Shown: positions 1-64,000 of the stretch, piece by piece | How positions within the stretch are numbered: the stretch's first letter is position 1 | Layout: every line of letters starts with the position of its first letter | Assembly (NCBI GenBank): GCA_003020985.1 | Contig: PXRM01000026.1 | Location: 95,172 to 159,171 of the forward strand | DNA: 64,000 nucleotides | From: Halobacteriales archaeon QS_4_70_19 | GTDB taxonomy: Archaea > Halobacteriota > Halobacteria > Halobacteriales > Haloarculaceae | Direction: 5' to 3' | Made by a program: the position numbers and the translations under genes | The notes under the pieces: model-generated | Seen by the model: only the letters and a program-made list of their open reading frames with translations | Told to the model about the DNA's origin: nothing | Databases searched by the model: none

Positions 1-226
1 ACCCCTCCAGCCGGTCCGCGATGATGGCGTCGACGCGCTCGGCGACCAGCTCGTCGAGCGTCCCGGACTCGGCCGCCGCGGCCGCGTCCGACGACGCGAC
101 GGACGTCCCGGTCGGCTCCCCTAGGTACTCGCGGAGGGCCTCGCGCATGACCTCGCTCTTGGAGGCGTCGAACTCCTCCAGCTGGGCCACGAGGTCGTCG
201 TCGGCCCGGAACGTTATCTTGCTCAC
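1..226 (-). CDS. Ribbon-helix-helix (CopG-like) DNA-binding protein, 3' end outside window
   Basis: The gene reads leftward from a GTG at 226-224 (GTG AGC AAG ATA ACG) and runs off the left edge, so only about the first 75 residues are present. The N-terminus, SKITFRADDDLVAQLEEFD followed by ASKSEVMREALREYL, is the standard ribbon-helix-helix pattern: a short beta strand with alternating polar residues, then two helices. An alanine- and acid-rich linker and a second helical stretch (LDELVAERVDAIIADRL) follow. No in-frame ATG lies just upstream, so GTG is the only sensible start. Such proteins dimerise and bind operator DNA as transcriptional regulators or antitoxins. The target cannot be told from this window. 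Confidence 0.75.
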   Translation of the reverse strand, partial: MSKITFRADDDLVAQLEEFDASKSEVMREALREYLGEPTGTSVASSDAAAAAESGTLDELVAERVDAIIADRLEG

Positions 227-404
227 GTTGTCCGACGTTGTGTGCCACGGTACATCAACCTTCGCGTGGGCGTCTGACGCCCGTCCGTCGACACGTCGTC
301 GCTGTCGGTCAGCGTCGTACCGGTGTCGTCGGTGTCGACACGCCCCCGATACGAGCGCTGTCGGGCGGCGTGGGGCGCCTCGCCACACGTCCGCCGGATG
401 ATAA

Positions 405-412
405 CGATTAAG
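405..412 (+). promoter_or_regulatory. Putative TATA box of tRNA-Tyr
   Basis: The AT-rich stretch CGATTAAG lies 27-34 nt before the first base of tRNA-Tyr, the usual TATA position for an archaeal promoter. Assigned by position and composition only. Confidence 0.4.
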
Positions 413-438
413 TCCGCGACCGGCCCAGTTTCGCGTGC

Positions 439-512
439 CCGCCCTTAGCTCAGACTGGTAGAGCAGTCGACTGTAGATCGACTTGTCCCCCGTTCAAATC
501 GGGGAGGGCGGA
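439..512 (+). tRNA. tRNA-Tyr (anticodon GTA)
   Basis: A complete 74-nt cloverleaf without intron. The acceptor stem CCGCCCT pairs perfectly with AGGGCGG and the discriminator base is A512. The D-arm contains TAGCTCAGACTGGTAGAGCA. The anticodon stem GTCGA/TCGAC encloses CTGTAGA, giving anticodon GTA. The T-arm is CCCCG-TTCAAAT-CGGGG. CCA is not encoded, as usual in haloarchaea. A damaged copy of its 3' half lies immediately downstream. Confidence 0.97.
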
Positions 513-536
513 CTCGTTCTCCAGCCGATTCGTGGC

Positions 537-646
537 CGACTGTAGATCGAATTGTCCCCCGTCCTCGTGAGCGGAGCGAACGAGGGCTCGGAAGTCGCGC
601 GCAGCGAAGCGAGCACGTCTTCCGGCGTTCAAATCGGGGAGGGCGG
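537..646 (+). repeat. Partial tRNA-Tyr copy interrupted by a 62-63 nt hairpin module
   Basis: The block GACTGTAGATCGA-ATTGTCCCCCGT (537-562) repeats the anticodon arm and variable region of the upstream tRNA-Tyr with one C-to-A change. CGTTCAAATCGGGGAGGGCG (from 625) repeats its T-arm and 3' acceptor strand. Between them lie 62-63 nt of foreign GC-rich sequence with two inverted repeats (CCTCGT...ACGAGG, and CGGAAG...CTTCCG). The three bases CGT occur on both sides of the insert, as a short target duplication would leave. The copy has no 5' half, so it cannot form a tRNA. It could be an old attachment-site duplication or an unequal-recombination scar. Confidence 0.75.
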
Positions 647-758
647 ACCTTCCTTCCGGCGCTCTGTACTCCACGGGGTCGTCCGAACCTGCCCGGTTGT
701 CTCACGTCGAGAAACTGGACACCGAGATTATTGTGCGAGCGTGTGGACGGAAACAGGT

Positions 759-1661
759 ATGCAGCAGCCGTACCGTCGCCGGATGACCCCGCTCCGGATC
801 GCGGGGATCTACACCGTCCTCGGCGTCGCGTGGGTGCTCCTGTCGGAGTACCTCACGCTCACACTCGGCCGGTCCACGCTGATCCGGGCACAGGCCGTGC
901 TGGGGGCGGTGTTCGTCGGCGCGTCGGCACTTCTGATCTACGGACTGGCGCAGTACAACCGGCGGCGGCTGGAGGCCGCCACCGTGGATCTCGAGGACCG
1001 CATCCAGCAGGCCCACGTCCTGCACCGGCTCCTGCGCCACAACCTCCGGAACAAATGCAACATCATCGCCGGGCACGCCGAGGCCCTCCGGACCGACGGA
1101 GCCGGCGGGTCGGCGACCGTCATCGAACAGCAGACCGCCGAGATGATCGATCTGAGCGAGAAGAGCAACCTGCTGCGGAAGGTCTCGCTCGAGGAGAGCC
1201 GCCCGGTGGAACTCGACCTCGTCCCCATCGTCCGGCAGACCGTCAACGACGTGCGGGAGCGGTACCCCGCGGCGACCGTGACGACGGCCCTCCCCGATGA
1301 GGCGGAGGTGTTCGCGCACCCGAAGATCGGCCAGGCCATCCGAGAACTGGTCGTCAACGGCATCAAGCACGGCGACGACCCGGTCGAGGTCCGGGTCAGC
1401 CAGGAGGGGACGACCGACACGATGGTCCGGGTCGTCGACAGCGGCGGCGGCTTCCCCGATCTGGAGCGGACGCTCCTTGAGGAGGGCTTCCGCGAGTCAC
1501 AGACCGCCCACTCGAAGGGGCTCGGGCTGTGGGTCCTCCGCTACCTCATGCGCGAATCCGACGGGGCGGCGACCGTCGAGCGCACCGACAGCGAGGGAAC
1601 GACCGTCCGCCTCCGGTTCCAGCCGACCTCCTCGGCAGCCATCAAGGAGTTCCTTCGCTAA
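759..1661 (+). CDS. Membrane-anchored histidine kinase
   Basis: A 300-residue sensor kinase. Two hydrophobic segments at about residues 12-28 and 38-58 form a membrane anchor. A helical linker follows, then the phospho-acceptor H-box (LLRHNLRNKCNIIAGHAE, about 89-106), the N-box ELVVNGIKHG (about 205) and the ATP-lid G-boxes VVDSGGGFPD and SKGLGLWVL. It would autophosphorylate on the H-box histidine and pass the phosphate to a response regulator. No receiver domain and no adjacent regulator gene is present. The reading frame is open further upstream to 552, but that part crosses the tRNA-like copy and hairpin module, so the ATG at 759 was chosen. ATG 783 is an alternative. No recognisable extracytoplasmic sensor domain, so the signal is unknown. 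Confidence 0.85.
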   Translation: MQQPYRRRMTPLRIAGIYTVLGVAWVLLSEYLTLTLGRSTLIRAQAVLGAVFVGASALLIYGLAQYNRRRLEAATVDLEDRIQQAHVLHRLLRHNLRNKCNIIAGHAEALRTDGAGGSATVIEQQTAEMIDLSEKSNLLRKVSLEESRPVELDLVPIVRQTVNDVRERYPAATVTTALPDEAEVFAHPKIGQAIRELVVNGIKHGDDPVEVRVSQEGTTDTMVRVVDSGGGFPDLERTLLEEGFRESQTAHSKGLGLWVLRYLMRESDGAATVERTDSEGTTVRLRFQPTSSAAIKEFLR

Positions 1662-1810
1662 AACGGACGTTGTGTACAAAGGTACGAGTAGCAAATATAT
1701 TCCGGGCTTATCCGTAGGAAATCCTTCTTTCCGACAGTATACTGCAATTTCGTGAGCCCTTCGACGGTTCACCGTCTCCGGTATCAATAACCCGGCTCGA
1801 TCGGACGGGC

Positions 1811-2050
1811 CTACGTCAGCCGCGACCGGACCGCAGCCACCGCCTCGAACGGGTCGATCCGGCCGTCCGGGTCCGTACACCAGACCCGGTCGCCGTCGAC
1901 GGCGACGCAGAAGCAGTCCTCGGCGGAGGGTGAGCAGGTGACCTCGATGTCGTGCCGCTGGCCGAGCCAGTCCGCGAGGACCCGCCGGGTGGCGCTGGCC
2001 TCCTCGCCGAGTCGGCGAGGGGCGCAGTACTCGATTTCGACCTGTGCCAT
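1811..2050 (-). CDS. Small Rdx/SelW-like thioredoxin-fold protein
   Basis: A 79-residue protein starting at the ATG complement of 2048-2050. The N-terminus MAQVEIEYCAPRRLGEEA has the beta strand plus redox-loop layout of the Rdx (SelT/SelW/SelH) family, whose members normally carry Cys-x-x-Cys. Here only the first cysteine remains (CAPR), so a two-cysteine redox reaction is not possible at that site. Two further cysteines occur later (EDCFCVAVDG), possibly compensating. The length matches small SelW-like proteins. It stands alone on the minus strand between the kinase and a pseudogene. Family membership is inferred from pattern; function is unknown. Confidence 0.6.
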   Translation of the reverse strand: MAQVEIEYCAPRRLGEEASATRRVLADWLGQRHDIEVTCSPSAEDCFCVAVDGDRVWCTDPDGRIDPFEAVAAVRSRLT

Positions 2051-2192
2051 GGCCCCCTGCTTCCCGGCCGTGGCTGATAAAGCGTCGGGCGGGCGCGAAC
2101 GTTGCCGGCCGATGGTGCCAGCGCGGGCGATGCGGTGGCCACGGGTCGTTCGCCGACGGCAGTTACCTGCCATCCCCGCCCACCCGGACTGT

Positions 2193-2770
2193 ATGTCACA
2201 GTCCGATGACCCGTCCCTTCACGGTACCGGCCGCCCCCCGTCCGTTCCGGTACGAGGGCGAGGTCGAAGCCGGCGAGAAACGGCAGTTCCGCTCCGAGGT
2301 GAGCGAGACCTCCCTCGGTGACCCCGTCGCGGTGCCCGTCACGATCATCAACGGCGAGGAGCCGGGCCCGCAACTCTCCTGTACGACGGCCACGGCGACG
2401 AACTCAACGGCGTGAAAGTGTGCCAGGAGTTCGCCCGGGCGTACGACCCGGCCGACCCCGCCGGCACGCTCGTCCTCCTCCACGTCGTCAACGTCCCCGG
2501 GCTCCGGGCTCAGCAGCGCGACATCCCCGCCCACGACCCGGACACGAACCGCGCGTTCCCGGGCGGGAGCGCCAACGCGGCCTCGTGGATGGCCCGAGGC
2601 TGTGGGACGCGTTCGTCTCGCGCTGTGACCTCTGTCTCGACTTCCACACCCCCACGCGTAATCGGACGACGATGTACCACGCCCGGGCGGACACCTCGCG
2701 ACCGGCGGTCGACGGGCTCGCGCGGGCGGTCGACGCGAACGTCATCCTCGGTGGCGCCGGCGACGACTGA
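2193..2770 (+). pseudogene. Decayed succinylglutamate desuccinylase/aspartoacylase-family gene
   Basis: Recognisable pieces of this zinc carboxypeptidase-like family lie in order but in different frames. A start (MSQSDDPSLHG) shifts to PFRYEGEVEAGEKRQFRSEV and VPVTIINGEEPGP. A further shift leads to GHGDELNGVKVCQEFARAYD, then HVVNVPGLRAQQRDIP and NRAFPGGS. Another shift gives LWDAFVSRCDLCLDFHTPTRN and MYHARADT. The zinc-ligand region HGDELNG and the later DFHT motif are still visible, but bases are missing between GPQL and HGDE. Homology stops at about 2770, well short of a full-length protein, where the oppositely oriented ligase gene begins. At least three frameshifts and a 3' truncation make this non-functional. 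Intact members deacylate N-acylated amino acids or act as AGTO-type deacylases. Confidence 0.85.
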
Positions 2771-2786
2771 CCCCGGGCGCGCGGCG

Positions 2787-3674
2787 TCAGTCCGCGGTCG
2801 GGTCCTCGCGGTCCCGCGTCCAGGCCTCGCTCCGGTACTTCGCGTCCGCGAGTTCGCGCGCGGCCTCGCGCTCGGCGTCAGTCCACTCGTCCTTGACCCA
2901 CTCGTCGCCCTCGATGGCGCCGCACCACTCGCCCAGGCCGTCCTCGATGACCCGGACCGCGCGGTCCCGTTCGAGGTTGAGGCTGTCCAGCATGTCGACG
3001 TGCTCGGAGTCGATGGGCGTGTCCCGCTCCGTGTTCGCGCTTGCGCCCAGGTCCGCCACCCGCTCGCGGAACGCGTCGCCGTCGACCGGCGGGTCCGCGA
3101 AGCACGCGAGGTGGCGCTCGGGCTCGAGTTCGAAGCTGATGGAGCCGTGCTGGACCACCGCGTCACGCGTCCGGTACTGGGCGTTACCCGCCAGCTTCCG
3201 TCCGCCGAGGACGATGTCGTGGGCGGGGTCGATAGCCCGGAGGTAGCAGGACGGCTCGTACAGCGCCTCGGCGGGCTCGTCGGCGAACGCCGCCGGGACA
3301 CCCAGCTGCTTGAAGGCGTCGAGCAACGGCTGGCAGAACAGCTCGTACGTCTCCTCCAGGTCCCCCGGGACCGCGTCGGCGGGCGCGACGATGGAGTAGG
3401 CGACGTCGCCGTGGGTGTCGTGGTAGATGCCGCCGCCGCCGGTCGGCCGCCGGACGACGTCGATGCCGTTCGACTCGCAGAACTCCCAGTCGACCGTGTC
3501 GGGGTCCTGCCGGTAGCCCAGCGAGAGGCAGGCCGGCAGCCACTGGTAGACCCGGATGGTGCCGAGCCCCTCCTCGGCAGCGGTGCGGGCGGCGATCTCG
3601 TCGTGGGCGAAACTGCTCGCCCCGCTGACGACCTCCTCGCGGATCAGCCGCCAGTCGGCGTCCCTGATGCTCAT
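2787..3674 (-). CDS. Lipoate-protein ligase A family protein
   Basis: A 295-residue member of the biotin/lipoyl ligase fold (BPL_LplA_LipB). The substrate-binding signature RRPTGGGGIYHD and the catalytic-lysine segment GGRKLAGNAQYR are both present. The N-terminal part LSLGYRQDPDTVD and the Asp-rich C-terminal helices also fit the family. It should activate lipoate or octanoate with ATP and transfer it to lipoyl domains of 2-oxoacid dehydrogenases or glycine cleavage H protein. The start MSIRDADWRL (3674) was chosen over an upstream ATG at 3722 because family similarity begins there. A neighbouring lipoyl-enzyme gene is not present, so whether it is LplA-like or an octanoyl transferase is open. 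Confidence 0.85.
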   Translation of the reverse strand: MSIRDADWRLIREEVVSGASSFAHDEIAARTAAEEGLGTIRVYQWLPACLSLGYRQDPDTVDWEFCESNGIDVVRRPTGGGGIYHDTHGDVAYSIVAPADAVPGDLEETYELFCQPLLDAFKQLGVPAAFADEPAEALYEPSCYLRAIDPAHDIVLGGRKLAGNAQYRTRDAVVQHGSISFELEPERHLACFADPPVDGDAFRERVADLGASANTERDTPIDSEHVDMLDSLNLERDRAVRVIEDGLGEWCGAIEGDEWVKDEWTDAEREAARELADAKYRSEAWTRDREDPTAD

Positions 3675-3773
3675 GGCCCGGCGTTGTGCGGGTGCGGGGA
3701 TAGCGGTTGCGGCGTCGGGCACGCCGGGGACGCTGCCGTCCCCCGGCTACGAGAACAGCCGGTGCCCCTCCAG

Positions 3774-4502
3774 TTACGAGAACAGCCGGCGCGCGACCAC
3801 GTCCGGCAGGCGGTCGAGGAAGCCGGCGACGAGCCGCCACCGCCGGGTGACGAACGCCTTCCGCTTCCCCCGGCGGACGGCCCGATAGATCTGCGCGGCG
3901 GCGGTCTCCGGCGAGCACATCCAGAAGGTGCCACCCGCCAGGTCCGTGTCGACGAAGCCGGGCTCGATGGTCGTCACGCCGATGTCGGCGTCCCGGCCGC
4001 GGGCGCGGTAGCGGAGCCCGTCGCAGTAGTTCGAGACGAACGCCTTCGACGCCGGGTACGCCGGCACGTCGCCGACGGACATGTGCGCCGCGACGGAGGA
4101 GATACCGATCAGTCGGCCGTGGCCCTGTGCCTCGAAGCGCTCCATCGCGACCGTCGCGAGCGCGGTGAACCCCCGGACGTTCACGTCGATGGTCTGCCGT
4201 TCCCGCTCCCAGTCCAGCTCCGGGTTCCCCGGCGCGACGCCGGCCGACAGGACCACTACGTCGACCTCGCCCATCGCGTCGGCGAGTTCGCGGAACCCCT
4301 CGCGGGCGTCCGCCGTGTCCGTCACGTCCATCCTCGCAACGTAGGCCTGGGTCGGGAGTTGGTTGCCGATGAGCTCCAGGCGGTCGCGCCGGCGGGCAGT
4401 CAGACCGATCTCGTACGAGTGGGCGGCGAACTCGCGGGCCAGCGCCTCGCCGATGCCCGAGGACGCGCCGACGACGATGGCCGACGGGGTGTCGTTACTC
4501 AT
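3774..4502 (-). CDS. Short-chain dehydrogenase/reductase (SDR)
   Basis: A 242-residue classical SDR. The cofactor-binding glycine motif GASSGIGE is near the N-terminus, the central VLSAGVA replaces the usual NNAG, and the active site has ISSVAAH serine followed by AYPASKAF (Tyr-x-x-x-Lys). The C-terminal segment RRGKRKAFVTRRWRLVAGFL is basic and hydrophobic, as in SDRs that associate with membrane or act on lipid-like substrates. The start was set at MSNDTPSAIV, where the Rossmann fold begins, rather than at the in-frame ATG 120 nt upstream. The substrate is unknown. It lies about 100 nt downstream of the ligase gene's start and is transcribed the same way, but no coupling is evident. Confidence 0.88.
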   Translation of the reverse strand: MSNDTPSAIVVGASSGIGEALAREFAAHSYEIGLTARRRDRLELIGNQLPTQAYVARMDVTDTADAREGFRELADAMGEVDVVVLSAGVAPGNPELDWERERQTIDVNVRGFTALATVAMERFEAQGHGRLIGISSVAAHMSVGDVPAYPASKAFVSNYCDGLRYRARGRDADIGVTTIEPGFVDTDLAGGTFWMCSPETAAAQIYRAVRRGKRKAFVTRRWRLVAGFLDRLPDVVARRLFS

Positions 4503-4803
4503 ACTCGGCCGCTGGCAGGGCGGGGGGGTCAACCCCCCGGAATCCACCCGGCGACACGGGCCCGCCCCCGGGTCGCGGCGGCCCCGCTCCCGCCAGTCGG
4601 CACCAGGGGGGCGGTCGTCCACGAGCGAGCGTTCGGGATCGAAGGTAGAACGTGTCGGGTAGTTCGCGGGGCGGCTAATGAGAATAGGTCCGGTAAAAGA
4701 ATCAAAAGATCGAAATAATATACAGGAGAGTGTCTTATCGTAGAAGTATTCCGACTATCCGTCTTATTTCGTACCGCGTTGCGGGTGCGGTTTTGGTCCG
4801 AGA

Positions 4804-5125
4804 GACGCCACAGGCGTCGCTCGTCGTACCGAGGGAACGGAGTTCCCTCGTCGCTCGCGGGACCGAGGGTCCCGCTCACTCACGAAAGGCGGCTGCGCCG
4901 CCTTTCGAACGACACCGGCACGAGGGCGCGGAGTCCTCGTGAGCAGAGCACGAGGGCCGTGCCGGAACTTGCTCCGGCTGAGTGCCCGAGTTCCGGCCCT
5001 TCCCTGAACGTTCTTTGGCCGAGTGGATTGCCGGCGAAGCCGGCAATCGAATAGCTGGCCGGCTTCGCTGGCCAGCCAGTTCCCGCAGCGGCGCGCTTCG
5101 CGCGCTGCGAGGAGGCCCGAGGCGC
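4804..5125. repeat. Cluster of GC-rich triloop hairpins (element A)
   Basis: The 636-nt gene-free gap 4503-5138 starts with an AT-rich stretch (about 4680-4790) and then holds successive perfect inverted repeats with short loops. Examples are GACGCC-aca-GGCGTC (4804-4818), GAGGGAAC-gga-GTTCCCTC (4831-4849), GCGGGACC-gag-GGTCCCGC (4857-4875), an 11-bp stem with loop TGC (4883-4907) and a 10-bp stem with loop GAA (5026-5048). These are followed by GAATAGCTGGCCGGC and GCGCGC-ttc-GCGCGC. The cluster ends at a poly-A run, CGCAAAAAAGC, which reads as poly-T in the direction of the neighbouring hydrolase gene, whose stop is at 5139. It is related to the cluster at 47106-47336. Any coding role is unlikely. 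Confidence 0.8.
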
Positions 5126-5138
5126 AAAAAAGCTCCCG

Positions 5139-7574
5139 TCAGTCGGCCTCGCCGGGCTGCCCGTTCGCCGGGGTCTCGTCCGGGCTGGGGCCGACGAGCG
5201 GGCCGAGGTCGATGGTGGTGTCGCCGCCGACGACCTCCACCGTCTCGCGGCCGAACGGGCCCGCGAGCGTGAGCGTCGCGATCCCGTCGCTACGGACGAT
5301 GAGCCGGAGGTCCTCGTCGGCCTCCAGGCCGGCCTCCTCGATCCACAGCGTGACGCCGTCGACGTTCTCCAGCTTGACGTGGAGCTCGTTGGCCTCGTCG
5401 TGGACGTGTTCGAAGTCGATCCACTTCGTGCCCTTGCTGATGCGGTGTTGCGGGTCGGTGCCGGTCTCGTGGAAGCTCTCCGGGACCGCCTTGTCGTACC
5501 CCTCGGCGAGCGAGTGCGCGTCGACCAGCCCGTCCTCCTCCTGGTCGCGGACGGTGATGTCGCTGACCCAGTAGGCCTTGTCGTGAGCGAGGCCGAGTGC
5601 GGGCTCGTCGAACTCGGGGTCGCGCCGGTAGGTGACGCGGGTCGGGCCGCGCTTGACCTCGCCGCGGCCGAGGAACGCCGGCGCCCGGTCCCACTTGTCG
5701 CGGACGGCCAGCATCAGGTGGCCCGCCGCGGGGAACACGTCGAGTTGGTGGCGGTAGCCGTGGTTGCGGAGAGTCCGGGCGTAGCTGATGGGCCCGAGGA
5801 CCGGGACCAGCGCGTCTCGGCCGCCGTTCCACAGCAGCATCGGGATGTGCCGGAGGTTGTCCGAGAGGTCGATGGCGTTCTCCTGGTGGGTGGTGAAGAG
5901 GGTGAGGAACTCCCCGCCGCCGCGACCGCCGAGCAGCCGCTGGGTCAGCAGCGGCGGCGACCGGAGCAGGCCGAACGACGGCCCCTCGAGGGGGTCCTCG
6001 GAGGGCGGCGCGACCGCGGAGAACCCGCGGGCGAACAGGTCGGGGTATTTCGCGCTGAGGATCTGGGTGCCGAACCCGCCCATCGAGTAGCCCGCCACCG
6101 TCACCCGGTCGCGGTCGACCTCGTAGCGCGTCTCGAGGTCGCGCCACGCCTCGAACACGTCCACCTCGCCCTCCCGTCGGTACCAGCGCCCGGGGCCGCG
6201 GGCCTGGGGCATCAGGACGATGCCGTCGTTCTCCTCGGCGATGCCCTCGACCAGCCCCGGCATGAAGACGCTGTACTCGTTGTAGTTGCAGCCAAGCGAG
6301 TGGAGCAGCAGCGTCATCGGCGACGGCTCCTCGGGGTCGTGGCCGGGCGGGACGTAGGCGCCGTACGGCTGGATGCGCCCCCAGAACACGTCGTTGTAGG
6401 GGTCGGTCCCCTGGCGGCCGTAGTCGTAGCGTGAGGGGTACAGCATCGTCAGGTAGCCCGTCGTCGGGACGCGGCTGTCGTCGAGCCCCTGGCGGAGCTT
6501 CGCGAAGTCGATGTCGGCGTTGAACCGGGAGATGTCGCGCTCGGCGAGCGCCCGCGCCTGCCCGAACTCGCGCCAGTTCCCCCGCCCGATGGTCCGGGGG
6601 AGCTCGCTGTCCAGTGCGGCGCTCAGCTCGTCGAGGAACGACTGCGTCCCCGGGACCGGTGACAGCCGCCCGACCGTGCTGGTGAGGAACCGGGGGAGCC
6701 CGCCCATCAGGACGTTCCGCGTCGCCTGCGAGAGGCCGAGCAGGTTGAGTTCGTCCTCCTGGAGCGGCTCGTCGAAGCGGAAGCCGACATTGAAGATCGG
6801 CGGCGGGTTCGCCGACGGCCGGGCGCCGCCCGGCAGGTCCTCGGTCGGGTTCTCCCGGGGCTGTTTGAACTGGTCGTTCTCGGGGTCCCAGAGGCCCGTG
6901 CCGAGGTAGTGGCGCCACGTCCCCTGCCCCGGGTCGATGGGTACCTGCACCTCGATCTGGTTGCGCTCGACGTCGACACTCACCCGGTCGTCGTCGAGGC
7001 GCTCGCCGTCGAATTCGGCGCCCGTGCCCCAGGTGACGAGGACGTGGTCCGCGGGGGCGCCCAGGTCGCCCAGGCCGTAGCCCCAGTCGGTCGCGCCGTC
7101 GAGCGGGCCACCCGAGGAGGTGGTGTCGATGCCGAGCGCGATGCCGACCAGGTCCGGTTCGGACATCGAGTTGAGCGTGAAGCGGTAGACGATCTCGTCC
7201 TCCGCGCCGGAGTCGTCGACCCGGCAGCGAAACTCCAGCAGGTCCGCCGCGTTGTAGTGGTAGCGGCTGTGGGCGTTGGGGTAGTACAGGTCGCCGGTGG
7301 CCGGCGAGAAACTCCCGTAGGCGCTGCGGGCGTCCGAGGGCGCCTGCGAGAGCACGGAGCGCTGGTCGGCGCCGTGGTCGTCGAAAATGAAGTCCTGGTA
7401 GATGTACTCGCCGTCCTCGTACGCGGCGGAGCCACAGACCAGGAGCGGGTCGGCCTCCCAGCCGGGGCCGTTCTCGAGCGGCGGCGGCGTCGGGGTCGAC
7501 CCGTACAGCGCGTCGGGGCCCGGTCGGGGCGACGTGGTCGGCAACTCGCCTGGGTCGCCGTGGTCCTCGGCCAT
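5139..7574 (-). CDS. Large alpha/beta hydrolase with N-terminal beta-sandwich module (downstream paralog)
   Basis: An 811-residue protein in three parts. Residues 1-190 form a beta-rich module (opening RPGPDALYG...NGPGWEADPLLVCGSAAYEDGEYIYQD style) resembling surface or carbohydrate-binding modules found with glucodextranases. A linker follows. From about residue 380 there is an alpha/beta-hydrolase/PHB-depolymerase-like domain with LLLHSLGCNYNEY (oxyanion region), nucleophile elbow AGYSMGGFG, an acid in WNGGRDALVPV and histidine in PAAGHLMLA. A C-terminal beta domain ends in VEVVGGDTTIDLG. No signal peptide is visible. Start MAEDHGDPG (7574) fits better than the upstream ATG at 7595. It lies 77 nt behind its paralog and is probably co-transcribed. 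Likely an esterase or peptidase; the substrate is unknown. Confidence 0.85.
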   Translation of the reverse strand: MAEDHGDPGELPTTSPRPGPDALYGSTPTPPPLENGPGWEADPLLVCGSAAYEDGEYIYQDFIFDDHGADQRSVLSQAPSDARSAYGSFSPATGDLYYPNAHSRYHYNAADLLEFRCRVDDSGAEDEIVYRFTLNSMSEPDLVGIALGIDTTSSGGPLDGATDWGYGLGDLGAPADHVLVTWGTGAEFDGERLDDDRVSVDVERNQIEVQVPIDPGQGTWRHYLGTGLWDPENDQFKQPRENPTEDLPGGARPSANPPPIFNVGFRFDEPLQEDELNLLGLSQATRNVLMGGLPRFLTSTVGRLSPVPGTQSFLDELSAALDSELPRTIGRGNWREFGQARALAERDISRFNADIDFAKLRQGLDDSRVPTTGYLTMLYPSRYDYGRQGTDPYNDVFWGRIQPYGAYVPPGHDPEEPSPMTLLLHSLGCNYNEYSVFMPGLVEGIAEENDGIVLMPQARGPGRWYRREGEVDVFEAWRDLETRYEVDRDRVTVAGYSMGGFGTQILSAKYPDLFARGFSAVAPPSEDPLEGPSFGLLRSPPLLTQRLLGGRGGGEFLTLFTTHQENAIDLSDNLRHIPMLLWNGGRDALVPVLGPISYARTLRNHGYRHQLDVFPAAGHLMLAVRDKWDRAPAFLGRGEVKRGPTRVTYRRDPEFDEPALGLAHDKAYWVSDITVRDQEEDGLVDAHSLAEGYDKAVPESFHETGTDPQHRISKGTKWIDFEHVHDEANELHVKLENVDGVTLWIEEAGLEADEDLRLIVRSDGIATLTLAGPFGRETVEVVGGDTTIDLGPLVGPSPDETPANGQPGEAD

Positions 7575-7651
7575 ACCCCTCCTTACCCTCCCCAACTGTA
7601 AATGTGTTTACTCGTTGATCGACAGTGGGTTTTTGTGGAGCCGCGGCCCGG

Positions 7652-10228
7652 TCAGGCGATCGGCTCGACCGTCACCGTCGACCCGTCGCGGTCCTCCCCG
7701 AGGACGACCTCGCGCTCGCCGACCGAACTGGAGAGCACGACGGTCGTCTCGTTGCTCGCGCGGTAGTCGATGCGCAGTTCCGACTCGGGGTCGAGGTTCG
7801 CACCCTCCACGTGGACGGTGACCTCGTCGACGCCCCAGCAGGTGATGTTGAGCGCGTTCGCGGGGGCGTAGCGCTCGTGCCCGTCGCGCGCGTCGTCGTC
7901 GGCCAGGTTCCGCTCCTCGGCCTCCTCGTCGTTGACCCACTCGACGCCGCGGGTGATGTGGGGCTGGGGCCGGCTTCCGGTCCAGTTGAACCGGCGGACG
8001 TTCGGCGCCTCGTAGCCGTCGGCCAGCGTGATGGCGTCGACGCGGCCGCTGGAGAACTCCTCGTGGGCACGGATGCCGTCGATCCAGTACGCCCCGTCGT
8101 GGGTCAGCCCGAACTGGGGGTAGTCGAACTCCGGGACGTGCTTGTACGTGACCCGCTTCGGTTCCGCCTCGCGGTGTCCCTCCGCGACGTACTCCGGGCC
8201 GCCGCTCCACTCGTCGCACGCGGCCAGGATCATGTGCGTGCCGCCGGGGAAGACGTCGATGCGGTGGCGGTAGTCGAACTCGTCCAGTCGTCGGGCGTAG
8301 TTCGCCGGCCCCAGGATGGGGACGAGTGGGTCCGCCGCGCCGTTCCACAGCAGCATCGGGACGTGCCGGAGGTTGTCGGTCAGGCGGAGCGCGTCCTCCG
8401 GCTTGTCGCCGAAGACAGTGACGATGTCGCCGCCCTCCTCGCCGCCGAACAGCCCCGTCATGATCTCCGAGGGCGTCTCCAGCACGCTGTTGGTCGGCCC
8501 CTCCAGGGGGTCCTCGGAGGGGGTCCCGACGATGGAGAACCCGCGCGCGAACACGTCCGGGTGCTTGCCCGCCAGCAGGTGGACGCCGTAGCCGCCCATC
8601 GAGTAGCCGGAGATCGTCACCCGGTCCATGTCGACCTCGTAGCGCCCGCGGAGGTCCCGCATCGCCTCGAACACGTCGAGTTCGGCCTGCCGCTGGTACC
8701 ACAGTCCCGGGCCGCGGGCCTGCGGGGTCATCACGATGGCGCCGTACTCCTCGGCGAAGCCCCGCACGTAGTTGGGCATGAACGTCGCGTACTGGTTGTA
8801 GCAGCAGCCCAGCGAGTGCAACAGGAGCGCCAGCGGCGCCGGCTCCGGGTCCTCGTGGTCGTACGACTCGGGGACGTAGGCGCTGTACGGCTGGATGCGC
8901 CCGTGGAAGACGTTCCGGTTCGGGTCGGCCCCGTCGTGGTCGAACTCGTGGCGCGAGGGGTAGAGGAAGCTCTGGTACCCGCCGGTCGGGAGGTCGCGCT
9001 CGGTCACGTCCGCGCGGAGCTTGCCGAAGTCGATGTCGGCGTGGAACTCGGAGATGTCGCGCTCGGTGAGGGCGAACGCCTGGGCGGTGTCGCGCCAGTT
9101 GCCGTGGCCGAACACGCGCGGGTAGCCGTCCAGATCGCCGACGATCTCGCTCACGTCGTCGGCCAGCCCCAGCGGGTCGAACGGGTTGCCGCCGAGCGGA
9201 TTCTGCAGGCTGTCACCGAGGGCGTCGCCGAGACCCTGGACCCGCCCGAGGAGCCGCTGGGGGTTCTGGACCTCGCTCAGCAGCGTCCCCGGCAGGTCGA
9301 TGCCCATGGAGGTCAGCCGCGGGAGCAGGTCCTCCACGTCGATGTTGCGTGCCATCGGTTCGTCGAAGCGGAAGCCGACGTTGAACACGGGCGGGAGGTC
9401 CTCGGCCCCCGCGCCGCCGCCAGGGTACTCCTCGTCGACGGACTCGCCGACCCGCTTGAACCCCTCGCGCTCACGGTCCCAGAGGCCGACCGCACAGTAG
9501 TGGCGCCACTGCTCCTCGCCGGGGTCGAGCGGGACCTCGACCTCGATCTGGTTGCGCTCGACGTCGACGACGACGCGCTCCTCGTCGAGGGGTTCGCCGT
9601 CGAGTTCGGCGCCCGTCCCCCACGTCACGAGCCGGTGGTCGACGGGGGCGCCCAGGGCGCCCAGGCCGTAGCCCCAGTCGGTCGTCCCCCGTGGCGGACT
9701 CCCGTCGCCGGACGTGTCGATGCCGATGGCGACGGCGGCGGCGTCGGGGGCGCGCATCGTGTTGAGCGTGATGCGGTAGGCGATGCCCTCGTCCGTCGGC
9801 CGGGCGCGGAACTCCAGCAGGTCGGCGGCGTTGTAGGCGTAGCGGTCCTCGTCGCGCGGGTAGTAGTAGTCGCCCGTGGGCTGCTGGTAGACGCCGCCGA
9901 CCCCCTTGGCGCCGTCCGGCGGCTCCGCGAACATCGGCGTCACGTCCGCCCCGTGGTCGTCGAAGACGTAGTCCTGGTAGAGGTACTCCCCGTCGGTGTA
10001 GGCGTCCGCCCCCGACACGAGGAGCGGGTCGGCCTCCCAGCCGGGGCCGTTCTGTAGCACCGGCGGCGTCGGGTTCTCCCCGTACAGCGCGTCCGGGCCG
10101 GGTCGCGGCATCCCGTTCGGGGCGATGTCGTCGCGGCGCTCCTGGGCAGGGGCTGGCTCGGGCGCACCGGCGTCGGCGGCTCCCCCGTCGGCGGCCACCC
10201 CGTCGTCCGCGTTGGCGTCCTCGGTCAT
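7652..10228 (-). CDS. Large alpha/beta hydrolase with N-terminal beta-sandwich module (upstream paralog)
   Basis: An 858-residue paralog of the next gene, alignable over nearly all of its length. Shared features are the opening PRPGPDALYGENPTPP, the WGYGLG and WGTGAELDGE segments, GNWRDTAQAFALTERDIS, YPSRHEF, LLLHSLGCCYNQYATF, nucleophile elbow SGYSMGGYGVHLLAG, WNGAADPLVPILGP and FPGGTHMILAACDEW with the catalytic histidine. It has an extra acidic, Ala/Pro-rich leader of about 40 residues. A TATA-like CGGATAAACG lies about 30 nt before the ATG, which suggests a leaderless transcript covering both paralogs. Tandem duplication is clear; divergence of the loops suggests different substrates. Likely an esterase or peptidase-type hydrolase. 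Confidence 0.85.
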   Translation of the reverse strand: MTEDANADDGVAADGGAADAGAPEPAPAQERRDDIAPNGMPRPGPDALYGENPTPPVLQNGPGWEADPLLVSGADAYTDGEYLYQDYVFDDHGADVTPMFAEPPDGAKGVGGVYQQPTGDYYYPRDEDRYAYNAADLLEFRARPTDEGIAYRITLNTMRAPDAAAVAIGIDTSGDGSPPRGTTDWGYGLGALGAPVDHRLVTWGTGAELDGEPLDEERVVVDVERNQIEVEVPLDPGEEQWRHYCAVGLWDREREGFKRVGESVDEEYPGGGAGAEDLPPVFNVGFRFDEPMARNIDVEDLLPRLTSMGIDLPGTLLSEVQNPQRLLGRVQGLGDALGDSLQNPLGGNPFDPLGLADDVSEIVGDLDGYPRVFGHGNWRDTAQAFALTERDISEFHADIDFGKLRADVTERDLPTGGYQSFLYPSRHEFDHDGADPNRNVFHGRIQPYSAYVPESYDHEDPEPAPLALLLHSLGCCYNQYATFMPNYVRGFAEEYGAIVMTPQARGPGLWYQRQAELDVFEAMRDLRGRYEVDMDRVTISGYSMGGYGVHLLAGKHPDVFARGFSIVGTPSEDPLEGPTNSVLETPSEIMTGLFGGEEGGDIVTVFGDKPEDALRLTDNLRHVPMLLWNGAADPLVPILGPANYARRLDEFDYRHRIDVFPGGTHMILAACDEWSGGPEYVAEGHREAEPKRVTYKHVPEFDYPQFGLTHDGAYWIDGIRAHEEFSSGRVDAITLADGYEAPNVRRFNWTGSRPQPHITRGVEWVNDEEAEERNLADDDARDGHERYAPANALNITCWGVDEVTVHVEGANLDPESELRIDYRASNETTVVLSSSVGEREVVLGEDRDGSTVTVEPIA

Positions 10229-10338
10229 ACGAGTTCCAGCGTGTCCACCCGAAAAAGCGTTTATCCGGCAGTTCTACGGGGCTTTATCCACCGGCAGGCG
10301 GAGAGGCGCGATCCTGACGAGGCCGACGGGAGCCGGGA

Positions 10339-10827
10339 CTACTCCCCTTTCCAGTCGGCCGACACGCCATCCGGTTCCTTGAGGATGAAACTGTGGAACT
10401 CGTAGTGGTAGAACAGCCCGTCGCGTTCGGAGGGCTCCGAAAGCCTGTTCACCGCCAGGTAGTGCAGCGTCCCGTCTCACAACTGCCACCGCCCCGGGTG
10501 GAAGCTCGACTCGTAGTCCTGCCCGGTAGCGAACGCGACCCAGAATCCCTCGCCGTAGCCCGAACGGAGCTGATCGCGGTACGGGAGTGGTATCAACTCG
10601 TAGCCGAAGAGCTGCTCCGCCTCCTCGGGCGTTCTCGCGAGCCCGACCAGCAGCCGGCCGTCGTTCCCCTCGGTACGCTCGGGAAGGCCGTCCACGTACT
10701 GCTGTTCGGTCTGCACTGGCCGTTTCGACGAGACGGAGCGCAACCACTCCGTCTCGTTGGCTCCGTACCACACCGAAGCTATCGCGCCGATTCCGCTCGC
10801 TGCTTTGATGATATCTCTTCGATTCAT
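10339..10827 (-). pseudogene. Small signal-anchored protein interrupted by an in-frame TGA
   Basis: The reading frame starts MNRRDIIKAASGIGAIASVWYG, an RR-containing signal or anchor sequence. It runs 116 residues to GRWQL, meets TGA (10477-10479), and continues in the same frame for 45 codons (DGTLHYLAVNRLSEPS ... VSADWKGE) to TAG at 10339-10341. The downstream part has normal haloarchaeal codon use and ends in an orderly way. This fits a single nonsense mutation, for instance TGG to TGA, in a 162-residue protein. Either the gene is inactive or a shortened protein is made. Family not recognised; the central part (GRLLVGLARTPEEAEQLFGY) suggests a soluble extracellular domain. Confidence 0.65.
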
Positions 10828-10967
10828 GTCATTCGCTCACGGCTCACTACTACGGTGAGCACGTCTCCGCCCCCGTCGCATATACGTATGTATCCGAAAC
10901 TCCCGGCGAAACCGTTACTGTAACGCGACTCGACGTATCCCGACACGTTCCTCGTTTCGCGTACAGC

Positions 10968-11615
10968 TCAGCCGTTCCCCCCCTGAATACCGAGCGAGAA
11001 GGAAACTCGGTGGGACACCTCCTCACCCTCATCGCCGTTTTCGTTCACCGTGACAGTTTGCATCCGCTGGAACTCGTACACGCCGGTGGGATAACATCCC
11101 TCGATGTCGAGGTCGTCATATAAAAACGCAACACGAGTGACGGACTCCCCTGGCTCCAGGAACGTCACCGCGCTCCCCTCGCCCGATTCACCGCCCGGTT
11201 CGGCAACCTTTCCTTCGTCTTCCGTCGTACAGTTCGGCGGATGCGGTTGGCGAGGATTCGCCGAGTCTTCGAAAAACCGGATGGGGTCATCCGCCGATGC
11301 GGCGTTATCGAACGGGAGCGGATCGAAGAACCGTCTCCTCTCGCCCTCGTTCGTGAGGGTCCCCTCGATACGGGCAGTCCGGTCGGGTGTGATCCACGGC
11401 CTCGTGATACTGATATCGAGACTCACGTCGTGCTTGTCGGGCAACGGTTCGGCTGATTCGAGACTGACCCAGCGCCAGAACCCCTCCGGACGGTCCGAAG
11501 GCGGTGTTTCCTGCGGGGTGCTCCTTGAGTTACTCGACCCCCCTGCTGAAATGCATCCAGCGAGCCCGGCTACTCCCGCGGCGCATCCGATTCGGAGTAC
11601 CTCTCTCCGTCTCAT
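10968..11615 (-). CDS. Putative Tat-exported lipoprotein, unknown function
   Basis: A 215-residue protein. MRRREVLRIGCAAGVAGLAGC is a twin-arginine signal ending in a lipobox cysteine, so it is probably exported folded and lipid-anchored outside the cell. The mature part starts with a Ser/Pro-rich linker and contains beta-strand-rich segments such as DVSLDISITRPWITPDRTARI and GSAVTFLEPGESVTRVAFLYDD. That layout resembles an immunoglobulin-like fold with 'GTLTNEGE' loops. Two cysteines (NCTTED and EGCYPTG) might form a disulfide. It lies 140 nt upstream of the TGA-interrupted gene on the same strand. No enzymatic motif seen. Confidence 0.75.
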   Translation of the reverse strand: MRRREVLRIGCAAGVAGLAGCISAGGSSNSRSTPQETPPSDRPEGFWRWVSLESAEPLPDKHDVSLDISITRPWITPDRTARIEGTLTNEGERRRFFDPLPFDNAASADDPIRFFEDSANPRQPHPPNCTTEDEGKVAEPGGESGEGSAVTFLEPGESVTRVAFLYDDLDIEGCYPTGVYEFQRMQTVTVNENGDEGEEVSHRVSFSLGIQGGNG

Positions 11616-11934
11616 AACTAATCGATTAGTATTGGATGACTTTAGTTCGCTGGAGAGTCAAGCGCTTATTTCATGACGCGGTGGTTTCCTGTCCAGCTTC
11701 ACCACCGTTGTAACGTAGAAACGGTAGAGTCCATTCGTTCTCGAACAGTTTCAGGCGTATCGCACTCGTAGTAGCTGGTCGTGAGTCAAAGTCTTCACCG
11801 CCCGCCATTATTCATGTCGAAATCGCCCGACAGAAAGCTCACATCCGACGGCTGATCGAAGATGAACTGAAGCGCGTAATATTACCGACCGCCGTTCACC
11901 GGGTATTTGTCCACGGGATTCGGATGGCTCCCAC
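11616..11934. other. Gene-free spacer before mutS
   Basis: About 319 nt, less GC-rich than its surroundings, between the divergent lipoprotein gene and mutS. I find no reading frame with haloarchaeal codon use and no tRNA or clear repeat. AT-rich patches near 11615-11650 and 11870-11885 could be the promoters of the lipoprotein gene and mutS. Confidence 0.5.
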
Positions 11935-14778
11935 ATGGATGGAGAGGGCGACGGGAGGGCCGGTAATCCGGGCGACACGGACGATGCGTCCGCCGACCCG
12001 GCGCTCGGCGGCCCCGACGCGATGGACCCGGAGGAGCTGACGCCGATGTTGAGCCAGTACTACGAGCTGTGCGCGCGGTACGAGGACTCGCTGGTCCTCT
12101 TCCAGGTGGGCGACTTCTACGAGACCTTCTGTGCCGCCGCGGAGACGACCGCGCGGCTCTGCGAGATCACGCTCACCAAGCGCGAGGACTCCACCGGCCG
12201 GTACCCCATGGCCGGCATCCCCATCGACAGCGCCGAGAGCTACATCGAGACCCTGCTCGACGCGGGCTACCGCGTCGCCGTCGCCGACCAGGTCGAGGAC
12301 CCGGACGAGGCGTCCGGCTGTGTCGAGCGGGCCGTCACCCGCATCGTCACGCCGGGGACGCTGACGGAGACGGAGCTCCTGCGCGGCGCCGACAACAACT
12401 TCGTCGCGGCGCTCGCCGTGACCGGGGACGAGGCCGCCGTCGCGGGCGGGACCGACTACGGACTCGCCCTGCTGGACGTGTCGACGGGCGACTTCTACGC
12501 CACCGGCCTCGGGTCGCTCGATGCGGTGGCCGACGAGGCCGGCCGGTTCGTCCCCAGCGAGGCCGTGGTCGGGCCCGGCGTGGCGGAGGCGGCCGTCGCC
12601 GAGGCGTTCCCGGCCGAGGCGATGGTCACGCGGTACGACCCGGTCGCGTTCGACCCCGAGGTCGCGCGCGAGCGCGTTGAGACCTACTTCGGCGAGACGA
12701 GCGAGACGCTCGCGAGCGACGCCGAGACGCGGGCCTGCGGCGCGCTGCTCGCGTACGCCGAGTACACCCGCGGCGGCTACCGCGAGGAGGCCGGCGCCGT
12801 CGACGACGGCGAGGGGGACGAGACGGGCCTGGACCCGGCTGACGTGCCCGCCGAGCCGCGGCTGGACTACCTCAACCACCTCACGCGGTACGACCCCCGC
12901 GAGTACATGCTGCTGGACGCCGTCGCGGTGCGGTCGCTGGAGCTGTTCGAGCCCCGGCACGTCCACGGGGCCGCGGGGACGGCGCTCGCGGACGTGGTCG
13001 ACGAGACCGCCTGTGCACTGGGGCGGCGCGAACTCACGGACTGGCTCCGGCGGCCGCTGCTCGACGAGGAGCGCATCGCCGCCCGCCAGGACGCCATCGG
13101 CGAGTTCGTCCGCGGCGTCCGCACGCGCGAGCGGCTCCACGAGCGGCTGGCCGACGTCTACGACGTGGAGCGGCTCGTCGCCCGGGTCGCCCGGGGCCGC
13201 GCGAACGCCCGTGACCTCCGCTCGCTCCACGACACGCTGGCGGTCGTGCCCGCCCTCCGCGACGCCCTCGCGGACGCCGGGACCGCCCCCGTCCGCCGCC
13301 TGCGCGAGCGCCTCGACCCTGTCGCGGACGTGCGCGAGGCCATCGACGCCGCCGTCCGCGAGGACCCGCCGCCCGAACTGACGGAGGGCGGCGTCGTCCG
13401 CGAGGGGTACGACGACCGGCTGGACGAGCTCCGCACGACCGAGCGCGAGGGGAAGCAGTGGATCGACGACCTCGAGGCGAGCGAGCGCGAGCGGACCGGC
13501 GTCGACTCGCTGAAGGTCGGCCACAACCAGGTCCACGGCTACTACATCGAGGTGACGAAGGCCAACCTCGACGCCGTCCCCGGGGGGTACCAGCGCCGGC
13601 AGACGCTGAAAAACAGCGAGCGGTTCGTCACGCCCGAGCTGAAGGAACGCGAGGACGAGATCATCCGCGCAGAGGACCGGGCGGACGACCTGGAGTACGA
13701 GCTGTTCCGGGAGCTGCGCGACGAGGTGGCCGCCGAGGCCGAGCGGATCCAGGCGCTGGCGTCGGCGCTGGCGGACATAGACGCCCTGGTCGCGCTCGCG
13801 ACCGTCGCCGCCGAGCACGGCTACACCCGCCCCGAGGTCGGCGCCGACCGGTTCGAGGTCGAGGCCGGGCGCCACCCCGTCGTCGAGCGCGCCGAGGAGC
13901 GGTTCGTCCCGAACGGCACCGACCTCGACCCGGGGACGGTCGCGGTCATCACGGGCCCGAACATGAGCGGCAAGTCGACGTACATGCGTCAGGTCGCGCT
14001 GGTCGCCGTGCTGGCGCAGGTCGGCTCGTTCGTCCCCGCCCGCGAGGCGCGCCTCCCCGTCGTCGACCGCGTGTTCACCCGCGTCGGCGCCAGCGACGAC
14101 ATCGCCGGCGGCCGCTCGACGTTCATGGTCGAGATGACGGAGGTGGCCGACATCCTCCGCGCGGCGACCCCGGACTCGCTGGTGCTGCTCGACGAGGTGG
14201 GCCGGGGCACCTCCACCGCCGACGGGTTCGCGCTCGCCCGCGCCGTCACGGAGTACCTCCACGACGAGGTCGGCGCCACCGTCCTGTTCGCCACCCACCA
14301 TCACGACCTGACCGAACTCGCCGCGGACCTGCCCGACGCCGTCAACCGCCACTTCCCCGCGACCGAGCGCGACGGTGAGGTCGTGTTCCGCCACGACCTC
14401 CGGCCCGGCGCCTCGACCGCCTCCTACGGCGTCGAGGTGGCCGACGCCGCCGGCGTCCCCGACACCGTGGTGGGACGCGCACACGAACTGCTGGCCCGGG
14501 AGACGGCCGACGGGCCGCCCGGGGACGGCGACGCTACGGCCGGAGCCGCCGCCTCGGACGCCGAGCGGTCGGCTTCGGGTGGAACCAGCCCGCCGTCCGA
14601 CGACGCTCCCGTTTCGGGTGGAACCGACCCCGCGTCCGTCTCGGTCTCGGGCGACGGCGGCCACGACGTGGAGCGACTGGTCGCGGAACTCAACGCCGTC
14701 GACCTCGGGAACACCACGCCGCTGGAGGCGCTGAACCGGTTGTCGGAGCTGAAGCGGCTGCTCGACGATTCCTCGTAG
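11935..14778 (+). CDS. mutS: DNA mismatch repair protein MutS
   Basis: A 947-residue MutS1-type protein. After an acidic leader of about 30 residues comes the mismatch-recognition domain with the Phe-x-Glu-type element in [10 protein letters not shown]. Connector, lever and clamp regions follow ([40 protein letters not shown]). The ATPase domain has Walker [10 protein letters not shown], the [19 protein letters not shown] helix, the ST...GRSTFMVEM loop, Walker [14 protein letters not shown] and [12 protein letters not shown] Ser/Gly/Asp-rich insert (about 855-915) with two SGGT repeats precedes a short C-terminal dimerisation helix. The start at 11935 lies close to the spacer; [10 protein letters not shown] (12022) is an alternative. 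No mutL is adjacent. Confidence 0.96.
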
Positions 14779-14897
14779 AAGTCGATAACATCTCGATATC
14801 GTGGAAAACGTGTCCGATGAATGTATTATGTTGGGTATAGTGGGATAGCAGACCGGATATATCGAATAGCACTCGCACTCCGGGGCCGCCGGTCGCG

Positions 14898-16481
14898 CTA
14901 CTCGTCCTCCAGCGAAATGTACCGCGTCTCGATGACGCGGGGGTCCTCCTCCAGTTTCTCGCGGGCCTCGTCCGGGACCTCCTGGTCGACGTTGTAGACG
15001 GTCATCGCCTCGCCGCCGATGGTCTGGCGGGCGTTGTACATCCCGGCGATGTTGATGTCGTACTCGCCCATGACCGAGCCGATGAGCCCGATGACGCCGG
15101 GCTCGTCCGTGTTGCGCGAGACGATCATCCGGCCGCCGGGGATGGCGTCGACCCGGAAGCCGTCGATGCGGACGATGCGCGGGTCCTCGCCGGCGAACAG
15201 CGTTCCGCAGACGGAGACGGACGCGTCGTCGTTGTGGACCGTCGCGGTGACCAGCGAGGTGAAGTCCTCGGCCTGCGAGCGCTTGGTCTCGGAGACCTCG
15301 ATGCCGCGCTGCTCGGCGATCTCCTGGGCGTTGACGGCGTTGACCTGCGACTCGATGGGGAGGAAGACGCCCTTGAGCGCCGACGCGGTGACGAGTTCGA
15401 CGTCTTCCTCGGCGATGTCGCCGGCGTACTCGACCTCGACCTCGTTGACGTGGCCGTCGAACAGCTGGACGGCGATGCGGCCCGCGGTCTCTGCGAGCCC
15501 GATGTACGGCTTGACGCGCGGGAACGCGGCGGCGTCCATCGACGGCGCGTTGAGCGCGTTCATCACGGGCTCGCCGAGGAACGCCGACAGGATCTGGTCC
15601 GCGATGGAGGTGGCGACGTTCTCCTGGGCGGCCGCCGTCGACGCGCCGAGGTGGGGGGTGACGATGACGTCGTCGACGTCGAGCAGCGGCGAGTCCTCGG
15701 GGAGGGGCTCCTCGGCGAAGACGTCGACCGCGGCCCCCGCGAGCACGCCGTCCTCGACGGCCGCCGCGAGCGCCGGTTCGTCGACGATGCCCCCGCGGGC
15801 ACAGTTGACGACGTAGCCACCCTCCAGCCGGGCGAGCTCCTCCTCGCCGATCATGTTCTCCGTCTCCGGCGTGAGCGGGGTGTGGATGGTGAGGACGTCC
15901 GCCCGTTCGAGTGTCTCGTCCAGCTCCGCCAGCTCGGCGCCGAGCTGCTCGGCGCGCTCCTCACCGATGTAGGGGTCGTACGCGACCAGGTCCATGCCCA
16001 GGCCGCCCAGTCGCTTGGCGACCTCCTGGCCGACGCGGCCGAGGCCGACGACGCCCAGCGTCTTGTCCCGAAGTTCGGTCCCGAGGAACTCGCCCTTGGC
16101 CCACTCGCCGGTCTCGAGGCGGGCGTGGGCCTGCGGGATGGAGCGTGCGGTGGCGAAGGTCATCGCGACGGTGTGCTCGGCGGCGGCGCGGACGTTCCCC
16201 TCGGGGGCGTTCGCGACGATGACGCCGTGGTCGGTCGCCGCGTCGATGTCGATGTTGTCGACGCCGATGCCGGCGCGGCCGACGATCTGCAGCTCCGGCG
16301 CGTTCGCCAGCAGGTCGGCGGTGACCTCCGTGCCCGAGCGGACGACGAGCGCGTTCGCGTCCTCGACGGCCGCCACGAGGGCGTCACCCTCGGCGTCGTG
16401 GTCGGTGACGACCTCGTGGCCGGCCTCGCGGAGCCGTTCCAGCCCCGCGTCCGCGATGGGGTCCGTGACGAGTACCTTCAT
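14898..16481 (-). CDS. serA: D-3-phosphoglycerate dehydrogenase
   Basis: A 527-residue enzyme that oxidises 3-phosphoglycerate to 3-phosphohydroxypyruvate with NAD+, the first step of serine synthesis. The N-terminus MKVLVTDPIADAGLERL starts the substrate-binding domain. The NAD-binding motif is VVGLGRVGQEVAKRLGG (about 145), the substrate/catalytic Arg is in NCARGGIVDE, and the catalytic His is in TPHLGASTAAAQ. From about residue 320 there is an intervening domain, and from 450 a C-terminal ACT domain (GRMIVSRNTDEPGVIGLIG), the usual serine-sensing site. Length is typical of the long type I form. It is monocistronic, convergent with mutS, and divergent from cofE. Confidence 0.96.
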   Translation of the reverse strand: MKVLVTDPIADAGLERLREAGHEVVTDHDAEGDALVAAVEDANALVVRSGTEVTADLLANAPELQIVGRAGIGVDNIDIDAATDHGVIVANAPEGNVRAAAEHTVAMTFATARSIPQAHARLETGEWAKGEFLGTELRDKTLGVVGLGRVGQEVAKRLGGLGMDLVAYDPYIGEERAEQLGAELAELDETLERADVLTIHTPLTPETENMIGEEELARLEGGYVVNCARGGIVDEPALAAAVEDGVLAGAAVDVFAEEPLPEDSPLLDVDDVIVTPHLGASTAAAQENVATSIADQILSAFLGEPVMNALNAPSMDAAAFPRVKPYIGLAETAGRIAVQLFDGHVNEVEVEYAGDIAEEDVELVTASALKGVFLPIESQVNAVNAQEIAEQRGIEVSETKRSQAEDFTSLVTATVHNDDASVSVCGTLFAGEDPRIVRIDGFRVDAIPGGRMIVSRNTDEPGVIGLIGSVMGEYDINIAGMYNARQTIGGEAMTVYNVDQEVPDEAREKLEEDPRVIETRYISLEDE

Positions 16482-16656
16482 GCGCGTGAGGTTCGTTCCG
16501 CGGGGGTAAACCCTTCCGTTCCCGGTACGCCTCGCCAGCGGGAGCGGTGTGCTGGCACCTGTCAGGGGCCTGCTGCCCGGGGCGGTCCCCGACCCGGCAC
16601 CCGTCCGGTTCGCCGCTATCGGCGCCCCTTATGTGCGTCCACACCCGACCTCGTGT

Positions 16657-17433
16657 ATGGAGGTGTTCGCGGCCGAGGGGCTCCCGGAGGTGCGCGAGGG
16701 CGACGACCTCGCCCGACTCGTCGCCGAGCGGGTGGCCCTCCGCCCGGACGACGTGGTCTGTATCGCCAGCACGGTCGTCTCGAAGGCCGAGGGGCGGACG
16801 GCGTCGCTCGCGGACTTCCCGCCGGGCGACCGCGCCCGTCGCATCGCCGACCGCCTCGGCGACATCCAGGGCGAGGAGAAGGACCCCCGTTTCGCGGAGG
16901 CCGTCCTCGCGGAGAGCGAGGAGCTGCTGCTGGAGGCGCCGTTCCTGCTCGCCGTCACGCGGTTCGGCCACATCACCGTGAACGCCGGGATCGACCGTTC
17001 GAACGTCCCGGACTCGGACCTGCTGCTGCTCCCCGAGGCCCCGAGCGCGAGTGCCGCCGCGCTCCGCGAGTCGCTCCCCGCCGACCGTGTCGTCGTCACG
17101 GACACGTCCGGGCGGCCGTTCCGCTACGGGCAGCGCGGCGTCGCCGTCGGCTGGGCCGGGCTCCCCGCCTCGCGGGACTGGCGCGGCGAGCACGACCGCG
17201 ACGGCCGCGAACTGGAGGCGACCGTCCAGTCCGTCGTCGACGAACTCGCCGCCGCCGCCAACCTCGTCACCGGCGAGGGTGCCGGCGGGACGCCGGTCGC
17301 GGTCGTCCGTGACTTCGCGTTCGGCGACCACGCGGGCTCGGAGAACCTGTTCCGGACCGAGGACGACGACGTCGTCCGGCAGGCGCTCCGCGAGTGGCGC
17401 TTCGGCGGCGATACTCACGATACGGACGCCTGA
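16657..17433 (+). CDS. cofE: Coenzyme F420-0:L-glutamate ligase
   Basis: A 258-residue CofE homolog. CofE adds L-glutamates to coenzyme F420-0 with GTP. Family features are MEVFAAEGLPEVREGDDLA, the DDVVCIASTVVSKAEGR segment near residue 40, the metal and substrate-binding stretch GHITVNAGIDRSN, DTSGRPFRYGQRGVAVGWAG and the C-terminal GEGAGGTPVAVVRDF. The ATG at 16657 matches the family N-terminus; an in-frame ATG 108 nt upstream would add a non-conserved leader. An F420-dependent Mer-family gene follows on the same strand after 64 nt, so cofactor maturation and an enzyme that uses it are neighbours. Confidence 0.93.
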   Translation: MEVFAAEGLPEVREGDDLARLVAERVALRPDDVVCIASTVVSKAEGRTASLADFPPGDRARRIADRLGDIQGEEKDPRFAEAVLAESEELLLEAPFLLAVTRFGHITVNAGIDRSNVPDSDLLLLPEAPSASAAALRESLPADRVVVTDTSGRPFRYGQRGVAVGWAGLPASRDWRGEHDRDGRELEATVQSVVDELAAAANLVTGEGAGGTPVAVVRDFAFGDHAGSENLFRTEDDDVVRQALREWRFGGDTHDTDA

Positions 17434-17497
17434 ATCGTCTCGCTCCCCGTATCGAAGACGGAACACGGCGAACGAACCCGACGGATATCTCGAAACC

Positions 17498-18487
17498 ATG
17501 CTCGGAATCGAACTCACTCCGGAACACCCGGTCGACCGCATCGCCGACCTCGGCGTCCGCGCGGCGGACGCGGGGTTCGACACCGCCTTCGTCTCCTCGC
17601 ACTTCTTCAACCGCGACCCGTTCGTCGCGTGCGACCGCCTCGCCCGCGCGACCGACATCCGCGTCGGCCCCGGCGTCATCAACCCGTACGAGACCCACCC
17701 CGTCACGCTCGCGTCGCGCGTCGCGAGCCTCGACGAGGTCAGCGACGGCCGCGCCGTGTACGGCGTCGGGCCGGGCGACCCCTCGGCGCTGCGCTCGCTC
17801 GGACTCGCCGACGACCGCGGTCTACGGTCCGTGCTGGAGGCGTTCTCGGTCGCCCGCAACCTGTGGGCCGGCGGGACCGTCGACCACGACGGCACCTTCC
17901 GGGCCAGCGGCGCGGACCTGAAGTTCGAGCCCCCGCAGGGCGCCGACATCCCCGTCTACGTCGGCGGCGAGGGGCCTCACATGTGCCGGATGGCCGGCAA
18001 GCACGCCGACGGCCTGCTGTTCAACGGCTCCCATCCGGACGACCTGGCCTGGGCCCGCGACCGGATCGACGAGGGGGCCGAGGACCGCCCGGACGAGCGC
18101 GGCGAGGTTGTCCTCGCGGCGTACGCCAGCGTCTCCGTGGCCGAGGACGCCGACGCGGCGCGGGAGCTGGCGGTCCGGCCCGTCGCCTTCATCGCCGCCG
18201 GCGCCGCGCCGCCGGTGCTCGACCGGCACGGACTCGACCCGGACCGCGCCGAGCGCATCGGCGAGCATCTCTCGGCCGGCGACTTCTCGGCCGCGTTCGC
18301 GGCGGTGACGCCCGCGATGGTCGACGCCTTCTGCATGGCCGGGACGCCCGAGACGGTCGCCGACCGGATGGCCGCGGTGCTGGACCACGCGGACTCGCTC
18401 GTGGTGGGGTCGCCGCTCGGGCCGGACCTCGAGACGGCCGTCGAGCTGGCCGGCGCCGCCGCTCGCGAGGCGGGACTCCGCGAGTAA
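17498..18487 (+). CDS. F420-dependent 5,10-methylenetetrahydromethanopterin reductase-like oxidoreductase
   Basis: A 329-residue luciferase-like TIM-barrel protein of the Mer family. The N-terminus MLGIELTPEHPVDRIADLGV, the VGPGVINPYETHPVTLASR segment with the family's cis-peptide region, VYGVGPGDPSALRSLGL and PVYVGGEGPHMCRMAGKHADG are characteristic of F420 binding. In methanogens Mer reduces methylene-H4MPT with F420H2. Haloarchaea are thought to use folate-type C1 carriers, so the true substrate here may be a pterin/folate or something else. The position right behind cofE supports F420 use. Start chosen at the first ATG after cofE. Confidence 0.85.
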   Translation: MLGIELTPEHPVDRIADLGVRAADAGFDTAFVSSHFFNRDPFVACDRLARATDIRVGPGVINPYETHPVTLASRVASLDEVSDGRAVYGVGPGDPSALRSLGLADDRGLRSVLEAFSVARNLWAGGTVDHDGTFRASGADLKFEPPQGADIPVYVGGEGPHMCRMAGKHADGLLFNGSHPDDLAWARDRIDEGAEDRPDERGEVVLAAYASVSVAEDADAARELAVRPVAFIAAGAAPPVLDRHGLDPDRAERIGEHLSAGDFSAAFAAVTPAMVDAFCMAGTPETVADRMAAVLDHADSLVVGSPLGPDLETAVELAGAAAREAGLRE

Positions 18488-18588
18488 CGGGCGGCGGGCC
18501 GCGGATGTGATCTGCGCAGTCAGGGACGGCGTCGGTCGTGGACGGTCGGTCGCGGACGCGGGACGAACGCAGGTCCGCCCGGGCGGGC

Positions 18589-18804
18589 TCACTCGCGCTC
18601 CTGTGGCCCCGGCGGCCGACCGCTCGGGAGGAGGCTCCCGAGCTGCTCGACGGTGGCCCCCAGCGAGAGGTAGCCCAGCGCGGCCGAGGCCCCGCCGACG
18701 AGCAGCGCACCCAGCAGTACGAGGACGAGCGTGATGGGATCGCTCAGGACGTTGGTCACGACGAGGTCGATCGCCTCCGCGGGCGTGATGCCGGTCTCTG
18801 CCAT
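18589..18804 (-). CDS. Small single-span membrane protein
   Basis: A 71-residue protein with a conserved-looking cytoplasmic-type start (MAETGITPAEAIDLVVTNV). It has one long hydrophobic stretch (DPITLVLVLLGALLVGGASAALGYLSLGA, about residues 22-50) and a Pro/Arg/Glu-rich tail. Small haloarchaeal proteins of this design are common and uncharacterised. It lies between the Mer-like gene (convergent) and a zinc-finger microprotein (divergent). Confidence 0.65.
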   Translation of the reverse strand: MAETGITPAEAIDLVVTNVLSDPITLVLVLLGALLVGGASAALGYLSLGATVEQLGSLLPSGRPPGPQERE

Positions 18805-18899
18805 ACGCGTGCGTTCGACGCTCGACCCTTCAGTCTGTCCGTTCCCGGGTGTTCGGCGCGAGCACCAGAGCTAACTCGCGGGCACCCCTTCCCGTCGGT

Positions 18900-19160
18900 A
18901 TGACCCGGGACGCCTCGCTCGACGAGTTCCTCGACGAGAGCGACGACGAGCGCGAGGACGGGGAGCCGGACGCCGGGGAGCCGGACGCGACCGACGGGCC
19001 GCCAACACCTGCCGACGTCGAGCCGGCCCGCTCGACGTACACCTGGTCGCCGGGGGGTGCCGAGTGTGCGGCCTGCGGCGCGACGGTCACGGAGCGATGG
19101 CGTGACGACGGGCAGCAGGTCTGTGCGGACTGCAAGGACTGGGCCGGAACGCCCGACTGA
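18900..19160 (+). CDS. Acidic zinc-ribbon microprotein
   Basis: An 86-residue protein. The first half is very acidic (LDEFLDESDDEREDGEPDAG). The second half holds a four-cysteine zinc ribbon: CAACGATVTERW then CADCKDW. The start MTRDASLDEF at 18900 was chosen because the in-frame upstream extension to 18849 lies over the divergent promoter region. Many haloarchaea have such DUF7573-like proteins. They may act in protein or nucleic-acid contacts, but no function is established here. Confidence 0.8.
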   Translation: MTRDASLDEFLDESDDEREDGEPDAGEPDATDGPPTPADVEPARSTYTWSPGGAECAACGATVTERWRDDGQQVCADCKDWAGTPD

Positions 19161-19189
19161 GTGGGGGTGGCGACCGTCGCTGCTTCGAT

Positions 19190-19909
19190 CTACAGCGACA
19201 GCGTCTCGGCCGACTCGGTCAGTTCGGTCACGTGTTCGTCGTACGCCGCGACGAACTCGGCCACGTCGGGGGCGAGTTCCTTCAGGTCGGGGACGCTGGG
19301 CGGACCGTACTGCGAGAGGAGGTAGACGCCGTCGCTGCCGCCGACGCGGAGATACGCGACCTGCGCGCCGTCGCGCTTCAGCTCCCAGCGCGACCCGTTC
19401 ACGCGTGCGGTGAAGGTGCCGTAGTCGCCGCCCTCGTAGCGATCCAGCTCGCCGACCATCGTCGTGCAGACCTCGCGGATGCGCGAGAGGACGCGCTCGC
19501 GCTCGGCGACGATGTCGGTCGTCGAGGTCGGGTCGGGGTAGTCCGTCGGGGCGTCGTCGAGCGCGCCGGCCAGCGAGCCGAGCCACGCGTCGAACGCGCG
19601 GACGAAGGCGGCGTAGTCGCGTGCCGCCAGCGCCAGCGCGTCGGGCTCGGGCGGCTGTTTCGTGGAGACCACGTAGACGGGCTCGCCCGACCGGGGCTCG
19701 AACAGGAGGAACTCCACGTCGCCGGCCTCGTACTTCAGCGTCCACTCCCCGGCGTCGGTCCGGAAGTTCCGCCGCCCGTAGTCGCCACCCTGCACCCGGG
19801 CGAGCGCCCGCGCCAGCCCGCTCGCGTGCTCCCGGACGGCCGCGGCCACCTCGTCCCGCTGGTCGGCCACGGCGTCGGGGTCCGTCTCCAGTTCCGGCAG
19901 TTCGGTCAC
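19190..19909 (-). CDS. Haloarchaeal protein with two internal repeats, unknown function
   Basis: A 239-residue acidic soluble protein built of two homologous halves. Residues about 25-115 contain LARVQGGDYGRRNFRTDAGEW, VEFLLFEP, VYVVSTKQPPEPDAL and YAAFVRAFDAWL. Residues about 145-230 contain LDRYEGGDYGTFTARVNGSRW, VAYLRVGG, VYLLSQYGPPSVPDL and VAEFVAAYDEHV. Each half looks like a short helix, a beta sheet (GDYG...W.LK), then a helix. No catalytic motif or membrane segment is seen. It is convergent with the zinc-ribbon microprotein. The fold looks like an intramolecular dimer; function not recognised. Confidence 0.75.
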   Translation of the reverse strand: MTELPELETDPDAVADQRDEVAAAVREHASGLARALARVQGGDYGRRNFRTDAGEWTLKYEAGDVEFLLFEPRSGEPVYVVSTKQPPEPDALALAARDYAAFVRAFDAWLGSLAGALDDAPTDYPDPTSTTDIVAERERVLSRIREVCTTMVGELDRYEGGDYGTFTARVNGSRWELKRDGAQVAYLRVGGSDGVYLLSQYGPPSVPDLKELAPDVAEFVAAYDEHVTELTESAETLSL

Positions 19910-20111
19910 GTGGTCCCCTGGTGCGGAACGGGCCTTAGGGTTCCGGTCGCGGTCGTGGCGCGGACGATTGCCGGGCGGATACAGTCGATAGCTGGCGGAT
20001 TGAGTGCCAATAACGGAAGTTAGGGGATGACCGCGGAACTAATCGAACGATGCGTCTGAACCGCCCCGCCGCTCACCGGGTGGCGTCGAAAGAACCAGCG
20101 TCCGGCCGCCG

Positions 20112-20264
20112 TCACTCCTCGTCGTCGTCCCCGCCGTCCGTGAGGAGTTCCGCGTCCTCGGCGGGTTCGTCCTCGAGGAACGATGGGTCGTCCGTCTCGC
20201 TGTCCTCCTCGACCTCCTCGGCGACCTCGCTGGACCAGTCACGCGGTGTGTACCCGTGGCACAT
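20112..20264 (-). CDS. Short acidic haloarchaeal protein (MCHGY type)
   Basis: A 50-residue protein, MCHGYTPRDWSSEVAEEV..., with a Cys-His pair at the N-terminus and an extremely acidic tail (EDSETDDPSF ... GGDDDEE). Short proteins starting MCH with an acidic body recur in haloarchaeal genomes. The Cys-His pair could bind a metal, but this is not tested. The ATG is at 20264; an AT-rich stretch (GTTTAATACC region, 20297-20307 on the plus strand) is placed suitably for its promoter. Divergent from the MutS5-like gene. Confidence 0.65.
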   Translation of the reverse strand: MCHGYTPRDWSSEVAEEVEEDSETDDPSFLEDEPAEDAELLTDGGDDDEE

Positions 20265-20360
20265 AGCAAGCGTATGTAACGGTTCTACACGTTTAATACC
20301 TCGGTCGGGGCGGGCGGCAGGCCGGCAGCCATAACAGCCCCCCGCGACTCCCCTCCACCG

Positions 20361-22130
20361 ATGCGACTGGAGGACTACTGGGGCGTCGGGCCGAAGACGG
20401 CCGCCCTGCTGCGCGAGGAGCTCGGGGAGGCACGCGCCATCGAGGCGATCGAGTCGGTCGACTCGCGGACGCTGACGGAGGCGGGGCTCTCGCAGGGCCG
20501 CGCGACCCGCATCCTCCGGCGGGCCGCGGGCGGCGAGGGACTGGCCCTGCTCGCGACCCGCGACTCGCGGGCGGTCTACCGCGATCTCGTGGCGCTGATG
20601 GAGCAGTACGCCGTCACCGAGAGCGCCGCGGACCGGGTGCGCGTGCTGACGCCGCTGGCCGGACGGGCGGCCATCGCCGACCGGCTCGCGGAGACGATGG
20701 CCGCCGTCGAGTCCTGGCGTGCGCTCGACGAGGCCACCCGCGAGGCGGTGCTCGCGGCGTTCGACGACCACGACGGCGCCGGCGAGGTCGACGCCGCCGA
20801 GACCGCGCTCGCGCTGCTCGACGCGGGCGTCTCGGAGGGCGTCTTCGCACCACTCGCGGAGCTGGACCGGGAGGAATTGACCGACGCAACCGCCGCGCTC
20901 CGGGCGCTCGGTGCGGCCGAGGGACCAGCGGACGACGCCGGCGGGCGGGTCGCCCGCGGCGCTGACGACGAACTCGACTCGCTCCGCGAGGCGCTCGGCC
21001 GCGCGGAGGACATGCGCGCGGACGCCGACGCCGTCCTCTCCGCGGTCCACGAGGAGGCCCGCGACGCCAGCGAGTTCCGCGGCGCGCTCCGCCGGTACGT
21101 GGTCCGCGAGGCCGACGTCGACGATGCCGTCGTCCAGGCGGCGCTGCCCGACGACGCGACCGCCGCGGACACGTTCGTCACGGAGGCGCTCCGGGCCATC
21201 GTCGCGACGCTCCGCGAGCGCGTCGACGAGCGCGAACGGGCGGTTCGCGGGGAGCTGGAGGCGGACCTGGACGCCGGCCGCGAGGCCGTCGACCGTGCCG
21301 TGGCGACCGTCGACGACGTGGCGCTGGACGTCTCGCTCGCCCGGTTCGCCGTCGCGTTCGACCTCACCGAACCCGAACTGGTCGAGGGCGACGCCGTCCT
21401 GGCCGTCGAGGGCGCGCACAACCTCGACCTCCTCGCGGCCGACGTCGACGTCCAGCCCGTCGACTACGGGCTCGGCCCGCACGCGCTCGACACCGACGCA
21501 CCGACGGACGACCGCGTGGCCGTTCTGACGGGCGCGAACTCCGGCGGGAAGACGACGCTGCTGGAGACGCTCGCGGGCGTCGCGCTGCTGGCCCACATGG
21601 GGCTGCCCGTCCCCGCCGAGCGCGCGCAGGTGTCGGTCGTCGACCGGCTCGTCTTCCACCGCCGGCACGCCTCGTTCAACGCGGGCGTCCTGGAGTCGAC
21701 GCTCCGCTCGGTCGTTCCCCCGGTCACGGAGGAGGGCCGCACGCTGCTGCTCGTCGACGAGTTCGAGGCCATCACGGAGCCGGGGAGTGCCGCGGACCTG
21801 CTGCACGGGCTGCTCACCCTGGCCGTCGAGCGCGAGGCGCTGGGCGTGTTCGTCACCCACCTCGCGGAGGACCTCGAACCGCTCCCCACCCCCGCACGGA
21901 CGGACGGCATCTTCGCGGAGGGGCTGACGACGGACCTCGAACTGGAGGTGGACTACCAGCCGCGCTTCGGCACGCTCGGGCGCTCCACCCCGGAGTTCAT
22001 CGTCTCGCGGCTGGTCGCGGAGGCCGGCGACCCCGTCGAGCGCCAGGGGTTCGAGACGCTCGCCGCGGCCGTGGGCCAGCAGGCCGTCCAGCGGACGCTC
22101 GCGGACGCCGAGTGGAGCGAGGGCGAGTAG
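20361..22130 (+). CDS. MutS5/MutS2-like ATPase with N-terminal helix-hairpin-helix
   Basis: A 589-residue protein. It starts with a helix-hairpin-helix-like segment (LEDYWGVGPKTAALLREELG), has a long helical clamp/lever region, and ends in a MutS-type ABC ATPase. The ATPase shows Walker A LTGANSGGKTTLLETLAG, Walker B TLLLVDEFEAITEPGSA and FVTHLAEDL. It lacks the mismatch-binding Phe-x-Glu domain, and I see no C-terminal Smr nuclease domain. It therefore belongs with archaeal MutS5/MutS2-like proteins, not mismatch-recognising MutS1. A role in recombination or branched-DNA processing is inferred. Full-length mutS lies 5.6 kb upstream, so the region holds two MutS-fold genes. Confidence 0.85.
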   Translation: MRLEDYWGVGPKTAALLREELGEARAIEAIESVDSRTLTEAGLSQGRATRILRRAAGGEGLALLATRDSRAVYRDLVALMEQYAVTESAADRVRVLTPLAGRAAIADRLAETMAAVESWRALDEATREAVLAAFDDHDGAGEVDAAETALALLDAGVSEGVFAPLAELDREELTDATAALRALGAAEGPADDAGGRVARGADDELDSLREALGRAEDMRADADAVLSAVHEEARDASEFRGALRRYVVREADVDDAVVQAALPDDATAADTFVTEALRAIVATLRERVDERERAVRGELEADLDAGREAVDRAVATVDDVALDVSLARFAVAFDLTEPELVEGDAVLAVEGAHNLDLLAADVDVQPVDYGLGPHALDTDAPTDDRVAVLTGANSGGKTTLLETLAGVALLAHMGLPVPAERAQVSVVDRLVFHRRHASFNAGVLESTLRSVVPPVTEEGRTLLLVDEFEAITEPGSAADLLHGLLTLAVEREALGVFVTHLAEDLEPLPTPARTDGIFAEGLTTDLELEVDYQPRFGTLGRSTPEFIVSRLVAEAGDPVERQGFETLAAAVGQQAVQRTLADAEWSEGE

Positions 22131-22236
22131 CTCCACGTCCGCAGCCGGCCCCCTGCTCCCGGAGTCCGCGTGGACTCAAACGGCTCTTTGAGTTTACGAT
22201 AGGTCGTTCAAAGAGGCGTTCCATGTACCGGCCACG

Positions 22237-22491
22237 ATGAGTGCGCACGCGAGCGCCGACATAGAGAGCGAGACCGAAGCGGTATCGGACGCCGAGCGGC
22301 TGGAGCGGTATCTCCGCGAGCGGGCCGCGGACGGCGAGTTCTACTGCAAGAGCAAGTTCATCGCCGACGACGTCGGCATGTCGGCCTCCCAGATCGGGAA
22401 CCTGATGCCCGACATGGCCGAGACCGAGGGCCTCGTGGTTGAGCGCTGGGCGTACACCAACGCGACGACCTGGCGGATCGCGGAGGCGTAG
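22237..22491 (+). CDS. Small winged-helix-like haloarchaeal protein (DUF7123 type)
   Basis: An 84-residue protein. An acidic N-terminus is followed by a compact domain, RLERYLRERAADGEFYCKSKFIADDVGMSASQIGNLMPDM, that reads like a winged helix with a recognition helix in MSASQIGNL. It ends in TTWRIAEA. This matches a widespread haloarchaeal single-domain family. A TATA-like TTTACGATA lies about 45 nt before the ATG. It probably binds DNA; targets are unknown. Confidence 0.75.
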   Translation: MSAHASADIESETEAVSDAERLERYLRERAADGEFYCKSKFIADDVGMSASQIGNLMPDMAETEGLVVERWAYTNATTWRIAEA

Positions 22492-22533
22492 CGGCCGTCA
22501 CGCGGTGGCCGTCGCGACGCGGCCAGCACCCGG

Positions 22534-22767
22534 CTACCGCCGAAGCCAGTAGACGGCGTCGGCCTCGTTCTCCTCGACGACGGAGATGTGGCCGTAGTCC
22601 GGGTAGAAGTGCGCCGCGGCGGTCGGGATGGCGCGTTCGAGGTGGCGCCCCGCGGATACCGGGACGAGCCGGTCCTGGCGGCCGTACCACAGCCGGACGG
22701 GCACGTCGATGGTCCCCGGGTCGAACCACCTCGTCGCGTCCGCGAGCTCCCCCGCGACGCGCTGCAA
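22534..22767 (-). pseudogene. C-terminal fragment of an alpha/beta hydrolase
   Basis: About 77 codons encode the end of an alpha/beta hydrolase: FDPGTIDVPVRLWYGRQDRL (acid-bearing strand), VPVSAGRHLERAIPTA and FYPDYGHISVVEE (catalytic histidine). The frame has no ATG; only a TTG near 22767 could start it, and an in-frame stop lies a few codons further upstream. The N-terminal two thirds, including the nucleophile elbow, are absent. The upstream side is AT-rich (ATTTCTATATTATTTCGG). This is a truncated remnant. Confidence 0.75.
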
Positions 22768-22971
22768 GACTGTCGAGAAAACACGGTAACTGGCCCGATA
22801 ACTCCTTCGAGTAACGCATTTCTATATTATTTCGGAAATTTCACAATAAATATCGGGTTCCAGAGATAGGGGCGGCTGGCTCTGAAATACTCTCCACGAC
22901 CGTCCTTGAACGCTGCCCACGCCCCTCGCGTCCCCACTAGACCTATACCGGACTGGTCGCACCCCCTTCGC

Positions 22972-23865
22972 ATGAGCCACTCCGACGAACGCACGGCGAC
23001 GGAGGCGTTCGAGACGCTGGCGGACCCGACACGGCTCGACATCCTCCGCGAGCTGGGGCGGGCCGAGCCCCACGGCGCGCCGGCGTCGCTGTCGTTCTCC
23101 GAACTCCGGGCGCGGGTCGGCGTCCGCGACAGCAGCCGGTTCAACTACCACCTCCAGAAGCTCGGCGACACCTTCGTCGTCCAGTTCGACGACGACGAGG
23201 AGCGGGAGGGGTACCACCTGACCTACGCGGGCTACACCATCTATCGGCTGCTCGTCAGGGGCGTCTTCACGGGGAGTCCGGCCGTCGACGCCCGCACGGA
23301 GACGTGGTCCTGTCCCGACTGTGGGTCGTCGCTCTCGGTCTCCAGCCGCGGCGACGGCGTGACCGACGTCGACTGCCCGGCGTGTGGCGCGGAGTACCTC
23401 CACTACGAGTTCCCGCCCCACGGCGCCGCCGAGCGGGCCGACGACGCCGACGACCTGCTGCGAGCCGTCGACGCGTGGGCGCGCAGCCAGCTCCTCCTCT
23501 TCGCCCGCGGCGTCTGCCCGTGGTGTGGGGCCCGGATCGACACGCGACTCACGACCGACCCGGACACGCTCCCGCACGACGTCGACGAGGACGCGCCCGC
23601 GTTCGTCCGGTACGTCTGCCGGGGCTGCGGCGGCGGTCCCTCCGTCGAGGTCGACTACACCGTCGTCCGCCACCCGGCGCTGGTCGCCTTCTGCCACGAC
23701 CACGGGATCGACCACGACGCGCCCGTCTGGCACCTCGTCGAGCGGCTGGACGTGACGGTCGCCGCGGAGGACCCGCCGGCCGCGGTCGTGACGATGGCCG
23801 CCGACGGGGAGGAACTCCGGTTGGAGGTCGACGCGGACGGGGAGATGACCGAAAGCGTGCGGTGA
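22972..23865 (+). CDS. ArsR-type winged-helix regulator with zinc-binding domains
   Basis: A 297-residue protein. Residues 5-85 are an ArsR-like winged helix (ATEAFETLADPTRLDILREL, FSELRARVGVRDSSRFNYHL). The rest contains two or three Cys pairs typical of zinc ribbons: CPDCGSS/CPACGAEY, then CPWCGAR and CRGCGGGP. This matches a common haloarchaeal DUF7347/DUF7351-type regulator design. The ATG at 22972 was chosen because a TATA-like CCTATACC lies about 30 nt before it, consistent with a leaderless transcript. An in-frame ATG at 22906 would place the promoter inside the gene. The ligand is unknown. Confidence 0.85.
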   Translation: MSHSDERTATEAFETLADPTRLDILRELGRAEPHGAPASLSFSELRARVGVRDSSRFNYHLQKLGDTFVVQFDDDEEREGYHLTYAGYTIYRLLVRGVFTGSPAVDARTETWSCPDCGSSLSVSSRGDGVTDVDCPACGAEYLHYEFPPHGAAERADDADDLLRAVDAWARSQLLLFARGVCPWCGARIDTRLTTDPDTLPHDVDEDAPAFVRYVCRGCGGGPSVEVDYTVVRHPALVAFCHDHGIDHDAPVWHLVERLDVTVAAEDPPAAVVTMAADGEELRLEVDADGEMTESVR

Positions 23866-23882
23866 CGGGCTGCCCCGGGTGG

Positions 23883-24308
23883 CTACCGCGGTGGCAGCGT
23901 CACCGAGACGTCGTCGACGAAGCGTGTCATCGTCGTCTCCCAGACGACGGTCGTCCCGACGGCGACGTGGAGGGTGTCCGTCTGGAGCGGTGGCGTGGTC
24001 CACTCGAAACCGTCCTCGTCCCAGCCTCCGCGGTGGTGGAGCGGCTCCCGGAGCCCGCCGCAGGGTGTCTGCCCGAGTTCGGCCGTGTTCATCCCGGGAG
24101 CCGGGAAGTCCTCCTCCGCGGTGGGCGGCTCAGGGCCCAGTCGCACCACCGCGTTCCGAAGGGTGTTGAACGACTCCGACTCGCTGATTGGCAGGTTGAA
24201 AAGATTCCACCAGAGAAAATCCGTGACAGAGTCAGAGCCGGGGAGATATTCGCCAATATGAAAATATCCGACAACATGAGAAGAATAATCAGCCACTCTA
24301 CTAGGCAC
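23883..24308 (-). CDS. Hypothetical protein with AT-rich 5' end
   Basis: A possible 141-residue protein from a GTG at 24308, just behind AGGAGG (24312-24317, minus strand). The C-terminal half is GC-rich and haloarchaeal in style (RLGPEPPTAEEDFPAPGMN, VAVGTTVVWETTMTRFVDDV). The N-terminal half (SSHVVGYFHIGEYLPGSDS) is encoded by much more AT-rich DNA. The AGGAGG also precedes an ATG in another frame (MCLVEWLIILLMLS), so the start is uncertain. The change in composition inside the frame suggests that a foreign segment has replaced the original 5' end. Family not recognised. Confidence 0.4.
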   Translation of the reverse strand: MPSRVADYSSHVVGYFHIGEYLPGSDSVTDFLWWNLFNLPISESESFNTLRNAVVRLGPEPPTAEEDFPAPGMNTAELGQTPCGGLREPLHHRGGWDEDGFEWTTPPLQTDTLHVAVGTTVVWETTMTRFVDDVSVTLPPR

Positions 24309-24470
24309 ATAATCCTCCTGTTGATATGGTTTCAGTATCCAAAAGTGAATTTACCTAATTAATAAGTCAGTTATTGCAAATTTGGCTATTCAAACTCTGC
24401 GAGAACGCAATCCTACCATCACGCCAATTAGCCCGGAAATTGTTTCCGTCCTCGGCGGGAACGGTTCGGT

Positions 24471-24713
24471 ATGGCGACCGAGGAAGACGAGACGACGGTC
24501 AACGAGAGCTACGCCGTCACTATCCCCGCGACGGTCCGGGAGGACCTCGATCTCGAGCCCGGTGACCGGCTTCGCTGGGATGTCGACGAGGATGGGCGAC
24601 TAGTCGCGGAGATCGTCCGCGAGCGCCACGGTGCGTTCAGCGACCTCGAACCGATAGACATCGGTGAGGAAACGGACGCCGTCGAGGCGACCGAGAGCTA
24701 CGAGTGGTCCTGA
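24471..24713 (+). CDS. AbrB/SpoVT-type antitoxin (VapB-like)
   Basis: An 80-residue protein with a swapped-hairpin AbrB domain: VNESYAVTIPATVREDLDLEPGDRLRWDVDEDG. An acidic C-terminal tail follows (PIDIGEETDAVEATESYEW), the part that usually wraps around and neutralises a PIN toxin. Its TGA overlaps the ATG of the following PIN-domain gene (TGATG), the classic arrangement of a toxin-antitoxin operon with the antitoxin first. It probably represses its own promoter with the toxin. Confidence 0.85.
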   Translation: MATEEDETTVNESYAVTIPATVREDLDLEPGDRLRWDVDEDGRLVAEIVRERHGAFSDLEPIDIGEETDAVEATESYEWS

Positions 24714-25141
24714 TGCAGGAGGCCCTCGTCGATTCGAACGTTGTCTTCGGGGCTCGGATGAAGCGCGACCAGTACCACGAGCAGGCCAAGCCGATCGTGA
24801 AAGCGGTGGACGGGGGCGACCTCCCGCGGGGCGTTCTGACCAACTACGGGTTGCCTGAGATTCTGAACCCGATTCAGAAGAAAGCGGGCGATGCCCCCGC
24901 AAAGGCGACACTCCAATTCCTTACCGAGAGCGGTGGCTTCCGGATACGGCACCTGGCACAGGAGGATTTCACCCGCGGGCGAGTGCTCTACAGACGGACC
25001 GAGGAGGTGGAAATCACTGACACCATCGCGGTCGCGTACATGCAACGGCAGGGACTCGAGTACATCTACAGCTTCGACGACGACTTCGACGAGTTCGACG
25101 ACATCACCCGCCTGAACTCCGACGAGAACCCGTTCGCCTGA
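24713..25141 (+). CDS. PIN-domain toxin (VapC-like ribonuclease)
   Basis: A 142-residue PIN-domain protein. The acidic active-site residues are visible: Asp in ALVDSNVVFG, Glu in GLPEILN, Asp in EITDTIAVAYM and the Asp cluster in YSFDDDFDEFD. PIN toxins cleave tRNA or rRNA with Mg2+. The start was set at the ATG overlapping the antitoxin stop; a GTG three codons earlier is less likely. The pair sits just inside an AT-rich island next to decayed genes, a common place for toxin-antitoxin modules. Confidence 0.88.
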   Translation: MQEALVDSNVVFGARMKRDQYHEQAKPIVKAVDGGDLPRGVLTNYGLPEILNPIQKKAGDAPAKATLQFLTESGGFRIRHLAQEDFTRGRVLYRRTEEVEITDTIAVAYMQRQGLEYIYSFDDDFDEFDDITRLNSDENPFA

Positions 25142-25163
25142 ACGGGGGAATCCGCCCCCGGTA

Positions 25164-25580
25164 CTACACCTTCCCGCAACTCTCCGGGTTGCCCTCGACA
25201 CGACGGACGGCGCCCTGCCGCCGTTCGCTCATCTCATCGAACGCGAGCACCGTCACGATGATGTCGTTCTTCGCGAGTAGTACCGTCCGGGTCGGCGCGT
25301 GGTAGCGCACGCGGTGGGCGTCGGCCGGGAACTGCCATACCGAGACGCCGGACTCCCACGCGCCGCGAGGACCATACTTCGTCTGCTTCGAGCGTGACCG
25401 CCAGCGCTTACGTGCGTGCGCCGAGACGGTGACGCCGCCGTCGGCGGCTGGCTCCGGTCCCCACCGTCCGACATCGCCGTGGGCGCGCCGGAGGTGCTGA
25501 GCGGCGCCGTGCTCGGTGAGGTGGTTCGCACGGCAGTCCCCGACCGGACATGGCAGTCCGACGCGGTGTTCAGTCGGCAT
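25164..25580 (-). CDS. Zinc-finger protein, possible integrated-element gene
   Basis: A 138-residue protein. The N-terminus has a C2H2-like finger, CPVGDCRANHLTEHGAAQHLRRAH. The C-terminal part (VSAHARKRWRSRSKQTKYGP, YHAPTRTVLLAKNDIIVTVL) reads as a small alpha/beta domain with a basic helix. Its pattern of conserved His, Arg and 'TVL' strands is seen in small RNase-like or toxin-like proteins, but I cannot assign it. The start overlaps the end of the upstream regulator gene by 11 nt, so the two are probably co-transcribed. Part of the cassette beside the CAU tRNA. Confidence 0.6.
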   Translation of the reverse strand: MPTEHRVGLPCPVGDCRANHLTEHGAAQHLRRAHGDVGRWGPEPAADGGVTVSAHARKRWRSRSKQTKYGPRGAWESGVSVWQFPADAHRVRYHAPTRTVLLAKNDIIVTVLAFDEMSERRQGAVRRVEGNPESCGKV

Positions 25581-26016
25581 GGGTCGCACCTCCGCTACCG
25601 AAATCGACGAGATCCGTCGGCCGGGTGACACGGAGGTCCCCCCATCGCGGCGTGATGTAGCCACGCCGTTCGAGCGGCACGAGCACCGCTCGCCGTACCG
25701 TCGACTTCGGCCGGTCGAGGGCGTCGGCCAGCGCGGACTCGGCTGCCTCGGCCGAGATGGTCCGAGTGTCGGGGTCTGCGAGATCATCCAGCCGAGTGTA
25801 GGCAGTCGCGAGTTCGTCGTCATCCGGCAGATGGCCTGCATTGCTCACAGCGCCACCGTGCTCGGCGACGACCTGTTCCATGCGTCGGCAGAGGTCCTCG
25901 CTCATCGTCCGGCCCCCGGCGTCGAGCGCGTCCTTGTAGCGTTCTTTGAGTTCGGCGTCACAGCGAACCGAGAGTCGGGCCGAGGTGTTCGAGGCGGAGG
26001 GCTGGTTACGCGGCAT
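25570..26016 (-). CDS. Ribbon-helix-helix plus winged-helix regulator
   Basis: A 148-residue protein. The N-terminus (SARLSVRCDAELKERYKDALDAGGRTMSEDL) fits a ribbon-helix-helix DNA-binding unit. The C-terminal half (ESALADALDRPKSTVRRAVLVPLERRGYITPRWGDLRVT) fits a winged helix. Such two-part regulators are typical of haloarchaeal plasmids and proviruses. A TATA-like GTATTACTG (minus strand, about 26052) lies upstream, suggesting that this gene and the zinc-finger gene behind it have their own promoter. Confidence 0.7.
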   Translation of the reverse strand: MPRNQPSASNTSARLSVRCDAELKERYKDALDAGGRTMSEDLCRRMEQVVAEHGGAVSNAGHLPDDDELATAYTRLDDLADPDTRTISAEAAESALADALDRPKSTVRRAVLVPLERRGYITPRWGDLRVTRPTDLVDFGSGGATHAD

Positions 26017-26150
26017 GGGCCCCTCCGTTGTCTGGACAGCTCGCCCCCCAGTAATACGCAGACGGCGCCGGGAACCGGGCCTCCGCTACACGGGGGGTGT
26101 GTCTCGCGTAGAGCGGGGTCGCGTGCGCCCCCGAGTGCGCGCGCTGCCCG

Positions 26151-26534
26151 TCACCGGGACCACCTCCGCCGACCGCCGTCGGCACGGACCCGCTCGACGC
26201 TGGTCTGTGCGCGCTCCTCGTCGGCATCGAGGACTCGCACACGGTTGCCGTACACGTCCTTATGGTCGCCGAACTCGGCTCGTCTGAGTGCGCAGAGGTG
26301 GGCGCAGGGACTCTCTGGATCATCCCGGTCGCGGAAGCCCCAGCAGTCGCACTCGCCGACGTACGCCCTGTGGTCGCGTTCGAGCCGACAGACGTGCGCT
26401 CCCTCGCCGTCCGGGAGCAGCACGGCCCACTCGTTCCAGGCGCGTCGCTCGATGAGCGCACGGTCAGGGTCGGCGCGCTCCCAGCTCGTCGAGGATGCCT
26501 CGGCCTCGGCGCGGAAGTCGAGCACGTCAGGCAC
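26151..26534 (-). CDS. SWIM zinc-finger protein
   Basis: A 127-residue protein with a SWIM motif: VGECDCWGFRDRDDPESPCAHLCAL, i.e. CxC...CxH, preceded by GEGAHVCRLERDHRAYVG. SWIM domains bind DNA or protein partners and are frequent in haloarchaeal mobile elements. Its start overlaps the end of the 38-residue zinc-ribbon gene. The arginine-rich C-terminus (RVRADGGRRRWSR) could contact nucleic acid. Function in this cassette is unknown. Confidence 0.75.
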   Translation of the reverse strand: MPDVLDFRAEAEASSTSWERADPDRALIERRAWNEWAVLLPDGEGAHVCRLERDHRAYVGECDCWGFRDRDDPESPCAHLCALRRAEFGDHKDVYGNRVRVLDADEERAQTSVERVRADGGRRRWSR

Positions 26535-26643
26535 GGCCGGGCACCTCCTCGGGATGACAGTCAGGACACACGTCGCGCGGAACGGTGCCCGCGCGACTGG
26601 CGACGCGCCGGGGTTTGGACCCGCAATCGGGGCAGAACCGCAT
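26527..26643 (-). CDS. 38-residue zinc-ribbon protein
   Basis: MRFCPDCGSKPRRVASRAG continues to CPDCHPEEVPGRA: two CxxC pairs in a minimal zinc ribbon. Its stop overlaps the ATG of the SWIM gene by 8 nt, indicating translational coupling. Similar tiny zinc-ribbon proteins occur in haloarchaeal proviral and plasmid operons. It is the first gene of the cassette, about 180 nt from the 3' end of the CAU tRNA. Confidence 0.6.
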   Translation of the reverse strand: MRFCPDCGSKPRRVASRAGTVPRDVCPDCHPEEVPGRA

Positions 26644-26820
26644 CAGCAGACCACCTCGCGTTCGGGAACGGAATCTGCCTGACGGCGTCGACCCGTATGT
26701 GGTCGACACATGGGCCCCATGTCAATAGCCGAAAGCGTTGCGACCGAAACGCCGGATTTCGGCGCGCTCGGTAGGGCAACGAGCGACCCACTGTGGGCCG
26801 AAAGCCACTTTATTTCGCCA

Positions 26821-26944
26821 TGGGCCCTGCCGGATTTGAACCAGCGACCACCCGGTGTCCCACAGCACCCGCGTCCCGGGCGCGCCCGGTGCCGCAGGCC
26901 ACTGATATGAGCCGGGGGCTCTAACCAGACTAAGCTAAGGGCCC
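26821..26944 (-). tRNA. Intron-containing tRNA with CAU anticodon (elongator Met likely, Ile2 possible)
   Basis: On the minus strand the acceptor stem GGGCCCT (26944-26938) pairs perfectly with AGGGCCC (26828-26822), with discriminator A26821. The D-arm is GCTT...GAGC. The anticodon stem CCCGG/CCGGG encloses CTCATA then A, with an intron of about 49 nt inserted after position 37. The T-arm is GCTGG-TTCAAAT-CCGGC. The intron has its own stem (CCGGGCGCGCCCGG) and would form a bulge-helix-bulge with the exons. CAU could be elongator Met or the agmatidine-modified Ile2. The intron favours elongator Met by analogy with haloarchaea, but identity elements were not tested. Confidence 0.88.
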
Positions 26945-27007
26945 TACCGTACCCTGACGAACCGAGCGTCTTGAACGTGCCGGAGCGATACCCGACCCGA
27001 GAGGGGC

Positions 27008-27583
27008 CTACGCCTCCACGTCGGGGTCGGCGTCCTCGTCCTCGTTGGCGTCCTCTTCCTCCTCGGTGTCCCCATCTGCGTCCTCCTCGGCGTCCTCGTT
27101 TACATCTTCGTACTCGTACTCCTCGGAGACGAGCGTCAGCGTCCCGTTCCCGAGGGCGTGCTCCTGTTCGGCCTCGAAGGCGTCGCCCTCGCCCTCGACG
27201 GTCACGTCGTCCTCGGCGTCGACGGACTCCGCGACGACGGCGCCGTTCGCGTCTGTCGTGTACTCGCCGTCGCCGACCTCGACGGAGGCGTTCTCGACCG
27301 GCTCGCCGCCGTTCGTGACGGCGACCGTGACGGTCCCGCTGTCGTACGTCGCGGTCACGTCCGCGTCGCGGGATGTGTCCGCAGCGGTCGTCGCGCCGGT
27401 CGTCGCCGTGCTGGAGACGGCGGCTGCACCGCCCACCACGGTCAGCATTACGGCCACTGCCACCGCCCACGCCGGGGCACCGCCGCCGACCGCCGCGCCG
27501 CGCCCACCACCGTCAGCATCACGGCCACCGCTACCGCGGTCGGTTTCATGTTCATCGCGATCACTCCTACCGGTCACACCCAT
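27008..27583 (-). CDS. Acidic secreted or anchored protein with rearranged signal-peptide region
   Basis: The body is a signal-like stretch (AVAVAVMLTVVGGAAAVSS), a short Ig-like domain (DSGTVTVAVTNGGEPVENASV, DANGAVVAES) and an extremely acidic tail rich in Glu and Asp. The open frame can start at 27583, but the only good Shine-Dalgarno (AGGAGTGAT) sits before an ATG at 27555 in another frame. That ATG encodes MNMKPTAVAVAVMLTVVG and stops after 35 residues. The two signal segments are 71 nt apart and differ only at third codon positions. The natural gene probably began MNMKPTAVAVAV and has been split. Expression from 27583 is uncertain. Confidence 0.5.
   Translation of the reverse strand: MGVTGRSDRDEHETDRGSGGRDADGGGRGAAVGGGAPAWAVAVAVMLTVVGGAAAVSSTATTGATTAADTSRDADVTATYDSGTVTVAVTNGGEPVENASVEVGDGEYTTDANGAVVAESVDAEDDVTVEGEGDAFEAEQEHALGNGTLTLVSEEYEYEDVNEDAEEDADGDTEEEEDANEDEDADPDVEA
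27434..27547. repeat. Diverged direct repeat of a signal-peptide-coding segment
   Basis: Two copies of about 36 nt, offset by 71 nt (CACCACGGTCAGCATTACGG and CACCACCGTCAGCATCACGG cores). Both encode AVAVAVMLTVVG on the minus strand, but in different frames relative to each other. The differences I can see are all synonymous. Confidence 0.75.
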
Positions 27584-27830
27584 ATCAACGGGGAGCGCCG
27601 TTCGGACGATTCAGGGCGTTTCGAGGCCGCCTGAACGGTTCGAACGCCGTCTTCCCCCGGGCGCGGCCGACCGACGGGACACGGGAGAGCGGTCGTTCGT
27701 CTCGTCGCGCATATAACAGAAACGTCCGAGGAATGTTGTCCGAAATCCGGCATCTCGTGTCCCGTTCGAGCATATCCAGGCTATGGCGATGCCCGTACAG
27801 GGATAGCTCGGTACCATCGACGGAGCGGCT

Positions 27831-27878
27831 CGGTCGGGGGGTGATGTCACGCCGTTCCGGAGCGGCGCCCCCCGACCG
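27831..27878. repeat. Large nested hairpin
   Basis: CGGTCGGGGGG (27831-27841) is the perfect inverted repeat of CCCCCCGACCG (27868-27878). The 26-nt interval contains a second near-perfect palindrome, GCCGTTCCGGAGCGGC. It lies in the 369-nt gene-free gap 27584-27952, between divergent genes. That gap otherwise shows only an AT-rich patch (GCATATAAC, about 27708) that could be a promoter. Confidence 0.6.
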
Positions 27879-27952
27879 GCGCCGTGGACAAGGGGACCGG
27901 CGACTGCTGCCGGAAGGCCTTCATCCTCGCAGAACGTACACACGGATATCGA

Positions 27953-28132
27953 ATGTCCGAAAGCACTCTCTCGCCGCCCCGCGACACGGCCCCCGCCCCA
28001 CAGTCCATCTACGCGTGGCTGGCCTGCCCGTCGTGTGGCTCCCGCGAGGTCGTCCGGGGACCCCGAAACGCGGACGGTACGGTCGAGATCAGCTGCGAGG
28101 CCTGCGGCCTGACCGGTCGGTACGCACTCTGA
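27953..28132 (+). CDS. Small zinc-ribbon protein
   Basis: A 59-residue protein: a Pro/Ser-rich start, then AWLACPSCGSREVVRG and ISCEACGLTGRYAL, giving two Cys pairs of a zinc ribbon. The ATG at 27953 follows ACACGGATATCGA, with a possible TATA element close by. Its length and simplicity match other haloarchaeal zinc-ribbon microproteins. It precedes a histidine kinase gene by 76 nt on the same strand, but a functional link is not evident. Confidence 0.75.
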   Translation: MSESTLSPPRDTAPAPQSIYAWLACPSCGSREVVRGPRNADGTVEISCEACGLTGRYAL

Positions 28133-28208
28133 AGCTGCCCGATTGGGCACCGCAGCCGGAACGTGTTTGTGTCGCCGACACTTGACCCTCACCGAAGGGT
28201 ACCGGCAG

Positions 28209-29909
28209 ATGGTGGATGCTCCGCCGATGTCGCTGCTCGCGTACGCGGCCACCTTCACAGCGGCCGCGCTGGCCTGCCTCGCGGGACTGGGGCGCCTGTC
28301 CGTCATCGACGACGACGCCACCCGACGGGGGATGGCGGGCCTGCTGGTCACCAGCACCCTGTGGGCGGCGTCCCACGTCGTCTTCCTCCTCGCACCCGTC
28401 CGCGGGGTTCGCCTCGCCGCGTACTACGGCGGCCTCGTCGTCGGCTTCGCCGCGGTCGGCGCGTGGCTCTACTTCTGTTCGGCCTACACCGGGCGCGCCC
28501 TCCACCGGAACCGGACCTACCGGCGCGTCGCCGTCGGTGTGTTCGTCGCCGTCATCGCGGTGAAGCTCACCAACCCCCTTCACGGCCGCTATCTCACGGC
28601 GACGTTCCGGGCGACCCCGTTCCCGCATCTCGCCATCCAGCACGGCCTCCTCCACTGGCTGGCGATGGGGCTGTCGTACGCACTGGCGGCCGTGGGCGGG
28701 TTCATGCTGCTGGAGCTGTTCACGCTGACGGAGGCCGACACGCGGCCGCTGGTGGCGCTGCTGGGCTTGATGGCGCTCCCCCTGGGGTTCGACTTCCTGG
28801 GCCGGACCAGTCCGGCGCTGGTGGACATGACCTACGAGCCGCTCGGGGTGGCGGTGTTCGCCGTCGGCGTGTTGTTCGTCGCCTCAACGCGCTTCCAGGT
28901 GGTCCGGCTGGCCGACGACGGCGACGACCCCGTCGTCGTCATCGGGGAGGGCGGGACCGTCCGCGACGTGAACGAGGCGGCCATCGAGCTGTTCCCGACG
29001 CTCGCGGACGCCGTCGGCGACCCGCTCGGCGACCGACTCCCCGTGCTCGCCGACCGACTGGCGGACGACGAGCGCGTCCTCGAACTGGAGCGTGACGGCG
29101 AGACGCGCTACTACCTGCTCTCGACCAACCCGTTCGTCGTCGGCGGCGCGCGCCACGGCCGGGTGGTGGTCGTCAGCAACATCACCCGCGAGGAGCGCTA
29201 CCGCCAGAAGATCGAGCGACAGAACGAGCGGCTGGGCCGACTGGCGGGCGTCATCTCCCACGACCTGCGGAACCCGCTGAACGTGGCGACCGGGCACCTG
29301 GAACTCGCCCGGAGCCAGCGCGACGACGAGAACCTCCAGGCCGTCGCCGACTCGCTCGACCGAATACAGGGGCTGATCGAGAGCCTGCTCGCGCTCGCCC
29401 AGAAGGGGCTCGACATCGGCGAGCGCCGGCCCGTCTCACTCGCCGCGCTGGCCGAGGCGTCCTGGAGCACGGTCGACACCGGCGACGCCGAACTGGTCGT
29501 CGCGGGCGACCTGCGGTTCGAGGCCGACCCCGACCGGCTCCGCCAGGCCCTCGAGAACCTGTTCCGGAACAGCGCCGAGCACGCCGGCGGGGATGCGGTC
29601 GTGACCGTCGGGCCGCTGGCCGGCGACGCCGGGGGGTTCTTCGTCGCGGACGACGGCCCCGGTGTCCCACCCGGACGGCGCGAGGAGGTGCTGGCGTTCG
29701 GCGAGAGCGGCGGCGACGGCAGCGGCCTCGGCCTCGCGATCATCGACACCATCGCGGAGGCCCACGGCTGGACGCTCACCCTCACCGACGCCGACGGGGG
29801 CGGCGCCCGCTTCGAGTTCGTCGGCATCGAGTCCGCGGACCCGGACACCGGGGTCGCCCGCCCCGGCGCCGAGCGCGCCGCCGACCAGTCGGGGTCGCGG
29901 CAACGTTGA
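28209..29909 (+). CDS. Histidine kinase with 7TM sensor and PAS domain
   Basis: A 566-residue sensor kinase. The N-terminus holds about seven hydrophobic segments (LLAYAATFTAAALACLAGL, ... LGVAVFAVGVLFVAST), the '7TM histidine kinase N-terminal' arrangement of haloarchaea. It is followed by a PAS-like domain (DPVVVIGEGGTVRDVNEAAIELFP). The HisKA motif is AGVISHDLRNPLNVATGHLELA. The ATPase motifs are ALENLFRNSAEHA (N-box), FFVADDGPGVPP and GDGSGLGLAIID. It should sense a membrane or ligand signal and phosphorylate an unlinked response regulator. The start MVDAPPMSL (28209) excludes an upstream in-frame ATG at 28143 in the preceding spacer. No receiver gene nearby. Confidence 0.88.
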   Translation: MVDAPPMSLLAYAATFTAAALACLAGLGRLSVIDDDATRRGMAGLLVTSTLWAASHVVFLLAPVRGVRLAAYYGGLVVGFAAVGAWLYFCSAYTGRALHRNRTYRRVAVGVFVAVIAVKLTNPLHGRYLTATFRATPFPHLAIQHGLLHWLAMGLSYALAAVGGFMLLELFTLTEADTRPLVALLGLMALPLGFDFLGRTSPALVDMTYEPLGVAVFAVGVLFVASTRFQVVRLADDGDDPVVVIGEGGTVRDVNEAAIELFPTLADAVGDPLGDRLPVLADRLADDERVLELERDGETRYYLLSTNPFVVGGARHGRVVVVSNITREERYRQKIERQNERLGRLAGVISHDLRNPLNVATGHLELARSQRDDENLQAVADSLDRIQGLIESLLALAQKGLDIGERRPVSLAALAEASWSTVDTGDAELVVAGDLRFEADPDRLRQALENLFRNSAEHAGGDAVVTVGPLAGDAGGFFVADDGPGVPPGRREEVLAFGESGGDGSGLGLAIIDTIAEAHGWTLTLTDADGGGARFEFVGIESADPDTGVARPGAERAADQSGSRQR

Positions 29910-29934
29910 ATACGCCGCCGGGCGCCGTCCCCGC

Positions 29935-31080
29935 ATGGAGTTCGAACTCACCGAGCACCAGCGGGCCGTCCGCGCGGACGCCCGCGAGTTCGCACGCGAG
30001 CGGGTCGCCCCACGGGCCCACGAGCTGGACCGGGCGGGCGAGCACCCGACCGACATTCTCGCCGCCGCCGGCGACCGCGGGTACGCCGGGCTCATGGTCG
30101 ACGAGGCGTACGGCGGGCAGGGGGAGGGGCTCGTCGAACTGGCGCTCGTGACCGAGGAGCTGTCGGCGGCCCTGATGCCGGTCGCCGGCGCGCTGGCGCT
30201 CCATCTCGGCGTCGCCGAGGCCGTCGAACGGCTGGGCACGGAGGCCCAGCGCGAGCGGTTCCTGCCCGGGATGGCCGCCTTCGACACGGTCGGCGCGCTC
30301 GGCCTGAGCGAGGACCACGCCGGCAGCGACAAGACCGGCATCGAGACGACCGCCCGGCGGGAGGGCGACGAGTGGGTCCTCGACGGCCACAAGCGCTGGG
30401 TCACCAACCTCCGGCACGCCGACGAGGTGCTCACCTACGCGCGGACGGGGGACGCAAAGGGCGACGGGGCGGGCATCACCGCCTTCCTCGTCCCTGCCGA
30501 CGAGTACGAGGTCGACACCGTCTGGGAGACGCTCGGCGCCCGGACGGTGAAGTCACCGCGGGCCACCCTCTCGGGCGTCCGGGTGGCCGACGACCGACAG
30601 GTCGGGACCGTCGGCGCGGGACTCGCCGAGCGCGGCCGACTCCGGACGGGCGTCAACGTCCCCGCCCGCGGCGTCGGCATCGCCCGCGCGACGCTCGACG
30701 CCACCGTCCGACAGACCAGCGACCGCGAGCAGCGGGGGAGCGGCCGGCGCATCGCCGACTACCAGGGCGTCCGCTGGCAGGTCGCGGAGATGGCCGAACG
30801 GGTGGACGTCGCGCGGCTGCTCGTGCTCCGGGCCGCCGCGCAAGGCGACCGCGGTGCCGACACGACCCGCGAGTTCGCGATGGCGAAGACCTACGCCACG
30901 GAGGCGGCGGTCGAGAACGCCAACGACGCACTCCAGCTCCACGGCGGCATCGGCTACACCACCGCACGCGATGTCGAGCGCCACCTCCGGGACGCCCGGC
31001 TGCTGACCATCGCCGGCGGCCCCAACGAGGGCCACCGCGACACGCTGGCGGACGCCGTCTACGACGCTCATCCGCGGTGA
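29935..31080 (+). CDS. Acyl-CoA dehydrogenase
   Basis: A 381-residue FAD flavoenzyme of the acyl-CoA dehydrogenase family. Features are MEFELTEHQRAVRADAREFA, the flavin/substrate segment GALGLSEDHAGSD, GDEWVLDGHKRWVTN, the AQLHGGIGYT-like NDALQLHGGIGYTTARDVERHLRDA and GGPNEGHRDTL, where the catalytic glutamate of most family members is expected. It oxidises acyl-CoA to trans-2-enoyl-CoA and passes electrons to ETF. It lies 25 nt behind the histidine kinase. The chain-length preference cannot be read from sequence. The PHA genes follow convergently, so it could feed enoyl-CoA toward 3-hydroxyacyl-CoA. Confidence 0.92.
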   Translation: MEFELTEHQRAVRADAREFARERVAPRAHELDRAGEHPTDILAAAGDRGYAGLMVDEAYGGQGEGLVELALVTEELSAALMPVAGALALHLGVAEAVERLGTEAQRERFLPGMAAFDTVGALGLSEDHAGSDKTGIETTARREGDEWVLDGHKRWVTNLRHADEVLTYARTGDAKGDGAGITAFLVPADEYEVDTVWETLGARTVKSPRATLSGVRVADDRQVGTVGAGLAERGRLRTGVNVPARGVGIARATLDATVRQTSDREQRGSGRRIADYQGVRWQVAEMAERVDVARLLVLRAAAQGDRGADTTREFAMAKTYATEAAVENANDALQLHGGIGYTTARDVERHLRDARLLTIAGGPNEGHRDTLADAVYDAHPR

Positions 31081-31223
31081 GCCTCCGGATCGTCACCGAC
31101 TGCGCGCCCGGGACACGTCACCAGTAGTTCGATATAACTGGAACATTGGCGGAATTCTGGAAAAAGGCGCGAGATTTGGGTGTGAAATGGAGATACGGGA
31201 GACTTATAGAGGGTACGTCTCCT

Positions 31224-31967
31224 TTACCACTCCATCCCGCCGTTGACCGCGAGGATCTGTCCGGTCATGTAGCCGGCGTCCTCGCTGGCGACGAAGCGGA
31301 CGATGCCGGCCACGTCGTCGACGGTCGCGAACCGGTTCAGGGGGATGCGGTCGAGGATCTTCTCCTGGACACGGTCGGGTACCGTCTCCAACATGTCCGT
31401 GGCGACGAAGCCGGGCGCGACGCAGTTGGCGGTCGAGCCCGACGAGGCCATCTCCAGGGCGATGGTGCGGGTGAAGCCGAACAGGCCCGACTTCGTGGTC
31501 GCGTAGTTGGCCTGCCCGTAGTTGCCCTGCTGGCCGACGACGCTGGAGACGTTGATGAGCCGGCCGTTCTCGGCCTCGCAGAGGTCCTGGAAGCAGGTCT
31601 TCGTGCAGTTGAACACGCCCCCCAGGTTCACGTCGATGACCCGCTCCCAGTCCTCGCGGGTCATGTTCTCGAACTTCTTGTCGACGGTGATGCCGGCATT
31701 GTTGACCAGCACGTCGATGGAGCCCCACCCGTCGCGGACGGCCTCGACCATCGCCTCCACCTCGTTGAGCTCGGCCACGTCGGCCTGAGCCGGCAGCGCC
31801 CGCCCGTCGCACTCGTCCTCGATGTGATCGCACACCTCGTGGGCCTCGCCCTCGGAGGAGCGGTAGTTGACCACGACGTCGGCGCCGTGGTCGCCGAGTT
31901 CCTTCGCGACCCCGCGACCGATGCCCCGCGACGCGCCGGTCACCAGACAGGTCTGCCCTTCTAGCAT
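31224..31967 (-). CDS. phaB: 3-ketoacyl-CoA (acetoacetyl-CoA) reductase, PhaB-type SDR
   Basis: A 247-residue classical SDR of the FabG/PhaB type: cofactor motif LVTGASRGIGRGVAKEL, NVNNAG-type DVLVNNAGI, catalytic serine NVSSVVGQQG and YATTKSG (Tyr-x-x-x-Lys), and the C-terminal MTGQILAVNGGMEW. It reduces acetoacetyl-CoA to 3-hydroxybutyryl-CoA with NADPH, supplying monomer to the synthase. Placement 121 nt behind phaC on the same strand supports PhaB over a general FabG. The cysteine-bearing stretch NCTKTCFQDLCEA is unusual for the family but lies outside the active site. Confidence 0.85.
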   Translation of the reverse strand: MLEGQTCLVTGASRGIGRGVAKELGDHGADVVVNYRSSEGEAHEVCDHIEDECDGRALPAQADVAELNEVEAMVEAVRDGWGSIDVLVNNAGITVDKKFENMTREDWERVIDVNLGGVFNCTKTCFQDLCEAENGRLINVSSVVGQQGNYGQANYATTKSGLFGFTRTIALEMASSGSTANCVAPGFVATDMLETVPDRVQEKILDRIPLNRFATVDDVAGIVRFVASEDAGYMTGQILAVNGGMEW

Positions 31968-32088
31968 ACTCGGAAGGTGCACGGCGGATGACAAATACGT
32001 GTCGTCGGTGCCCCCCCCCCGCGACGCCGGGGGACCCCCGGCGACGAGTCGTCGGCGAGGAACCACCGGCGCGTCCCGTCGGCGTCGC

Positions 32089-33582
32089 TCAGCCGCCGGC
32101 CTGGTCGAGCCAGTCCTGCGCGCGTGCGACGCCGACGCCCGTCAGCTCGGCGACGGACTCGGCGTCGGCGTCGGCGAGGTCCGCGACGGTGGCGATACCC
32201 CCCTCGCGGAGCCGCTCCGCGTACGTCGGCCCGATGCCGTCGACCTCCTCCAGGTCGCTCTCCTCGGCACTCGCCGGGTCGACATCGGTGTCCCCCTCGG
32301 CCGCCTCGGTCGCGATCCTCTCCTCGATGGCCTCGGTCTCGGCGGCCACCGCGCCGTCGGGTGTGACGCCCTCCTCCAGTGCGGCCTCCGGGTCGACGTC
32401 GATCTCGAGGTCGACCTCCGAGGAGGCCGCCTCGACGGCCTCGGCGACCTCCGCGACGTGTTCGGGGTCGGTGGCGGACTTCTCGAGGTACCACTCCGCG
32501 ACCCGGGGCCAGACCTCGCGGTGCGAGGAGCCCGACACCGCCAGGCCGATGTGGCCGGTCGGGTACTCGATGATCTCCGTGTCGTCGCTGCCGATGACCT
32601 CGTTGAACGGTTTCGACGCCTCGGCCGGGATGAGGTGGTCGTACTCTCCCATGATCTGGAGGACGGGCATGTCGACCTCCGCGAGGTCGACGTGCTTCCC
32701 GTCGAGGTACAGCTCGTTGTGGTACAGCCTGTTGCCCTGGTAGATGTCCTCCAGGAACTGGACGTACGTCTCGCCCGCGACGTCGATGCCCTCGTCGAGC
32801 CAGCGCTCCATCCGCGCGAAGTTCTCCACGAAGTCGTCGTTCTCCACGTTGTCGAAAAAGCGGATGTACTTCGAGACGTAGTTCGCGACGGGGTCCATCA
32901 GCGCGAAGCCGATGTCCAGCATCTCCGCGGGCATGTTGCCGAACGCCTCGGGCACGTCCCGGGGGTCGTAGTACTCGTCGTCACCCCACAGTTCGAGGAC
33001 GCCGCCGGTGTCGTCGAAGCACAGTCCCGCGGCCATCAGCCCGAGCGTGCGGACCTTCTCCGGGTTGAGTGCGGCGTACGCTGCGGTGAACGTGCCGCCC
33101 ATGCAGTAGCCCAGGACGTTGATGCTGTCCCGGCCGGAGCGCTCGCGCACCACGTCGACGCAGTTGTCGATGTAGCGCTCCACGTAGTCGTGGATGGTGA
33201 GGTGCTGGTCGAGCCGCGAGGGCTCGTTCCAGTCGACGAGGTAGACGTCGTGCCCCGCCTCCAGCAGCCGCCGGACGACGCTCCGGTCGGGCTGCAGGTC
33301 GAGGATGAACGGCCTGTTGATGAGCGCGTAGACGATGAGGATGGGGACGTCGTGCTGCTCCTCCGTCCGGGACTCGTAGTGGAGCAGCTCGAGCTTGTTC
33401 TCCGTGTAGACGACCTCGCTGGGCGTGGTACCGACGTCCACGTCAGCGACGCGCTCGAGCTGGTCGGGGAGCGCCTGGGTCGACTCGAAGGCGTCCTGGA
33501 CCGTCTCCATGGCCTCGCGCTGCGTGTTCAGCGCCAGCCGGAACGGGTCGAACGGCTGGCCGCTCGCGTCCTCGCTGGCCAT
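32089..33582 (-). CDS. phaC: Polyhydroxyalkanoate synthase subunit PhaC (class III) with C-terminal helix-hairpin-helix tail
   Basis: A 497-residue PHA polymerase. The catalytic cysteine is in the lipase-like box [10 protein letters not shown], the aspartate in [10 protein letters not shown] and the histidine in [12 protein letters not shown]. It joins 3-hydroxyacyl-CoA into polyester at the granule surface together with PhaE. After about residue 375 there is an acidic, low-complexity stretch and then [20 protein letters not shown] and [18 protein letters not shown], a tandem helix-hairpin-helix-like unit usually seen in DNA-binding proteins. The ATG at 33582 is one base from the stop of phaE, so the two are co-translated. 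Extended C-termini are known in haloarchaeal PhaC; this tail is noteworthy. Confidence 0.93.
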
Positions 33583-33583
33583 C

Positions 33584-34138
33584 TCACTCCCCCCCGTCCT
33601 CGAGGTGATCCAGCACGCGGCCGAGCTTCTCCTCGACGGCGTGCTGGCGTCGCTCCATCTCGACGAGTCGCTTGCCCACCTCGTCCATCTGGGAGCCCGT
33701 CGGCATCCCCAGCTGTTCGAGGGTCTCCTCGCTGAACTCGTTGAGCTCCTGTTGGGACTCCATCATCGACTCGACGAGCTGGCCGTTGGCCGCCGCGAAC
33801 GCGCTCGTCCCCATCACCTCCTTGAACGCCTCGTTGGCGCTCTGGAGCCAGATGTCACGGAGCTCGGCGAAGGAGACGTCCTCGCCCGCGGCCGCGTCCT
33901 CCGTCCGCTCCATGAGCTGCTCGGCGGCGTCCATCCAGACCTCGTACGCCCGGGCGTACCCCTCGAACCCCTCGGTCATCTCGTCCTGGTCCGGGACGGA
34001 CCCCTCCATCGCCTCGGCCCACGATTCGGCGAAGGCCGACTGGGCCTCGAGGTTCTGCTCCATCGACTCCGTCATCGCCTCGTTCATCTGCTCTGCCGCC
34101 TCCGCCCACTGCTGTCCGAAGTCGTACGAATCGCTCAT
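33584..34138 (-). CDS. phaE: Polyhydroxyalkanoate synthase subunit PhaE
   Basis: A 184-residue, very acidic and almost wholly helical protein ([55 protein letters not shown]). It ends in a coiled-coil-like segment ([20 protein letters not shown]). This is the haloarchaeal PhaE design, the partner required for class III synthase activity. It lies directly upstream of phaC with one base between them. A TATA-like ACTTATTCC (minus strand, about 34170) lies some 30 nt before the ATG, so phaE-phaC-phaB may be transcribed from here as well as from the upstream promoter. Confidence 0.9.
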
Positions 34139-34257
34139 GGTATGGTTACCGGTTTATTGAGGCGCTGCGGGAATAAGTGTGGGTGTGGGTCGTGTACGCC
34201 CGGGACGGACGTGGCTGCTCGGCGACGCTCCGGAGAAGTTCGCTACAGGGTGAGCGG

Positions 34258-34596
34258 TCAGTCGTCCTCGTCGCGCTTGCGCTTGACCGGGATGACGACC
34301 GTCTGGACGATGTCGCCCTCCTCAATGTCGAGGGCCTCGCGCTCGGCATCGGGGATGGAGATGCGGCCGCCGGACTGCACCCGCGTCTTGAACGTCGCCA
34401 TCTGGCTCATCGCGCTCAGCTGCGGGGCGAGCCCCCCGGTGCCGCCCTCGGCGCCGGCACCGGCGCCGGCCATCCCGCCGCCGGTCAGTACCTGCTGGAG
34501 CATGCGCTGCTGCTGGCGCGTGGCGCCCTCGGCGGCCTCCTGCAGGTTCTTCAGTACGGTCGGGGTGAACAGCCCGTCGTTCTCGTCGTCTGCCAT
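34258..34596 (-). CDS. AbrB-domain PHA granule protein or regulator (PhaP/PhaR-like)
   Basis: A 112-residue protein. The first 60 residues are helical and Gln-rich (TPTVLKNLQEAAEGATRQQQRMLQQVLTGG) followed by a Gly/Ala linker, as in a granule-associated phasin segment. The C-terminus, TRVQSGGRISIPDAEREALDIEEGDIVQTVVIPVKRK, is an AbrB/SpoVT swapped-hairpin DNA-binding domain. In Haloferax, AbrB-type proteins encoded next to phaEC cover granules or repress the cluster. Which role applies here cannot be decided. The promoter side shows GTTTAACTGCC about 30 nt before the ATG. It is the first gene of the minus-strand PHA cluster. Confidence 0.75.
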   Translation of the reverse strand: MADDENDGLFTPTVLKNLQEAAEGATRQQQRMLQQVLTGGGMAGAGAGAEGGTGGLAPQLSAMSQMATFKTRVQSGGRISIPDAEREALDIEEGDIVQTVVIPVKRKRDEDD

Positions 34597-34700
34597 TATT
34601 GTCCCCGCTAACCACGGTAGGCAGTTAAACGTTGCGAGATTTTCCATTCAATGGTGCCTGATACCGTAGGATACCGGATTCCGAACCGAAAGCGGCAATC

Positions 34701-34708
34701 TTTTATCA
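34701..34708 (+). promoter_or_regulatory. Putative TATA box of the MaoC-type gene
   Basis: TTTTATCA is centred about 30 nt before the ATG at 34734, in the divergent intergenic region shared with the PHA cluster. Assigned by position. Confidence 0.4.
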
Positions 34709-34733
34709 GTTCCCGGACCTTACTAGCGAGCGA

Positions 34734-35369
34734 ATGAGTTCTGGCCCCCAGTATCCGTCCCTCTTCGATTACTGGTCGCGGACGTCCGCGGCGATGGTCG
34801 AGGGGATGATCGAAGCGAACCGCGCAGCAGTGAGTGCGTTCGGTGCGACGAACGGAACTGGCTCCGCCAGCGACGAGGACGACCCCGGGCGCGGCCGTCG
34901 CGCCGAGGAGCGCATCACCGCCGGCGAGGACCTCCCCGAGTGGGAGACCGACCGCCAGGGCAGCGGCGGGACGCTGGCGGTCGGCGACCGCGTCCGGTTC
35001 ACCCGGCGGCTCACCGAGGCGGACGTCGAGCGGTTCGCCGCCGCCTCCGGCGACACCAATCCCCTCCACCTCGACGGGGAGTGGGCCGAGGAGACCCGTT
35101 TCGAGGGGCCCATCGCCCACGGCACGCTCGTCGCCGGCACCATCAGCGCCGCGCTCGCACGGCTGCCCGGCGGCGTCGTCTACCTCTCTCAGGACCTGGA
35201 GTTCCGCGCGCCCGTCCGTACGGGCGACCGCGTCACGGCCGACGTCGAGGTCGTCGAGGACCTCGGCGAGGGCCGCTTCCGCCTGCGGACCACTGTCGGG
35301 TCCGAGGAGGTCACCGTCATCGACGGCGAGGCCGTCGTCCTCATCGAGGATGTCCCGGAGCACGAGTGA
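34734..35369 (+). CDS. MaoC-family (R)-specific enoyl-CoA hydratase, PHA-linked
   Basis: A 211-residue protein. The N-terminal about 75 residues (YPSLFDYWSRTSAAMVEGMIEANRAAVSAF) resemble the granule-associated helices of the PHA genes. The hotdog-fold domain follows with the hydratase-2 motif FAAASGDTNPLHLDGEWAEE and IAHGTLVAGTISAALARLPGG. The Asp/His pair of this motif hydrates trans-2-enoyl-CoA to (R)-3-hydroxyacyl-CoA, a second monomer route (PhaJ-like). It is divergent from the PHA cluster across a 137-nt promoter region. Haloarchaeal PHA loci often carry a maoC-like gene here. The extra N-terminal helix may dock it on granules (inference). Confidence 0.85.
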   Translation: MSSGPQYPSLFDYWSRTSAAMVEGMIEANRAAVSAFGATNGTGSASDEDDPGRGRRAEERITAGEDLPEWETDRQGSGGTLAVGDRVRFTRRLTEADVERFAAASGDTNPLHLDGEWAEETRFEGPIAHGTLVAGTISAALARLPGGVVYLSQDLEFRAPVRTGDRVTADVEVVEDLGEGRFRLRTTVGSEEVTVIDGEAVVLIEDVPEHE

Positions 35370-35393
35370 CGCGGTCGCCGACTCAGCCCCGTT

Positions 35394-36281
35394 CTACGCG
35401 TCTGCCAGGAACGACCGGACGCACTCGCTGAACCGTTCCGGCGCCTCCCGCGGCGTCCAGTGTCCACAGTCCCCGAACACCGCCAGCGCCGAGTCCGTCC
35501 GCTCGGCGGCCTCGACGGACCACGACGCCGGCAGCAGCGGGTCCTGCTCCCCGTGGACGAACAGCGCCTCCGGCTCCAGCGCGTCGAGTCGGGCGCTATA
35601 GTCGGTCCGCAGTCCGTCGGCCCGGAACTCGTCGCGCTGCCACGACGCCACCGTCCGCCCGACCGCCGCCGGCCCGATCGCCCGGTAGACGTCCCGCACG
35701 AGGTCGTCGGGCGGGGTCCCGCTGGTCATCGTCCGCAGGTGCTCGCGCACGGCCGTCCGGCTGCTGCTCACGCCCGCCCACCAGGCCCGGTGGGCGAACG
35801 GCGTCCGGAGCATCGTCGCCGCGGCCGGTCGCCACGGGGCGTCGGCGCCCAGCCCGTAGCTGTTGGCGAGGACGAGCCGCTCGACCGGGTGGTCGAGGGC
35901 GTATCCCAGGGCGACGGCGCCGCCCATCGAGACACCCACCAGCGACGGCCCGTCGAGGCCCCGGTCGTCGAGGAACGCCGCCAGCGCACGCCGGAAGAAC
36001 GCCGTCGTGTATGAGAGCCGGGGCTTCTCGCTCCCCCCGTGGCCGGGGAGGTCCGGCGCGTAGACCCGGCGGTCCGCGGCGAGGTCGGAAAGGAGGTACC
36101 GGAACGAGACGTCGGCTGCGTCCAGGCCGATCCCGTGCAGCAGGACCACGGGCGGGGCGTCCGCCGGGCCGGCGACCCGGTAGCGGATGTCCGTCTCGCG
36201 GGGGTTCCCCCGACCGTCGCCCGTCTCCACCGTCGTCTCCCGGACGGTACCCCGGGATTCCCTATCGGTCACTACGTCCAT
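35394..36281 (-). CDS. Alpha/beta hydrolase
   Basis: A 295-residue soluble hydrolase. The oxyanion-hole segment is VVLLHGIGLDAADVSF, the nucleophile elbow is VGVSMGGAVALGYAL, the acid lies in FVHGEQDPLLPASWS and the histidine in FGDCGHWTPREAPE. The layout is like carboxylesterase or haloperoxidase-type enzymes with a helical cap (APWRPAAATMLRTPFAHRAWWAG). Start MDVVTDRE at 36281; an upstream GTG/ATG at 36311 would run into the IS-like remnant. It is convergent with the MaoC-type gene. A PHA-depolymerase role is possible but not shown; it lacks a lipase-box variant specific for that. Confidence 0.88.
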   Translation of the reverse strand: MDVVTDRESRGTVRETTVETGDGRGNPRETDIRYRVAGPADAPPVVLLHGIGLDAADVSFRYLLSDLAADRRVYAPDLPGHGGSEKPRLSYTTAFFRRALAAFLDDRGLDGPSLVGVSMGGAVALGYALDHPVERLVLANSYGLGADAPWRPAAATMLRTPFAHRAWWAGVSSSRTAVREHLRTMTSGTPPDDLVRDVYRAIGPAAVGRTVASWQRDEFRADGLRTDYSARLDALEPEALFVHGEQDPLLPASWSVEAAERTDSALAVFGDCGHWTPREAPERFSECVRSFLADA

Positions 36282-36299
36282 CGAAGGGCGCGAGTCCTG

Positions 36300-36550
36300 A
36301 CATCCTCCCACGACTTCAGTCGTGGGGTTCCACGGTCACAGACCGTGCCCCGACTTCGGGAGGTTCCCCACTTGTCCGCGATGGGGTTGTGGGCCGTGCC
36401 AGTGCGGCCCCCGACCGAGATAGCGGGCTTCAGCTACCCCCGCAAAGGGTGCATATCCGTACCCCGGACTCGGCATCACGACCGACGTGCGCCTCGATAT
36501 TCAACGTTTCGCCGGCTGTCGGCTTCATCCCACGACGTTAGTCGCGGTCT
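36300..36550 (-). mobile_element. IS200/IS605-type (IS1341/PATE-like) remnant without a transposase
   Basis: The 406-nt gap 36282-36687 holds, at its left edge, CCCACGAC-ttca-GTCGTGGG (36307-36326) followed by CACGGTC-aca-GACCGTG (36331-36347) and CCCGA-ct-TCGGG. Read on the minus strand it ends GTCGTGGGAGGATGTCA, which is how many haloarchaeal tnpB-bearing IS1341-type elements end. A degenerate copy, CCCACGAC-gtta-GTCGCGG, lies at 36529-36547. About 200 nt between them show no TnpB-coding frame. It is therefore a solo right end or a non-autonomous palindrome-associated element. The stretch before the hairpin corresponds to the omega-RNA/reRNA region of active elements. To its right, 36550-36687 shows no gene. 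Confidence 0.65.
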
Positions 36551-36687
36551 TTCGCCTCACAACGCTGTAACGGCGTTTCGCCCGGTCGTCGACCGTGGCG
36601 GCGGTCCGACGGCCCCCGGATTTCTGATATATCTCCGAACTATACCGAAAACCTCGGGGATTTTACCCGGGAGACGAGGATGTAGCG

Positions 36688-37035
36688 TCATCTCCACGGG
36701 TTAGTCGTCAGCTCTCCCGCCACGTCGCTCCCGACCCGGAGCCGGCAGTCGCTGGTCGGCACCGCGATGCAGGTCAGGACGTAGCCCGCGTCGCGGTGGC
36801 GCGGCTTCAGGCCCCGCGGCTCGCGCCGGTGCTCGACGCTGCCCGCCAGCAGTTCGGCGGTACAGGTCGCGCAGGCGCCGGTCAGGCAACCGAAGGGGAG
36901 CGCCACGTCGGCCCGCTCCGCGGCCTCCAGGACGGACTCGTCGGCGCGGGCCCGGACGACGGCGGTCCCACCGCCGTCCGCGTGCTCCAGCGTCACGCGA
37001 TAGGGGGCGTCCGTGGCGGTCGGGTCGCCGGCCAC
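36688..37035 (-). CDS. 2Fe-2S plant-type ferredoxin
   Basis: A 115-residue ferredoxin. The cluster ligands are in LPFGCLTGACATCTAEL (CxxxxCxxC) and the distant cysteine in YVLTCIAVPTSDCRL. The beta-grasp start YRVTLEHADGG and VLEAAERADVALPFG fit the family. The start is a GTG at 37035, one base from the stop of the upstream SBP56-like gene, so translational coupling is likely. It should carry one electron at a time. The tight link to SBP56 suggests it accepts electrons in that enzyme's reaction or in sulfur-compound oxidation (inference). Confidence 0.9.
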   Translation of the reverse strand: MAGDPTATDAPYRVTLEHADGGGTAVVRARADESVLEAAERADVALPFGCLTGACATCTAELLAGSVEHRREPRGLKPRHRDAGYVLTCIAVPTSDCRLRVGSDVAGELTTNPWR

Positions 37036-37036
37036 C

Positions 37037-38458
37037 TCACTGCCAGACGTCGCTGGTGCAGTCGCCGTCCGGCCAGCGGATCTCGTGGGCCCGCGCCGGC
37101 CCCGCCGGCATCTCGCCGAAGTCGACGAGGAAGTCCTGGTCGAGCGTCATCGAGCCGCGGCGGGGGTCCACGTCGGCCTTCAGCATCACCGAGCCCTGCT
37201 CCCCCTCCTCGGGGTAGAACTGCTCGTCCCAGGAGGAGAACAGCGACGTGGTCCAGTAGAGCCGCTCGCCGTCGAGACTCAGCTGGAGCATCTGCGGCCC
37301 GGCGACCACCTCCCGCTCCCCGTCGATGGGGTGGTCGGGGCCGTAGATGCCGCCGGCCCAGATGCGGTCCGCGAGCCGCGGGTTCGCGGGGTCGCTGATG
37401 TCGTACATCCGCACGTCGCCGTGGAGCCAGTTCGAGAAGAACAGGTACCGGTCGTCCATCGACACCAGCAGGTCCGTCACCAGCCCCGGGACGGGCATGT
37501 CCCAGTCCTCGTGCTCGCGGGCCTCGATGTCGATGACCTTCTCCGCCTCGTAGCGGCCGGGGCCGTCGCCGGGCGTGGACTCGGCCTCGTGGAAGTGGAA
37601 CACGTTCGAGGAGAGCGCCGCCCCGACGAACCCGTGGGTCGACACGGGGGAGTGGAGGAACCGGACCTCCAGCGGGATCATCCCCTCCTCGCCGAGGTCG
37701 ATGGTCTGCTCGACCGTCTTCTCCTCCCAGTTCCAGACGTGGAGCTGGCGGCCGTACCTCCCGGCCTCCACGTCGTCCAGGTCGAAACCCGGGTAGTAGG
37801 TCTCCGGGGCGGCCCACTCCGTGGACACCATCACGTTCTGCCGTGGCTGGTACCAGAAGTCGTAGTTCATCTCGATCTCGCCGGGCGCCTCCCAGCGGCC
37901 GTCCACGGAGAAGTCGGTCTCGTCGAGTTCGAGGAAGCCGCCGGGGAGCGACCCGTCGGCGTCGCCGAGCATCGAGACGAGGATCTGCCCGTCCGGGATG
38001 CAGTGGACGGTGTGCGGGGCGCTCAGGTCCTCGTCGAACACCTCCTCTGGCTCGATGACGGTCTCCAGCTCCGGCTCGCGCCGGTCCGCCGCGTCGATGA
38101 CGTGGAGGCGCGAGGAGCGCTGGCCCGGTACCACGAGGTGGCGCCGCTCCAGCCCCCCGACGTGGCAGGAGGACGAGCAGGCGTTCCACCCGAAGTGGTG
38201 GAGTTCGTCGCCACGGTTCGGCATCTCGACCCGGTCGACCACCTCGGCGTACGTCGCCGAGTCGGGGTCGAGGTCGACCACCGCGAGGAAGTCCGGCGCG
38301 TCGACGTCCGTCCCGACGTACAGCCCCATCACGTACGCCAGCCCCTCGGGGTCCGATTCCTCGATGGCCGCCTGCGGCGTCGCGTAGCCGGGCCCCTCGT
38401 GGTCGTGCTCGTGGTCGTGGCCGTGTGCCGGGTCCGACCCGTGTTCCGTGTCGCTCAT
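37037..38458 (-). CDS. Selenium-binding protein 56 / methanethiol oxidase family
   Basis: A 473-residue beta-propeller protein of the SBP56 family. A His-rich N-terminus (EHGSDPAHGHDHEHDHEG) may bind metal. Family landmarks follow: GWNACSSSCHVGG, with the conserved cysteine cluster, then SAPHTVHCIPDG, NYDFWYQPRQNVMVSTEW, FHEAES, YWTTSLFSSWDEQFYP and the C-terminal HEIRWPDGDCTSDVWQ. Bacterial members oxidise methanethiol to formaldehyde, H2S and H2O2 and carry copper. Archaeal substrates are unproven. The start MSDTEHG is chosen over a GTG two codons upstream. It is followed immediately by a 2Fe-2S ferredoxin gene, an unusual partner for this family. Confidence 0.9.
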   Translation of the reverse strand: MSDTEHGSDPAHGHDHEHDHEGPGYATPQAAIEESDPEGLAYVMGLYVGTDVDAPDFLAVVDLDPDSATYAEVVDRVEMPNRGDELHHFGWNACSSSCHVGGLERRHLVVPGQRSSRLHVIDAADRREPELETVIEPEEVFDEDLSAPHTVHCIPDGQILVSMLGDADGSLPGGFLELDETDFSVDGRWEAPGEIEMNYDFWYQPRQNVMVSTEWAAPETYYPGFDLDDVEAGRYGRQLHVWNWEEKTVEQTIDLGEEGMIPLEVRFLHSPVSTHGFVGAALSSNVFHFHEAESTPGDGPGRYEAEKVIDIEAREHEDWDMPVPGLVTDLLVSMDDRYLFFSNWLHGDVRMYDISDPANPRLADRIWAGGIYGPDHPIDGEREVVAGPQMLQLSLDGERLYWTTSLFSSWDEQFYPEEGEQGSVMLKADVDPRRGSMTLDQDFLVDFGEMPAGPARAHEIRWPDGDCTSDVWQ

Positions 38459-38619
38459 GCGCACGCCGTTCGTAGACTCCCCGCCTCAGCGCGAGGGTAC
38501 CGGCCCCGACTGCCGGTGTATGTGACGAGATGTCGTGGCGCAGAACTGGCCGAGGGAGAACCGATGAGCGTGCTATACCGCCCGTTAGCACGACACAGAT
38601 GGAGGCAATCGTTGCCCGC

Positions 38620-39240
38620 TCATCGGTTCACGACGAGCAGCGCCACCCGCTCGCGGACCAGGGCGGGGAGGTCGGCGGTCGTGGCGGCGAGTTCGGCCTC
38701 GTCTACGTCGAAGAACTCGCGGACGCGCCCGTCGTCGTAGTCCCCGAGCGTCTCCGCCGGTTCGAGCAGGTCACGAACGGCGTCGGCGGCGGCCGTCTCG
38801 CCGGCGTCGGTGGCGGCTGCCGCCCCGTCGGTCTGCTCGTTCCCACGGTCGTCATCCCCCCTCGACGCCGCCTCGGGGGGCGCGTCCACCAGCACGACCG
38901 CCGGCGTCGCGTCCGGTCCGACACCGAGGCCGAGCGCCCGGTCGATCTGCCGTCGCCCGGCCGCGTACAGCAGGATCTCGACGGCGCGGTTCCGGGCGAT
39001 GCCCTCGCCGCGGGCGCGCTCGCGGTCGGCCAGTTCGACCGCCCGCTCGAGGTGCTGGCGGTCGACGACGAGCCCGGCATCGAACGCCTGCACGGTCACG
39101 CCGTGTGCCTCCCCCACCTCGCCCAGCCGGGTGACCAGCGCGTCCACGCCGTCGAAGGCGGGGACGCCGTCGGGTGCGGCCGGCGCGTCAGCGTCTGCCG
39201 CCCCGTCCGCGACGTGGACGACCCCCTCCACGAGCCGCAT
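38620..39240 (-). CDS. cgi121: KEOPS complex subunit Cgi121
   Basis: A 206-residue Cgi121-type protein. The conserved middle, VTVQAFDAGLVVDRQHLERAVELADRERARGEGIARNRAVEILLYAAGRRQIDRALGLGVG, shows the family's 'NRxxEILLYxxxxRQI' core. KEOPS (Kae1, Bud32, Cgi121, Pcc1) makes the t6A modification at tRNA position 37, and Cgi121 captures the tRNA 3' CCA tail. An alanine/aspartate-rich insert at about 115-150 is probably a loop. Its ATG overlaps the hel308 stop (TGATG), so it is the second gene of that operon, a pairing common in haloarchaea. Confidence 0.88.
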   Translation of the reverse strand: MRLVEGVVHVADGAADADAPAAPDGVPAFDGVDALVTRLGEVGEAHGVTVQAFDAGLVVDRQHLERAVELADRERARGEGIARNRAVEILLYAAGRRQIDRALGLGVGPDATPAVVLVDAPPEAASRGDDDRGNEQTDGAAAATDAGETAAADAVRDLLEPAETLGDYDDGRVREFFDVDEAELAATTADLPALVRERVALLVVNR

Positions 39241-41576
39241 CAGAACTCACCCAGGCTGGTCTGGTCCTCGTCGTCGTCCGGGACGGGGACGGCGTCCGGG
39301 TCGGGTTCGATGTCGGTCACGCCCGGGTCGGTGTGGCCGGCCGCCTCCAGGACGTTCTCGGCGGTCTTCTCCCGGCCCCGGAGCGCGCCGAGGACGACTG
39401 CCTTGTTGGCGTTCCGGAGGTCCTCGCGGGTCTCGATACCGGCCTCGTACAGTCGCCGGGCGCGCTTGCGCCCGACCCCCCGGACGCCGGCGAGGTCGAC
39501 CAGCTCCTCGCGGACGCCGTGCTGGACCCGGACCCGGGCCTCCCGGACGGCGGGCGCGATGCCCAGGTCGAGTTCGGCGGCGAGCTGCTCGGCCGCGCCC
39601 AGCAACCACTCCGCCGTGTCGACCTTCCCGCGGATGTCGCCCGGCCCGACGCCGTAGCGCTCGGTGATGCGGTCCTCTTCGACCTCGTCGGCCCAGTCCT
39701 CGAGCAGCTTGGCGGTCTTGAGCGCCGAGAGCCAGTCGTCGAACGCGTCGTCGAACTCGCTGGGCAGCCGCCCCAGGAACGCCGACTCGCGCTCGTAGGC
39801 GAGTTCCGTGTACTCCTCCTGCTCGCCCGAGCGGAGGTAGAGCTGGTACATGTCCGGCGTCCGCGAGACGAGGTGGTACAGGCCCAGCGCGGTCGGGCGG
39901 TCCTCGGCCGCCCGGAGGCCGTCGATGATCTCGGCGGCGCTCATCGGGTCCAGGTACAGCCGGGAGACGGTGTGGCCCATCCCCGTCGCCTCCAGCTGGT
40001 CACCCTCTTCGGCTCGCGGCTCCGCCGCTCGCCCGTCCGACTGCCCCTGTGGGGCAGTCTGCTCCACGAAACCGTTCGCCTCCAGATACGCCAGCATGTC
40101 GTCCATGACCTGTTCGAGGAACGCGTCCTCGTCGGTCTGGCTGGCGTAGAGGGTCTCCTGGAGGAACTCCAGCAGTCCCTCGCGCGAGTCGGCGAACCCG
40201 GAGGCGACGGTCGCGAGCAGATGGGTCCGCATCGCCGGCTCCGCCGCCAGCTTCGACTGCACGGGCTCGGGCTCGGCCCAGACGTACCGCTCGAACAGCT
40301 CGTCCAGCTCGTCGTGGCTCTTCGCCAGCAGCAGCGCCTCCCCGTACGGGTCCATCCCCGGCCGGCCCGCACGGCCCATCATCTGGTGCACCTCCAGCAC
40401 GGAGAGCGGCTGCATCCCGCCGGCCTCGCCGGAGTAGCGCCGCCAGTCCCGGACGATGACGCGCCGGGAGGGGGTGTTGACGCCCGCGGCGAGAGTCGGC
40501 GTCGCGGCGATGCATTTGACGAGACGGTCCCGAAAGGCGTCCTCGACGAGCGAGCGCTGGTCGCTGGAGAGGCCCGCGTGGTGGAAGGCGGCGCCCTTCT
40601 CGACGGCGGCGGCGAGGTCGTCGCTCGTCTCGGTGTCGCTCGCGTCCCGGATCTCGGCGGCGACCTCGCGCAGACGGGCGAGTTCGTCACCGCCGAGGTG
40701 GTCGTTCGTGACGTTCGCCAGGCGCTTGGCCGCTCCCTCGGCGTTCCGCCGGCTGTTGACGAACACGAGCGAGGAGCCGCGGCCGTCGTCCGCGCCGTCG
40801 TCCTCTGCAGCCCTGCCGTCCCCATCGTCAACGTCGTCGTCGGGCGTGAGCGTGTCCCGGACGATGGTCTCGGTCGCCTTCTCGGAGCCCCGGCCGGGGA
40901 GGTGCTCCTGGCTGCCGTCGTCGAAGTGAAGCGCCTCGCCGAAGTGGACGCCCTTCCGGAGTTCGATGGGCCGCCACTCCGAGTCCACGAGGGCGGCGTC
41001 CAGCCACTCGGCCAGCGCGTCGGCGTTGCCGATGGTCGCCGACAGCGCCACCACCTGTAGCCCGGGGTTGATGCGCCGGAGCTTCGCGAGCGTGACCTCC
41101 AGCGTGGGCCCGCGCTGGTCGTCGTCGACCAGGTGGACCTCGTCGGCGACCACGCAGTCCAGCCGGCGCAGCCAGGGGGCGTCGTTGCGCACGAGCGAGT
41201 CCACCTTCTCGGAGGTGGCAACGATGATGTCCTTCTCGCCGAGCCAGCGCTCCTCTGACTCGTAGTTGCCCGTGGAGACGCCGATCTCGACGCCGTAGCG
41301 CGAGAACTCCTCGAACTCGTCGCGCTTCTCGGAGGCCAGCGCCCGCAGCGGGACGATGTAGAGGGCCGTCCCGCCGCGCTGGACCGCCGACAGCATCGCC
41401 AGCTCCGCCACCAGCGTCTTGCCCGACGCCGTCGGCACGGACGCCACCAGCGAGTCCCCCTGCGTGACGCCTGTCTCGACGGCCTCGGCCTGGGGTGGAT
41501 ACAGCTCTTCGATCCCGTCCGCGCGGAGGTGCTCCGGGAGCCACTCGGGCACGCCCGCGACCTCGGAGACGTTCAT
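39240..41576 (-). CDS. hel308: ATP-dependent DNA helicase Hel308
   Basis: A 778-residue superfamily 2 helicase. Motifs in order: [12 protein letters not shown] (Q motif), [12 protein letters not shown] (Walker A), [10 protein letters not shown] (motif II, DEVH), LSATIGN (III), [13 protein letters not shown] (IV) and [10 protein letters not shown] (VI). A winged helix and a ratchet domain follow, with helix-hairpin-helix in [19 protein letters not shown] near the C-terminus. The last residues, DQTSLGEF, resemble a PCNA-interacting peptide. Hel308 unwinds lagging strands at stalled forks and aids recombinational repair. Insert-like acidic loops at 255-275 and 505-525 are haloarchaeal. Start [10 protein letters not shown] was chosen by family similarity. 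Confidence 0.96.
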
Positions 41577-41784
41577 TGGAGGGAGGTGGGCCGTCACCCT
41601 GTTTAAATCCTCGTCAGCGCGGCGCGCGGACGCGACCGCTCACCCCGAACCGTGTTCGGGCGGCCCCCGAGATTCCCGGCCCGCCCGTCGACAGTCGCCT
41701 CTCCTCGTCCACGTGCCGGCGCAGCCACCGGCCCAACACGTTGGTGAAACACCCAACTCTCCACCCCGGCCACTCCCGCTCGGG

Positions 41785-43143
41785 ATGTCCGAACGACCGA
41801 GCACCGAGCGGACGCACGGACGCACAGTCGACGGGCGTGGCGGGGGGCTGACTCCCCGGCGCATCTATCGGACCGCGGCGTCCCTCGTGGCGGAGTTGCG
41901 CGACCGGAGCCGGGTCCTGTTCGCCGTGGCGCTCCTCGACCTCGCCCTGGCGGTCCTGTTCACCGCGCTGCTGGCGGTCGACGGGCGGACGCTCCTCGGA
42001 CGTAACGTCTGGACCAAGCCCTGGAAGTTCGCTGTCTCCATCGCCGTCTTCACCGCGACGCTGGCGTGGCTCCTCCCGTCGCTCTCGCTTCGGACCCGGA
42101 CCGAGCGCGCAGTGACTCGTGTGGTCGCGGGGGCGATGCTGGTCGAGATCACCCTCATTTCGGCGCAGGCGGCGCGCGGCGTCCCGTCACACTTCAACGC
42201 CGCGACGACGCTCGATACCGCCGTCTTCGCCGTCATGGGCGCGACCATCACGTTGAGTACGCTCGCCGTCGCGTACGCCCTCTGGCGGACGGTCCTGGAC
42301 CCGCCGCCGGTCGCGCTGGCGTACCGCTGGGGGCTCTGGCTCGGCCTGCTCGTGTTCGTCGCGGCGAGCTTCGAGGGCGGGCTCATGGCGGCACGCGGCT
42401 CTCACGCCGTCGACGTTCCCGCCGACGCTCCGGGACTGCCGCTGCTGAACTGGAGCCTGACCGGCGGTGACCTCCGCATCGCTCACTTCCTCGGCCTGCA
42501 CGCCCTGCAGGTACTCCCACTGACGGGCTATCTCGCGGCCCGCACTCGCCGGCTGTCATCCCGCGGGGCGCTGTCCGTCGTGGGCGCCGTCGGGGTACTG
42601 TACAGTGCGCTCGTGACCGCGGCGTTCGTCCTGGCGATGCGTGGTATCCCGCTGCTCTCGGCCCTCTCCGCCGTCCAATCACTCCCCGCGTCGGTCCTCC
42701 GCTCGTCGTTCCTCCCGTCGCTCTCGACGGTCTTCGGGGCGAGTTTCCTCCTCGTCGCGCCGTTCTGGGCGCTGATGATCCTCGCTCCGCGGCGGGACCT
42801 GACCGGCCGCGTTCTCGACTCCCGACTCGTCGCCGCCCCCGCGGCTGCGCTCTACGTGCTGCTCCTGCTCCCGCAGGTCGCGACCGTCGCGGGCGGGGTG
42901 CTCTCCCCATCGCTCTCCGGGATGACGACGCTCCTCGCCACCGACGCCGGCGCGACGCTCGCCTGGGTCCACTTCCTCGCGTTCGACCTCCTCGTCGGTC
43001 GCTGGATCCTCCTCGACGGCCGCCGCCGTGACCTGTCTCCGCTCGTCCTCTCGCCGGTGCTCCTCGCGACGCTCCTGTTCGGCCCGGCAGGGGTCGTGGG
43101 GTACTGGCTGGTCCGGACCGTCATCACCGAACGGGTGGGCTGA
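41785..43143 (+). CDS. Polytopic membrane protein with C-terminal ABA4-like domain
   Basis: A 452-residue membrane protein with about eleven hydrophobic segments. The first two thirds begin VLFAVALLDLALAVLFTALLA and contain NVWTKPWKFAVSIAVFTATLAW, LNWSLTGGDLRIAHFLGLHALQVLPL, a pattern seen in uncharacterised bacterial and archaeal membrane proteins. The last about 120 residues (TTLLATDAGATLAWVHFLAFDLLVGRWILLDG) match the ABA4-like/DUF4281 family, whose plant member acts in neoxanthin formation. Haloarchaea make carotenoids, so a lipid or carotenoid role is conceivable. The ATG at 41785 opens the conserved N-terminus; no enzyme motif is seen. Confidence 0.75.
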   Translation: MSERPSTERTHGRTVDGRGGGLTPRRIYRTAASLVAELRDRSRVLFAVALLDLALAVLFTALLAVDGRTLLGRNVWTKPWKFAVSIAVFTATLAWLLPSLSLRTRTERAVTRVVAGAMLVEITLISAQAARGVPSHFNAATTLDTAVFAVMGATITLSTLAVAYALWRTVLDPPPVALAYRWGLWLGLLVFVAASFEGGLMAARGSHAVDVPADAPGLPLLNWSLTGGDLRIAHFLGLHALQVLPLTGYLAARTRRLSSRGALSVVGAVGVLYSALVTAAFVLAMRGIPLLSALSAVQSLPASVLRSSFLPSLSTVFGASFLLVAPFWALMILAPRRDLTGRVLDSRLVAAPAAALYVLLLLPQVATVAGGVLSPSLSGMTTLLATDAGATLAWVHFLAFDLLVGRWILLDGRRRDLSPLVLSPVLLATLLFGPAGVVGYWLVRTVITERVG

Positions 43144-43220
43144 GTGTCGACCTGGGTCGCGGGCAGCGGATGACTCCCCGTCTACTCGGAGAGTTGACCG
43201 GGCTGCCGGAGGGCCCGACC

Positions 43221-43231
43221 AACCTTTTATG
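43221..43231 (+). promoter_or_regulatory. Putative TATA box of the HTH regulator gene
   Basis: AACCTTTTATG places a good TATA element over the first in-frame ATG (43229). Transcription would then begin some 25 nt later, beyond that ATG, which favours the GTG at 43295 as the true start of the next gene. Confidence 0.45.
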
Positions 43232-43294
43232 AGCTCCGGGGTGGACATCGCGACACGCGTTGCTCACCCGACAGCCAGTACGGGGTGCAGGCTC

Positions 43295-43924
43295 GTGATC
43301 CGGGCCCGGTTCCGGTTGACCCTACCGCCGAATCTCTGGGTCGCCGAGGTGTCACGGGCGTTCCCGGACGCGACGTTCCGCCTGCTCGCGGGCGTGCCGA
43401 AGGACGACCGGGCGCTCGAATTGGGCGAGGTGCTGGCCGGGACACCTGAGGACGCGGCCGCCGCCGTCCGGGCCCACGACGATATCCGTGCCTACGAGCG
43501 TCTCCACCTCGACGACCGGCGGGCACTCACCCGGTACGAGACCGTCGACCAGCGGCTCTACGAGTTCCTTCTCGACTCGGCGATTCCGCCGGAGTTCCCG
43601 CTGGCCGTCGAGGACGGCCGGATGGAGTTCGACCTGACGGCGACCCGGTCCGGGTTCGAGACCTTCGGGGACGCGCTCGACGCGAGCGGCCTGCAGTACG
43701 ACCTCCTGCTGGCCGTCCACACGGACGAGGAGGATGCCGTCCTCACGGAGCGCCAGCGCGAGTGCCTGGCGGTCGCCCAGCGCCGGGGGTACTTCGAGGT
43801 GCCCCGGCAGTGTACCCTGGCGGAGGTGGCCGACGCGCTCGACGTCGACACGTCGACCGCCAGCGAGACCGTCCGGCGTGGAACGGCCCGCGTGCTCCGC
43901 CAGTTCCTCGTCGACCGCCGCTGA
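43295..43924 (+). CDS. Bacterio-opsin activator-type HTH regulator
   Basis: A 209-residue haloarchaeal HTH-10 (Bat-type) regulator. The N-terminal domain (VIRARFRLTLPPNLWVAEVSRAFPDATFRLLAG) is the short sensor-like unit often paired with this HTH. The C-terminus has the HTH: VLTERQRECLAVAQRRGYFEVPRQCTLAEVADALDVDTSTASETVRRG. The GTG at 43295 was chosen because GGGGTG lies 8 nt before it, the family N-terminus begins here, and the TATA box overlaps the in-frame ATG at 43229. No ligand or target is evident. It lies between two membrane-protein genes on the same strand. Confidence 0.82.
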   Translation: MIRARFRLTLPPNLWVAEVSRAFPDATFRLLAGVPKDDRALELGEVLAGTPEDAAAAVRAHDDIRAYERLHLDDRRALTRYETVDQRLYEFLLDSAIPPEFPLAVEDGRMEFDLTATRSGFETFGDALDASGLQYDLLLAVHTDEEDAVLTERQRECLAVAQRRGYFEVPRQCTLAEVADALDVDTSTASETVRRGTARVLRQFLVDRR

Positions 43925-44068
43925 GCGACCTGTGGTCCGCTGTCGGCCACCGTTGAACGGCCTGCGGTCCGCCGCCGACCACCTGGTTCCCCGGCGGAAC
44001 CTCTCGGCTTCGCTACAGAAACTCGTTACCGCGGTCGCTTATGGGGGCGGCTGTCCACCGAACGGGCG

Positions 44069-45448
44069 ATGGGTCCCCGCGAACTCCTCGGCCTCCTCCG
44101 CAACCGGGACTTCGCTCTCCTCGTCGGCGGCCGGCTCGTCACGAACGCCGGCGACAGCCTCTACTACATCGCGGCGATGTGGCTCGTCTACGACCTGACG
44201 GGGTCGGAGCTGTTCACGGGGGTCGCGGGCTTCCTGACGATGGCGCCCGCGGCGCTGCAGTTCCTGTTCGGGCCGCTCGTCGACCGGTCGCCCCTGGGGC
44301 CGCTGCTGGTCGGCACGCAGGTCGTCCAGGGGCTGCTCGTGCTGGTCGTCCCGGTGGCGCACTTCCTCGATGTGCTCTCGGTCTGGGTCGTCCTGACGGT
44401 GATGCCGCTGCTGGCGCTGCTGAACCAGCCGGTCTACCCGGCGCAGTCGGCCGCACTACCCCGCATCGTCGACCGCGAGGAACTCGTCGGCGCCAACTCC
44501 GTCCTGACCATCGCCTACCAGGGCGTCGACGCCGGCTTCAACGCCCTCGGTGGCGTCGTCGTGGCCGCGTTCGGCGCCGTCACGCTGTTCCTCGTGGACT
44601 CGGTCACGTTCGCCGTCGCGACGCTCCTCTTCCTCGGGCTGGAGATCCCCGAGGCCGGCGCCGGCGACATCGACACCGTTACTGACGCTGGCGGCACCGA
44701 CGCCGACGACCCCGCGGCCGTCCCGGACGGCGGCGAGTCGAGCGAGGGGGCGGCCGCTGCGCCGGACACGGACGCTCCCGACTCGTTCGACGCCCAACCC
44801 ACCGACGACGAGCAGGACGGCTGGGCCGGCTACCTCGCGGACCTGCGCGAGGGTATCGGCTTCCTCCGCGGGACCGTCGTCGCCAGACTCACGCTCGGCG
44901 TCGTCGTCGTCAACTTCGCCTTCGGTGGGGTGATGGCCGTCCTCCCGGCGTACGGCGACAGCTTCGGCGGCGCCGGGGCGTACGGGCTGCTGGCGGCCGC
45001 CGTCGGCGTCGGGATGCTGACCGGGTCACTCGTCGGCAACCTCGTCGAGGGGTGGCCGTTCGGCTACGTCGTCAGCGGCGGGATGGCACTGAGCGCCGGG
45101 CTGTGGGCCATCGCCATCGCGGTGAACACGATGCCCGCGACCCCCGTGCTGCTCGCGCTGGCGCTCGTCCCGGCGGGCACGATGAATGTCCTCGTCTTCT
45201 CGCTCGTCCAGGCGGTCGTCCCGGACCGGCTGCTCGGGCGCGCGATGTCGGTCATCATGAGTGGCGCGACCGCCATGACGCCCATCGGTGCCCTCGTCGG
45301 CGGGGCGGTCGCCGACGCTACCTCGCCGGGGCTGGTGCTGTACGGGAACGCGGTCGCCACGGCGCTGTTCGCCGCCTACGTCTTCGCCGTGCCGAGCCTC
45401 CGGCGGCTCCCGCGAGTGGGGTCGGTCTCGACGCTCTCGGCGGAGTGA
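44069..45448 (+). CDS. MFS transporter
   Basis: A 459-residue major facilitator with about twelve membrane segments. The first begins FALLVGGRLVTNAGDSLYYIAAMWLVYDL, and the loop FGPLVDRSPLGPLLVGTQ follows, with the conserved Gly-x-x-x-Asp-Arg-like loop between helices 2 and 3. A long acidic cytoplasmic loop (ESSEGAAAAPDTDAPDSFD, about 205-250) lies between the two halves. The layout resembles MFS proteins of the 'enterobactin exporter EntS' or drug-efflux type. Substrate not determined. It is convergent with the RPA-like gene, only 12 nt between stops. Confidence 0.9.
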   Translation: MGPRELLGLLRNRDFALLVGGRLVTNAGDSLYYIAAMWLVYDLTGSELFTGVAGFLTMAPAALQFLFGPLVDRSPLGPLLVGTQVVQGLLVLVVPVAHFLDVLSVWVVLTVMPLLALLNQPVYPAQSAALPRIVDREELVGANSVLTIAYQGVDAGFNALGGVVVAAFGAVTLFLVDSVTFAVATLLFLGLEIPEAGAGDIDTVTDAGGTDADDPAAVPDGGESSEGAAAAPDTDAPDSFDAQPTDDEQDGWAGYLADLREGIGFLRGTVVARLTLGVVVVNFAFGGVMAVLPAYGDSFGGAGAYGLLAAAVGVGMLTGSLVGNLVEGWPFGYVVSGGMALSAGLWAIAIAVNTMPATPVLLALALVPAGTMNVLVFSLVQAVVPDRLLGRAMSVIMSGATAMTPIGALVGGAVADATSPGLVLYGNAVATALFAAYVFAVPSLRRLPRVGSVSTLSAE

Positions 45449-45460
45449 CGCCGCCCCCGC

Positions 45461-46897
45461 TCAGAAGACCTCCTCGACGTCGATGAACTCCCCATCGCGG
45501 GTCCCGCGGACGGTGACGTTCTCCCCCAGCGTCACGTCCGCGTCCCCCCGGAGCTTCACCGTCTCCTCGCCGTCGTCGAGTTTGACGGGGTCGCCCGTCT
45601 GGACGACCGTGCCCGTGAACTCGACCGGACCCGACGCCGCCGCGTCGCCGATGTCGTCCGTGTCCCCCGTCGCGGCCGTCCCGTCGCCGCCGTCGTCCGC
45701 GAAGGCGTCCAGTCCGGTCTCCGCGTCGTCGCTGCCCGACTCCCCCGTGCCCGTCCGGTCGGTCGCCACGTCACCCGCCGCCGTGGCCAGGCCGCTCTCG
45801 AACTGCGTGACGGTGGACTGCCAGCCCGCGGAGGCCTCGAGGTCGTCCTGCCAGCCGTCCTGGATCTCCACGTCGGCGGCGAGCACCTCGTCGCCGGGGC
45901 CGATGTCGAGATCCGCCTTGTCGCCCCACAGCGCGACGCGGATGTCGCCGGTATCGTCCTGCAGGCGGACGTTCCGCACCTGGCCCTCGCTGCCGTCGTC
46001 GCGGTCGAACGTCCGCTTCGGGTCTGCCGAGCGAACGACGCCCCCGATGTCGACCGTCTGGCCGATCTCCACGCTCCCGATGTCGGTCGTCTCGGGGACG
46101 AACTCCACCTCGGCGTCGATGGCCTCGACGGCACAGCGGTCGTTGACGTGGAGTTCGAGGTCGCCGTCGCGCTCGCGGACGTAGCCGTCGACGATCTCGA
46201 CGGTGTCGCCCGGCCCGAACTGCTCGACCGCCTCCGTCTGCTCGTCCCACAGCGTGACGCGCAGCCGGCCCGTCTCGTCCCCGATGACGAGGTTGCCGAC
46301 CCGGCCCTCGCTGCCGTCGTCGCGGTCGAACGTCCGCACGGGCTCGGTGTCCAGCACCACGCCGTCGACGGTCACGTCCGACTGCCCCATCGCCAGCGAG
46401 TCGATGGTGACGCTGCCCTCCAGATCCACGTCGAGTTCGGCCTCCTCGTCGACCTCGACGCGGTCGGCGCTCACCTCGAGCCCACTGTAGCCGTCCTTCG
46501 GGCGGCCCTGGATGCGGAGCACCTGGCCCGGTTCGAGCTCCTCGACCGCGGCCGCGGCGTCCTGGTCCCACATCGCCAGCCGCACGTGCCCGGTCTCGTC
46601 GGCCACCTCCACGTTCACGACGCGGCCCTCCTCGGCCTCTTCGTCGTCCCGTTCGAACGTCCGCATCTCGCCGACGGAGACGACCTTGCCGAGGAACTGT
46701 ACCTCCTCCATCCCGGATTCGATGTCCGCGATACCCTCTACCTCGCTCTCGCCGAGGTCCTCGGCGATGAGCATGGCCGCGACCTCCTCGTCGACCAGTC
46801 CGCCCATCTCCTCGACCTTCGCCTCGACGGCCTCGCGGAACTCTTCTTCCTCGATGTCGGCATCGACCTCCGCGTAGATGTCCTCGATGGCGCTCAT
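45461..46897 (-). CDS. RPA-type single-stranded DNA-binding protein with repeated OB folds
   Basis: A 478-residue protein. After an acidic N-terminal helix region (MSAIEDIYAEVDADIEEEEF) come three clearly homologous OB folds. Each carries a TFERDDEE or TFDRDDGSEG turn followed by a xVxNVxxxDxTGxxRVxLWD strand set: about 100-175, 190-265 and 300-375. A shorter OB-like C-terminal domain follows an Asp/Gly-rich linker. It binds ssDNA in replication and repair. Length and single-gene setting fit the Rpa2 type of Haloferax; no zinc finger or RPA-associated partner gene is adjacent. Start at 46897, with a TATA-like GCTTAACGG some 30 nt upstream; an in-frame ATG at 47008 is less likely. Confidence 0.88.
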   Translation of the reverse strand: MSAIEDIYAEVDADIEEEEFREAVEAKVEEMGGLVDEEVAAMLIAEDLGESEVEGIADIESGMEEVQFLGKVVSVGEMRTFERDDEEAEEGRVVNVEVADETGHVRLAMWDQDAAAAVEELEPGQVLRIQGRPKDGYSGLEVSADRVEVDEEAELDVDLEGSVTIDSLAMGQSDVTVDGVVLDTEPVRTFDRDDGSEGRVGNLVIGDETGRLRVTLWDEQTEAVEQFGPGDTVEIVDGYVRERDGDLELHVNDRCAVEAIDAEVEFVPETTDIGSVEIGQTVDIGGVVRSADPKRTFDRDDGSEGQVRNVRLQDDTGDIRVALWGDKADLDIGPGDEVLAADVEIQDGWQDDLEASAGWQSTVTQFESGLATAAGDVATDRTGTGESGSDDAETGLDAFADDGGDGTAATGDTDDIGDAAASGPVEFTGTVVQTGDPVKLDDGEETVKLRGDADVTLGENVTVRGTRDGEFIDVEEVF

Positions 46898-47105
46898 TGC
46901 TGTTGGTTGATTGGGGGTGGCGGTTCCGTTAAGCGTTGTCGTCGCGCCGTCGCTGGTGGGCGGCGACTCCTCCTCGCCGATCGACTCCTCGGCCGCGTTC
47001 GGCTCCATACCGCGTGTCCTGCGGCTTCCGACTTGAAGCTCCGGAACGGTCGAGAGAGCGCCTCTGCTGTCACGTCTACACTCGCTCCGGTCGGGCAGCC
47101 ATCGT

Positions 47106-47336
47106 GATGCATACCGCGCCTGCGGCGCGGTTTCACCGCTCCGGGCGAAGCGAGGAGCGGCCCTCTTTCTGAACGTCTCTTGGACATCAGAACGCTCTGC
47201 GTTCTGATTGCCCGTGGAATCGCGGAGCAAGTCCACGACGCCGAGTGGTTCGTCGGCGGAGCCGACGAACGAATAGCTGGCCGGCTCTCCGCAGCGGCGC
47301 GCGGAGCGCGCCGCGAGGAAGCCCGAGGCGGAGAAA
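47106..47336. repeat. Cluster of GC-rich triloop hairpins (element B)
   Basis: In the gene-free gap 46898-47339 a series of perfect inverted repeats with 3-nt loops occurs: ACCGCGCC-tgc-GGCGCGGT (47113-47131), ATCAGAACGC-tct-GCGTTCTGAT (47186-47208), GTTCGTCGGC-gga-GCCGACGAAC (47248-47270) and GCGGCGCGC-gga-GCGCGCCGC (47294-47314). A longer-loop CCGCTCC...GGAGCGG is also present. CCGAGTGG before the third hairpin and CGAATAGCTGGCCGGC after it are identical to the flanks of the 10-bp hairpin at 5026-5048, although the stem sequences differ. The cluster stops four bases from the stop codon of the minus-strand gene at 47340. Confidence 0.8.
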
Positions 47337-47339
47337 CGT

Positions 47340-47933
47340 TCAGGGGTACGAGGACGCCTGCCAGCGGCCGTTCTCGTAGGTGACGACCGTGTCGAACAGG
47401 GAGGTGAGGGTGGCGACGGTGCGGCCGTCGTGCTCGCCGGGGTCGAGGTGGTAGTGGGCGACCGCGCCGGTCGCCTTCACCCGGTTGACGAGGACGTGGA
47501 GGAAGCGGAACACGCGCTTCAGGTCGACGTACTCCAGCAGGACGGTGAGCGACTCGAAGATGAGCAGCGAGTCGGGACTCCAGTCGGTGAGCCGCTCGCT
47601 GATGGTGATCCCCAGGCCGGTCAGGTCCGCCGGCTCCTCGACGATGCGCTCGACGTCCGCCCCCGTACCGTCGCGCTGGACCTCCTCGACCAGCACCGCC
47701 CGCTCGAGCGGCTCCCCGAACCGGTTCCAGTCGTCCAGCCACCGGGCCGGGTCGTCGATGAACGAGACGACGAGGAGGTTGGCCAGGTCGGGAGCGACCA
47801 GCTCCTCCAGATACGAGCCACGGGCGTCGCTATCGAGCCGCTCGGAGAGGACCAGCACGTTCGCAGCGCCGGCGAGGTCGGAGCCGTCCCCCCCTTCGGA
47901 GTCTCCCACCTCGGCCGATTCCCCCGCCGACAT
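47340..47933 (-). CDS. DUF7504-type (RecA-fold-like) haloarchaeal protein
   Basis: A 197-residue protein with an acidic Ser/Gly leader, then alternating strands and helices: ANVLVLSERLDSDARGSYLEEL, ANLLVVSFIDDPARWLDDW, LTGLGITISERLTDW, SLLIFESLTVLLEYVDLKRVFRFL and AVAHYHLDPGEHDGRTVATLTSLFDTVVTY. This is the pattern of a RecA/KaiC-like fold without a Walker A motif, as in the haloarchaeal DUF7504/HTR-like family. No ATPase activity is expected. ATG 47933 follows a GTG codon, either of which could start. Function unknown; sometimes linked to signal transduction. Confidence 0.7.
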   Translation of the reverse strand: MSAGESAEVGDSEGGDGSDLAGAANVLVLSERLDSDARGSYLEELVAPDLANLLVVSFIDDPARWLDDWNRFGEPLERAVLVEEVQRDGTGADVERIVEEPADLTGLGITISERLTDWSPDSLLIFESLTVLLEYVDLKRVFRFLHVLVNRVKATGAVAHYHLDPGEHDGRTVATLTSLFDTVVTYENGRWQASSYP

Positions 47934-48150
47934 CACGTGCCCGGTACCGCGGCCGCCGGTATAAAGACGGTGCTTATCGGAGCAACATAAGGGCCCGGAG
48001 TCCGCCGGTCACTGAGCGTCGACCGCTGTGACGGGCGAAACGGGGCGGAGGCGTCCCGAACCACGGGCCGGAGGGGGTCCCGTTGTTCTGACGGTGATGT
48101 ACCCCCCGTTGCCGGGGCCGCGCCGCCCCCGGAATCCCGGTTCCGAAACC

Positions 48151-48158
48151 CCTATACG
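48151..48158 (+). promoter_or_regulatory. Putative TATA box of tRNA-Arg
   Basis: CCTATACG lies 25-32 nt before the first base of tRNA-Arg, the expected TATA position. Confidence 0.5.
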
Positions 48159-48182
48159 AACGTCCCGGCTACCCGAGAGTGA

Positions 48183-48255
48183 GTCCGGTTAGGGTAGTGG
48201 ACTATCCTCTTGGCTTGCGGAGCCAGGGACCAGCGTTCAAATCGCTGACCGGACG
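48183..48255 (+). tRNA. tRNA-Arg (anticodon GCG)
   Basis: A 73-nt cloverleaf. Acceptor GTCCGGT pairs with ACCGGAC, with discriminator G48255. The D-arm contains TAGGGTAGTGGACTATCCT. The anticodon stem TTGGC/GCCAG holds TTGCGGA, giving anticodon GCG, which reads CGC and CGU. The T-arm is CAGCG-TTCAAAT-CGCTG. No intron and no encoded CCA. It is followed by TCTCT, a weak T-rich stop. Confidence 0.96.
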
Positions 48256-48619
48256 TCTCTCGTCCCGACCCACACCCCCGAGCGACAGGTGAGTCCGGCG
48301 TCGCTCCCGGAGCCGATCAGGACTCCCGGTCGCTCCGCCCGGTCCCGCCGTCGGCCTACCCGTCCCACTCTCCGGCCCGGTCTGCGGCCCGGGTCGCGGC
48401 GGCGATCCTGAAGCGCCGCGCCCCCACGACGGGGAGCACGAGTGGGGCTGCTGTCCCTGGACCGTGGCGACCCCTGTCTCCGGATTATCTCACGGCCAGC
48501 ATCTCCGGGGAGCACGAGAGCGGGCCTTCGAATGCGGGGGGTGCTGGTACCGTGCTCGCCACCGCCGCGCTCCCGTTGACGGCCGCGACCTTTTGACCGT
48601 CCGCGTCGAACCGGCAGCC
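48256..48619. other. Gene-free region behind tRNA-Arg
   Basis: About 360 nt with open frames on both strands but none convincing. On the minus strand a piece reading RRFRIAAATRAADRAGEWDG followed by a stop (complement of about 48357-48418) looks like the C-terminal end of a lost protein. The next gene starts with GTG at 48620. Confidence 0.4.
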
Positions 48620-49312
48620 GTGACGGACGACGAGCGCCCCGGGCGGAGCGCAGCGGTGGACGCGGACCGGTCCCCGGACCTGGCGGCCCACCTCCGGGCC
48701 GGCGTCGCGGTGTTCAACGCCGGCGCGTACCTCGCCGCCCACGACCCGTGGGAGGCGGCGTGGCTCCCGCTCGACGAGGGCCCGGACGAGCGCCTGCTCC
48801 ACGGGCTCATCCAGGTCGCCGCCGGGACCCACCACGCCCGCACGGGCAACGCCGAGGGCGCGACGACGCTTGCGGCGAGCGCCCGCGACTACCTCTCGGG
48901 CCTCGACGGGCACCGTGGCGTCGACCTCGGGCCGGTCCGCGACTGGCTGGACGCGGTGGCGACGGACCCGGCGGCCGCGGGGGAGCGCGACCCGCCACTG
49001 ATTCGCGTCGACGACGTCGTGCTCGGCCCGGGCGACCTGGAGTTCCCCGCGGCGAGTGTCGCGGCACCCCATCTCGCCGCGGCCCGTGGCGACGAGGAGA
49101 CGGCCGATCTCCTCCGGAGAGCGGCCGACTACGGTCGCGCGGACCTCGCCGGCGGGAAGACCGAGAGTCCCTTCGTGATGCTCACACTGGAGCACCTCGA
49201 CCCCGACCAGTCCGACGGGCTTCCGCTGGCCCGGTTGCGTGACTTCGTACAGCGCCGCGAACAGCGCGATGCGGATGTCGCCGGGCTGTTCGACCCGGGC
49301 GAGGACGAGTAG
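48620..49312 (+). CDS. DUF309 domain protein
   Basis: A 230-residue acidic protein. The DUF309 core is near the N-terminus: LRAGVAVFNAGAYLAAHDPWEAAWLPL then RLLHGLIQVAAGTHHARTGNAEGA, with the HxxWE-like metal-type pattern of the family. The C-terminal half (LAAARGDEETADLLRRAADYGRADLAGGKTESPFVML) is a helical extension common in haloarchaea. The start was set at GTG 48620 (TDDERPG...), because the upstream in-frame extension crosses the region behind tRNA-Arg without conservation. Biochemical role unknown. Confidence 0.8.
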   Translation: MTDDERPGRSAAVDADRSPDLAAHLRAGVAVFNAGAYLAAHDPWEAAWLPLDEGPDERLLHGLIQVAAGTHHARTGNAEGATTLAASARDYLSGLDGHRGVDLGPVRDWLDAVATDPAAAGERDPPLIRVDDVVLGPGDLEFPAASVAAPHLAAARGDEETADLLRRAADYGRADLAGGKTESPFVMLTLEHLDPDQSDGLPLARLRDFVQRREQRDADVAGLFDPGEDE

Positions 49313-49411
49313 CCGTTATCTGATTGAACAGTTCGTTGAAAACTCTGTCTGAAACTGGATGATTACTTGAGGAATCCAAATCGTTAATCGCCTCTGGATT
49401 CGGAAGTCACT

Positions 49412-49858
49412 ATGCGCCGCCGAACGATTCTCGCAAGTGTTCCACTCGGCGGACTGTCGGCAGGGTGTATCTCCGCTATGGGCGAGATTGGACAGTCGAA
49501 CGACTGTCCGGACCACGTTCCCGAGGATCGGTCCAGTGTGACACCGACGGCCCCCGCTGCGCCGGATATCAAATTGTACCCGGACAGTCGAAAAACCCCG
49601 GTCGAGGTCTCGATCGAGGTGAGACGTGATTGTGACGGGGAAACCGTGCTTTCGGAACGATTCACGTTACAGCCGGGAGGAGATGAAAGCTTCAGAAACC
49701 CATTCCTGAATAGAGTTGAATACTCGTTGACGGTGAGGACTCACGAGGAAGAAGACAGCCTGGTTCATGAGTACCAGTGGGGTGGTGAAATCTACAACAT
49801 CGAAAGGTTAATCATAGATATATACCCGAGAGAAATAGATATTCAGAAGGTACAATAG
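49412..49858 (+). CDS. Putative Tat lipoprotein encoded by lower-GC DNA
   Basis: A 148-residue protein. MRRRTILASVPLGGLSAGC carries arginines, a hydrophobic core and a lipobox cysteine, so it is probably a lipid-anchored exported protein. The mature part (IKLYPDSRKTPVEVSIEV, LSERFTLQPGGDES, YSLTVRTHEEEDSLVHEY) is beta-rich, as in small Ig-like surface proteins. Codon use and base composition (AAATTGTACCC, ATAGATATATACC) are clearly more AT-rich than in neighbouring genes, suggesting recent acquisition. No family recognised. Confidence 0.7.
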   Translation: MRRRTILASVPLGGLSAGCISAMGEIGQSNDCPDHVPEDRSSVTPTAPAAPDIKLYPDSRKTPVEVSIEVRRDCDGETVLSERFTLQPGGDESFRNPFLNRVEYSLTVRTHEEEDSLVHEYQWGGEIYNIERLIIDIYPREIDIQKVQ

Positions 49859-49939
49859 GTGGTTATCTAATTTCTCATAAACCATGTTTAGAATACATAT
49901 AGGGGAATGCTATCTCCACTGTACCCGACTCCGTTCAGT

Positions 49940-50449
49940 TCAGGCCGACTTTTTCACCTTCTCGATGTCGAGCGTCTCCCCGTCGACGGTCGCCACCATC
50001 ATTGCGGCGACGGTCGCCGGGTCCGCCGCGGTGCAGGTCCCGGGGTTGTAGCAGGTGTACCCCTCGTGCTCCCACTCGGCCTGCTGGTGGGTGTGGCCGG
50101 AGACGCCGACCGTGTGGCGGTCCGGGTCGGCGTGCTCGGCGACGATGCCGCCGACGCGCTCCTCGTAGCCCGCGATGTCGCCCGTCCCGTGGGTGACGAC
50201 GAACCGGACGCCCTCCACGTCCAGGGTCGCCACCTCCGGCACGTCGAGGTCCGGCGGGTCGATGTTGCCCAGTACCGCCGTGAGGTCCGGCGTCACCTCC
50301 TCGACGTGCTCGTAGGAGTCGTACGTGTCGAAGTCACCGGCGTGGATGGCCAGGTCGGCGGCGTCCAGCTCGTCGCGGACCCAGTCGGGAATCTCGCTCG
50401 CCCGTGACGGGATGTGGGTGTCGCTGATGATGGCGACGCGGGTCGTCAT
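49940..50449 (-). CDS. YfcE/MJ0936-type metallophosphoesterase
   Basis: A 169-residue phosphodiesterase of the calcineurin-like family. Metal ligands are seen in order: RVAIISDTHIPSR (D-x-H), AIHAGDFDTYD (GD), AVLGNIDPPD (GN-D), FVVTHGTGD and GVSGHTHQQAEW (GHTH). Homologs from Methanocaldococcus hydrolyse phosphodiesters with Mn2+ or Ni2+. The ATG at 50449 fits the conserved N-terminal strand MTTRVAIISDTH. It stands alone, divergent from the Nudix-eIF2B gene. Cellular substrate unknown. Confidence 0.92.
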   Translation of the reverse strand: MTTRVAIISDTHIPSRASEIPDWVRDELDAADLAIHAGDFDTYDSYEHVEEVTPDLTAVLGNIDPPDLDVPEVATLDVEGVRFVVTHGTGDIAGYEERVGGIVAEHADPDRHTVGVSGHTHQQAEWEHEGYTCYNPGTCTAADPATVAAMMVATVDGETLDIEKVKKSA

Positions 50450-50602
50450 GGTCAGATGGGGCTGTCGCGGGGGTTCGTCAAAAGTGTGTATCCGGCGGGA
50501 GCGGGCGACCCGCCAGCCTCCCGTCGACTCCCCGTCGGCCTCCCCGCCGACACCCCTATTTCCGGTCGAACCGTTAACCGTCCGCCGGCCGACACGCCGG
50601 CC

Positions 50603-52015
50603 ATGAGCGACGAGGCCGAGGCCGCCGCGGGCGAGACGGGCGTCGTCACCGTCTTCGTGCGGCACGGTTCGGACGTGCTCCTCCTCCGCCGGAGCGACGC
50701 GGTCGGCTCCTACACGGGCCAGTGGGGTGGCGTCGCGGGCCACGCCGAGGACGACCCCGGGGGGATGGCCAGGCAGGAGGTCCGCGAGGAGACGGGCATC
50801 GACCCCGACACGCTGTCGCTCGTCCGGCGTGGCGACCCCTTTCCGGTCGAGGACCCCGAGCACGGCGTCCGGCGCGTGCATCCGTTCCTGTTCGACTGCC
50901 CGACCCGCGAGGTGACGACCGACCGCGAGACGACGGAGTACGAGTGGGTCCAGCCGCCCGCCATCCTCGACCGCGAGACGGTCCCCCGGCTGTGGGAGTC
51001 CTACCGGCGGGTCGCCCCGACGGTCGCCGGCGTCCGCGAGGACCGCGACCACGGCTCGGAGTACGTCTCCCGGCGGGCCGTGGAGGTGCTGCGGGACGCC
51101 GCGGCGTCGCTCGACGCGTCCGCAGCTCTCCCCGGCGGCACCGGCGACGACGCTGGCGACACCGGTGACGACCCGGACACCGTGGACGCGGCCGACGACT
51201 GGTCGCGGCTGGCGGCGCTGGCCGAGGAGCTGCTGGCGGCCCGCGAGAGCATGGCCGTCGTCGCCAACCGCGTGAACCAGGTGATGGCCGAGGCGACCGG
51301 CGGCGCGACGGACCGGGACGCGACCGCCGCCGGAGGGGCCGACCGGAACGCGGCCACCGACCGCGACGCGGGAGCCGTCCGGCGCGCCGCCGAGCGACTG
51401 CTCGCCGGGCTGGACGACGCGCGGATCGAGCCCCCGGACGCGCTCCGGGGGGCGACCGTCGCCACGCTATCGCGCTCGGGGACGGTCCGGGACCTGCTGT
51501 CGCAATGTGACCCCACCGAGGTCGTCGTCGCCGAGTCGCGGCCCGGCGGTGAGGGTCGAGCGGTCGCGACGGCGCTCGCCGAGACGCTCGCCGCCGACGT
51601 GACGCTGTGTGGGGACGCCGGCGTCGCCCACGCGCTCGACGCCCGCGACGCCGACGCGGTGCTGGTCGGCGCGGACACCGTGCTCGCGGACGGGAGCGTG
51701 GTCAACAAGGTCGGGACGCGGACGCTGGCGAGCGCCGCCGCCGTGCAGGACGTGCCCGTCCTCGTCGTGGCCCACACCGACAAGGTGGCGCCGCCGGGCC
51801 GCGACCCCGACCTCGAACCCCGCGATTCGGACGAGCTGCTCCCGGTCGAGGACGGCGATCCGCCGGCCGCGCTCCGCGTCGAGCACCCGACGTTCGACGT
51901 GACGCCGCCCTCGCTGGTCGAGCGCTACCTCACCGAGGGCGGGTCGCTCACACCCGACGACGTGCGCGAGGCGGCCGCGCGTGCGGCCGCCCGGACGGAC
52001 TGGGCACGACACTGA
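50603..52015 (+). CDS. Nudix hydrolase fused to an eIF2B-like domain
   Basis: A 470-residue two-domain protein. Residues 12-165 are a Nudix fold with box GHAEDDPGGMARQEVREETGI; the box is slightly degenerate, with D and Q at two usually conserved E/R positions. Residues 195-465 are an eIF2B alpha/beta/delta-like domain: LATLSRSGTVRDLL, VVVAESRPGGEGR, ADAVLVGADTVLADGSVVNKVGTRTLA and FDVTPPSLVERYLTEGGSL. The second domain resembles ribose-1,5-bisphosphate isomerase and methylthioribose-1-phosphate isomerase. The fusion suggests hydrolysis of a sugar-nucleotide-type substrate followed by sugar-phosphate isomerisation (inference). It occurs in other haloarchaea. The ATG at 50603 opens the Nudix fold. 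Confidence 0.85.
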   Translation: MSDEAEAAAGETGVVTVFVRHGSDVLLLRRSDAVGSYTGQWGGVAGHAEDDPGGMARQEVREETGIDPDTLSLVRRGDPFPVEDPEHGVRRVHPFLFDCPTREVTTDRETTEYEWVQPPAILDRETVPRLWESYRRVAPTVAGVREDRDHGSEYVSRRAVEVLRDAAASLDASAALPGGTGDDAGDTGDDPDTVDAADDWSRLAALAEELLAARESMAVVANRVNQVMAEATGGATDRDATAAGGADRNAATDRDAGAVRRAAERLLAGLDDARIEPPDALRGATVATLSRSGTVRDLLSQCDPTEVVVAESRPGGEGRAVATALAETLAADVTLCGDAGVAHALDARDADAVLVGADTVLADGSVVNKVGTRTLASAAAVQDVPVLVVAHTDKVAPPGRDPDLEPRDSDELLPVEDGDPPAALRVEHPTFDVTPPSLVERYLTEGGSLTPDDVREAAARAAARTDWARH

Positions 52016-52072
52016 CCGGGCGCCTCCCGCGGCCGCCTCGCCCACCCCGACATACCTGGCGACACACGCGCC

Positions 52073-52300
52073 TCACGGTTCGGAGGCGTCGCCCTCGAAC
52101 AGGTCCGTCGAGAGGTAGCGCTCGCCACCGTCCTCCCGGACGGGGGCGACCAGGCCCACAGCCCCACCGACACGGCGGACCGTCGCCTTCGCCCGTTCGT
52201 CGGTCACGCCCCGGACCTCGTCGACGAGGGCCGGGTTGAGTACGTCCGGGACGAATCCGGGGCCGATGCCCTGGATGTCGTGGCCCGCGTCGCTCTGCTT
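52073..52300 (-). pseudogene. Cysteine synthase (CysK) C-terminal remnant with internal deletion
   Basis: The minus strand encodes HDIQGIGPGFVPDVLNPALVDEVRG, a conserved part of PLP-dependent cysteine synthases, followed by ERAKATVRRVGGAVGLVAPV and DGGERYLSTDLFE, their C-terminal end. The region between, which should hold the glycine-rich GISSGAA segment, is missing. The N-terminal three quarters of the gene, including the PLP lysine, are also absent. The frame begins inside another gene fragment (DUF21). Confidence 0.75.
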
Positions 52301-52451
52301 CGAGAGCGTCAGCGAGCCACTCCGGCGACAGCGAGAAGACGGCGATCTCGCTGCTGGAGAAGAAGGCACTCAGCACGAGGAGGACGACGATGCTCGCGAC
52401 GCCGACGGTGACGACCGGGTCTGCCGTCCCCGCTGCTCGGACGCCCGGCAC
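52300..52451 (-). pseudogene. DUF21/CNNM-type membrane protein N-terminal remnant
   Basis: About 50 codons on the minus strand from a GTG near 52451: VTVGVASIVVLLVLSAFFSS, SEIAVFSLSPEW, then LADALEA. This is the first transmembrane helix and the 'SSSEIAVFSL' motif of DUF21 (CorC/HlyC/CNNM) transporters. Homology ends abruptly and merges into the cysteine synthase remnant. The DUF21 body and CBS domains are absent. Confidence 0.7.
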
Positions 52452-52507
52452 GAGAACCGCCCGGCGACGGGGTCAATCCCTAAGTTACCGCCGACCGGAC
52501 CCGGTGT

Positions 52508-52693
52508 ATGGATGTCGACCTGGACGACATCGCCGGCGAGGGCGGGAACAAGCTCGAGACCAGTCTCCCCGGCGTGGAGGTCACGACACAGCTGAGCGAC
52601 GCGGACGCCGAGGAGCTGGAGGCGCTCCACCGACGACAGCTGGAGCTGGCGCTGGAACACGCCGAGGAGGCGAAGGAAGCGACCCGGATGTAG
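52508..52693 (+). CDS. Short helical acidic protein
   Basis: A 61-residue protein: an acidic start (MDVDLDDIAGEGGNKLETSL) and a helical end (DADAEELEALHRRQLELALEHAEEAKEATRM) that looks like a coiled coil. Codon use is haloarchaeal, and CCCTAAGTTACC just upstream may be a promoter. It lies between two pseudogene remnants. Function unknown; it could itself be a fragment, but it starts and ends in an orderly way. Confidence 0.5.
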   Translation: MDVDLDDIAGEGGNKLETSLPGVEVTTQLSDADAEELEALHRRQLELALEHAEEAKEATRM

Positions 52694-52839
52694 GTCGAAG
52701 AGTGGCGTCCTGCCGAGACACCCGCCGATACGACGACTGACGGTACAGCGACAGCGCCCGTGATGTCGCGGTCCCCGCGGTGGCCGGTGCTCCCGGGAGC
52801 CCGCCGGCACGACGGGAGCCCACCCCGGAGAGCGACCAA

Positions 52840-53160
52840 GTATCGCGGCCGAGAACCTGTGCAGAGACGTACGACCGCATCCTCCTCGCGGCCCTCGAGG
52901 AGGAGTCGGACGAGGCGCTCGCGGCCGTCCGGAAGCGCGGCCGGGAGGCGGACGTTGACGTCGTCACCAGCATCCGGCGCGGCACGCCCCACGACTGCAT
53001 CACCACCTGCGCGACCGACCGGGGCGTCGGCCTCGTGGCGATGGGCGCTCACGGGAACCGGGGACTGGACCGTTTCCTCACGGCGAACACCGCCGAGCGC
53101 GTCGTCCGGACGGCTCCCTATTCTGACGCTCCGCCGGTCGCGGCCGGCGTGACCGTCGGC
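52840..53160 (+). pseudogene. Universal stress protein with internal deletion
   Basis: The strand 1 motif TYDRILLA is followed directly by ALEEESDEALAAVRKRG, which belongs some 45 residues later in UspA-type proteins. Normal order then resumes: EADVDVVTSIRRGTPHDCIT, GLVAMGAHGNRGLDRFLTAN (the G-x-H-G-R/N-x-G nucleotide loop), TAERVVRTAP. The frame has no good start (upstream codons are Pro/Arg-rich and unlike Usp) and runs on past the natural end. The missing ATDGS segment and helix 1 make function unlikely. Confidence 0.75.
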
Positions 53161-53340
53161 GGCCCGTCGAGAGGCGACGGCTTTTCCCGTCGGGCTTCGA
53201 ACCCCCGCGTGGTGGCGATGATGAGGGTTACCCCCACCGAGCCCCTTCTGACGAGGACCTCACACTGAGCCACCGTCCACCCATCGCCCGCCGGTCGCCG
53301 GACACGCCACCTTGATACCCCGACCCCGAGAGCCGCCGGC

Positions 53341-53727
53341 ATGAGCAACGACGACTCCGGCCCCTCGCTCGGTGAGAGCGTCGGCCGACTGCTGACCGGG
53401 GGCATCTTCGGCGGTGACCTCCCGGGTAACATGGACCGCGGGCTCTATACCACCACCCGACTCGCCGTGGAGGACGGCCTCGGCGAACTCCTGGGGCCCA
53501 TCGCCGTCTGGATCGTCGTCGGCGTCACCTTCCTCGTCGGCATCGAGTTCGTCGCCATCGGGGCCGTGCTGATGGGGGTCCCGAACATCGGGCTCCTCCT
53601 GTTCGGGGCCGGCGTGACCGCCGTTCTGGGGGCCGCGCTCGCGGCCACCTACCTGGCACTGTACGCACAGCGCGAGACGGCGGGTGAGGACGGAGCCGGG
53701 CGGGACGAGTCGGCAGCCGAGGAATAG
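53341..53727 (+). CDS. Two-span membrane protein, unknown function
   Basis: A 128-residue protein. A cytoplasmic-type N-terminus (SLGESVGRLLTGGIFGGDLPG) is followed by two hydrophobic segments, PIAVWIVVGVTFLVGIEFVAIGAVL (about 53-77) and IGLLLFGAGVTAVLGAALAATYLAL (about 83-107), and a short acidic tail. It is convergent with the PhoD gene. No family recognised. Confidence 0.75.
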   Translation: MSNDDSGPSLGESVGRLLTGGIFGGDLPGNMDRGLYTTTRLAVEDGLGELLGPIAVWIVVGVTFLVGIEFVAIGAVLMGVPNIGLLLFGAGVTAVLGAALAATYLALYAQRETAGEDGAGRDESAAEE

Positions 53728-53792
53728 CCGACTTACATTCTTTATCCGATATGTTTGTCCGGAATAGTTGAGATAGTCCCCGAACACGACCC

Positions 53793-55607
53793 CTATTCCG
53801 CGTACTCGTCGGTCACGTCGATCAGTTCGATCTCCTCGTCGGGGACGCGGTAGGCGGCGACGACCTCGCGGTCGGCGTCCATCGAGTCCTCGTGCTTGTC
53901 GACGCTGTAGCCGACGTAGGTGCAGTCCTCGCGGGTGAACTCGACGACGGAGTAGCCCCAGTGGTGCGAGTCAAAGAACTCCAGATGGGGGTTCTGCGCG
54001 GTGACGAACCGCCGGAGGAGCGGCTCCGTCAGCCGCCCGACGAGGCCGTCGGTGAGGCCGAGCGCCTCCGCGACGTTGAGGCTCGTCACCGCGGGCGTCA
54101 TGAACTCGACGCCGACGCGCTCGCCCGGCGAGAACAACCGTTCCGTGATGGCGCCGCCGTAGTCGGTTCTCTTGTAGCCCGCGATGTAGCAGTGCATGTC
54201 GCCGGTGAGCGTGACGAAGTTGCGGGGGGAGAACTCGCGGAGCTTCTCCTTGATGTACCGGCGCTCGCGGGTGTAGCCGTCCCAGCCGCCCTGGACGGGG
54301 TAGACGGCGGCGCGCCCGAGTCCGAGCCGAAAGGGGATGGTGAGCACCTCGTCGGACCAGACGGTCCACCGGGCGTCCGAATCACGGATCTGGGCGGTGA
54401 ACCACGCCAGCTGGTCCTCGCCGAGCATCGTCCGGCCGGGCGGTTCGTTCTCCGGGCGGCAGTTCTCCGCCGTCGGGAACGTCTCGCGCGGGGGGTCCCG
54501 GTAGAGCCGCTCGTCGGTCAGCACGAGTTTGACGAGGTCGCCGAACTCGAAGGAGCGCCAGAGCTGGAAGCGGTCCTGTAGGGACTCGGCGCCGGAGTCG
54601 TAGTCCAGGCGCGCGGGCATGAACTCCCACCAGGCGTGGATGGCATCCGCCGTGAGCCGCGTCATGAACTCGGGGTCCTCGCCGCGCGGGTGGTCGGCCT
54701 TCGGCGCGTCCGTCGCCGGGTCCCAGCAGATGTCGTTGGCGATCTCGTGGTCGTCCCAGGCGGCGATGAGGGTGTGCGACTCCAGCGCCCGCTGGAGGAA
54801 CCGGTCCGAGCGGTAGGTCCGGTAGATGTAGCGGTAGTCGTCGATGTCCTGCACCCGGTCCGCACCGCTGGGGAGGTCGAGGTCGCGGTCGCGGTAGTCG
54901 CGGCTGTCCAGTCCCTTGAAGTCGCCGGCGCCGGACTCGTAGATGAAGTCCCCCACGTGGAGGAGGAAGTCCAAATCCTCCTCGGCGACGTAGCCCAGCG
55001 CCGGGTAGTAGCCGTTGAGATAGTTCTGGCAGGCGAGGACGCCGACCCGGAGTGACTCGGGCGAGGCGTCCGGCTCCGGGAGGGTGTGGCAGGTGCCGAC
55101 CCGCGAGGCGACCCCGTCGTAGACGAAGCGGTAGCGGTACTCAGTACTCGGTGCCAGCGCCCCGTCGACGTCGACCTTGACGACGTGGTCGTGGGCCCGG
55201 ATCCGCTCCGTGTCGTCGACGACCCCCCGGTAGGCCGGGTCCGCGAAGTCGGCATCGCGGGCGACTTCGACACCGAGCGGTTCGTCGAGCGCGAACGCCG
55301 ACGGCGCGATTCGCGTCCAGAGGATGACGCCAGCCGCCGTCGGTCCGCCCGAGGCGACCGACTGCGGGAAGACGGCCCCGGGTTCGCGGCCGTCGTCGAC
55401 CTCGAAGACGGCCTCCCGGTCGGTCGCGTGGGGCCGCTGGCTCAGGATGAGGTCCTCGTTCGACAACAATGACGCGAGTTCGGCGTGGCCGTCGGGTCGC
55501 TCCGCGTCCGCGTGGGGGGTCACGTCCGGATGGGATTCGAGTGCCCCCGTGTCGGTGGCTTCGTCACTGCTGTCGCCGTCCGAGTCGGCGTCGGCCCCCG
55601 TCTCCAT
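53793..55607 (-). CDS. PhoD-type alkaline phosphatase/phosphodiesterase
   Basis: A 604-residue PhoD-family enzyme. An N-terminal Ig-like domain (FPQSVASGGPTAAGVILWTRI, VKVDVDGALAPSTEYRYRF) precedes the metallophosphatase domain. Metal-binding segments include VGVLACQNYLNGYYPALGY, FLLHVGDFIYESGAG, AAWDDHEIANDICWDP and FVTLTGDMHCYIAGY. PhoD enzymes bind Fe and Ca and cleave phosphomonoesters and diesters outside the cell. No Tat signal is visible at this start: the leader is Asp/Ser-rich (METGADADSDGDSS). So it is either cytoplasmic or the true start lies elsewhere. Members without Tat signals are known in haloarchaea. Confidence 0.92.
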   Translation of the reverse strand: METGADADSDGDSSDEATDTGALESHPDVTPHADAERPDGHAELASLLSNEDLILSQRPHATDREAVFEVDDGREPGAVFPQSVASGGPTAAGVILWTRIAPSAFALDEPLGVEVARDADFADPAYRGVVDDTERIRAHDHVVKVDVDGALAPSTEYRYRFVYDGVASRVGTCHTLPEPDASPESLRVGVLACQNYLNGYYPALGYVAEEDLDFLLHVGDFIYESGAGDFKGLDSRDYRDRDLDLPSGADRVQDIDDYRYIYRTYRSDRFLQRALESHTLIAAWDDHEIANDICWDPATDAPKADHPRGEDPEFMTRLTADAIHAWWEFMPARLDYDSGAESLQDRFQLWRSFEFGDLVKLVLTDERLYRDPPRETFPTAENCRPENEPPGRTMLGEDQLAWFTAQIRDSDARWTVWSDEVLTIPFRLGLGRAAVYPVQGGWDGYTRERRYIKEKLREFSPRNFVTLTGDMHCYIAGYKRTDYGGAITERLFSPGERVGVEFMTPAVTSLNVAEALGLTDGLVGRLTEPLLRRFVTAQNPHLEFFDSHHWGYSVVEFTREDCTYVGYSVDKHEDSMDADREVVAAYRVPDEEIELIDVTDEYAE

Positions 55608-55799
55608 CGGCCACCGCTACGTGGGTGGGTGGTTTGGCGCTTGTGGCAGCGGCCGTCCTGCCCCCCGCTCCCCGGAGATTGAAACCGGAGGACGGGACCA
55701 GTCCCCACGTGCCCTGACGAATCGGCCCCGGACCGCCGGCCCGACCGGGTGGAACGCCACCGCCCGGTCGGTTCGACCAGCGCGGCGCACGGTCCGGTC

Positions 55800-55945
55800 C
55801 ACCGTCGAGCCCCGCTCGACGAGCCCTCGCTCGCTTCGCCTGCTCACGGGCGCCTCGGCGCCCGTTTGCACGGCCAGCGGGACAGCGGAGCCGTCCCGCT
55901 CGGCTCGCGAGGCTGCGGCCGCGCCGCCTGTTCGCCCTTCCGTCG
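55800..55945. repeat. Short cluster of GC-rich hairpins (element D)
   Basis: In the 340-nt gap 55608-55947 there are ACGGGCGCC-tc-GGCGCCCGT (55846-55865) and AGCGGGACAGC-gga-GCCGTCCCGCT (one mismatch, about 55876-55900), preceded by CTCGCTCGCTTCGCCTGCTC. The cluster ends at the stop codon of the minus-strand enoyl-CoA hydratase gene (55948), the same placement as elements A and B. The rest of the gap (55608-55800) shows no gene. Confidence 0.7.
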
Positions 55946-55947
55946 CC

Positions 55948-56733
55948 TCACTCCTCGTCCGGGTCCTCGATGCCCGCACCGCTCCGTCCCTCGCCGCCCG
56001 CGAACCGCTCGGCGCCGGCCTCGGCGGTCCGCATCACGCGCGAACCGTGCCACCCCTCTAGCCCGAGCCCCTGCTGGAGCGGCGTCCCGAGTCCGTCGTA
56101 GACGGCGGCGCGGTCCGAGAGCAGCGTGTCCTGCGGGAAGTCGGCGAGCTGCTTGCCCAGCGCGACCGCCGTCTCCAGTGCCTCGCCCTCGTCTGCGAGT
56201 CGCGTCGCGAGCCCCCAGCGCTCGGCCGTCTCGGCGTCCACGGCGCGCCCGGTCAGGATCATGTCCAGCGCGCGGCCCAACCCGACGACGCGGGGCAGCC
56301 GCTGGGTCCCGCCGTCCACGAGCGGAACGCCGAAGCGACGCTCGAAGCAGCCGAAGGTCGCGCCCGCGGCGGCGACGCGGATGTCGCACCAGAGCGCCAT
56401 CTCGATGCCGCCGGCGACGCAGTGGCCCTCGACGGCCGCGATGACGGGCACCTCGCAGCGGGTCCGGGTGAACCCGAGCCACCCCTCCGGGGAGTCCGCC
56501 AGGTCCATCGCCTTCAGGTCCGCGCCTGCGGAGAAGGTTCCCTTCGACCCCGTCAGGACTGCCACCGCCGCGTCGGACTCCTCGACGCGGGTGAACGCGT
56601 CGAGCAGCGCCTGGCTGGTCTCGTAGTCGATGGCGTTGCGTCGCTCCGGCCGGTCGACGGTGACGACGGCGACGGGACCGTCGCGCTCGTAGTGGACGGA
56701 ACCGCCGTCGGCCGTCAGGTCGTGGTCGCTCAC
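55948..56733 (-). CDS. Enoyl-CoA hydratase/isomerase family protein
   Basis: A 261-residue crotonase-fold enzyme. The oxyanion-hole segments are KGTFSAGADLKAMD and AVEGHCVAGGIEMAL, and the catalytic region FGCFERRFGVPLVDGGTQRLPR has the usual Glu position. It hydrates 2-enoyl-CoA to 3-hydroxyacyl-CoA or performs a related CoA-ester reaction. The start was set at the GTG at 56733 (SDHDLTADGG). A TATA-like GTTAACACC lies 28 nt before it, fitting a leaderless transcript, and the in-frame extension to 56787 is not conserved. It is the last intact gene before the aldehyde dehydrogenase remnant. Confidence 0.88.
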   Translation of the reverse strand: MSDHDLTADGGSVHYERDGPVAVVTVDRPERRNAIDYETSQALLDAFTRVEESDAAVAVLTGSKGTFSAGADLKAMDLADSPEGWLGFTRTRCEVPVIAAVEGHCVAGGIEMALWCDIRVAAAGATFGCFERRFGVPLVDGGTQRLPRVVGLGRALDMILTGRAVDAETAERWGLATRLADEGEALETAVALGKQLADFPQDTLLSDRAAVYDGLGTPLQQGLGLEGWHGSRVMRTAEAGAERFAGGEGRSGAGIEDPDEE

Positions 56734-56952
56734 GTACCGGACGTGGCCGGCGGGGGTGTTAACTCCGGCGTGGAAGCCGGTGCCCACCGCCTCCTCGGAG
56801 GCGACCCACCGAGCCGTCGGGGAACTCCACGAAGATGGGTAACTAGTTCCAATGTACGTAGATCTCGAAATTGTACGAGAGTGGGCGGACTTGGACAGAA
56901 ATATGTGGAGTAAGGTGATAATCGGCTGGGCGGTGCCGGGTGGCCGCCCCGG

Positions 56953-57290
56953 TCAGTCGTCCGCGACGATGTCCGCGGAGAGCCCCTGTGCCATCTCGAT
57001 CTCCGTCGAGTTGTTCAGGGTCCACGCGGTCCGGTCGGTGACGGCCTCGATGATCTCCCGGGCGCTGGGGTAGCCGTTGCCGGATTTCTTGATGCCGCCG
57101 AACGGGAGCTGGACCTCCGCGCCGATGCAGGGGAGGTTGCCGTACGCCAGCCCGAGTTCGGCGCGGTCGCGATAGTAGTTCCGGCGGTAGTCCTCGGAGA
57201 GCATGGCGCCGGCGAGCCCGTAGTCCGTGTCGTTCTGAATGGCGACGGCGCGCTCGATGTCGTCGTCCGCGCCGGGACTCCACCAACATC
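56953..57290 (-). pseudogene. Aldehyde dehydrogenase C-terminal fragment
   Basis: About 107 codons on the minus strand: DDDIERAVAIQNDTDYGLAG, LAYGNLPCIGAEVQLPFGGI, KKSGNGYPSAREIIEAVTD and TLNNSTEIEMAQGLSADIVADD. These are the last third of an NAD(P)-dependent aldehyde dehydrogenase. The cofactor domain and the catalytic Cys and Glu are absent. Sequence similarity stops at about 57275, just before the promoter of the divergent F420-family gene. It is a truncated remnant. The gap 56734-56952 shows no gene. Confidence 0.85.
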
Positions 57291-57319
57291 TAACACCCAT
57301 CCCTGCGACACGTGGTGTC

Positions 57320-58330
57320 ATGGCAGACCTGCAGATCGACGCGAGCGTCCCCGGCCTCGACGCGGACCCCGCCGACCTCGCCGGGGCGGCCGAGGCGGCC
57401 GGCTTCGACGGCATCTGGGCACCGGAACTCGACTTCGACCCGTTCCTCCCGCTCCCCATCGTCGCCGAGCACACGACCGACATCGAACTGGGGACCCGCA
57501 TCGCCACCGCGTTTACGAAGAGTCCGATGGTGCTGGCGCTCCAGGGCTGGGACCTCCAGCGCTACTCCGACGGCCGGTTCGTGCTGGGCATCGGCACGCA
57601 GGTCAAGGGCCACAACGAGCGGCGGTTCTCCGTCGATTTCGAGTGGGAGCGCCCGGGGCCCCGCCTGCGGGAGGTCGTCGAGTCCATCACGCACATCTGG
57701 GACGTGTTCCGGGGCGAGGCCGACGAACTCGACTACGACGGGGAGTTCTACCAGTTCTCGCTCCTCCCGGAGGCGTTCAACCCCGGCCCGCTCGACGCGG
57801 GCCCGCCGGACATCTGGGTCGCCGGCGTCAACGAGTACAACCTGAAGATGGCCGGCGGTACCGCCGACGGCCTCTGCATGCACGTGTTCAATACCCCCGA
57901 GTACACGGAGAAAGTCATCGAGCCGACCGTCCGGGCCGGGGCCGAGCAGATGGACCGCCCGTTCGAAGAGGTCACCCTGTCGGCCAGTCCGTTCGTCATC
58001 ACTGGCGACGAGAGCCGTCGGGAGGCCCGCCGCGAGGAGGTCCGGAGCCGCATCGCCTTCTACGGCTCCACCCGCACCTATCACGATGTTCTCGAACTCC
58101 ACGGCTGGGAGGACGTCGGCATGGAGCTGCACGAGCTCTCGAAGGAGGGCAAGTGGGGCGAGATGCACGGCCTCGTGACCGACGAGATGGTCGACGCCTT
58201 CGCCGTCGAGGCGCCGCCCGAGGAACTGGCCGACGAAATCCGCGACGTGTACGGCGGCGTCGCCGACCGCGTCCAGCTGGAGTTCGACCCCACCGAACCG
58301 TTCTGGGAGGACGTGGTCGGGGCGCTCTGA
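57320..58330 (+). CDS. F420-dependent LLM-class oxidoreductase (TIGR03617-like)
   Basis: A 336-residue luciferase-like monooxygenase-fold protein. Family features: AAEAAGFDGIWAPELDFDPFLPL, IELGTRIATAFTKSPMVLALQ, GRFVLGIGTQVKGHNERRFSVD, PDIWVAGVNEYNLKMAGGTADGLCMH and TPEYTEKVIEPTVR. The motif set is that of the TIGR03617-type F420 family seen in actinobacteria and haloarchaea. It should transfer hydride to or from F420 or FMN on an unknown substrate. The ATG at 57320 follows CATCTAACACCC, a possible promoter. The truncated aldehyde dehydrogenase lies behind its promoter. Confidence 0.88.
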   Translation: MADLQIDASVPGLDADPADLAGAAEAAGFDGIWAPELDFDPFLPLPIVAEHTTDIELGTRIATAFTKSPMVLALQGWDLQRYSDGRFVLGIGTQVKGHNERRFSVDFEWERPGPRLREVVESITHIWDVFRGEADELDYDGEFYQFSLLPEAFNPGPLDAGPPDIWVAGVNEYNLKMAGGTADGLCMHVFNTPEYTEKVIEPTVRAGAEQMDRPFEEVTLSASPFVITGDESRREARREEVRSRIAFYGSTRTYHDVLELHGWEDVGMELHELSKEGKWGEMHGLVTDEMVDAFAVEAPPEELADEIRDVYGGVADRVQLEFDPTEPFWEDVVGAL

Positions 58331-58346
58331 GGGCGTCCGCCGCCCG

Positions 58347-59438
58347 TTACTCCTCCTCGCTCTCGTCGGTGGGGAGGTTCATCGTCTCGACCAGCCGCGA
58401 GCTGACGGTCTCCTCGACGAACCCGACCAGCCGCTCGTCGGCCGCCACGTCGGCGAAGATGCCCAGCGGCACCTGCCCGCCCGCCATCTCGCGGTGGCCG
58501 CCGGCACTGCCGATGTCGCCGAACGCGTCGGACAGCACCTCCCCGATGTGGACCCGCGAGTCCGTGGTCCGGCCGCTGAGTTCGAGCGTCTCGCCGACGA
58601 TGCCGAAGACGACGGCGGTCCCGACCCCCTCGAGTTCGACGAGGTAGTCCGCGGACTGCGGGAGCGCGTCGCGCTCGCCGGTGTGCCCGACGTGCGAGAT
58701 GCATGCCGAGCCACGGATCTCGCGGTTGTCGATGGCGGTGCCGAGCGCGTCGGCGGTCGCGCCCGTGACCGGCGGGCTCGACAGTCGCCGGAGCATCGCC
58801 TCGTCGGCGTGCGGGTGGAGGACGGCCGCGGCCTCGTGTTCGGCGGGGGTCACGCCCCGGAGGAAGCCCAGCGTCTCCCGCCGGACCGCGAACAGGAGCG
58901 CGGTCGCGAGTCGCCCCTCCAGGTCCAGCCCCAGCGCCCGGACGTACTCCGTGAGGACGGTCGCGGTCGCGCCCGCCGACTCGCGGCGGTCGACGAACCG
59001 CGCCTGCACCGCCTCGACCGGGTGGTGGTCGATGATCACGTCGACCGTCGCGTCGGAGGGGACCGCGTTGTTCTGCCCCGGCGTGGAGTGGTCGACGAAG
59101 GCGACCAGCCGGCCGTCCAGAAGCGACGGGGCGAACTCGTCCAGTTCGAGGTCGAGCAGGTTGACGAACGCCCGGTTCTGCTGGTGGGAGATGTCGCCCC
59201 CGTAGCAGATGACCACGTCGTCGACGCCGGCGTCGCGGGCGATGTCGGCCAGCGCCAGCGCGCTCGCCAGGCAGTCCGGGTCGGGGTTGTCGTGACAGAC
59301 GACCGTGAGCGCCTCGCCGTCCGCGAGCAGGTCGTAGAGCTCCCGGGCGCGTTCGCCGCCCGGATCGGCGGGCGCTACCTCCCGGGCAGTCCCCTCGGCG
59401 GCGGTCGCCTCCCCGTCGTCGCCGTCGGACTGTTGCAT
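58347..59438 (-). CDS. DHH-family phosphoesterase (NrnA/RecJ-like)
   Basis: A 363-residue DHH/DHHA1 protein. The DHH metal motifs are VVCHDNPDPDCLASALAL, LVAFVDHSTPGQN and VDVIIDHHPVEA. The DHHA1 domain ends in SAGGHREMAGGQVPLG. Proteins of this type degrade short oligonucleotides or pAp, or act as nucleases. It lacks membrane segments and has an acidic, Ala-rich leader. It lies 54 nt behind the other DHH protein on the same strand, so both may be transcribed together. Which of the small nuclease activities applies is open. Confidence 0.88.
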   Translation of the reverse strand: MQQSDGDDGEATAAEGTAREVAPADPGGERARELYDLLADGEALTVVCHDNPDPDCLASALALADIARDAGVDDVVICYGGDISHQQNRAFVNLLDLELDEFAPSLLDGRLVAFVDHSTPGQNNAVPSDATVDVIIDHHPVEAVQARFVDRRESAGATATVLTEYVRALGLDLEGRLATALLFAVRRETLGFLRGVTPAEHEAAAVLHPHADEAMLRRLSSPPVTGATADALGTAIDNREIRGSACISHVGHTGERDALPQSADYLVELEGVGTAVVFGIVGETLELSGRTTDSRVHIGEVLSDAFGDIGSAGGHREMAGGQVPLGIFADVAADERLVGFVEETVSSRLVETMNLPTDESEEE

Positions 59439-59492
59439 GGTCGCCGTTCGGGCGCTGGCTACATGGGTCTGCGGGTCCGCCTGACCGTCCGG

Positions 59493-60986
59493 TCAACCCA
59501 GCTGCTCGCCCACGATGCGGTCCGCCTCGTCGATGAACGCCCGCTCCTCGCCGGCCGGGATGGTGGCGCCCGCGGCCACGTCGTGGCCGCCGCCACCGCC
59601 GCCGACCGTCGCCGCGGCCTCCCCCATCACGGCGGAGAGGTCCAGCCCCCGCCCGACCAGCGCGGGCGTCCCGCGCGAGGACACCTTCGTCTCCTCGTCG
59701 CTCTTCCGGGCGAACGCGACGATGGGCGTGTTCCGGTCGACGCCGCTCGTGCCGACGGCCATCCCCGCGATGATGCCGACGATGGTCTCGCGGATCTCCT
59801 CCCCGGCGTCGAACCACTGGAGGTTGTCCTCCCGGGTGACGCCGGTCCGCTCGACCCACTCCAGCCCCTCCGAGAGGTTGCGCCGGTGGTCGCGTAGCAG
59901 GCGACGGGCCCGTGCCAGCGCCGCGTCGCGGTCCCCCCGGCAGACCGCCAGCCCCACGTCCGCGCGCTCGTAGCGTGCCGTCGCGTTCAGTAGCGTGGAG
60001 AACTCGCTGGCGTCCCGGAGTTCGGTCCCGACCGGCTCGTCGAGGAGGGTGTAGGTCGTCCCGACGAGGTTCTCGGCCTTCCGCGCGGGGACGCCCGACC
60101 GGACGGCGCGTCCGACGAGCCCGGAGGTGATGGTCTTCTGTTCCGCCCGTTCGAGATCGACCCAGGTCCGCCAGGTCCCCGACTCGTCCCGCAGGTCCAG
60201 ATCCAGGGACTGCAGGAACTCGATGGCGCCGGTCTCGTCGTTGGAGATGCCGGGGACGAAGGTGTCCGTGGCGTACTCCAGCAGTTTCGGGAGCGGCCGG
60301 GTCTGCTTGCCGTACACCGCGAGGTCCTGCCCCTCCTCCAGGACGCCCACTGCGACCCCCTCCGTGACGATGGCGGCGTTGGCACCGTGCAGTTCGCCGC
60401 CGGAGGCCTGCATGTCCCCGACGGCGCCGACGACGGCGAGCGCCGCGAGGTCGCGGTTGTCCGCCGCCGTCCCGTGCTCGCGGTCGCCGCCGACGGGTTC
60501 GAGCGCCCGGGCCAGTACGTACGCAGTGCCCGCGCCCGACAGCTCCGCGGCGCCGTTCAGCCCGCGGAGCAGGGGGTTGAGGTGGAACTCCGTCTCGCAG
60601 TCGCCGCCGTCGGTCGCGTCGCCCGTCGCGGGCTGGTGGTGGTCGACGACGATGGGGTCGAAGTGGCCGGCCCGCTCGTGGGCCGCGATGACGTCGAGCT
60701 GCCCGCTCCCGAAGTCCGTGAACAGCACCGTCCCGTACTCGCGGTCGGCGATGCCCGCGATGGACGCGGTATCCAACTGCTTCTCGAAGACGACCTCGTG
60801 GGGGATGCCCGCGCGTTCCAGCGCCGTTGAGGCGATGGCGGCGCTGGTCAGCCCGTCGGCGTCGATGTGGGAGGCCAGCAGGACCCGGTCGGCCTCGGCC
60901 AGTCGCCGAGCACAGCGGGCGGCGTCCTCGGCGAGTTCGGGAACCGGGGGGTCGCCGTCGTCCGGCGAGGTGACGGTGGCAGCCAT
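59493..60986 (-). CDS. Archaeal RecJ/GAN-type single-strand nuclease
   Basis: A 497-residue DHH-family nuclease. Motif I is LLASHIDADGLTSAAIAS, then TVLFTDFGSGQLD, PIVVDHHQPATGD and, in the DHHA1 part, VGGGGGGHDVAAGATIPAG. A central region (VYGKQTRPLPKLLEYATDTFVP, NLSEGLEWVERTG) is typical of archaeal RecJ-like proteins such as GAN, which joins GINS in the CMG-like helicase complex and trims ssDNA. The start MAATVTSPDD (60986) has TATA-like GGTTTATCCGG about 32 nt before it. An upstream in-frame codon at 61046 would overlap the iron-regulated promoter. Confidence 0.88.
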   Translation of the reverse strand: MAATVTSPDDGDPPVPELAEDAARCARRLAEADRVLLASHIDADGLTSAAIASTALERAGIPHEVVFEKQLDTASIAGIADREYGTVLFTDFGSGQLDVIAAHERAGHFDPIVVDHHQPATGDATDGGDCETEFHLNPLLRGLNGAAELSGAGTAYVLARALEPVGGDREHGTAADNRDLAALAVVGAVGDMQASGGELHGANAAIVTEGVAVGVLEEGQDLAVYGKQTRPLPKLLEYATDTFVPGISNDETGAIEFLQSLDLDLRDESGTWRTWVDLERAEQKTITSGLVGRAVRSGVPARKAENLVGTTYTLLDEPVGTELRDASEFSTLLNATARYERADVGLAVCRGDRDAALARARRLLRDHRRNLSEGLEWVERTGVTREDNLQWFDAGEEIRETIVGIIAGMAVGTSGVDRNTPIVAFARKSDEETKVSSRGTPALVGRGLDLSAVMGEAAATVGGGGGGHDVAAGATIPAGEERAFIDEADRIVGEQLG

Positions 60987-61054
60987 TGTGCTGCACTGTG
61001 TCGGGTTCCCGGATAAACCTGCGGTCGTCCGGCCCCCGGCAGTCACCGGTCCAG

Positions 61055-61068
61055 TTAGGGCCGCCTAA
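61055..61068. promoter_or_regulatory. Iron-box-like operator 1 (TTAGG-N4-CCTAA)
   Basis: TTAGGGCCGCCTAA is a 5-4-5 inverted repeat of DtxR/IdeR/SirR style. It lies 42 nt before the start of the iron-type binding protein gene and about 70 nt upstream of the divergent nuclease gene. Confidence 0.75.
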
Positions 61069-61090
61069 ACTTCGACGCCCTTTTCAATCC

Positions 61091-61104
61091 TTAGGCGAGC
61101 CTAA
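61091..61104. promoter_or_regulatory. Iron-box-like operator 2 (TTAGG-N4-CCTAA)
   Basis: TTAGGCGAGCCTAA is a perfect 6-2-6 inverted repeat ending 6 nt before the ATG at 61110, where a bound repressor would block a leaderless transcript. Confidence 0.8.
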
Positions 61105-61109
61105 ACCGT

Positions 61110-62279
61110 ATGGCAGACGACACCGGTCGCGGCGTGATGCGCAGGGACGTACTCAGTACAGGTGCCGCCGTCGGCGGCGCGGCACTGCTCGCGGGCTGTA
61201 CCGACGCCCTCGGTTCCGCCGGCGACGGTGGCGACGGCGGGAGCGGAGACGGCGGCGGCGGCGGGAGCGGCTCGAACTCCTACACCGTCTCGATGGTGCC
61301 CACGGGCGAGGTCTCGTTCGATTCGGTCCCGGAGTCCGTCACGAACTACTTCCCCGGCTACGCCGACATGGCGGTCGCGCTGGGGCACGGCGACTCCATC
61401 ACCAGCGTCGGTATCGCGTCGCGGTACCACACGGACGTCTACGACGAACTCGACGGCGTGAGCGTCGACGAGGGGTCGCTCACGGAGCTCTACCAGGGCG
61501 GGCTCGACACGGAGGTCTTCTACTCGCTGGACGGCGATCTCCACCTCATCGACCCGAACTGGCTGGTGAACAACTTCGACGGGCTCGAACGGGCCGACGT
61601 CGACGAACTCGCGGAGAACGTCGCCCCCTTCCTCGGGAACACCATCTTCCGCCGGACCGACTCCTGGCACGACTACCGTTACTACACCATGTACGAGGCC
61701 TTCGAGACGGTCGCCGAGGTGTACCAGGAGACCGGGCGATTCGAGGCGTTCCAGTCGTTCCACGACGACCTTCTCGCCTCGGTGCAGGCCGACCTCCCGC
61801 CCGCGAAGGACCGCCCCAACGGCCTGCTCTGCTTCGCCGCCGGCGACGAGCCGGAGCTGTTCTACCCGGCCCGCCTCAGCGACAAGGGGACCAGCAAGAA
61901 GCAGTTCCACGACCTGGGTATCTCCGACGCCCTCGCCGGCAGCGGCGTCGAGGGGCTCTCCACGAACGAGCGCGGCCAGGTCGACTACGAGACGATGCTG
62001 AACGTGGACCCCGACTCCATCCTCATCCGGGGCCACGAGACGAAGACCGAGCAGGAGTTCCGCGACACGGTCCTCTCGTTCATGCAGGACCACGACACCG
62101 CCTCGCAGCTGACCGCCGTACAGGAGGGGCGGGTGTTCCGCGGCGGCCCCATCTACGAGGGTCCCATCCACAACCTGTTCCTCACCGAGCGGTTCGCGGC
62201 GGCGTACTTCCCGGACACCTACTCCGGGGAGCTGTTCGACCGCGACGAGCTGGCAGGCATCGTCAACGGGGAGGCCTGA
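61110..62279 (+). CDS. Iron/siderophore-type ABC transporter substrate-binding lipoprotein
   Basis: A 389-residue periplasmic-binding-type protein. The N-terminus MRRDVLSTGAAVGGAALLAGC is a Tat signal with a lipobox, followed by a Gly/Asp linker (GDGGDGGSGDGGGGG). The mature part has the class III binding-protein (FecB/BtuF) layout with VPESVTNYFPGYADMAVALG, DSILIRGHETKTEQEF and TAVQEGRVFRGGPIY. It should capture a ferric chelate and deliver it to the FecCD-type permease encoded 396 nt later. Two TTAGG-N4-CCTAA boxes precede it. The start used here is MADDTGRG; MRRDV at 61137 is an alternative. Confidence 0.9.
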   Translation: MADDTGRGVMRRDVLSTGAAVGGAALLAGCTDALGSAGDGGDGGSGDGGGGGSGSNSYTVSMVPTGEVSFDSVPESVTNYFPGYADMAVALGHGDSITSVGIASRYHTDVYDELDGVSVDEGSLTELYQGGLDTEVFYSLDGDLHLIDPNWLVNNFDGLERADVDELAENVAPFLGNTIFRRTDSWHDYRYYTMYEAFETVAEVYQETGRFEAFQSFHDDLLASVQADLPPAKDRPNGLLCFAAGDEPELFYPARLSDKGTSKKQFHDLGISDALAGSGVEGLSTNERGQVDYETMLNVDPDSILIRGHETKTEQEFRDTVLSFMQDHDTASQLTAVQEGRVFRGGPIYEGPIHNLFLTERFAAAYFPDTYSGELFDRDELAGIVNGEA

Positions 62280-62281
62280 GC

Positions 62282-62581
62282 GTGCCCGGGCCGTCGTGCG
62301 ACGGGGGAGCCGGGAGCGAGTCCCCGGAGCCCGGGCCCGGCTCCGGGACACCGTCGGCCGAGCCGAAGGCCCCCGCGGTCGAATCGTCCGCCGACACGGG
62401 GGCGATGCGCGCCCGGACGTGGACCATCGCCGCCCGGTTCCGGGCCCCCGCGGACTACGGCATCCCCCCGGTGCCGGAGTGGGCGGTCTTCCGGATGCAG
62501 AACGGGGGGCTGGCCCTGAGCGTGCTCGACGAGGAGGAGGCGTACATCGCGGCCGACGACCCCGTCGCGGTCCGACGGTAG
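62282..62581 (+). CDS. Small hypothetical protein behind the binding-protein gene
   Basis: A 99-residue protein from GTG 62282, two bases behind the preceding stop. The first 40 residues are Pro/Gly/Ser-rich; the rest (ARTWTIAARFRAPADYGIPP, AVFRMQNGGLALSVLDEEEA, YIAADDPVAVRR) is compact. MRART at 62404 would give a 58-residue form. The C-terminal strand pattern resembles small DUF7331-like haloarchaeal proteins. Co-transcription with the iron importer is likely from the spacing; function unknown. Confidence 0.5.
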   Translation: MPGPSCDGGAGSESPEPGPGSGTPSAEPKAPAVESSADTGAMRARTWTIAARFRAPADYGIPPVPEWAVFRMQNGGLALSVLDEEEAYIAADDPVAVRR

Positions 62582-62630
62582 GGTGGTTACGCACCCGCCG
62601 ACTGTTCCGGACCACAATCCTCATACGTAC

Positions 62631-62644
62631 TTAGGTCAACCTAA
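62631..62644. promoter_or_regulatory. Iron-box-like operator 3 (TTAGG-N4-CCTAA)
   Basis: TTAGGTCAACCTAA is a perfect inverted repeat 30 nt before the permease ATG at 62675. It gives the permease and ATPase genes their own regulated promoter. The three boxes share TTAGG and CCTAA with variable centres. Confidence 0.8.
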
Positions 62645-62674
62645 ACCGCAACGAGATGACGATGGAGGGACCGC

Positions 62675-63814
62675 ATGGCGACTGAGTCCCGCGAGCTGTC
62701 GGGTCGAGAGATCGGCTGGCTGAACCGTTCGCTCCTCCTCACCTGTGTCGCGGGCCTCGCCGTCACCGTCCTCGCGGGGCTGGTGCAGGTCCGCTTCGGT
62801 ACCTACGAGATGACGCTCCCGCAGGTCGTGGGCGCCGTCTTCGACCCGCTGGTCTGGTTCCGGCCGAACGTGCTGGCGACGTTCGTCCTCGGCGACGGCC
62901 TGGCGAGCGCGCTGGGCATCGACACGGCGTTCGACCTGCCGACGGAGACGCTCATCGTCTGGAACGTCCGCCTGCCGCGGGTGCTGGTGGGCGCGCTCGT
63001 CGGGCTGAACCTGGCCCTCTCCGGGGCCGTGTTCCAGGCGGTCACGCGCAACGAACTCGCCAGCCCGTTCATCCTCGGCGTCTCCTCCGGCGCGGGGCTG
63101 GCGGTCCTCCTGACACTCGTCGTCTTCGCCAACTTCGCCGCGCTGCTGCCCGTGACGGCGGCACTCGGCGGAACGCTCGCCTTCCTCGTCGTCTACGCCA
63201 TCGCCTGGCAGGGTGGCACCTCGCCGGTCCGGCTGGTGCTGGCGGGCGTCATCGTCGGTACGGTACTCAACTCGATGCAGACGGCGCTGTTCTTCTTCGC
63301 CTCCGACCTCGGGACCGTGCAGGCGGCCATCGCCTGGACCACGGGCTCGCTGACGGGCGTCGACTGGGAGCAGGTCCGGACCGTGCTGCCGCCGACGCTG
63401 CTGGTCCTGCCGGGCGCGCTGCTGGGCGCGCGGTACCTGAACGTCCTCCTGCTGGGCGAGTCCACCGCGAGCGCGCTGGGGATGCGCGTCGAGCGGGCCC
63501 GCTTCCTGCTGTCGGCGGTGGCCATCCTGGCCGCGGCGGCCTCCGTGGCGGTCGCGGGCATCGTCGGCTTCGTCGGCCTCATCGTCCCCCACATGGTCCG
63601 GACCGTGGTGGGGAGCGACTACCGCCGGCTGATGGTCGGCTGTGTCTTCGTCGGCCCCGCGCTGCTGGTGGCGACGGACCTGGGTGCCCGCCTCACGTTC
63701 CAGTTCGCCACCGGTGCGCCCCTGCAGCTCCCGGTCGGCATCGTCACCGGCCTCGTGGGCGGGCCGTACTTCCTCTACCTGATGCGGCGGCGCAACGAGC
63801 TGGGTGATCTCTGA
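62675..63814 (+). CDS. FecCD-type iron ABC transporter permease
   Basis: A 379-residue integral membrane protein of the FecCD/BtuC family with about ten hydrophobic segments. Typical stretches are ETLIVWNVRLPRVLVGALVGLNLALSGAVFQAVTRNELASPFILG (positions about 90-135), GVSSGAGLAVLL, VAGIVGFVGLIVPHMVRTVVGSDYR and GAPLQLPVGIVTGLVGGPYF. The EAA-like loop contacts the ATPase. It transports ferric chelates or cobalamin; the iron-box promoter favours iron. Its TGA overlaps the ATG of the ATPase gene (TGATG). Confidence 0.93.
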   Translation: MATESRELSGREIGWLNRSLLLTCVAGLAVTVLAGLVQVRFGTYEMTLPQVVGAVFDPLVWFRPNVLATFVLGDGLASALGIDTAFDLPTETLIVWNVRLPRVLVGALVGLNLALSGAVFQAVTRNELASPFILGVSSGAGLAVLLTLVVFANFAALLPVTAALGGTLAFLVVYAIAWQGGTSPVRLVLAGVIVGTVLNSMQTALFFFASDLGTVQAAIAWTTGSLTGVDWEQVRTVLPPTLLVLPGALLGARYLNVLLLGESTASALGMRVERARFLLSAVAILAAAASVAVAGIVGFVGLIVPHMVRTVVGSDYRRLMVGCVFVGPALLVATDLGARLTFQFATGAPLQLPVGIVTGLVGGPYFLYLMRRRNELGDL

Positions 63815-64000
63815 TGACCGGACCACGAGCGACCGAGACGGAGGTACCGGACGACGACCACCGCGGGACGGCGCCCGACGCGACGATGGCGCAGTCGACG
63901 ACCGACGGGACCGCCGGCGCCAGCGACCTCGTCGGTGACGGGCTCGCGGTCGGCTACCCGGCCACCGACGAGCCCGTCGTGGAGTGCGAGCGGGTCGTCA
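63814..64000 (+). CDS. ABC transporter ATP-binding protein, N-terminal part
   Basis: Only 62 codons are present before the window ends. The start MTGPRATETEV overlaps the permease stop. An acidic, Thr/Ala-rich leader of about 42 residues precedes DLVGDGLAVGYPATDEPVVE, which matches the first strand of FecE/BtuD-type ATPases just before the Walker A region. Position, overlap and order (binding protein, permease, ATPase) identify it as the energising subunit of the iron importer. The catalytic motifs lie outside the window. Confidence 0.85.
   Translation, partial: MTGPRATETEVPDDDHRGTAPDATMAQSTTDGTAGASDLVGDGLAVGYPATDEPVVECERVV

Follow-up and report, generated by a model that had tools for sequence, protein, structure and literature searches.

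Introduction

The signals that end haloarchaeal genes are known mainly as T stretches. Among repeated palindromes, those of the REP type carry a GTAG or CGTC tag at their foot. The available part of a study on Haloferax volcanii also names T stretches as haloarchaeal gene-ending signals, and describes the terminators of this species as T stretches, AGATC and hairpin clusters; there, an insert of T5C gave 95% termination and one hairpin from a coding region gave 59% (PMC7237163). Terminators composed of inverted uptake sequences are described for Haemophilus influenzae in the accessible portion of another paper (PMC5217627), and the string 'halo' does not occur in the available text of a paper on REP-type sequences (PMC12306157).

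We describe here two clusters of hairpins, A and B, found in a 64-kb stretch of haloarchaeal DNA (the window, meaning the whole of the stretch that was analysed), together with the related sequences that lie at gene ends in many other genomes. A previous sequence-only reading of the window knew of no named family with such features. In this line, Rfam 15 gave no match at A or B at the gathering score, and a search of 12 loci at a lax threshold returned two weak matches below that score, neither of them on the element. Moreover, no description of the element was found in the titles and abstract starts of open-licence PubMed Central articles among the matches listed, which is weak evidence of novelty.

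Hairpin clusters A and B

Element A (4804-5105) contains eight perfect hairpins with stems of at least 6 bp (loops of 3-8 nt were searched), six of which are triloops (ACA, GGA, GAG, TGC, GAA and TTC), the remaining two having loops of 6 and 7 nt. Element B (47113-47314) contains four, all of them triloops (TGC, TCT, GGA and GGA). Perfect stems of at least 10 bp occur five times in the window, four of them inside A and B, against a mean of 1.5 per window-length sequence in ten first-order Markov sequences. The succession of hairpins, mostly with triloops, had been noticed in the sequence-only reading and is confirmed by these counts; its description of successive perfect hairpins needs correction in that the second core hairpin of A (hp2, 5054-5076) has one G.T pair, the equivalent hairpin of B (47276-47285) has lost its 3' arm, and each cluster includes stretches that are not simple hairpins. 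Around the first core hairpin, hp1, the two clusters have the flanks CCGAGTGG and CGAATAGCTGGCCGGC in common, whereas its stem reads ATTGCCGGC in A and TTCGTCGGC in B, with three of nine pairs changed and all three compensated. Both clusters adjoin a minus-strand stop codon (TCA at 5139-5141 for A and TCA at 47340-47342 for B). The common flanks, the compensated changes and the neighbouring stops are present exactly as that reading had given them.

All features of A lie on the plus strand. Its left part (4804-4996) corresponds, as compared by eye with uninterrupted copies, to a region of two hairpins, hpA and hpB, enlarged by nested triloop hairpins (4804-4818, 4830-4850, 4857-4875 and 4883-4907) and by further hairpins (4935-4955 and 4961-4978). 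The following segment (4997-5016), read against other copies, comprises a degenerate first T-run (4997-5003), the linker CTGAACG (5004-5010) and a second T-run, TTCTTT (5011-5016). A closing stem with a conserved GAG (GGCCGAGT, 5017-5024) precedes the module that we call M1 (5027-5079; E value of 5e-19 with the R1 model described below), which is built of hp1 (5027-5035/5039-5047), the link CGAATA (5048-5053) and hp2 (5054-5063/5067-5076). A third hairpin, hp3 (5088-5109), comes next, and finally an A-run with GCTC (5126-5135), which on the minus strand reads GAGCTTTTTT and lies 3 nt past the stop codon of a prolyl-oligopeptidase-type hydrolase gene (5139-7595, minus strand) whose end abuts A.

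Cluster B, equally on the plus strand, keeps a shorter left part (47113-47160) with hpA (47113-47131), TTCACC and hpB (47136-47160), and then a segment (47163-47181) with a first T-rich run, the same linker CTGAACG (47169-47175) and a second T-rich run (47176-47181); as in A, the T-runs are degenerate. Another module, M3 (47184-47239), consists of a hairpin (47186-47208) and a partly decayed second one, and was also read at loci L003, L123 and L132. M1 follows in truncated form (47249-47287; R1 model, E 9e-10), with hp1 at 47249-47257/47261-47269 and hp2 without its 3' arm. Hairpin hp3 (47294-47314) and an A-rich run (47331-47336) complete the cluster beside the stop codon of a DUF7504 gene (47340-47936, minus strand). 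The inserted modules are thus M1 in A, and M3 with a truncated M1 in B.

Other observations in the window concern its genes. The hydrolase gene next to A has as its neighbour another large hydrolase-like gene on the same strand (7652-10228, minus; 818 and 858 aa), and the pair looks like a tandem duplication, to judge from the DNA identity of 70-78% in blocks. An Rfam tRNA match on the minus strand (26821-26944), absent from the ARAGORN output, spans 124 bases and is therefore probably an intron-containing tRNA; a tRNA-Arg given by ARAGORN at 48183-48255 is absent from the Rfam list for the window.

A family of elements at gene ends

In its simple form, the element has the order hpA, GTTTCACC, hpB, T-run, linker, T-run, stem, P3 hairpin and A-run, and the stop codon of the opposite-strand gene lies a few nt beyond the A-run. 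The base element, as seen in insert-free copies from congeners, shows two T-runs 7-8 nt apart, a short stem, GAG with one unpaired base and then P3 (GGTTCG..GGC-nnn-GCC..CGAACC), after which come CGA, the second arm of the stem, the A-run and the opposite-strand stop codon; hpA, GTTTCACC and hpB stand to its left.

Two covariance models were built. The first, R1, covers 70 nt and ten copies, nine from the window's own genome and one from a congener. In this core alignment 97.4% of the cells pair and five pairs vary on both sides; none of 500 shuffles reached its covariation score, and the number of further pair types was not exceptional (253 of 500 shuffles). The second, R2, describes the simple form with 12 copies and 22 pairs. 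Its covariation score of 0.241 compares with 0.088 ± 0.018 in shuffled alignments (0 of 500 reached it) and with at most 0.090 when partners were slid; neither the pairs with both sides changed (six against 4.7; 131 of 500 shuffles) nor the further pair types (93 of 500) were exceptional. The column pairs 29-66 and 30-65 of R2 are Watson-Crick in eight of the 12 copies and form tandem G.A in the remaining four, and the inner CGAG/CGAG is nearly invariant. Inserts disrupt A and B, which for this reason score weakly with the simple-form model: 8.5e-5 for A over its whole length, and 4.2e-5 for B, where the match spans a single hairpin.

The linker before the second T-run pairs with bases past the A-run: the mean complementary run was 3.14, against 2.59 ± 0.11 after permutation (0 of 1000), in 44 distinct linker/partner classes from 95 copies (the 98 described below minus three that could not be parsed). 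A U.A-U triple helix, which the order T-run, T-run, A-run also brought to mind, was set aside since this pairing makes one long stem the simpler reading. A small number of linker tags recur between the T-runs of a genome, as if marking subclasses; they are CTGAACG, GGTGCAGA and CCGCAAG in the elements of G001-G003, and CGCCCACG, CCCCAAG, GGTCCAG and CATCGACG elsewhere.

The genome from which the window comes (2.84 Mb, 82% complete) contains five copies of an exact 16-mer of the core. A search for this 16-mer with up to one mismatch reached 16 of 59 genomes, the own one included, and most matches outside the genus looked coding and were dropped. With R1, the own genome gave 49 rows at E ≤1, mirror matches of the palindrome included; reading of all but the weakest rows left 23 distinct sites taken as real, 19 of them at gene ends (two decayed) and four in a second context called type II (see below), and two further rows lay in coding sequence. 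Both models match all four genomes of the genus, R2 with at least 17-49 matches per genome, mirror-strand matches included; such counts are lower bounds, as 57-150 candidates were scored per genome. At E 1e-3, R2 matched 56 of the 57 genomes of the family and all of its 22 genera, and at E 1e-6 it matched 52 of the 79 genomes of the order, the other 27 having no match at this threshold. In a sample of the phylum, nine of 11 genomes of the order matched and none of the 69 outside it did. Loci read in further genera of the family (25) and in other families or genera (13) had the same layout. Moreover, the loose pattern TTTTT-N6-9-TTTTT-N2-5-GAGNGG gave 593 matches in 57 genomes against 25 for its reversed control (T6 runs counted twice), and a stricter exact pattern found 57 stretches among 84,980 species, all of them haloarchaeal as labelled (Haloarcula, Halorientalis, Salinibaculum, Halosimplex, Halomicroarcula, Halobellus, Halohasta and others). 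Cultured species that contain this exact pattern include Haloarcula vallismortis and Haloarcula japonica. In this way, the covariance-model search advanced by the sequence-only reading found many copies, at gene ends and with covarying stems.

Tandem arrays of the gene-end element were seen as well, at L193 (G065:C2:819250-819948), at G017:C1:2703782-2705398 and at L251, with a nearly fixed spacing of 154 bp over at least six copies or of 171 bp over at least ten. Each repeat of the L193 array seemingly includes the 3' end of a gene.

Position and inheritance in place

At the 55 best-scoring loci, a minus-strand stop codon lies from -12 to +20 nt of the right end of the core in 45 cases, a plus-strand stop lies within 120 nt to the left in 16, and five have neither. 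One of these five, L203, abuts a tRNA-Arg gene; L206 seemed on reading by eye to do likewise, but ARAGORN gave no tRNA there. Among 94 copies from three congeners (119 rows minus 20 taken as mirror-strand palindrome matches and five unused sites), a stop codon stands within 25 nt, in one orientation, in 87 (27 of 29, 25 of 28 and 35 of 37), and a plus-strand stop within 150 nt on the left in 24. On the gene strand, a run of four or more T follows the stop in 76 of the 88 copies with a called stop, at a median of 6 nt (range 2-16). Runs of four or more T occur on both strands in 97 of 98 copies (111 aligned matches minus 13 mirrors or near-duplicates), a count that is not independent because the T-runs belong to the model that found the copies; four or more T and then C were seen on the plus strand of 85 of the 98 and on the minus strand of 77.

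Among the right-hand genes of the three congeners, 27 of 50 groups carry the element in at least two genomes and nine in all three; these counts are minima, since only orthologs with a match were looked at. Retention extends across genera or families for glutamine synthetase (L204 against L168 and L167), PhoU (L269 against L041 and L151), prolyl-tRNA synthetase (L182 against L175) and a GTPase (L264 against L159). One member of each of these four groups was named by Pfam, and protein identity is 65-82% across and 86-95% within the genus. At L025 of the own genome and L062 of G002, the flanks on either side can be aligned (83-87%), unlike the element that they enclose. As copies are kept beside orthologous genes, the base element has been inherited in place at these loci.

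Inserted modules

Minimal copies read GAGTGG-TTCCC, against GAGTGG-[hp1-CGAATAG-hp2-CCGG]-TTCCC in expanded ones. In the one case found of an insertion in coding sequence, M1 (about 52 nt) breaks up a MaoC-like gene of G001 whose counterpart in the congener G003 is intact; a stop codon lies inside the insert and the reading frame changes after it, so this is no in-frame insertion. The boundaries at the MaoC site, ambiguous by 1-2 nt and with no terminal inverted repeat seen by eye, equal those of M1 in A. Likewise, one orthologous element whose two flanks are 91-92% identical holds M1 in G003 (L064/L145) and a plain P3 plus M3 in G002 (L123). M1 has thus entered a protein gene, and orthologous copies of one element are not alike in M1 and M3, so that the serial triloop hairpins seen in A and B are to be taken as insertions; on these sequence comparisons, the core hairpins are later additions in and beside P3, and the same is judged by eye for the hpB region and the left part of A. 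To our knowledge, few mobile modules are smaller than this double hairpin of about 52 nt, which is seen with both a filled and an empty site. M1 mostly carries ATAG before hp2, and by eye GTAG in a few copies.

M1 sits in two different multi-copy contexts, the gene-end element and type II. The latter is a second multi-copy sequence in which AAAGCCCCCGCCCGCTCGACC and GGTCGAGCGG form a long-range stem, followed by the M1 double hairpin and CCCCTTTCAGTCCC. It was read at L044, L046, L047, L048, L065, L066, L071 and L075 (G000-G003); its start (query end 758-801) repeats at many places in G001-G003, and Rfam gave no match to it at the gathering score. The idea that type II is the right end of a TnpB/IS605 element was dropped, as no transposase was recognised in the open frames of the eight loci (the six longest of each, truncated to 300 aa). 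At L044/L029 (G000:C16 near 65908), an M1 hairpin is accompanied by a direct repeat of about 31 nt, CTTTCAGTTCCACCCTGTTGCCTGATTCACC, present twice with a 34-nt spacer, which gives the look of a minimal CRISPR but may be a duplication within type II; the CRISPR reading was set aside, there being no more than these two copies of the repeat. An integron attC site was also discarded, the copies being dispersed and no cassette array being seen.

Strand of the fold

RNA stems tolerate G-U pairs. P3 hairpins were counted when at least 70% of their pairs were Watson-Crick; in the 72 distinct hairpins so kept (674 pairs), the exceptions were eight G.T, seven A.C, 12 G.A and 12 A.G (tandem), and one each of C.T, C.C, G.G and A.A. 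An earlier count of 14 G.T and 29 A.C was apparently too high owing to one class of stems with a bulged A, and 8 against 7 is the recount for simple P3. The lack of a G.T excess over A.C argues against selection for an RNA stem.

P3 loops on the plus strand are GNA in 35 cases and TNC in ten, the rest being other; in a smaller set GNA outnumbered TNC by 17 to 1 in genomes beyond the genus and by 10 to 6 inside it. Counts of the motif GA-xy-GNA-y'x'-GA in the left part and core of the element gave, for the congeners, 80 on the plus strand and two on the minus strand, and elsewhere 59 and four (88 'other genera' items, which include eight tandem copies of the L251 array and some copies under two loci); in the flanks the same counts are 6 against 6 and 82 against 48. 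It is the strand complementary to the mRNA of the adjacent gene that carries nearly all of the tandem G.A motifs and most of the GNA loops. Computed with DNA parameters, the folding energies favour the plus strand of a simple copy (L136; -26.4 against -23.2 kcal/mol), and do so only slightly for A (-45.8 against -44.8) and B (-42.9 against -41.6). Taken as it stands, the strand bias says that the best-folding strand would be the complement of the adjacent gene's RNA. In DNA, loops of the GNA type that contain a sheared G-A pair are described as very stable in the available part of one source (PMC6479982).

Proposed role and alternatives

A and B belong to a haloarchaeal gene-end family whose members, from position and sequence, probably act as bidirectional transcription terminators or insulators. 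RNA polymerase completing the adjacent gene would stop at the T-run past the stop codon, and transcripts arriving from the other side would meet hpB and then a T-run. Such a role is favoured by the position at gene ends, the T-runs on both strands and the retention at orthologous genes, and further by the covariation score, the linker pairing and the range of the family. Points against it are the unexceptional counts of doubly changed pairs and further pair types in R2, the weak scores and degenerate T-runs of A and B, the 27 genomes of the order with no match at E 1e-6, and L206. In addition, the T-run of the gene strand comes ahead of the hairpin, opposite to the order in bacterial intrinsic terminators (the order of a hairpin followed by a T-run was not found on the strand of the served gene, and hpB with its T-run gives it only for plus-strand transcripts), and the strand bias of G.A motifs and GNA loops is not predicted by a plain RNA-hairpin terminator. 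A wider proposal, which we put forward as a tentative possibility, is that of a class-wide gene-end family in which folds of the template-strand DNA, with C(GNA)G triloops and sheared G.A pairs in CGAG/CGAG, would end or insulate transcription instead of an RNA hairpin, and would serve as landing pads for mobile double hairpins of about 52 nt that build the clusters.

The strand-specific hairpins, the missing G.T excess and the stability of DNA GNA loops would also suit a REP-like element of single-stranded DNA, the folded strand being the substrate of a tyrosine (HUH, Y1) transposase and the copies having spread by transposition, with insertions at gene ends tolerated and then kept. M1, which moves and has two multi-copy contexts, also speaks for this; yet the base copies are kept at orthologous genes, with four examples across genera or families, their distances to the stop fall in a narrow range unlike that of free transposition, and no transposase was recognised in the open frames read at eight type II loci, all of which makes this origin unlikely. 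Covarying stems located past stop codons are what would be expected from selection for an RNA fold, either in a structured 3'-UTR of the adjacent gene or in an antisense RNA from the other strand, but G.T and A.C are equally rare in P3, Rfam has no match at the element, and the tandem G.A motifs lie on the strand absent from the adjacent gene's mRNA, which counts against a 3'-UTR and not against an antisense RNA; we regard selection at the RNA level as rather improbable. Finally, some copies have an identical hp1 stem with the loop TCC and others with its reverse complement GGA, as would be expected of functionless DNA hairpins that intra-strand template switching (quasi-palindrome correction) keeps perfect. 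A neutral leftover of this sort is hardly credible for the family, however, given its retention at orthologous genes with T-runs and linker pairing. The sequence-only reading had opposed a structured 3'-UTR or small RNA to a mobile hairpin-copying repeat. Both halves survive in part as two layers, an inherited gene-end base structure and mobile hairpin inserts, whereas the 3'-UTR or small RNA itself lacks the wobble sign and faces G.A motifs on the complement of the mRNA.

A two-sided element of this kind, conserved beside the same genes in different genera and families, would provide a gene-end signal that can be tested and would also serve the annotation of transcription-unit ends. The strand-specific hairpins of DNA type raise the question of whether a fold of the template strand acts on the archaeal RNA polymerase, and the double hairpin with its filled and empty site offers a way into how palindromes move and stay perfect.

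Comparison with known systems

The element shares with REP, BIME and REPIN sequences the nature of a short extragenic palindrome with many copies per genome, near gene 3' ends and in mosaic arrays, but differs from them in its single orientation, its narrow distance to the stop codon and its conservation at orthologous genes. M1 recalls the Rickettsia palindromic elements in being a palindromic module inside a protein gene, although it has about 52 nt and breaks the reading frame. Bacterial intrinsic (Rho-independent) terminators and hairpin-cluster terminators likewise combine a GC-rich hairpin with a T-run, as does, by eye, hpB with its T-run on the plus strand; in contrast to intrinsic terminators, the T-run of the adjacent gene precedes P3, the sequence joints are conserved and both strands are involved. 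A repeated sequence tag within a gene-end hairpin is also found in the inverted-uptake-sequence terminators of H. influenzae, as given in the accessible portion of the paper (PMC5217627), whereas the haloarchaeal tag differs between genera. There is also a parallel with the T-stretch (T5C) terminators of Haloferax volcanii, where a T-run and then C are placed just past genes; unlike those terminators as described in the available text (PMC7237163), the element analysed here is a two-sided composite with paired T- and A-runs, linker pairing and inserts.
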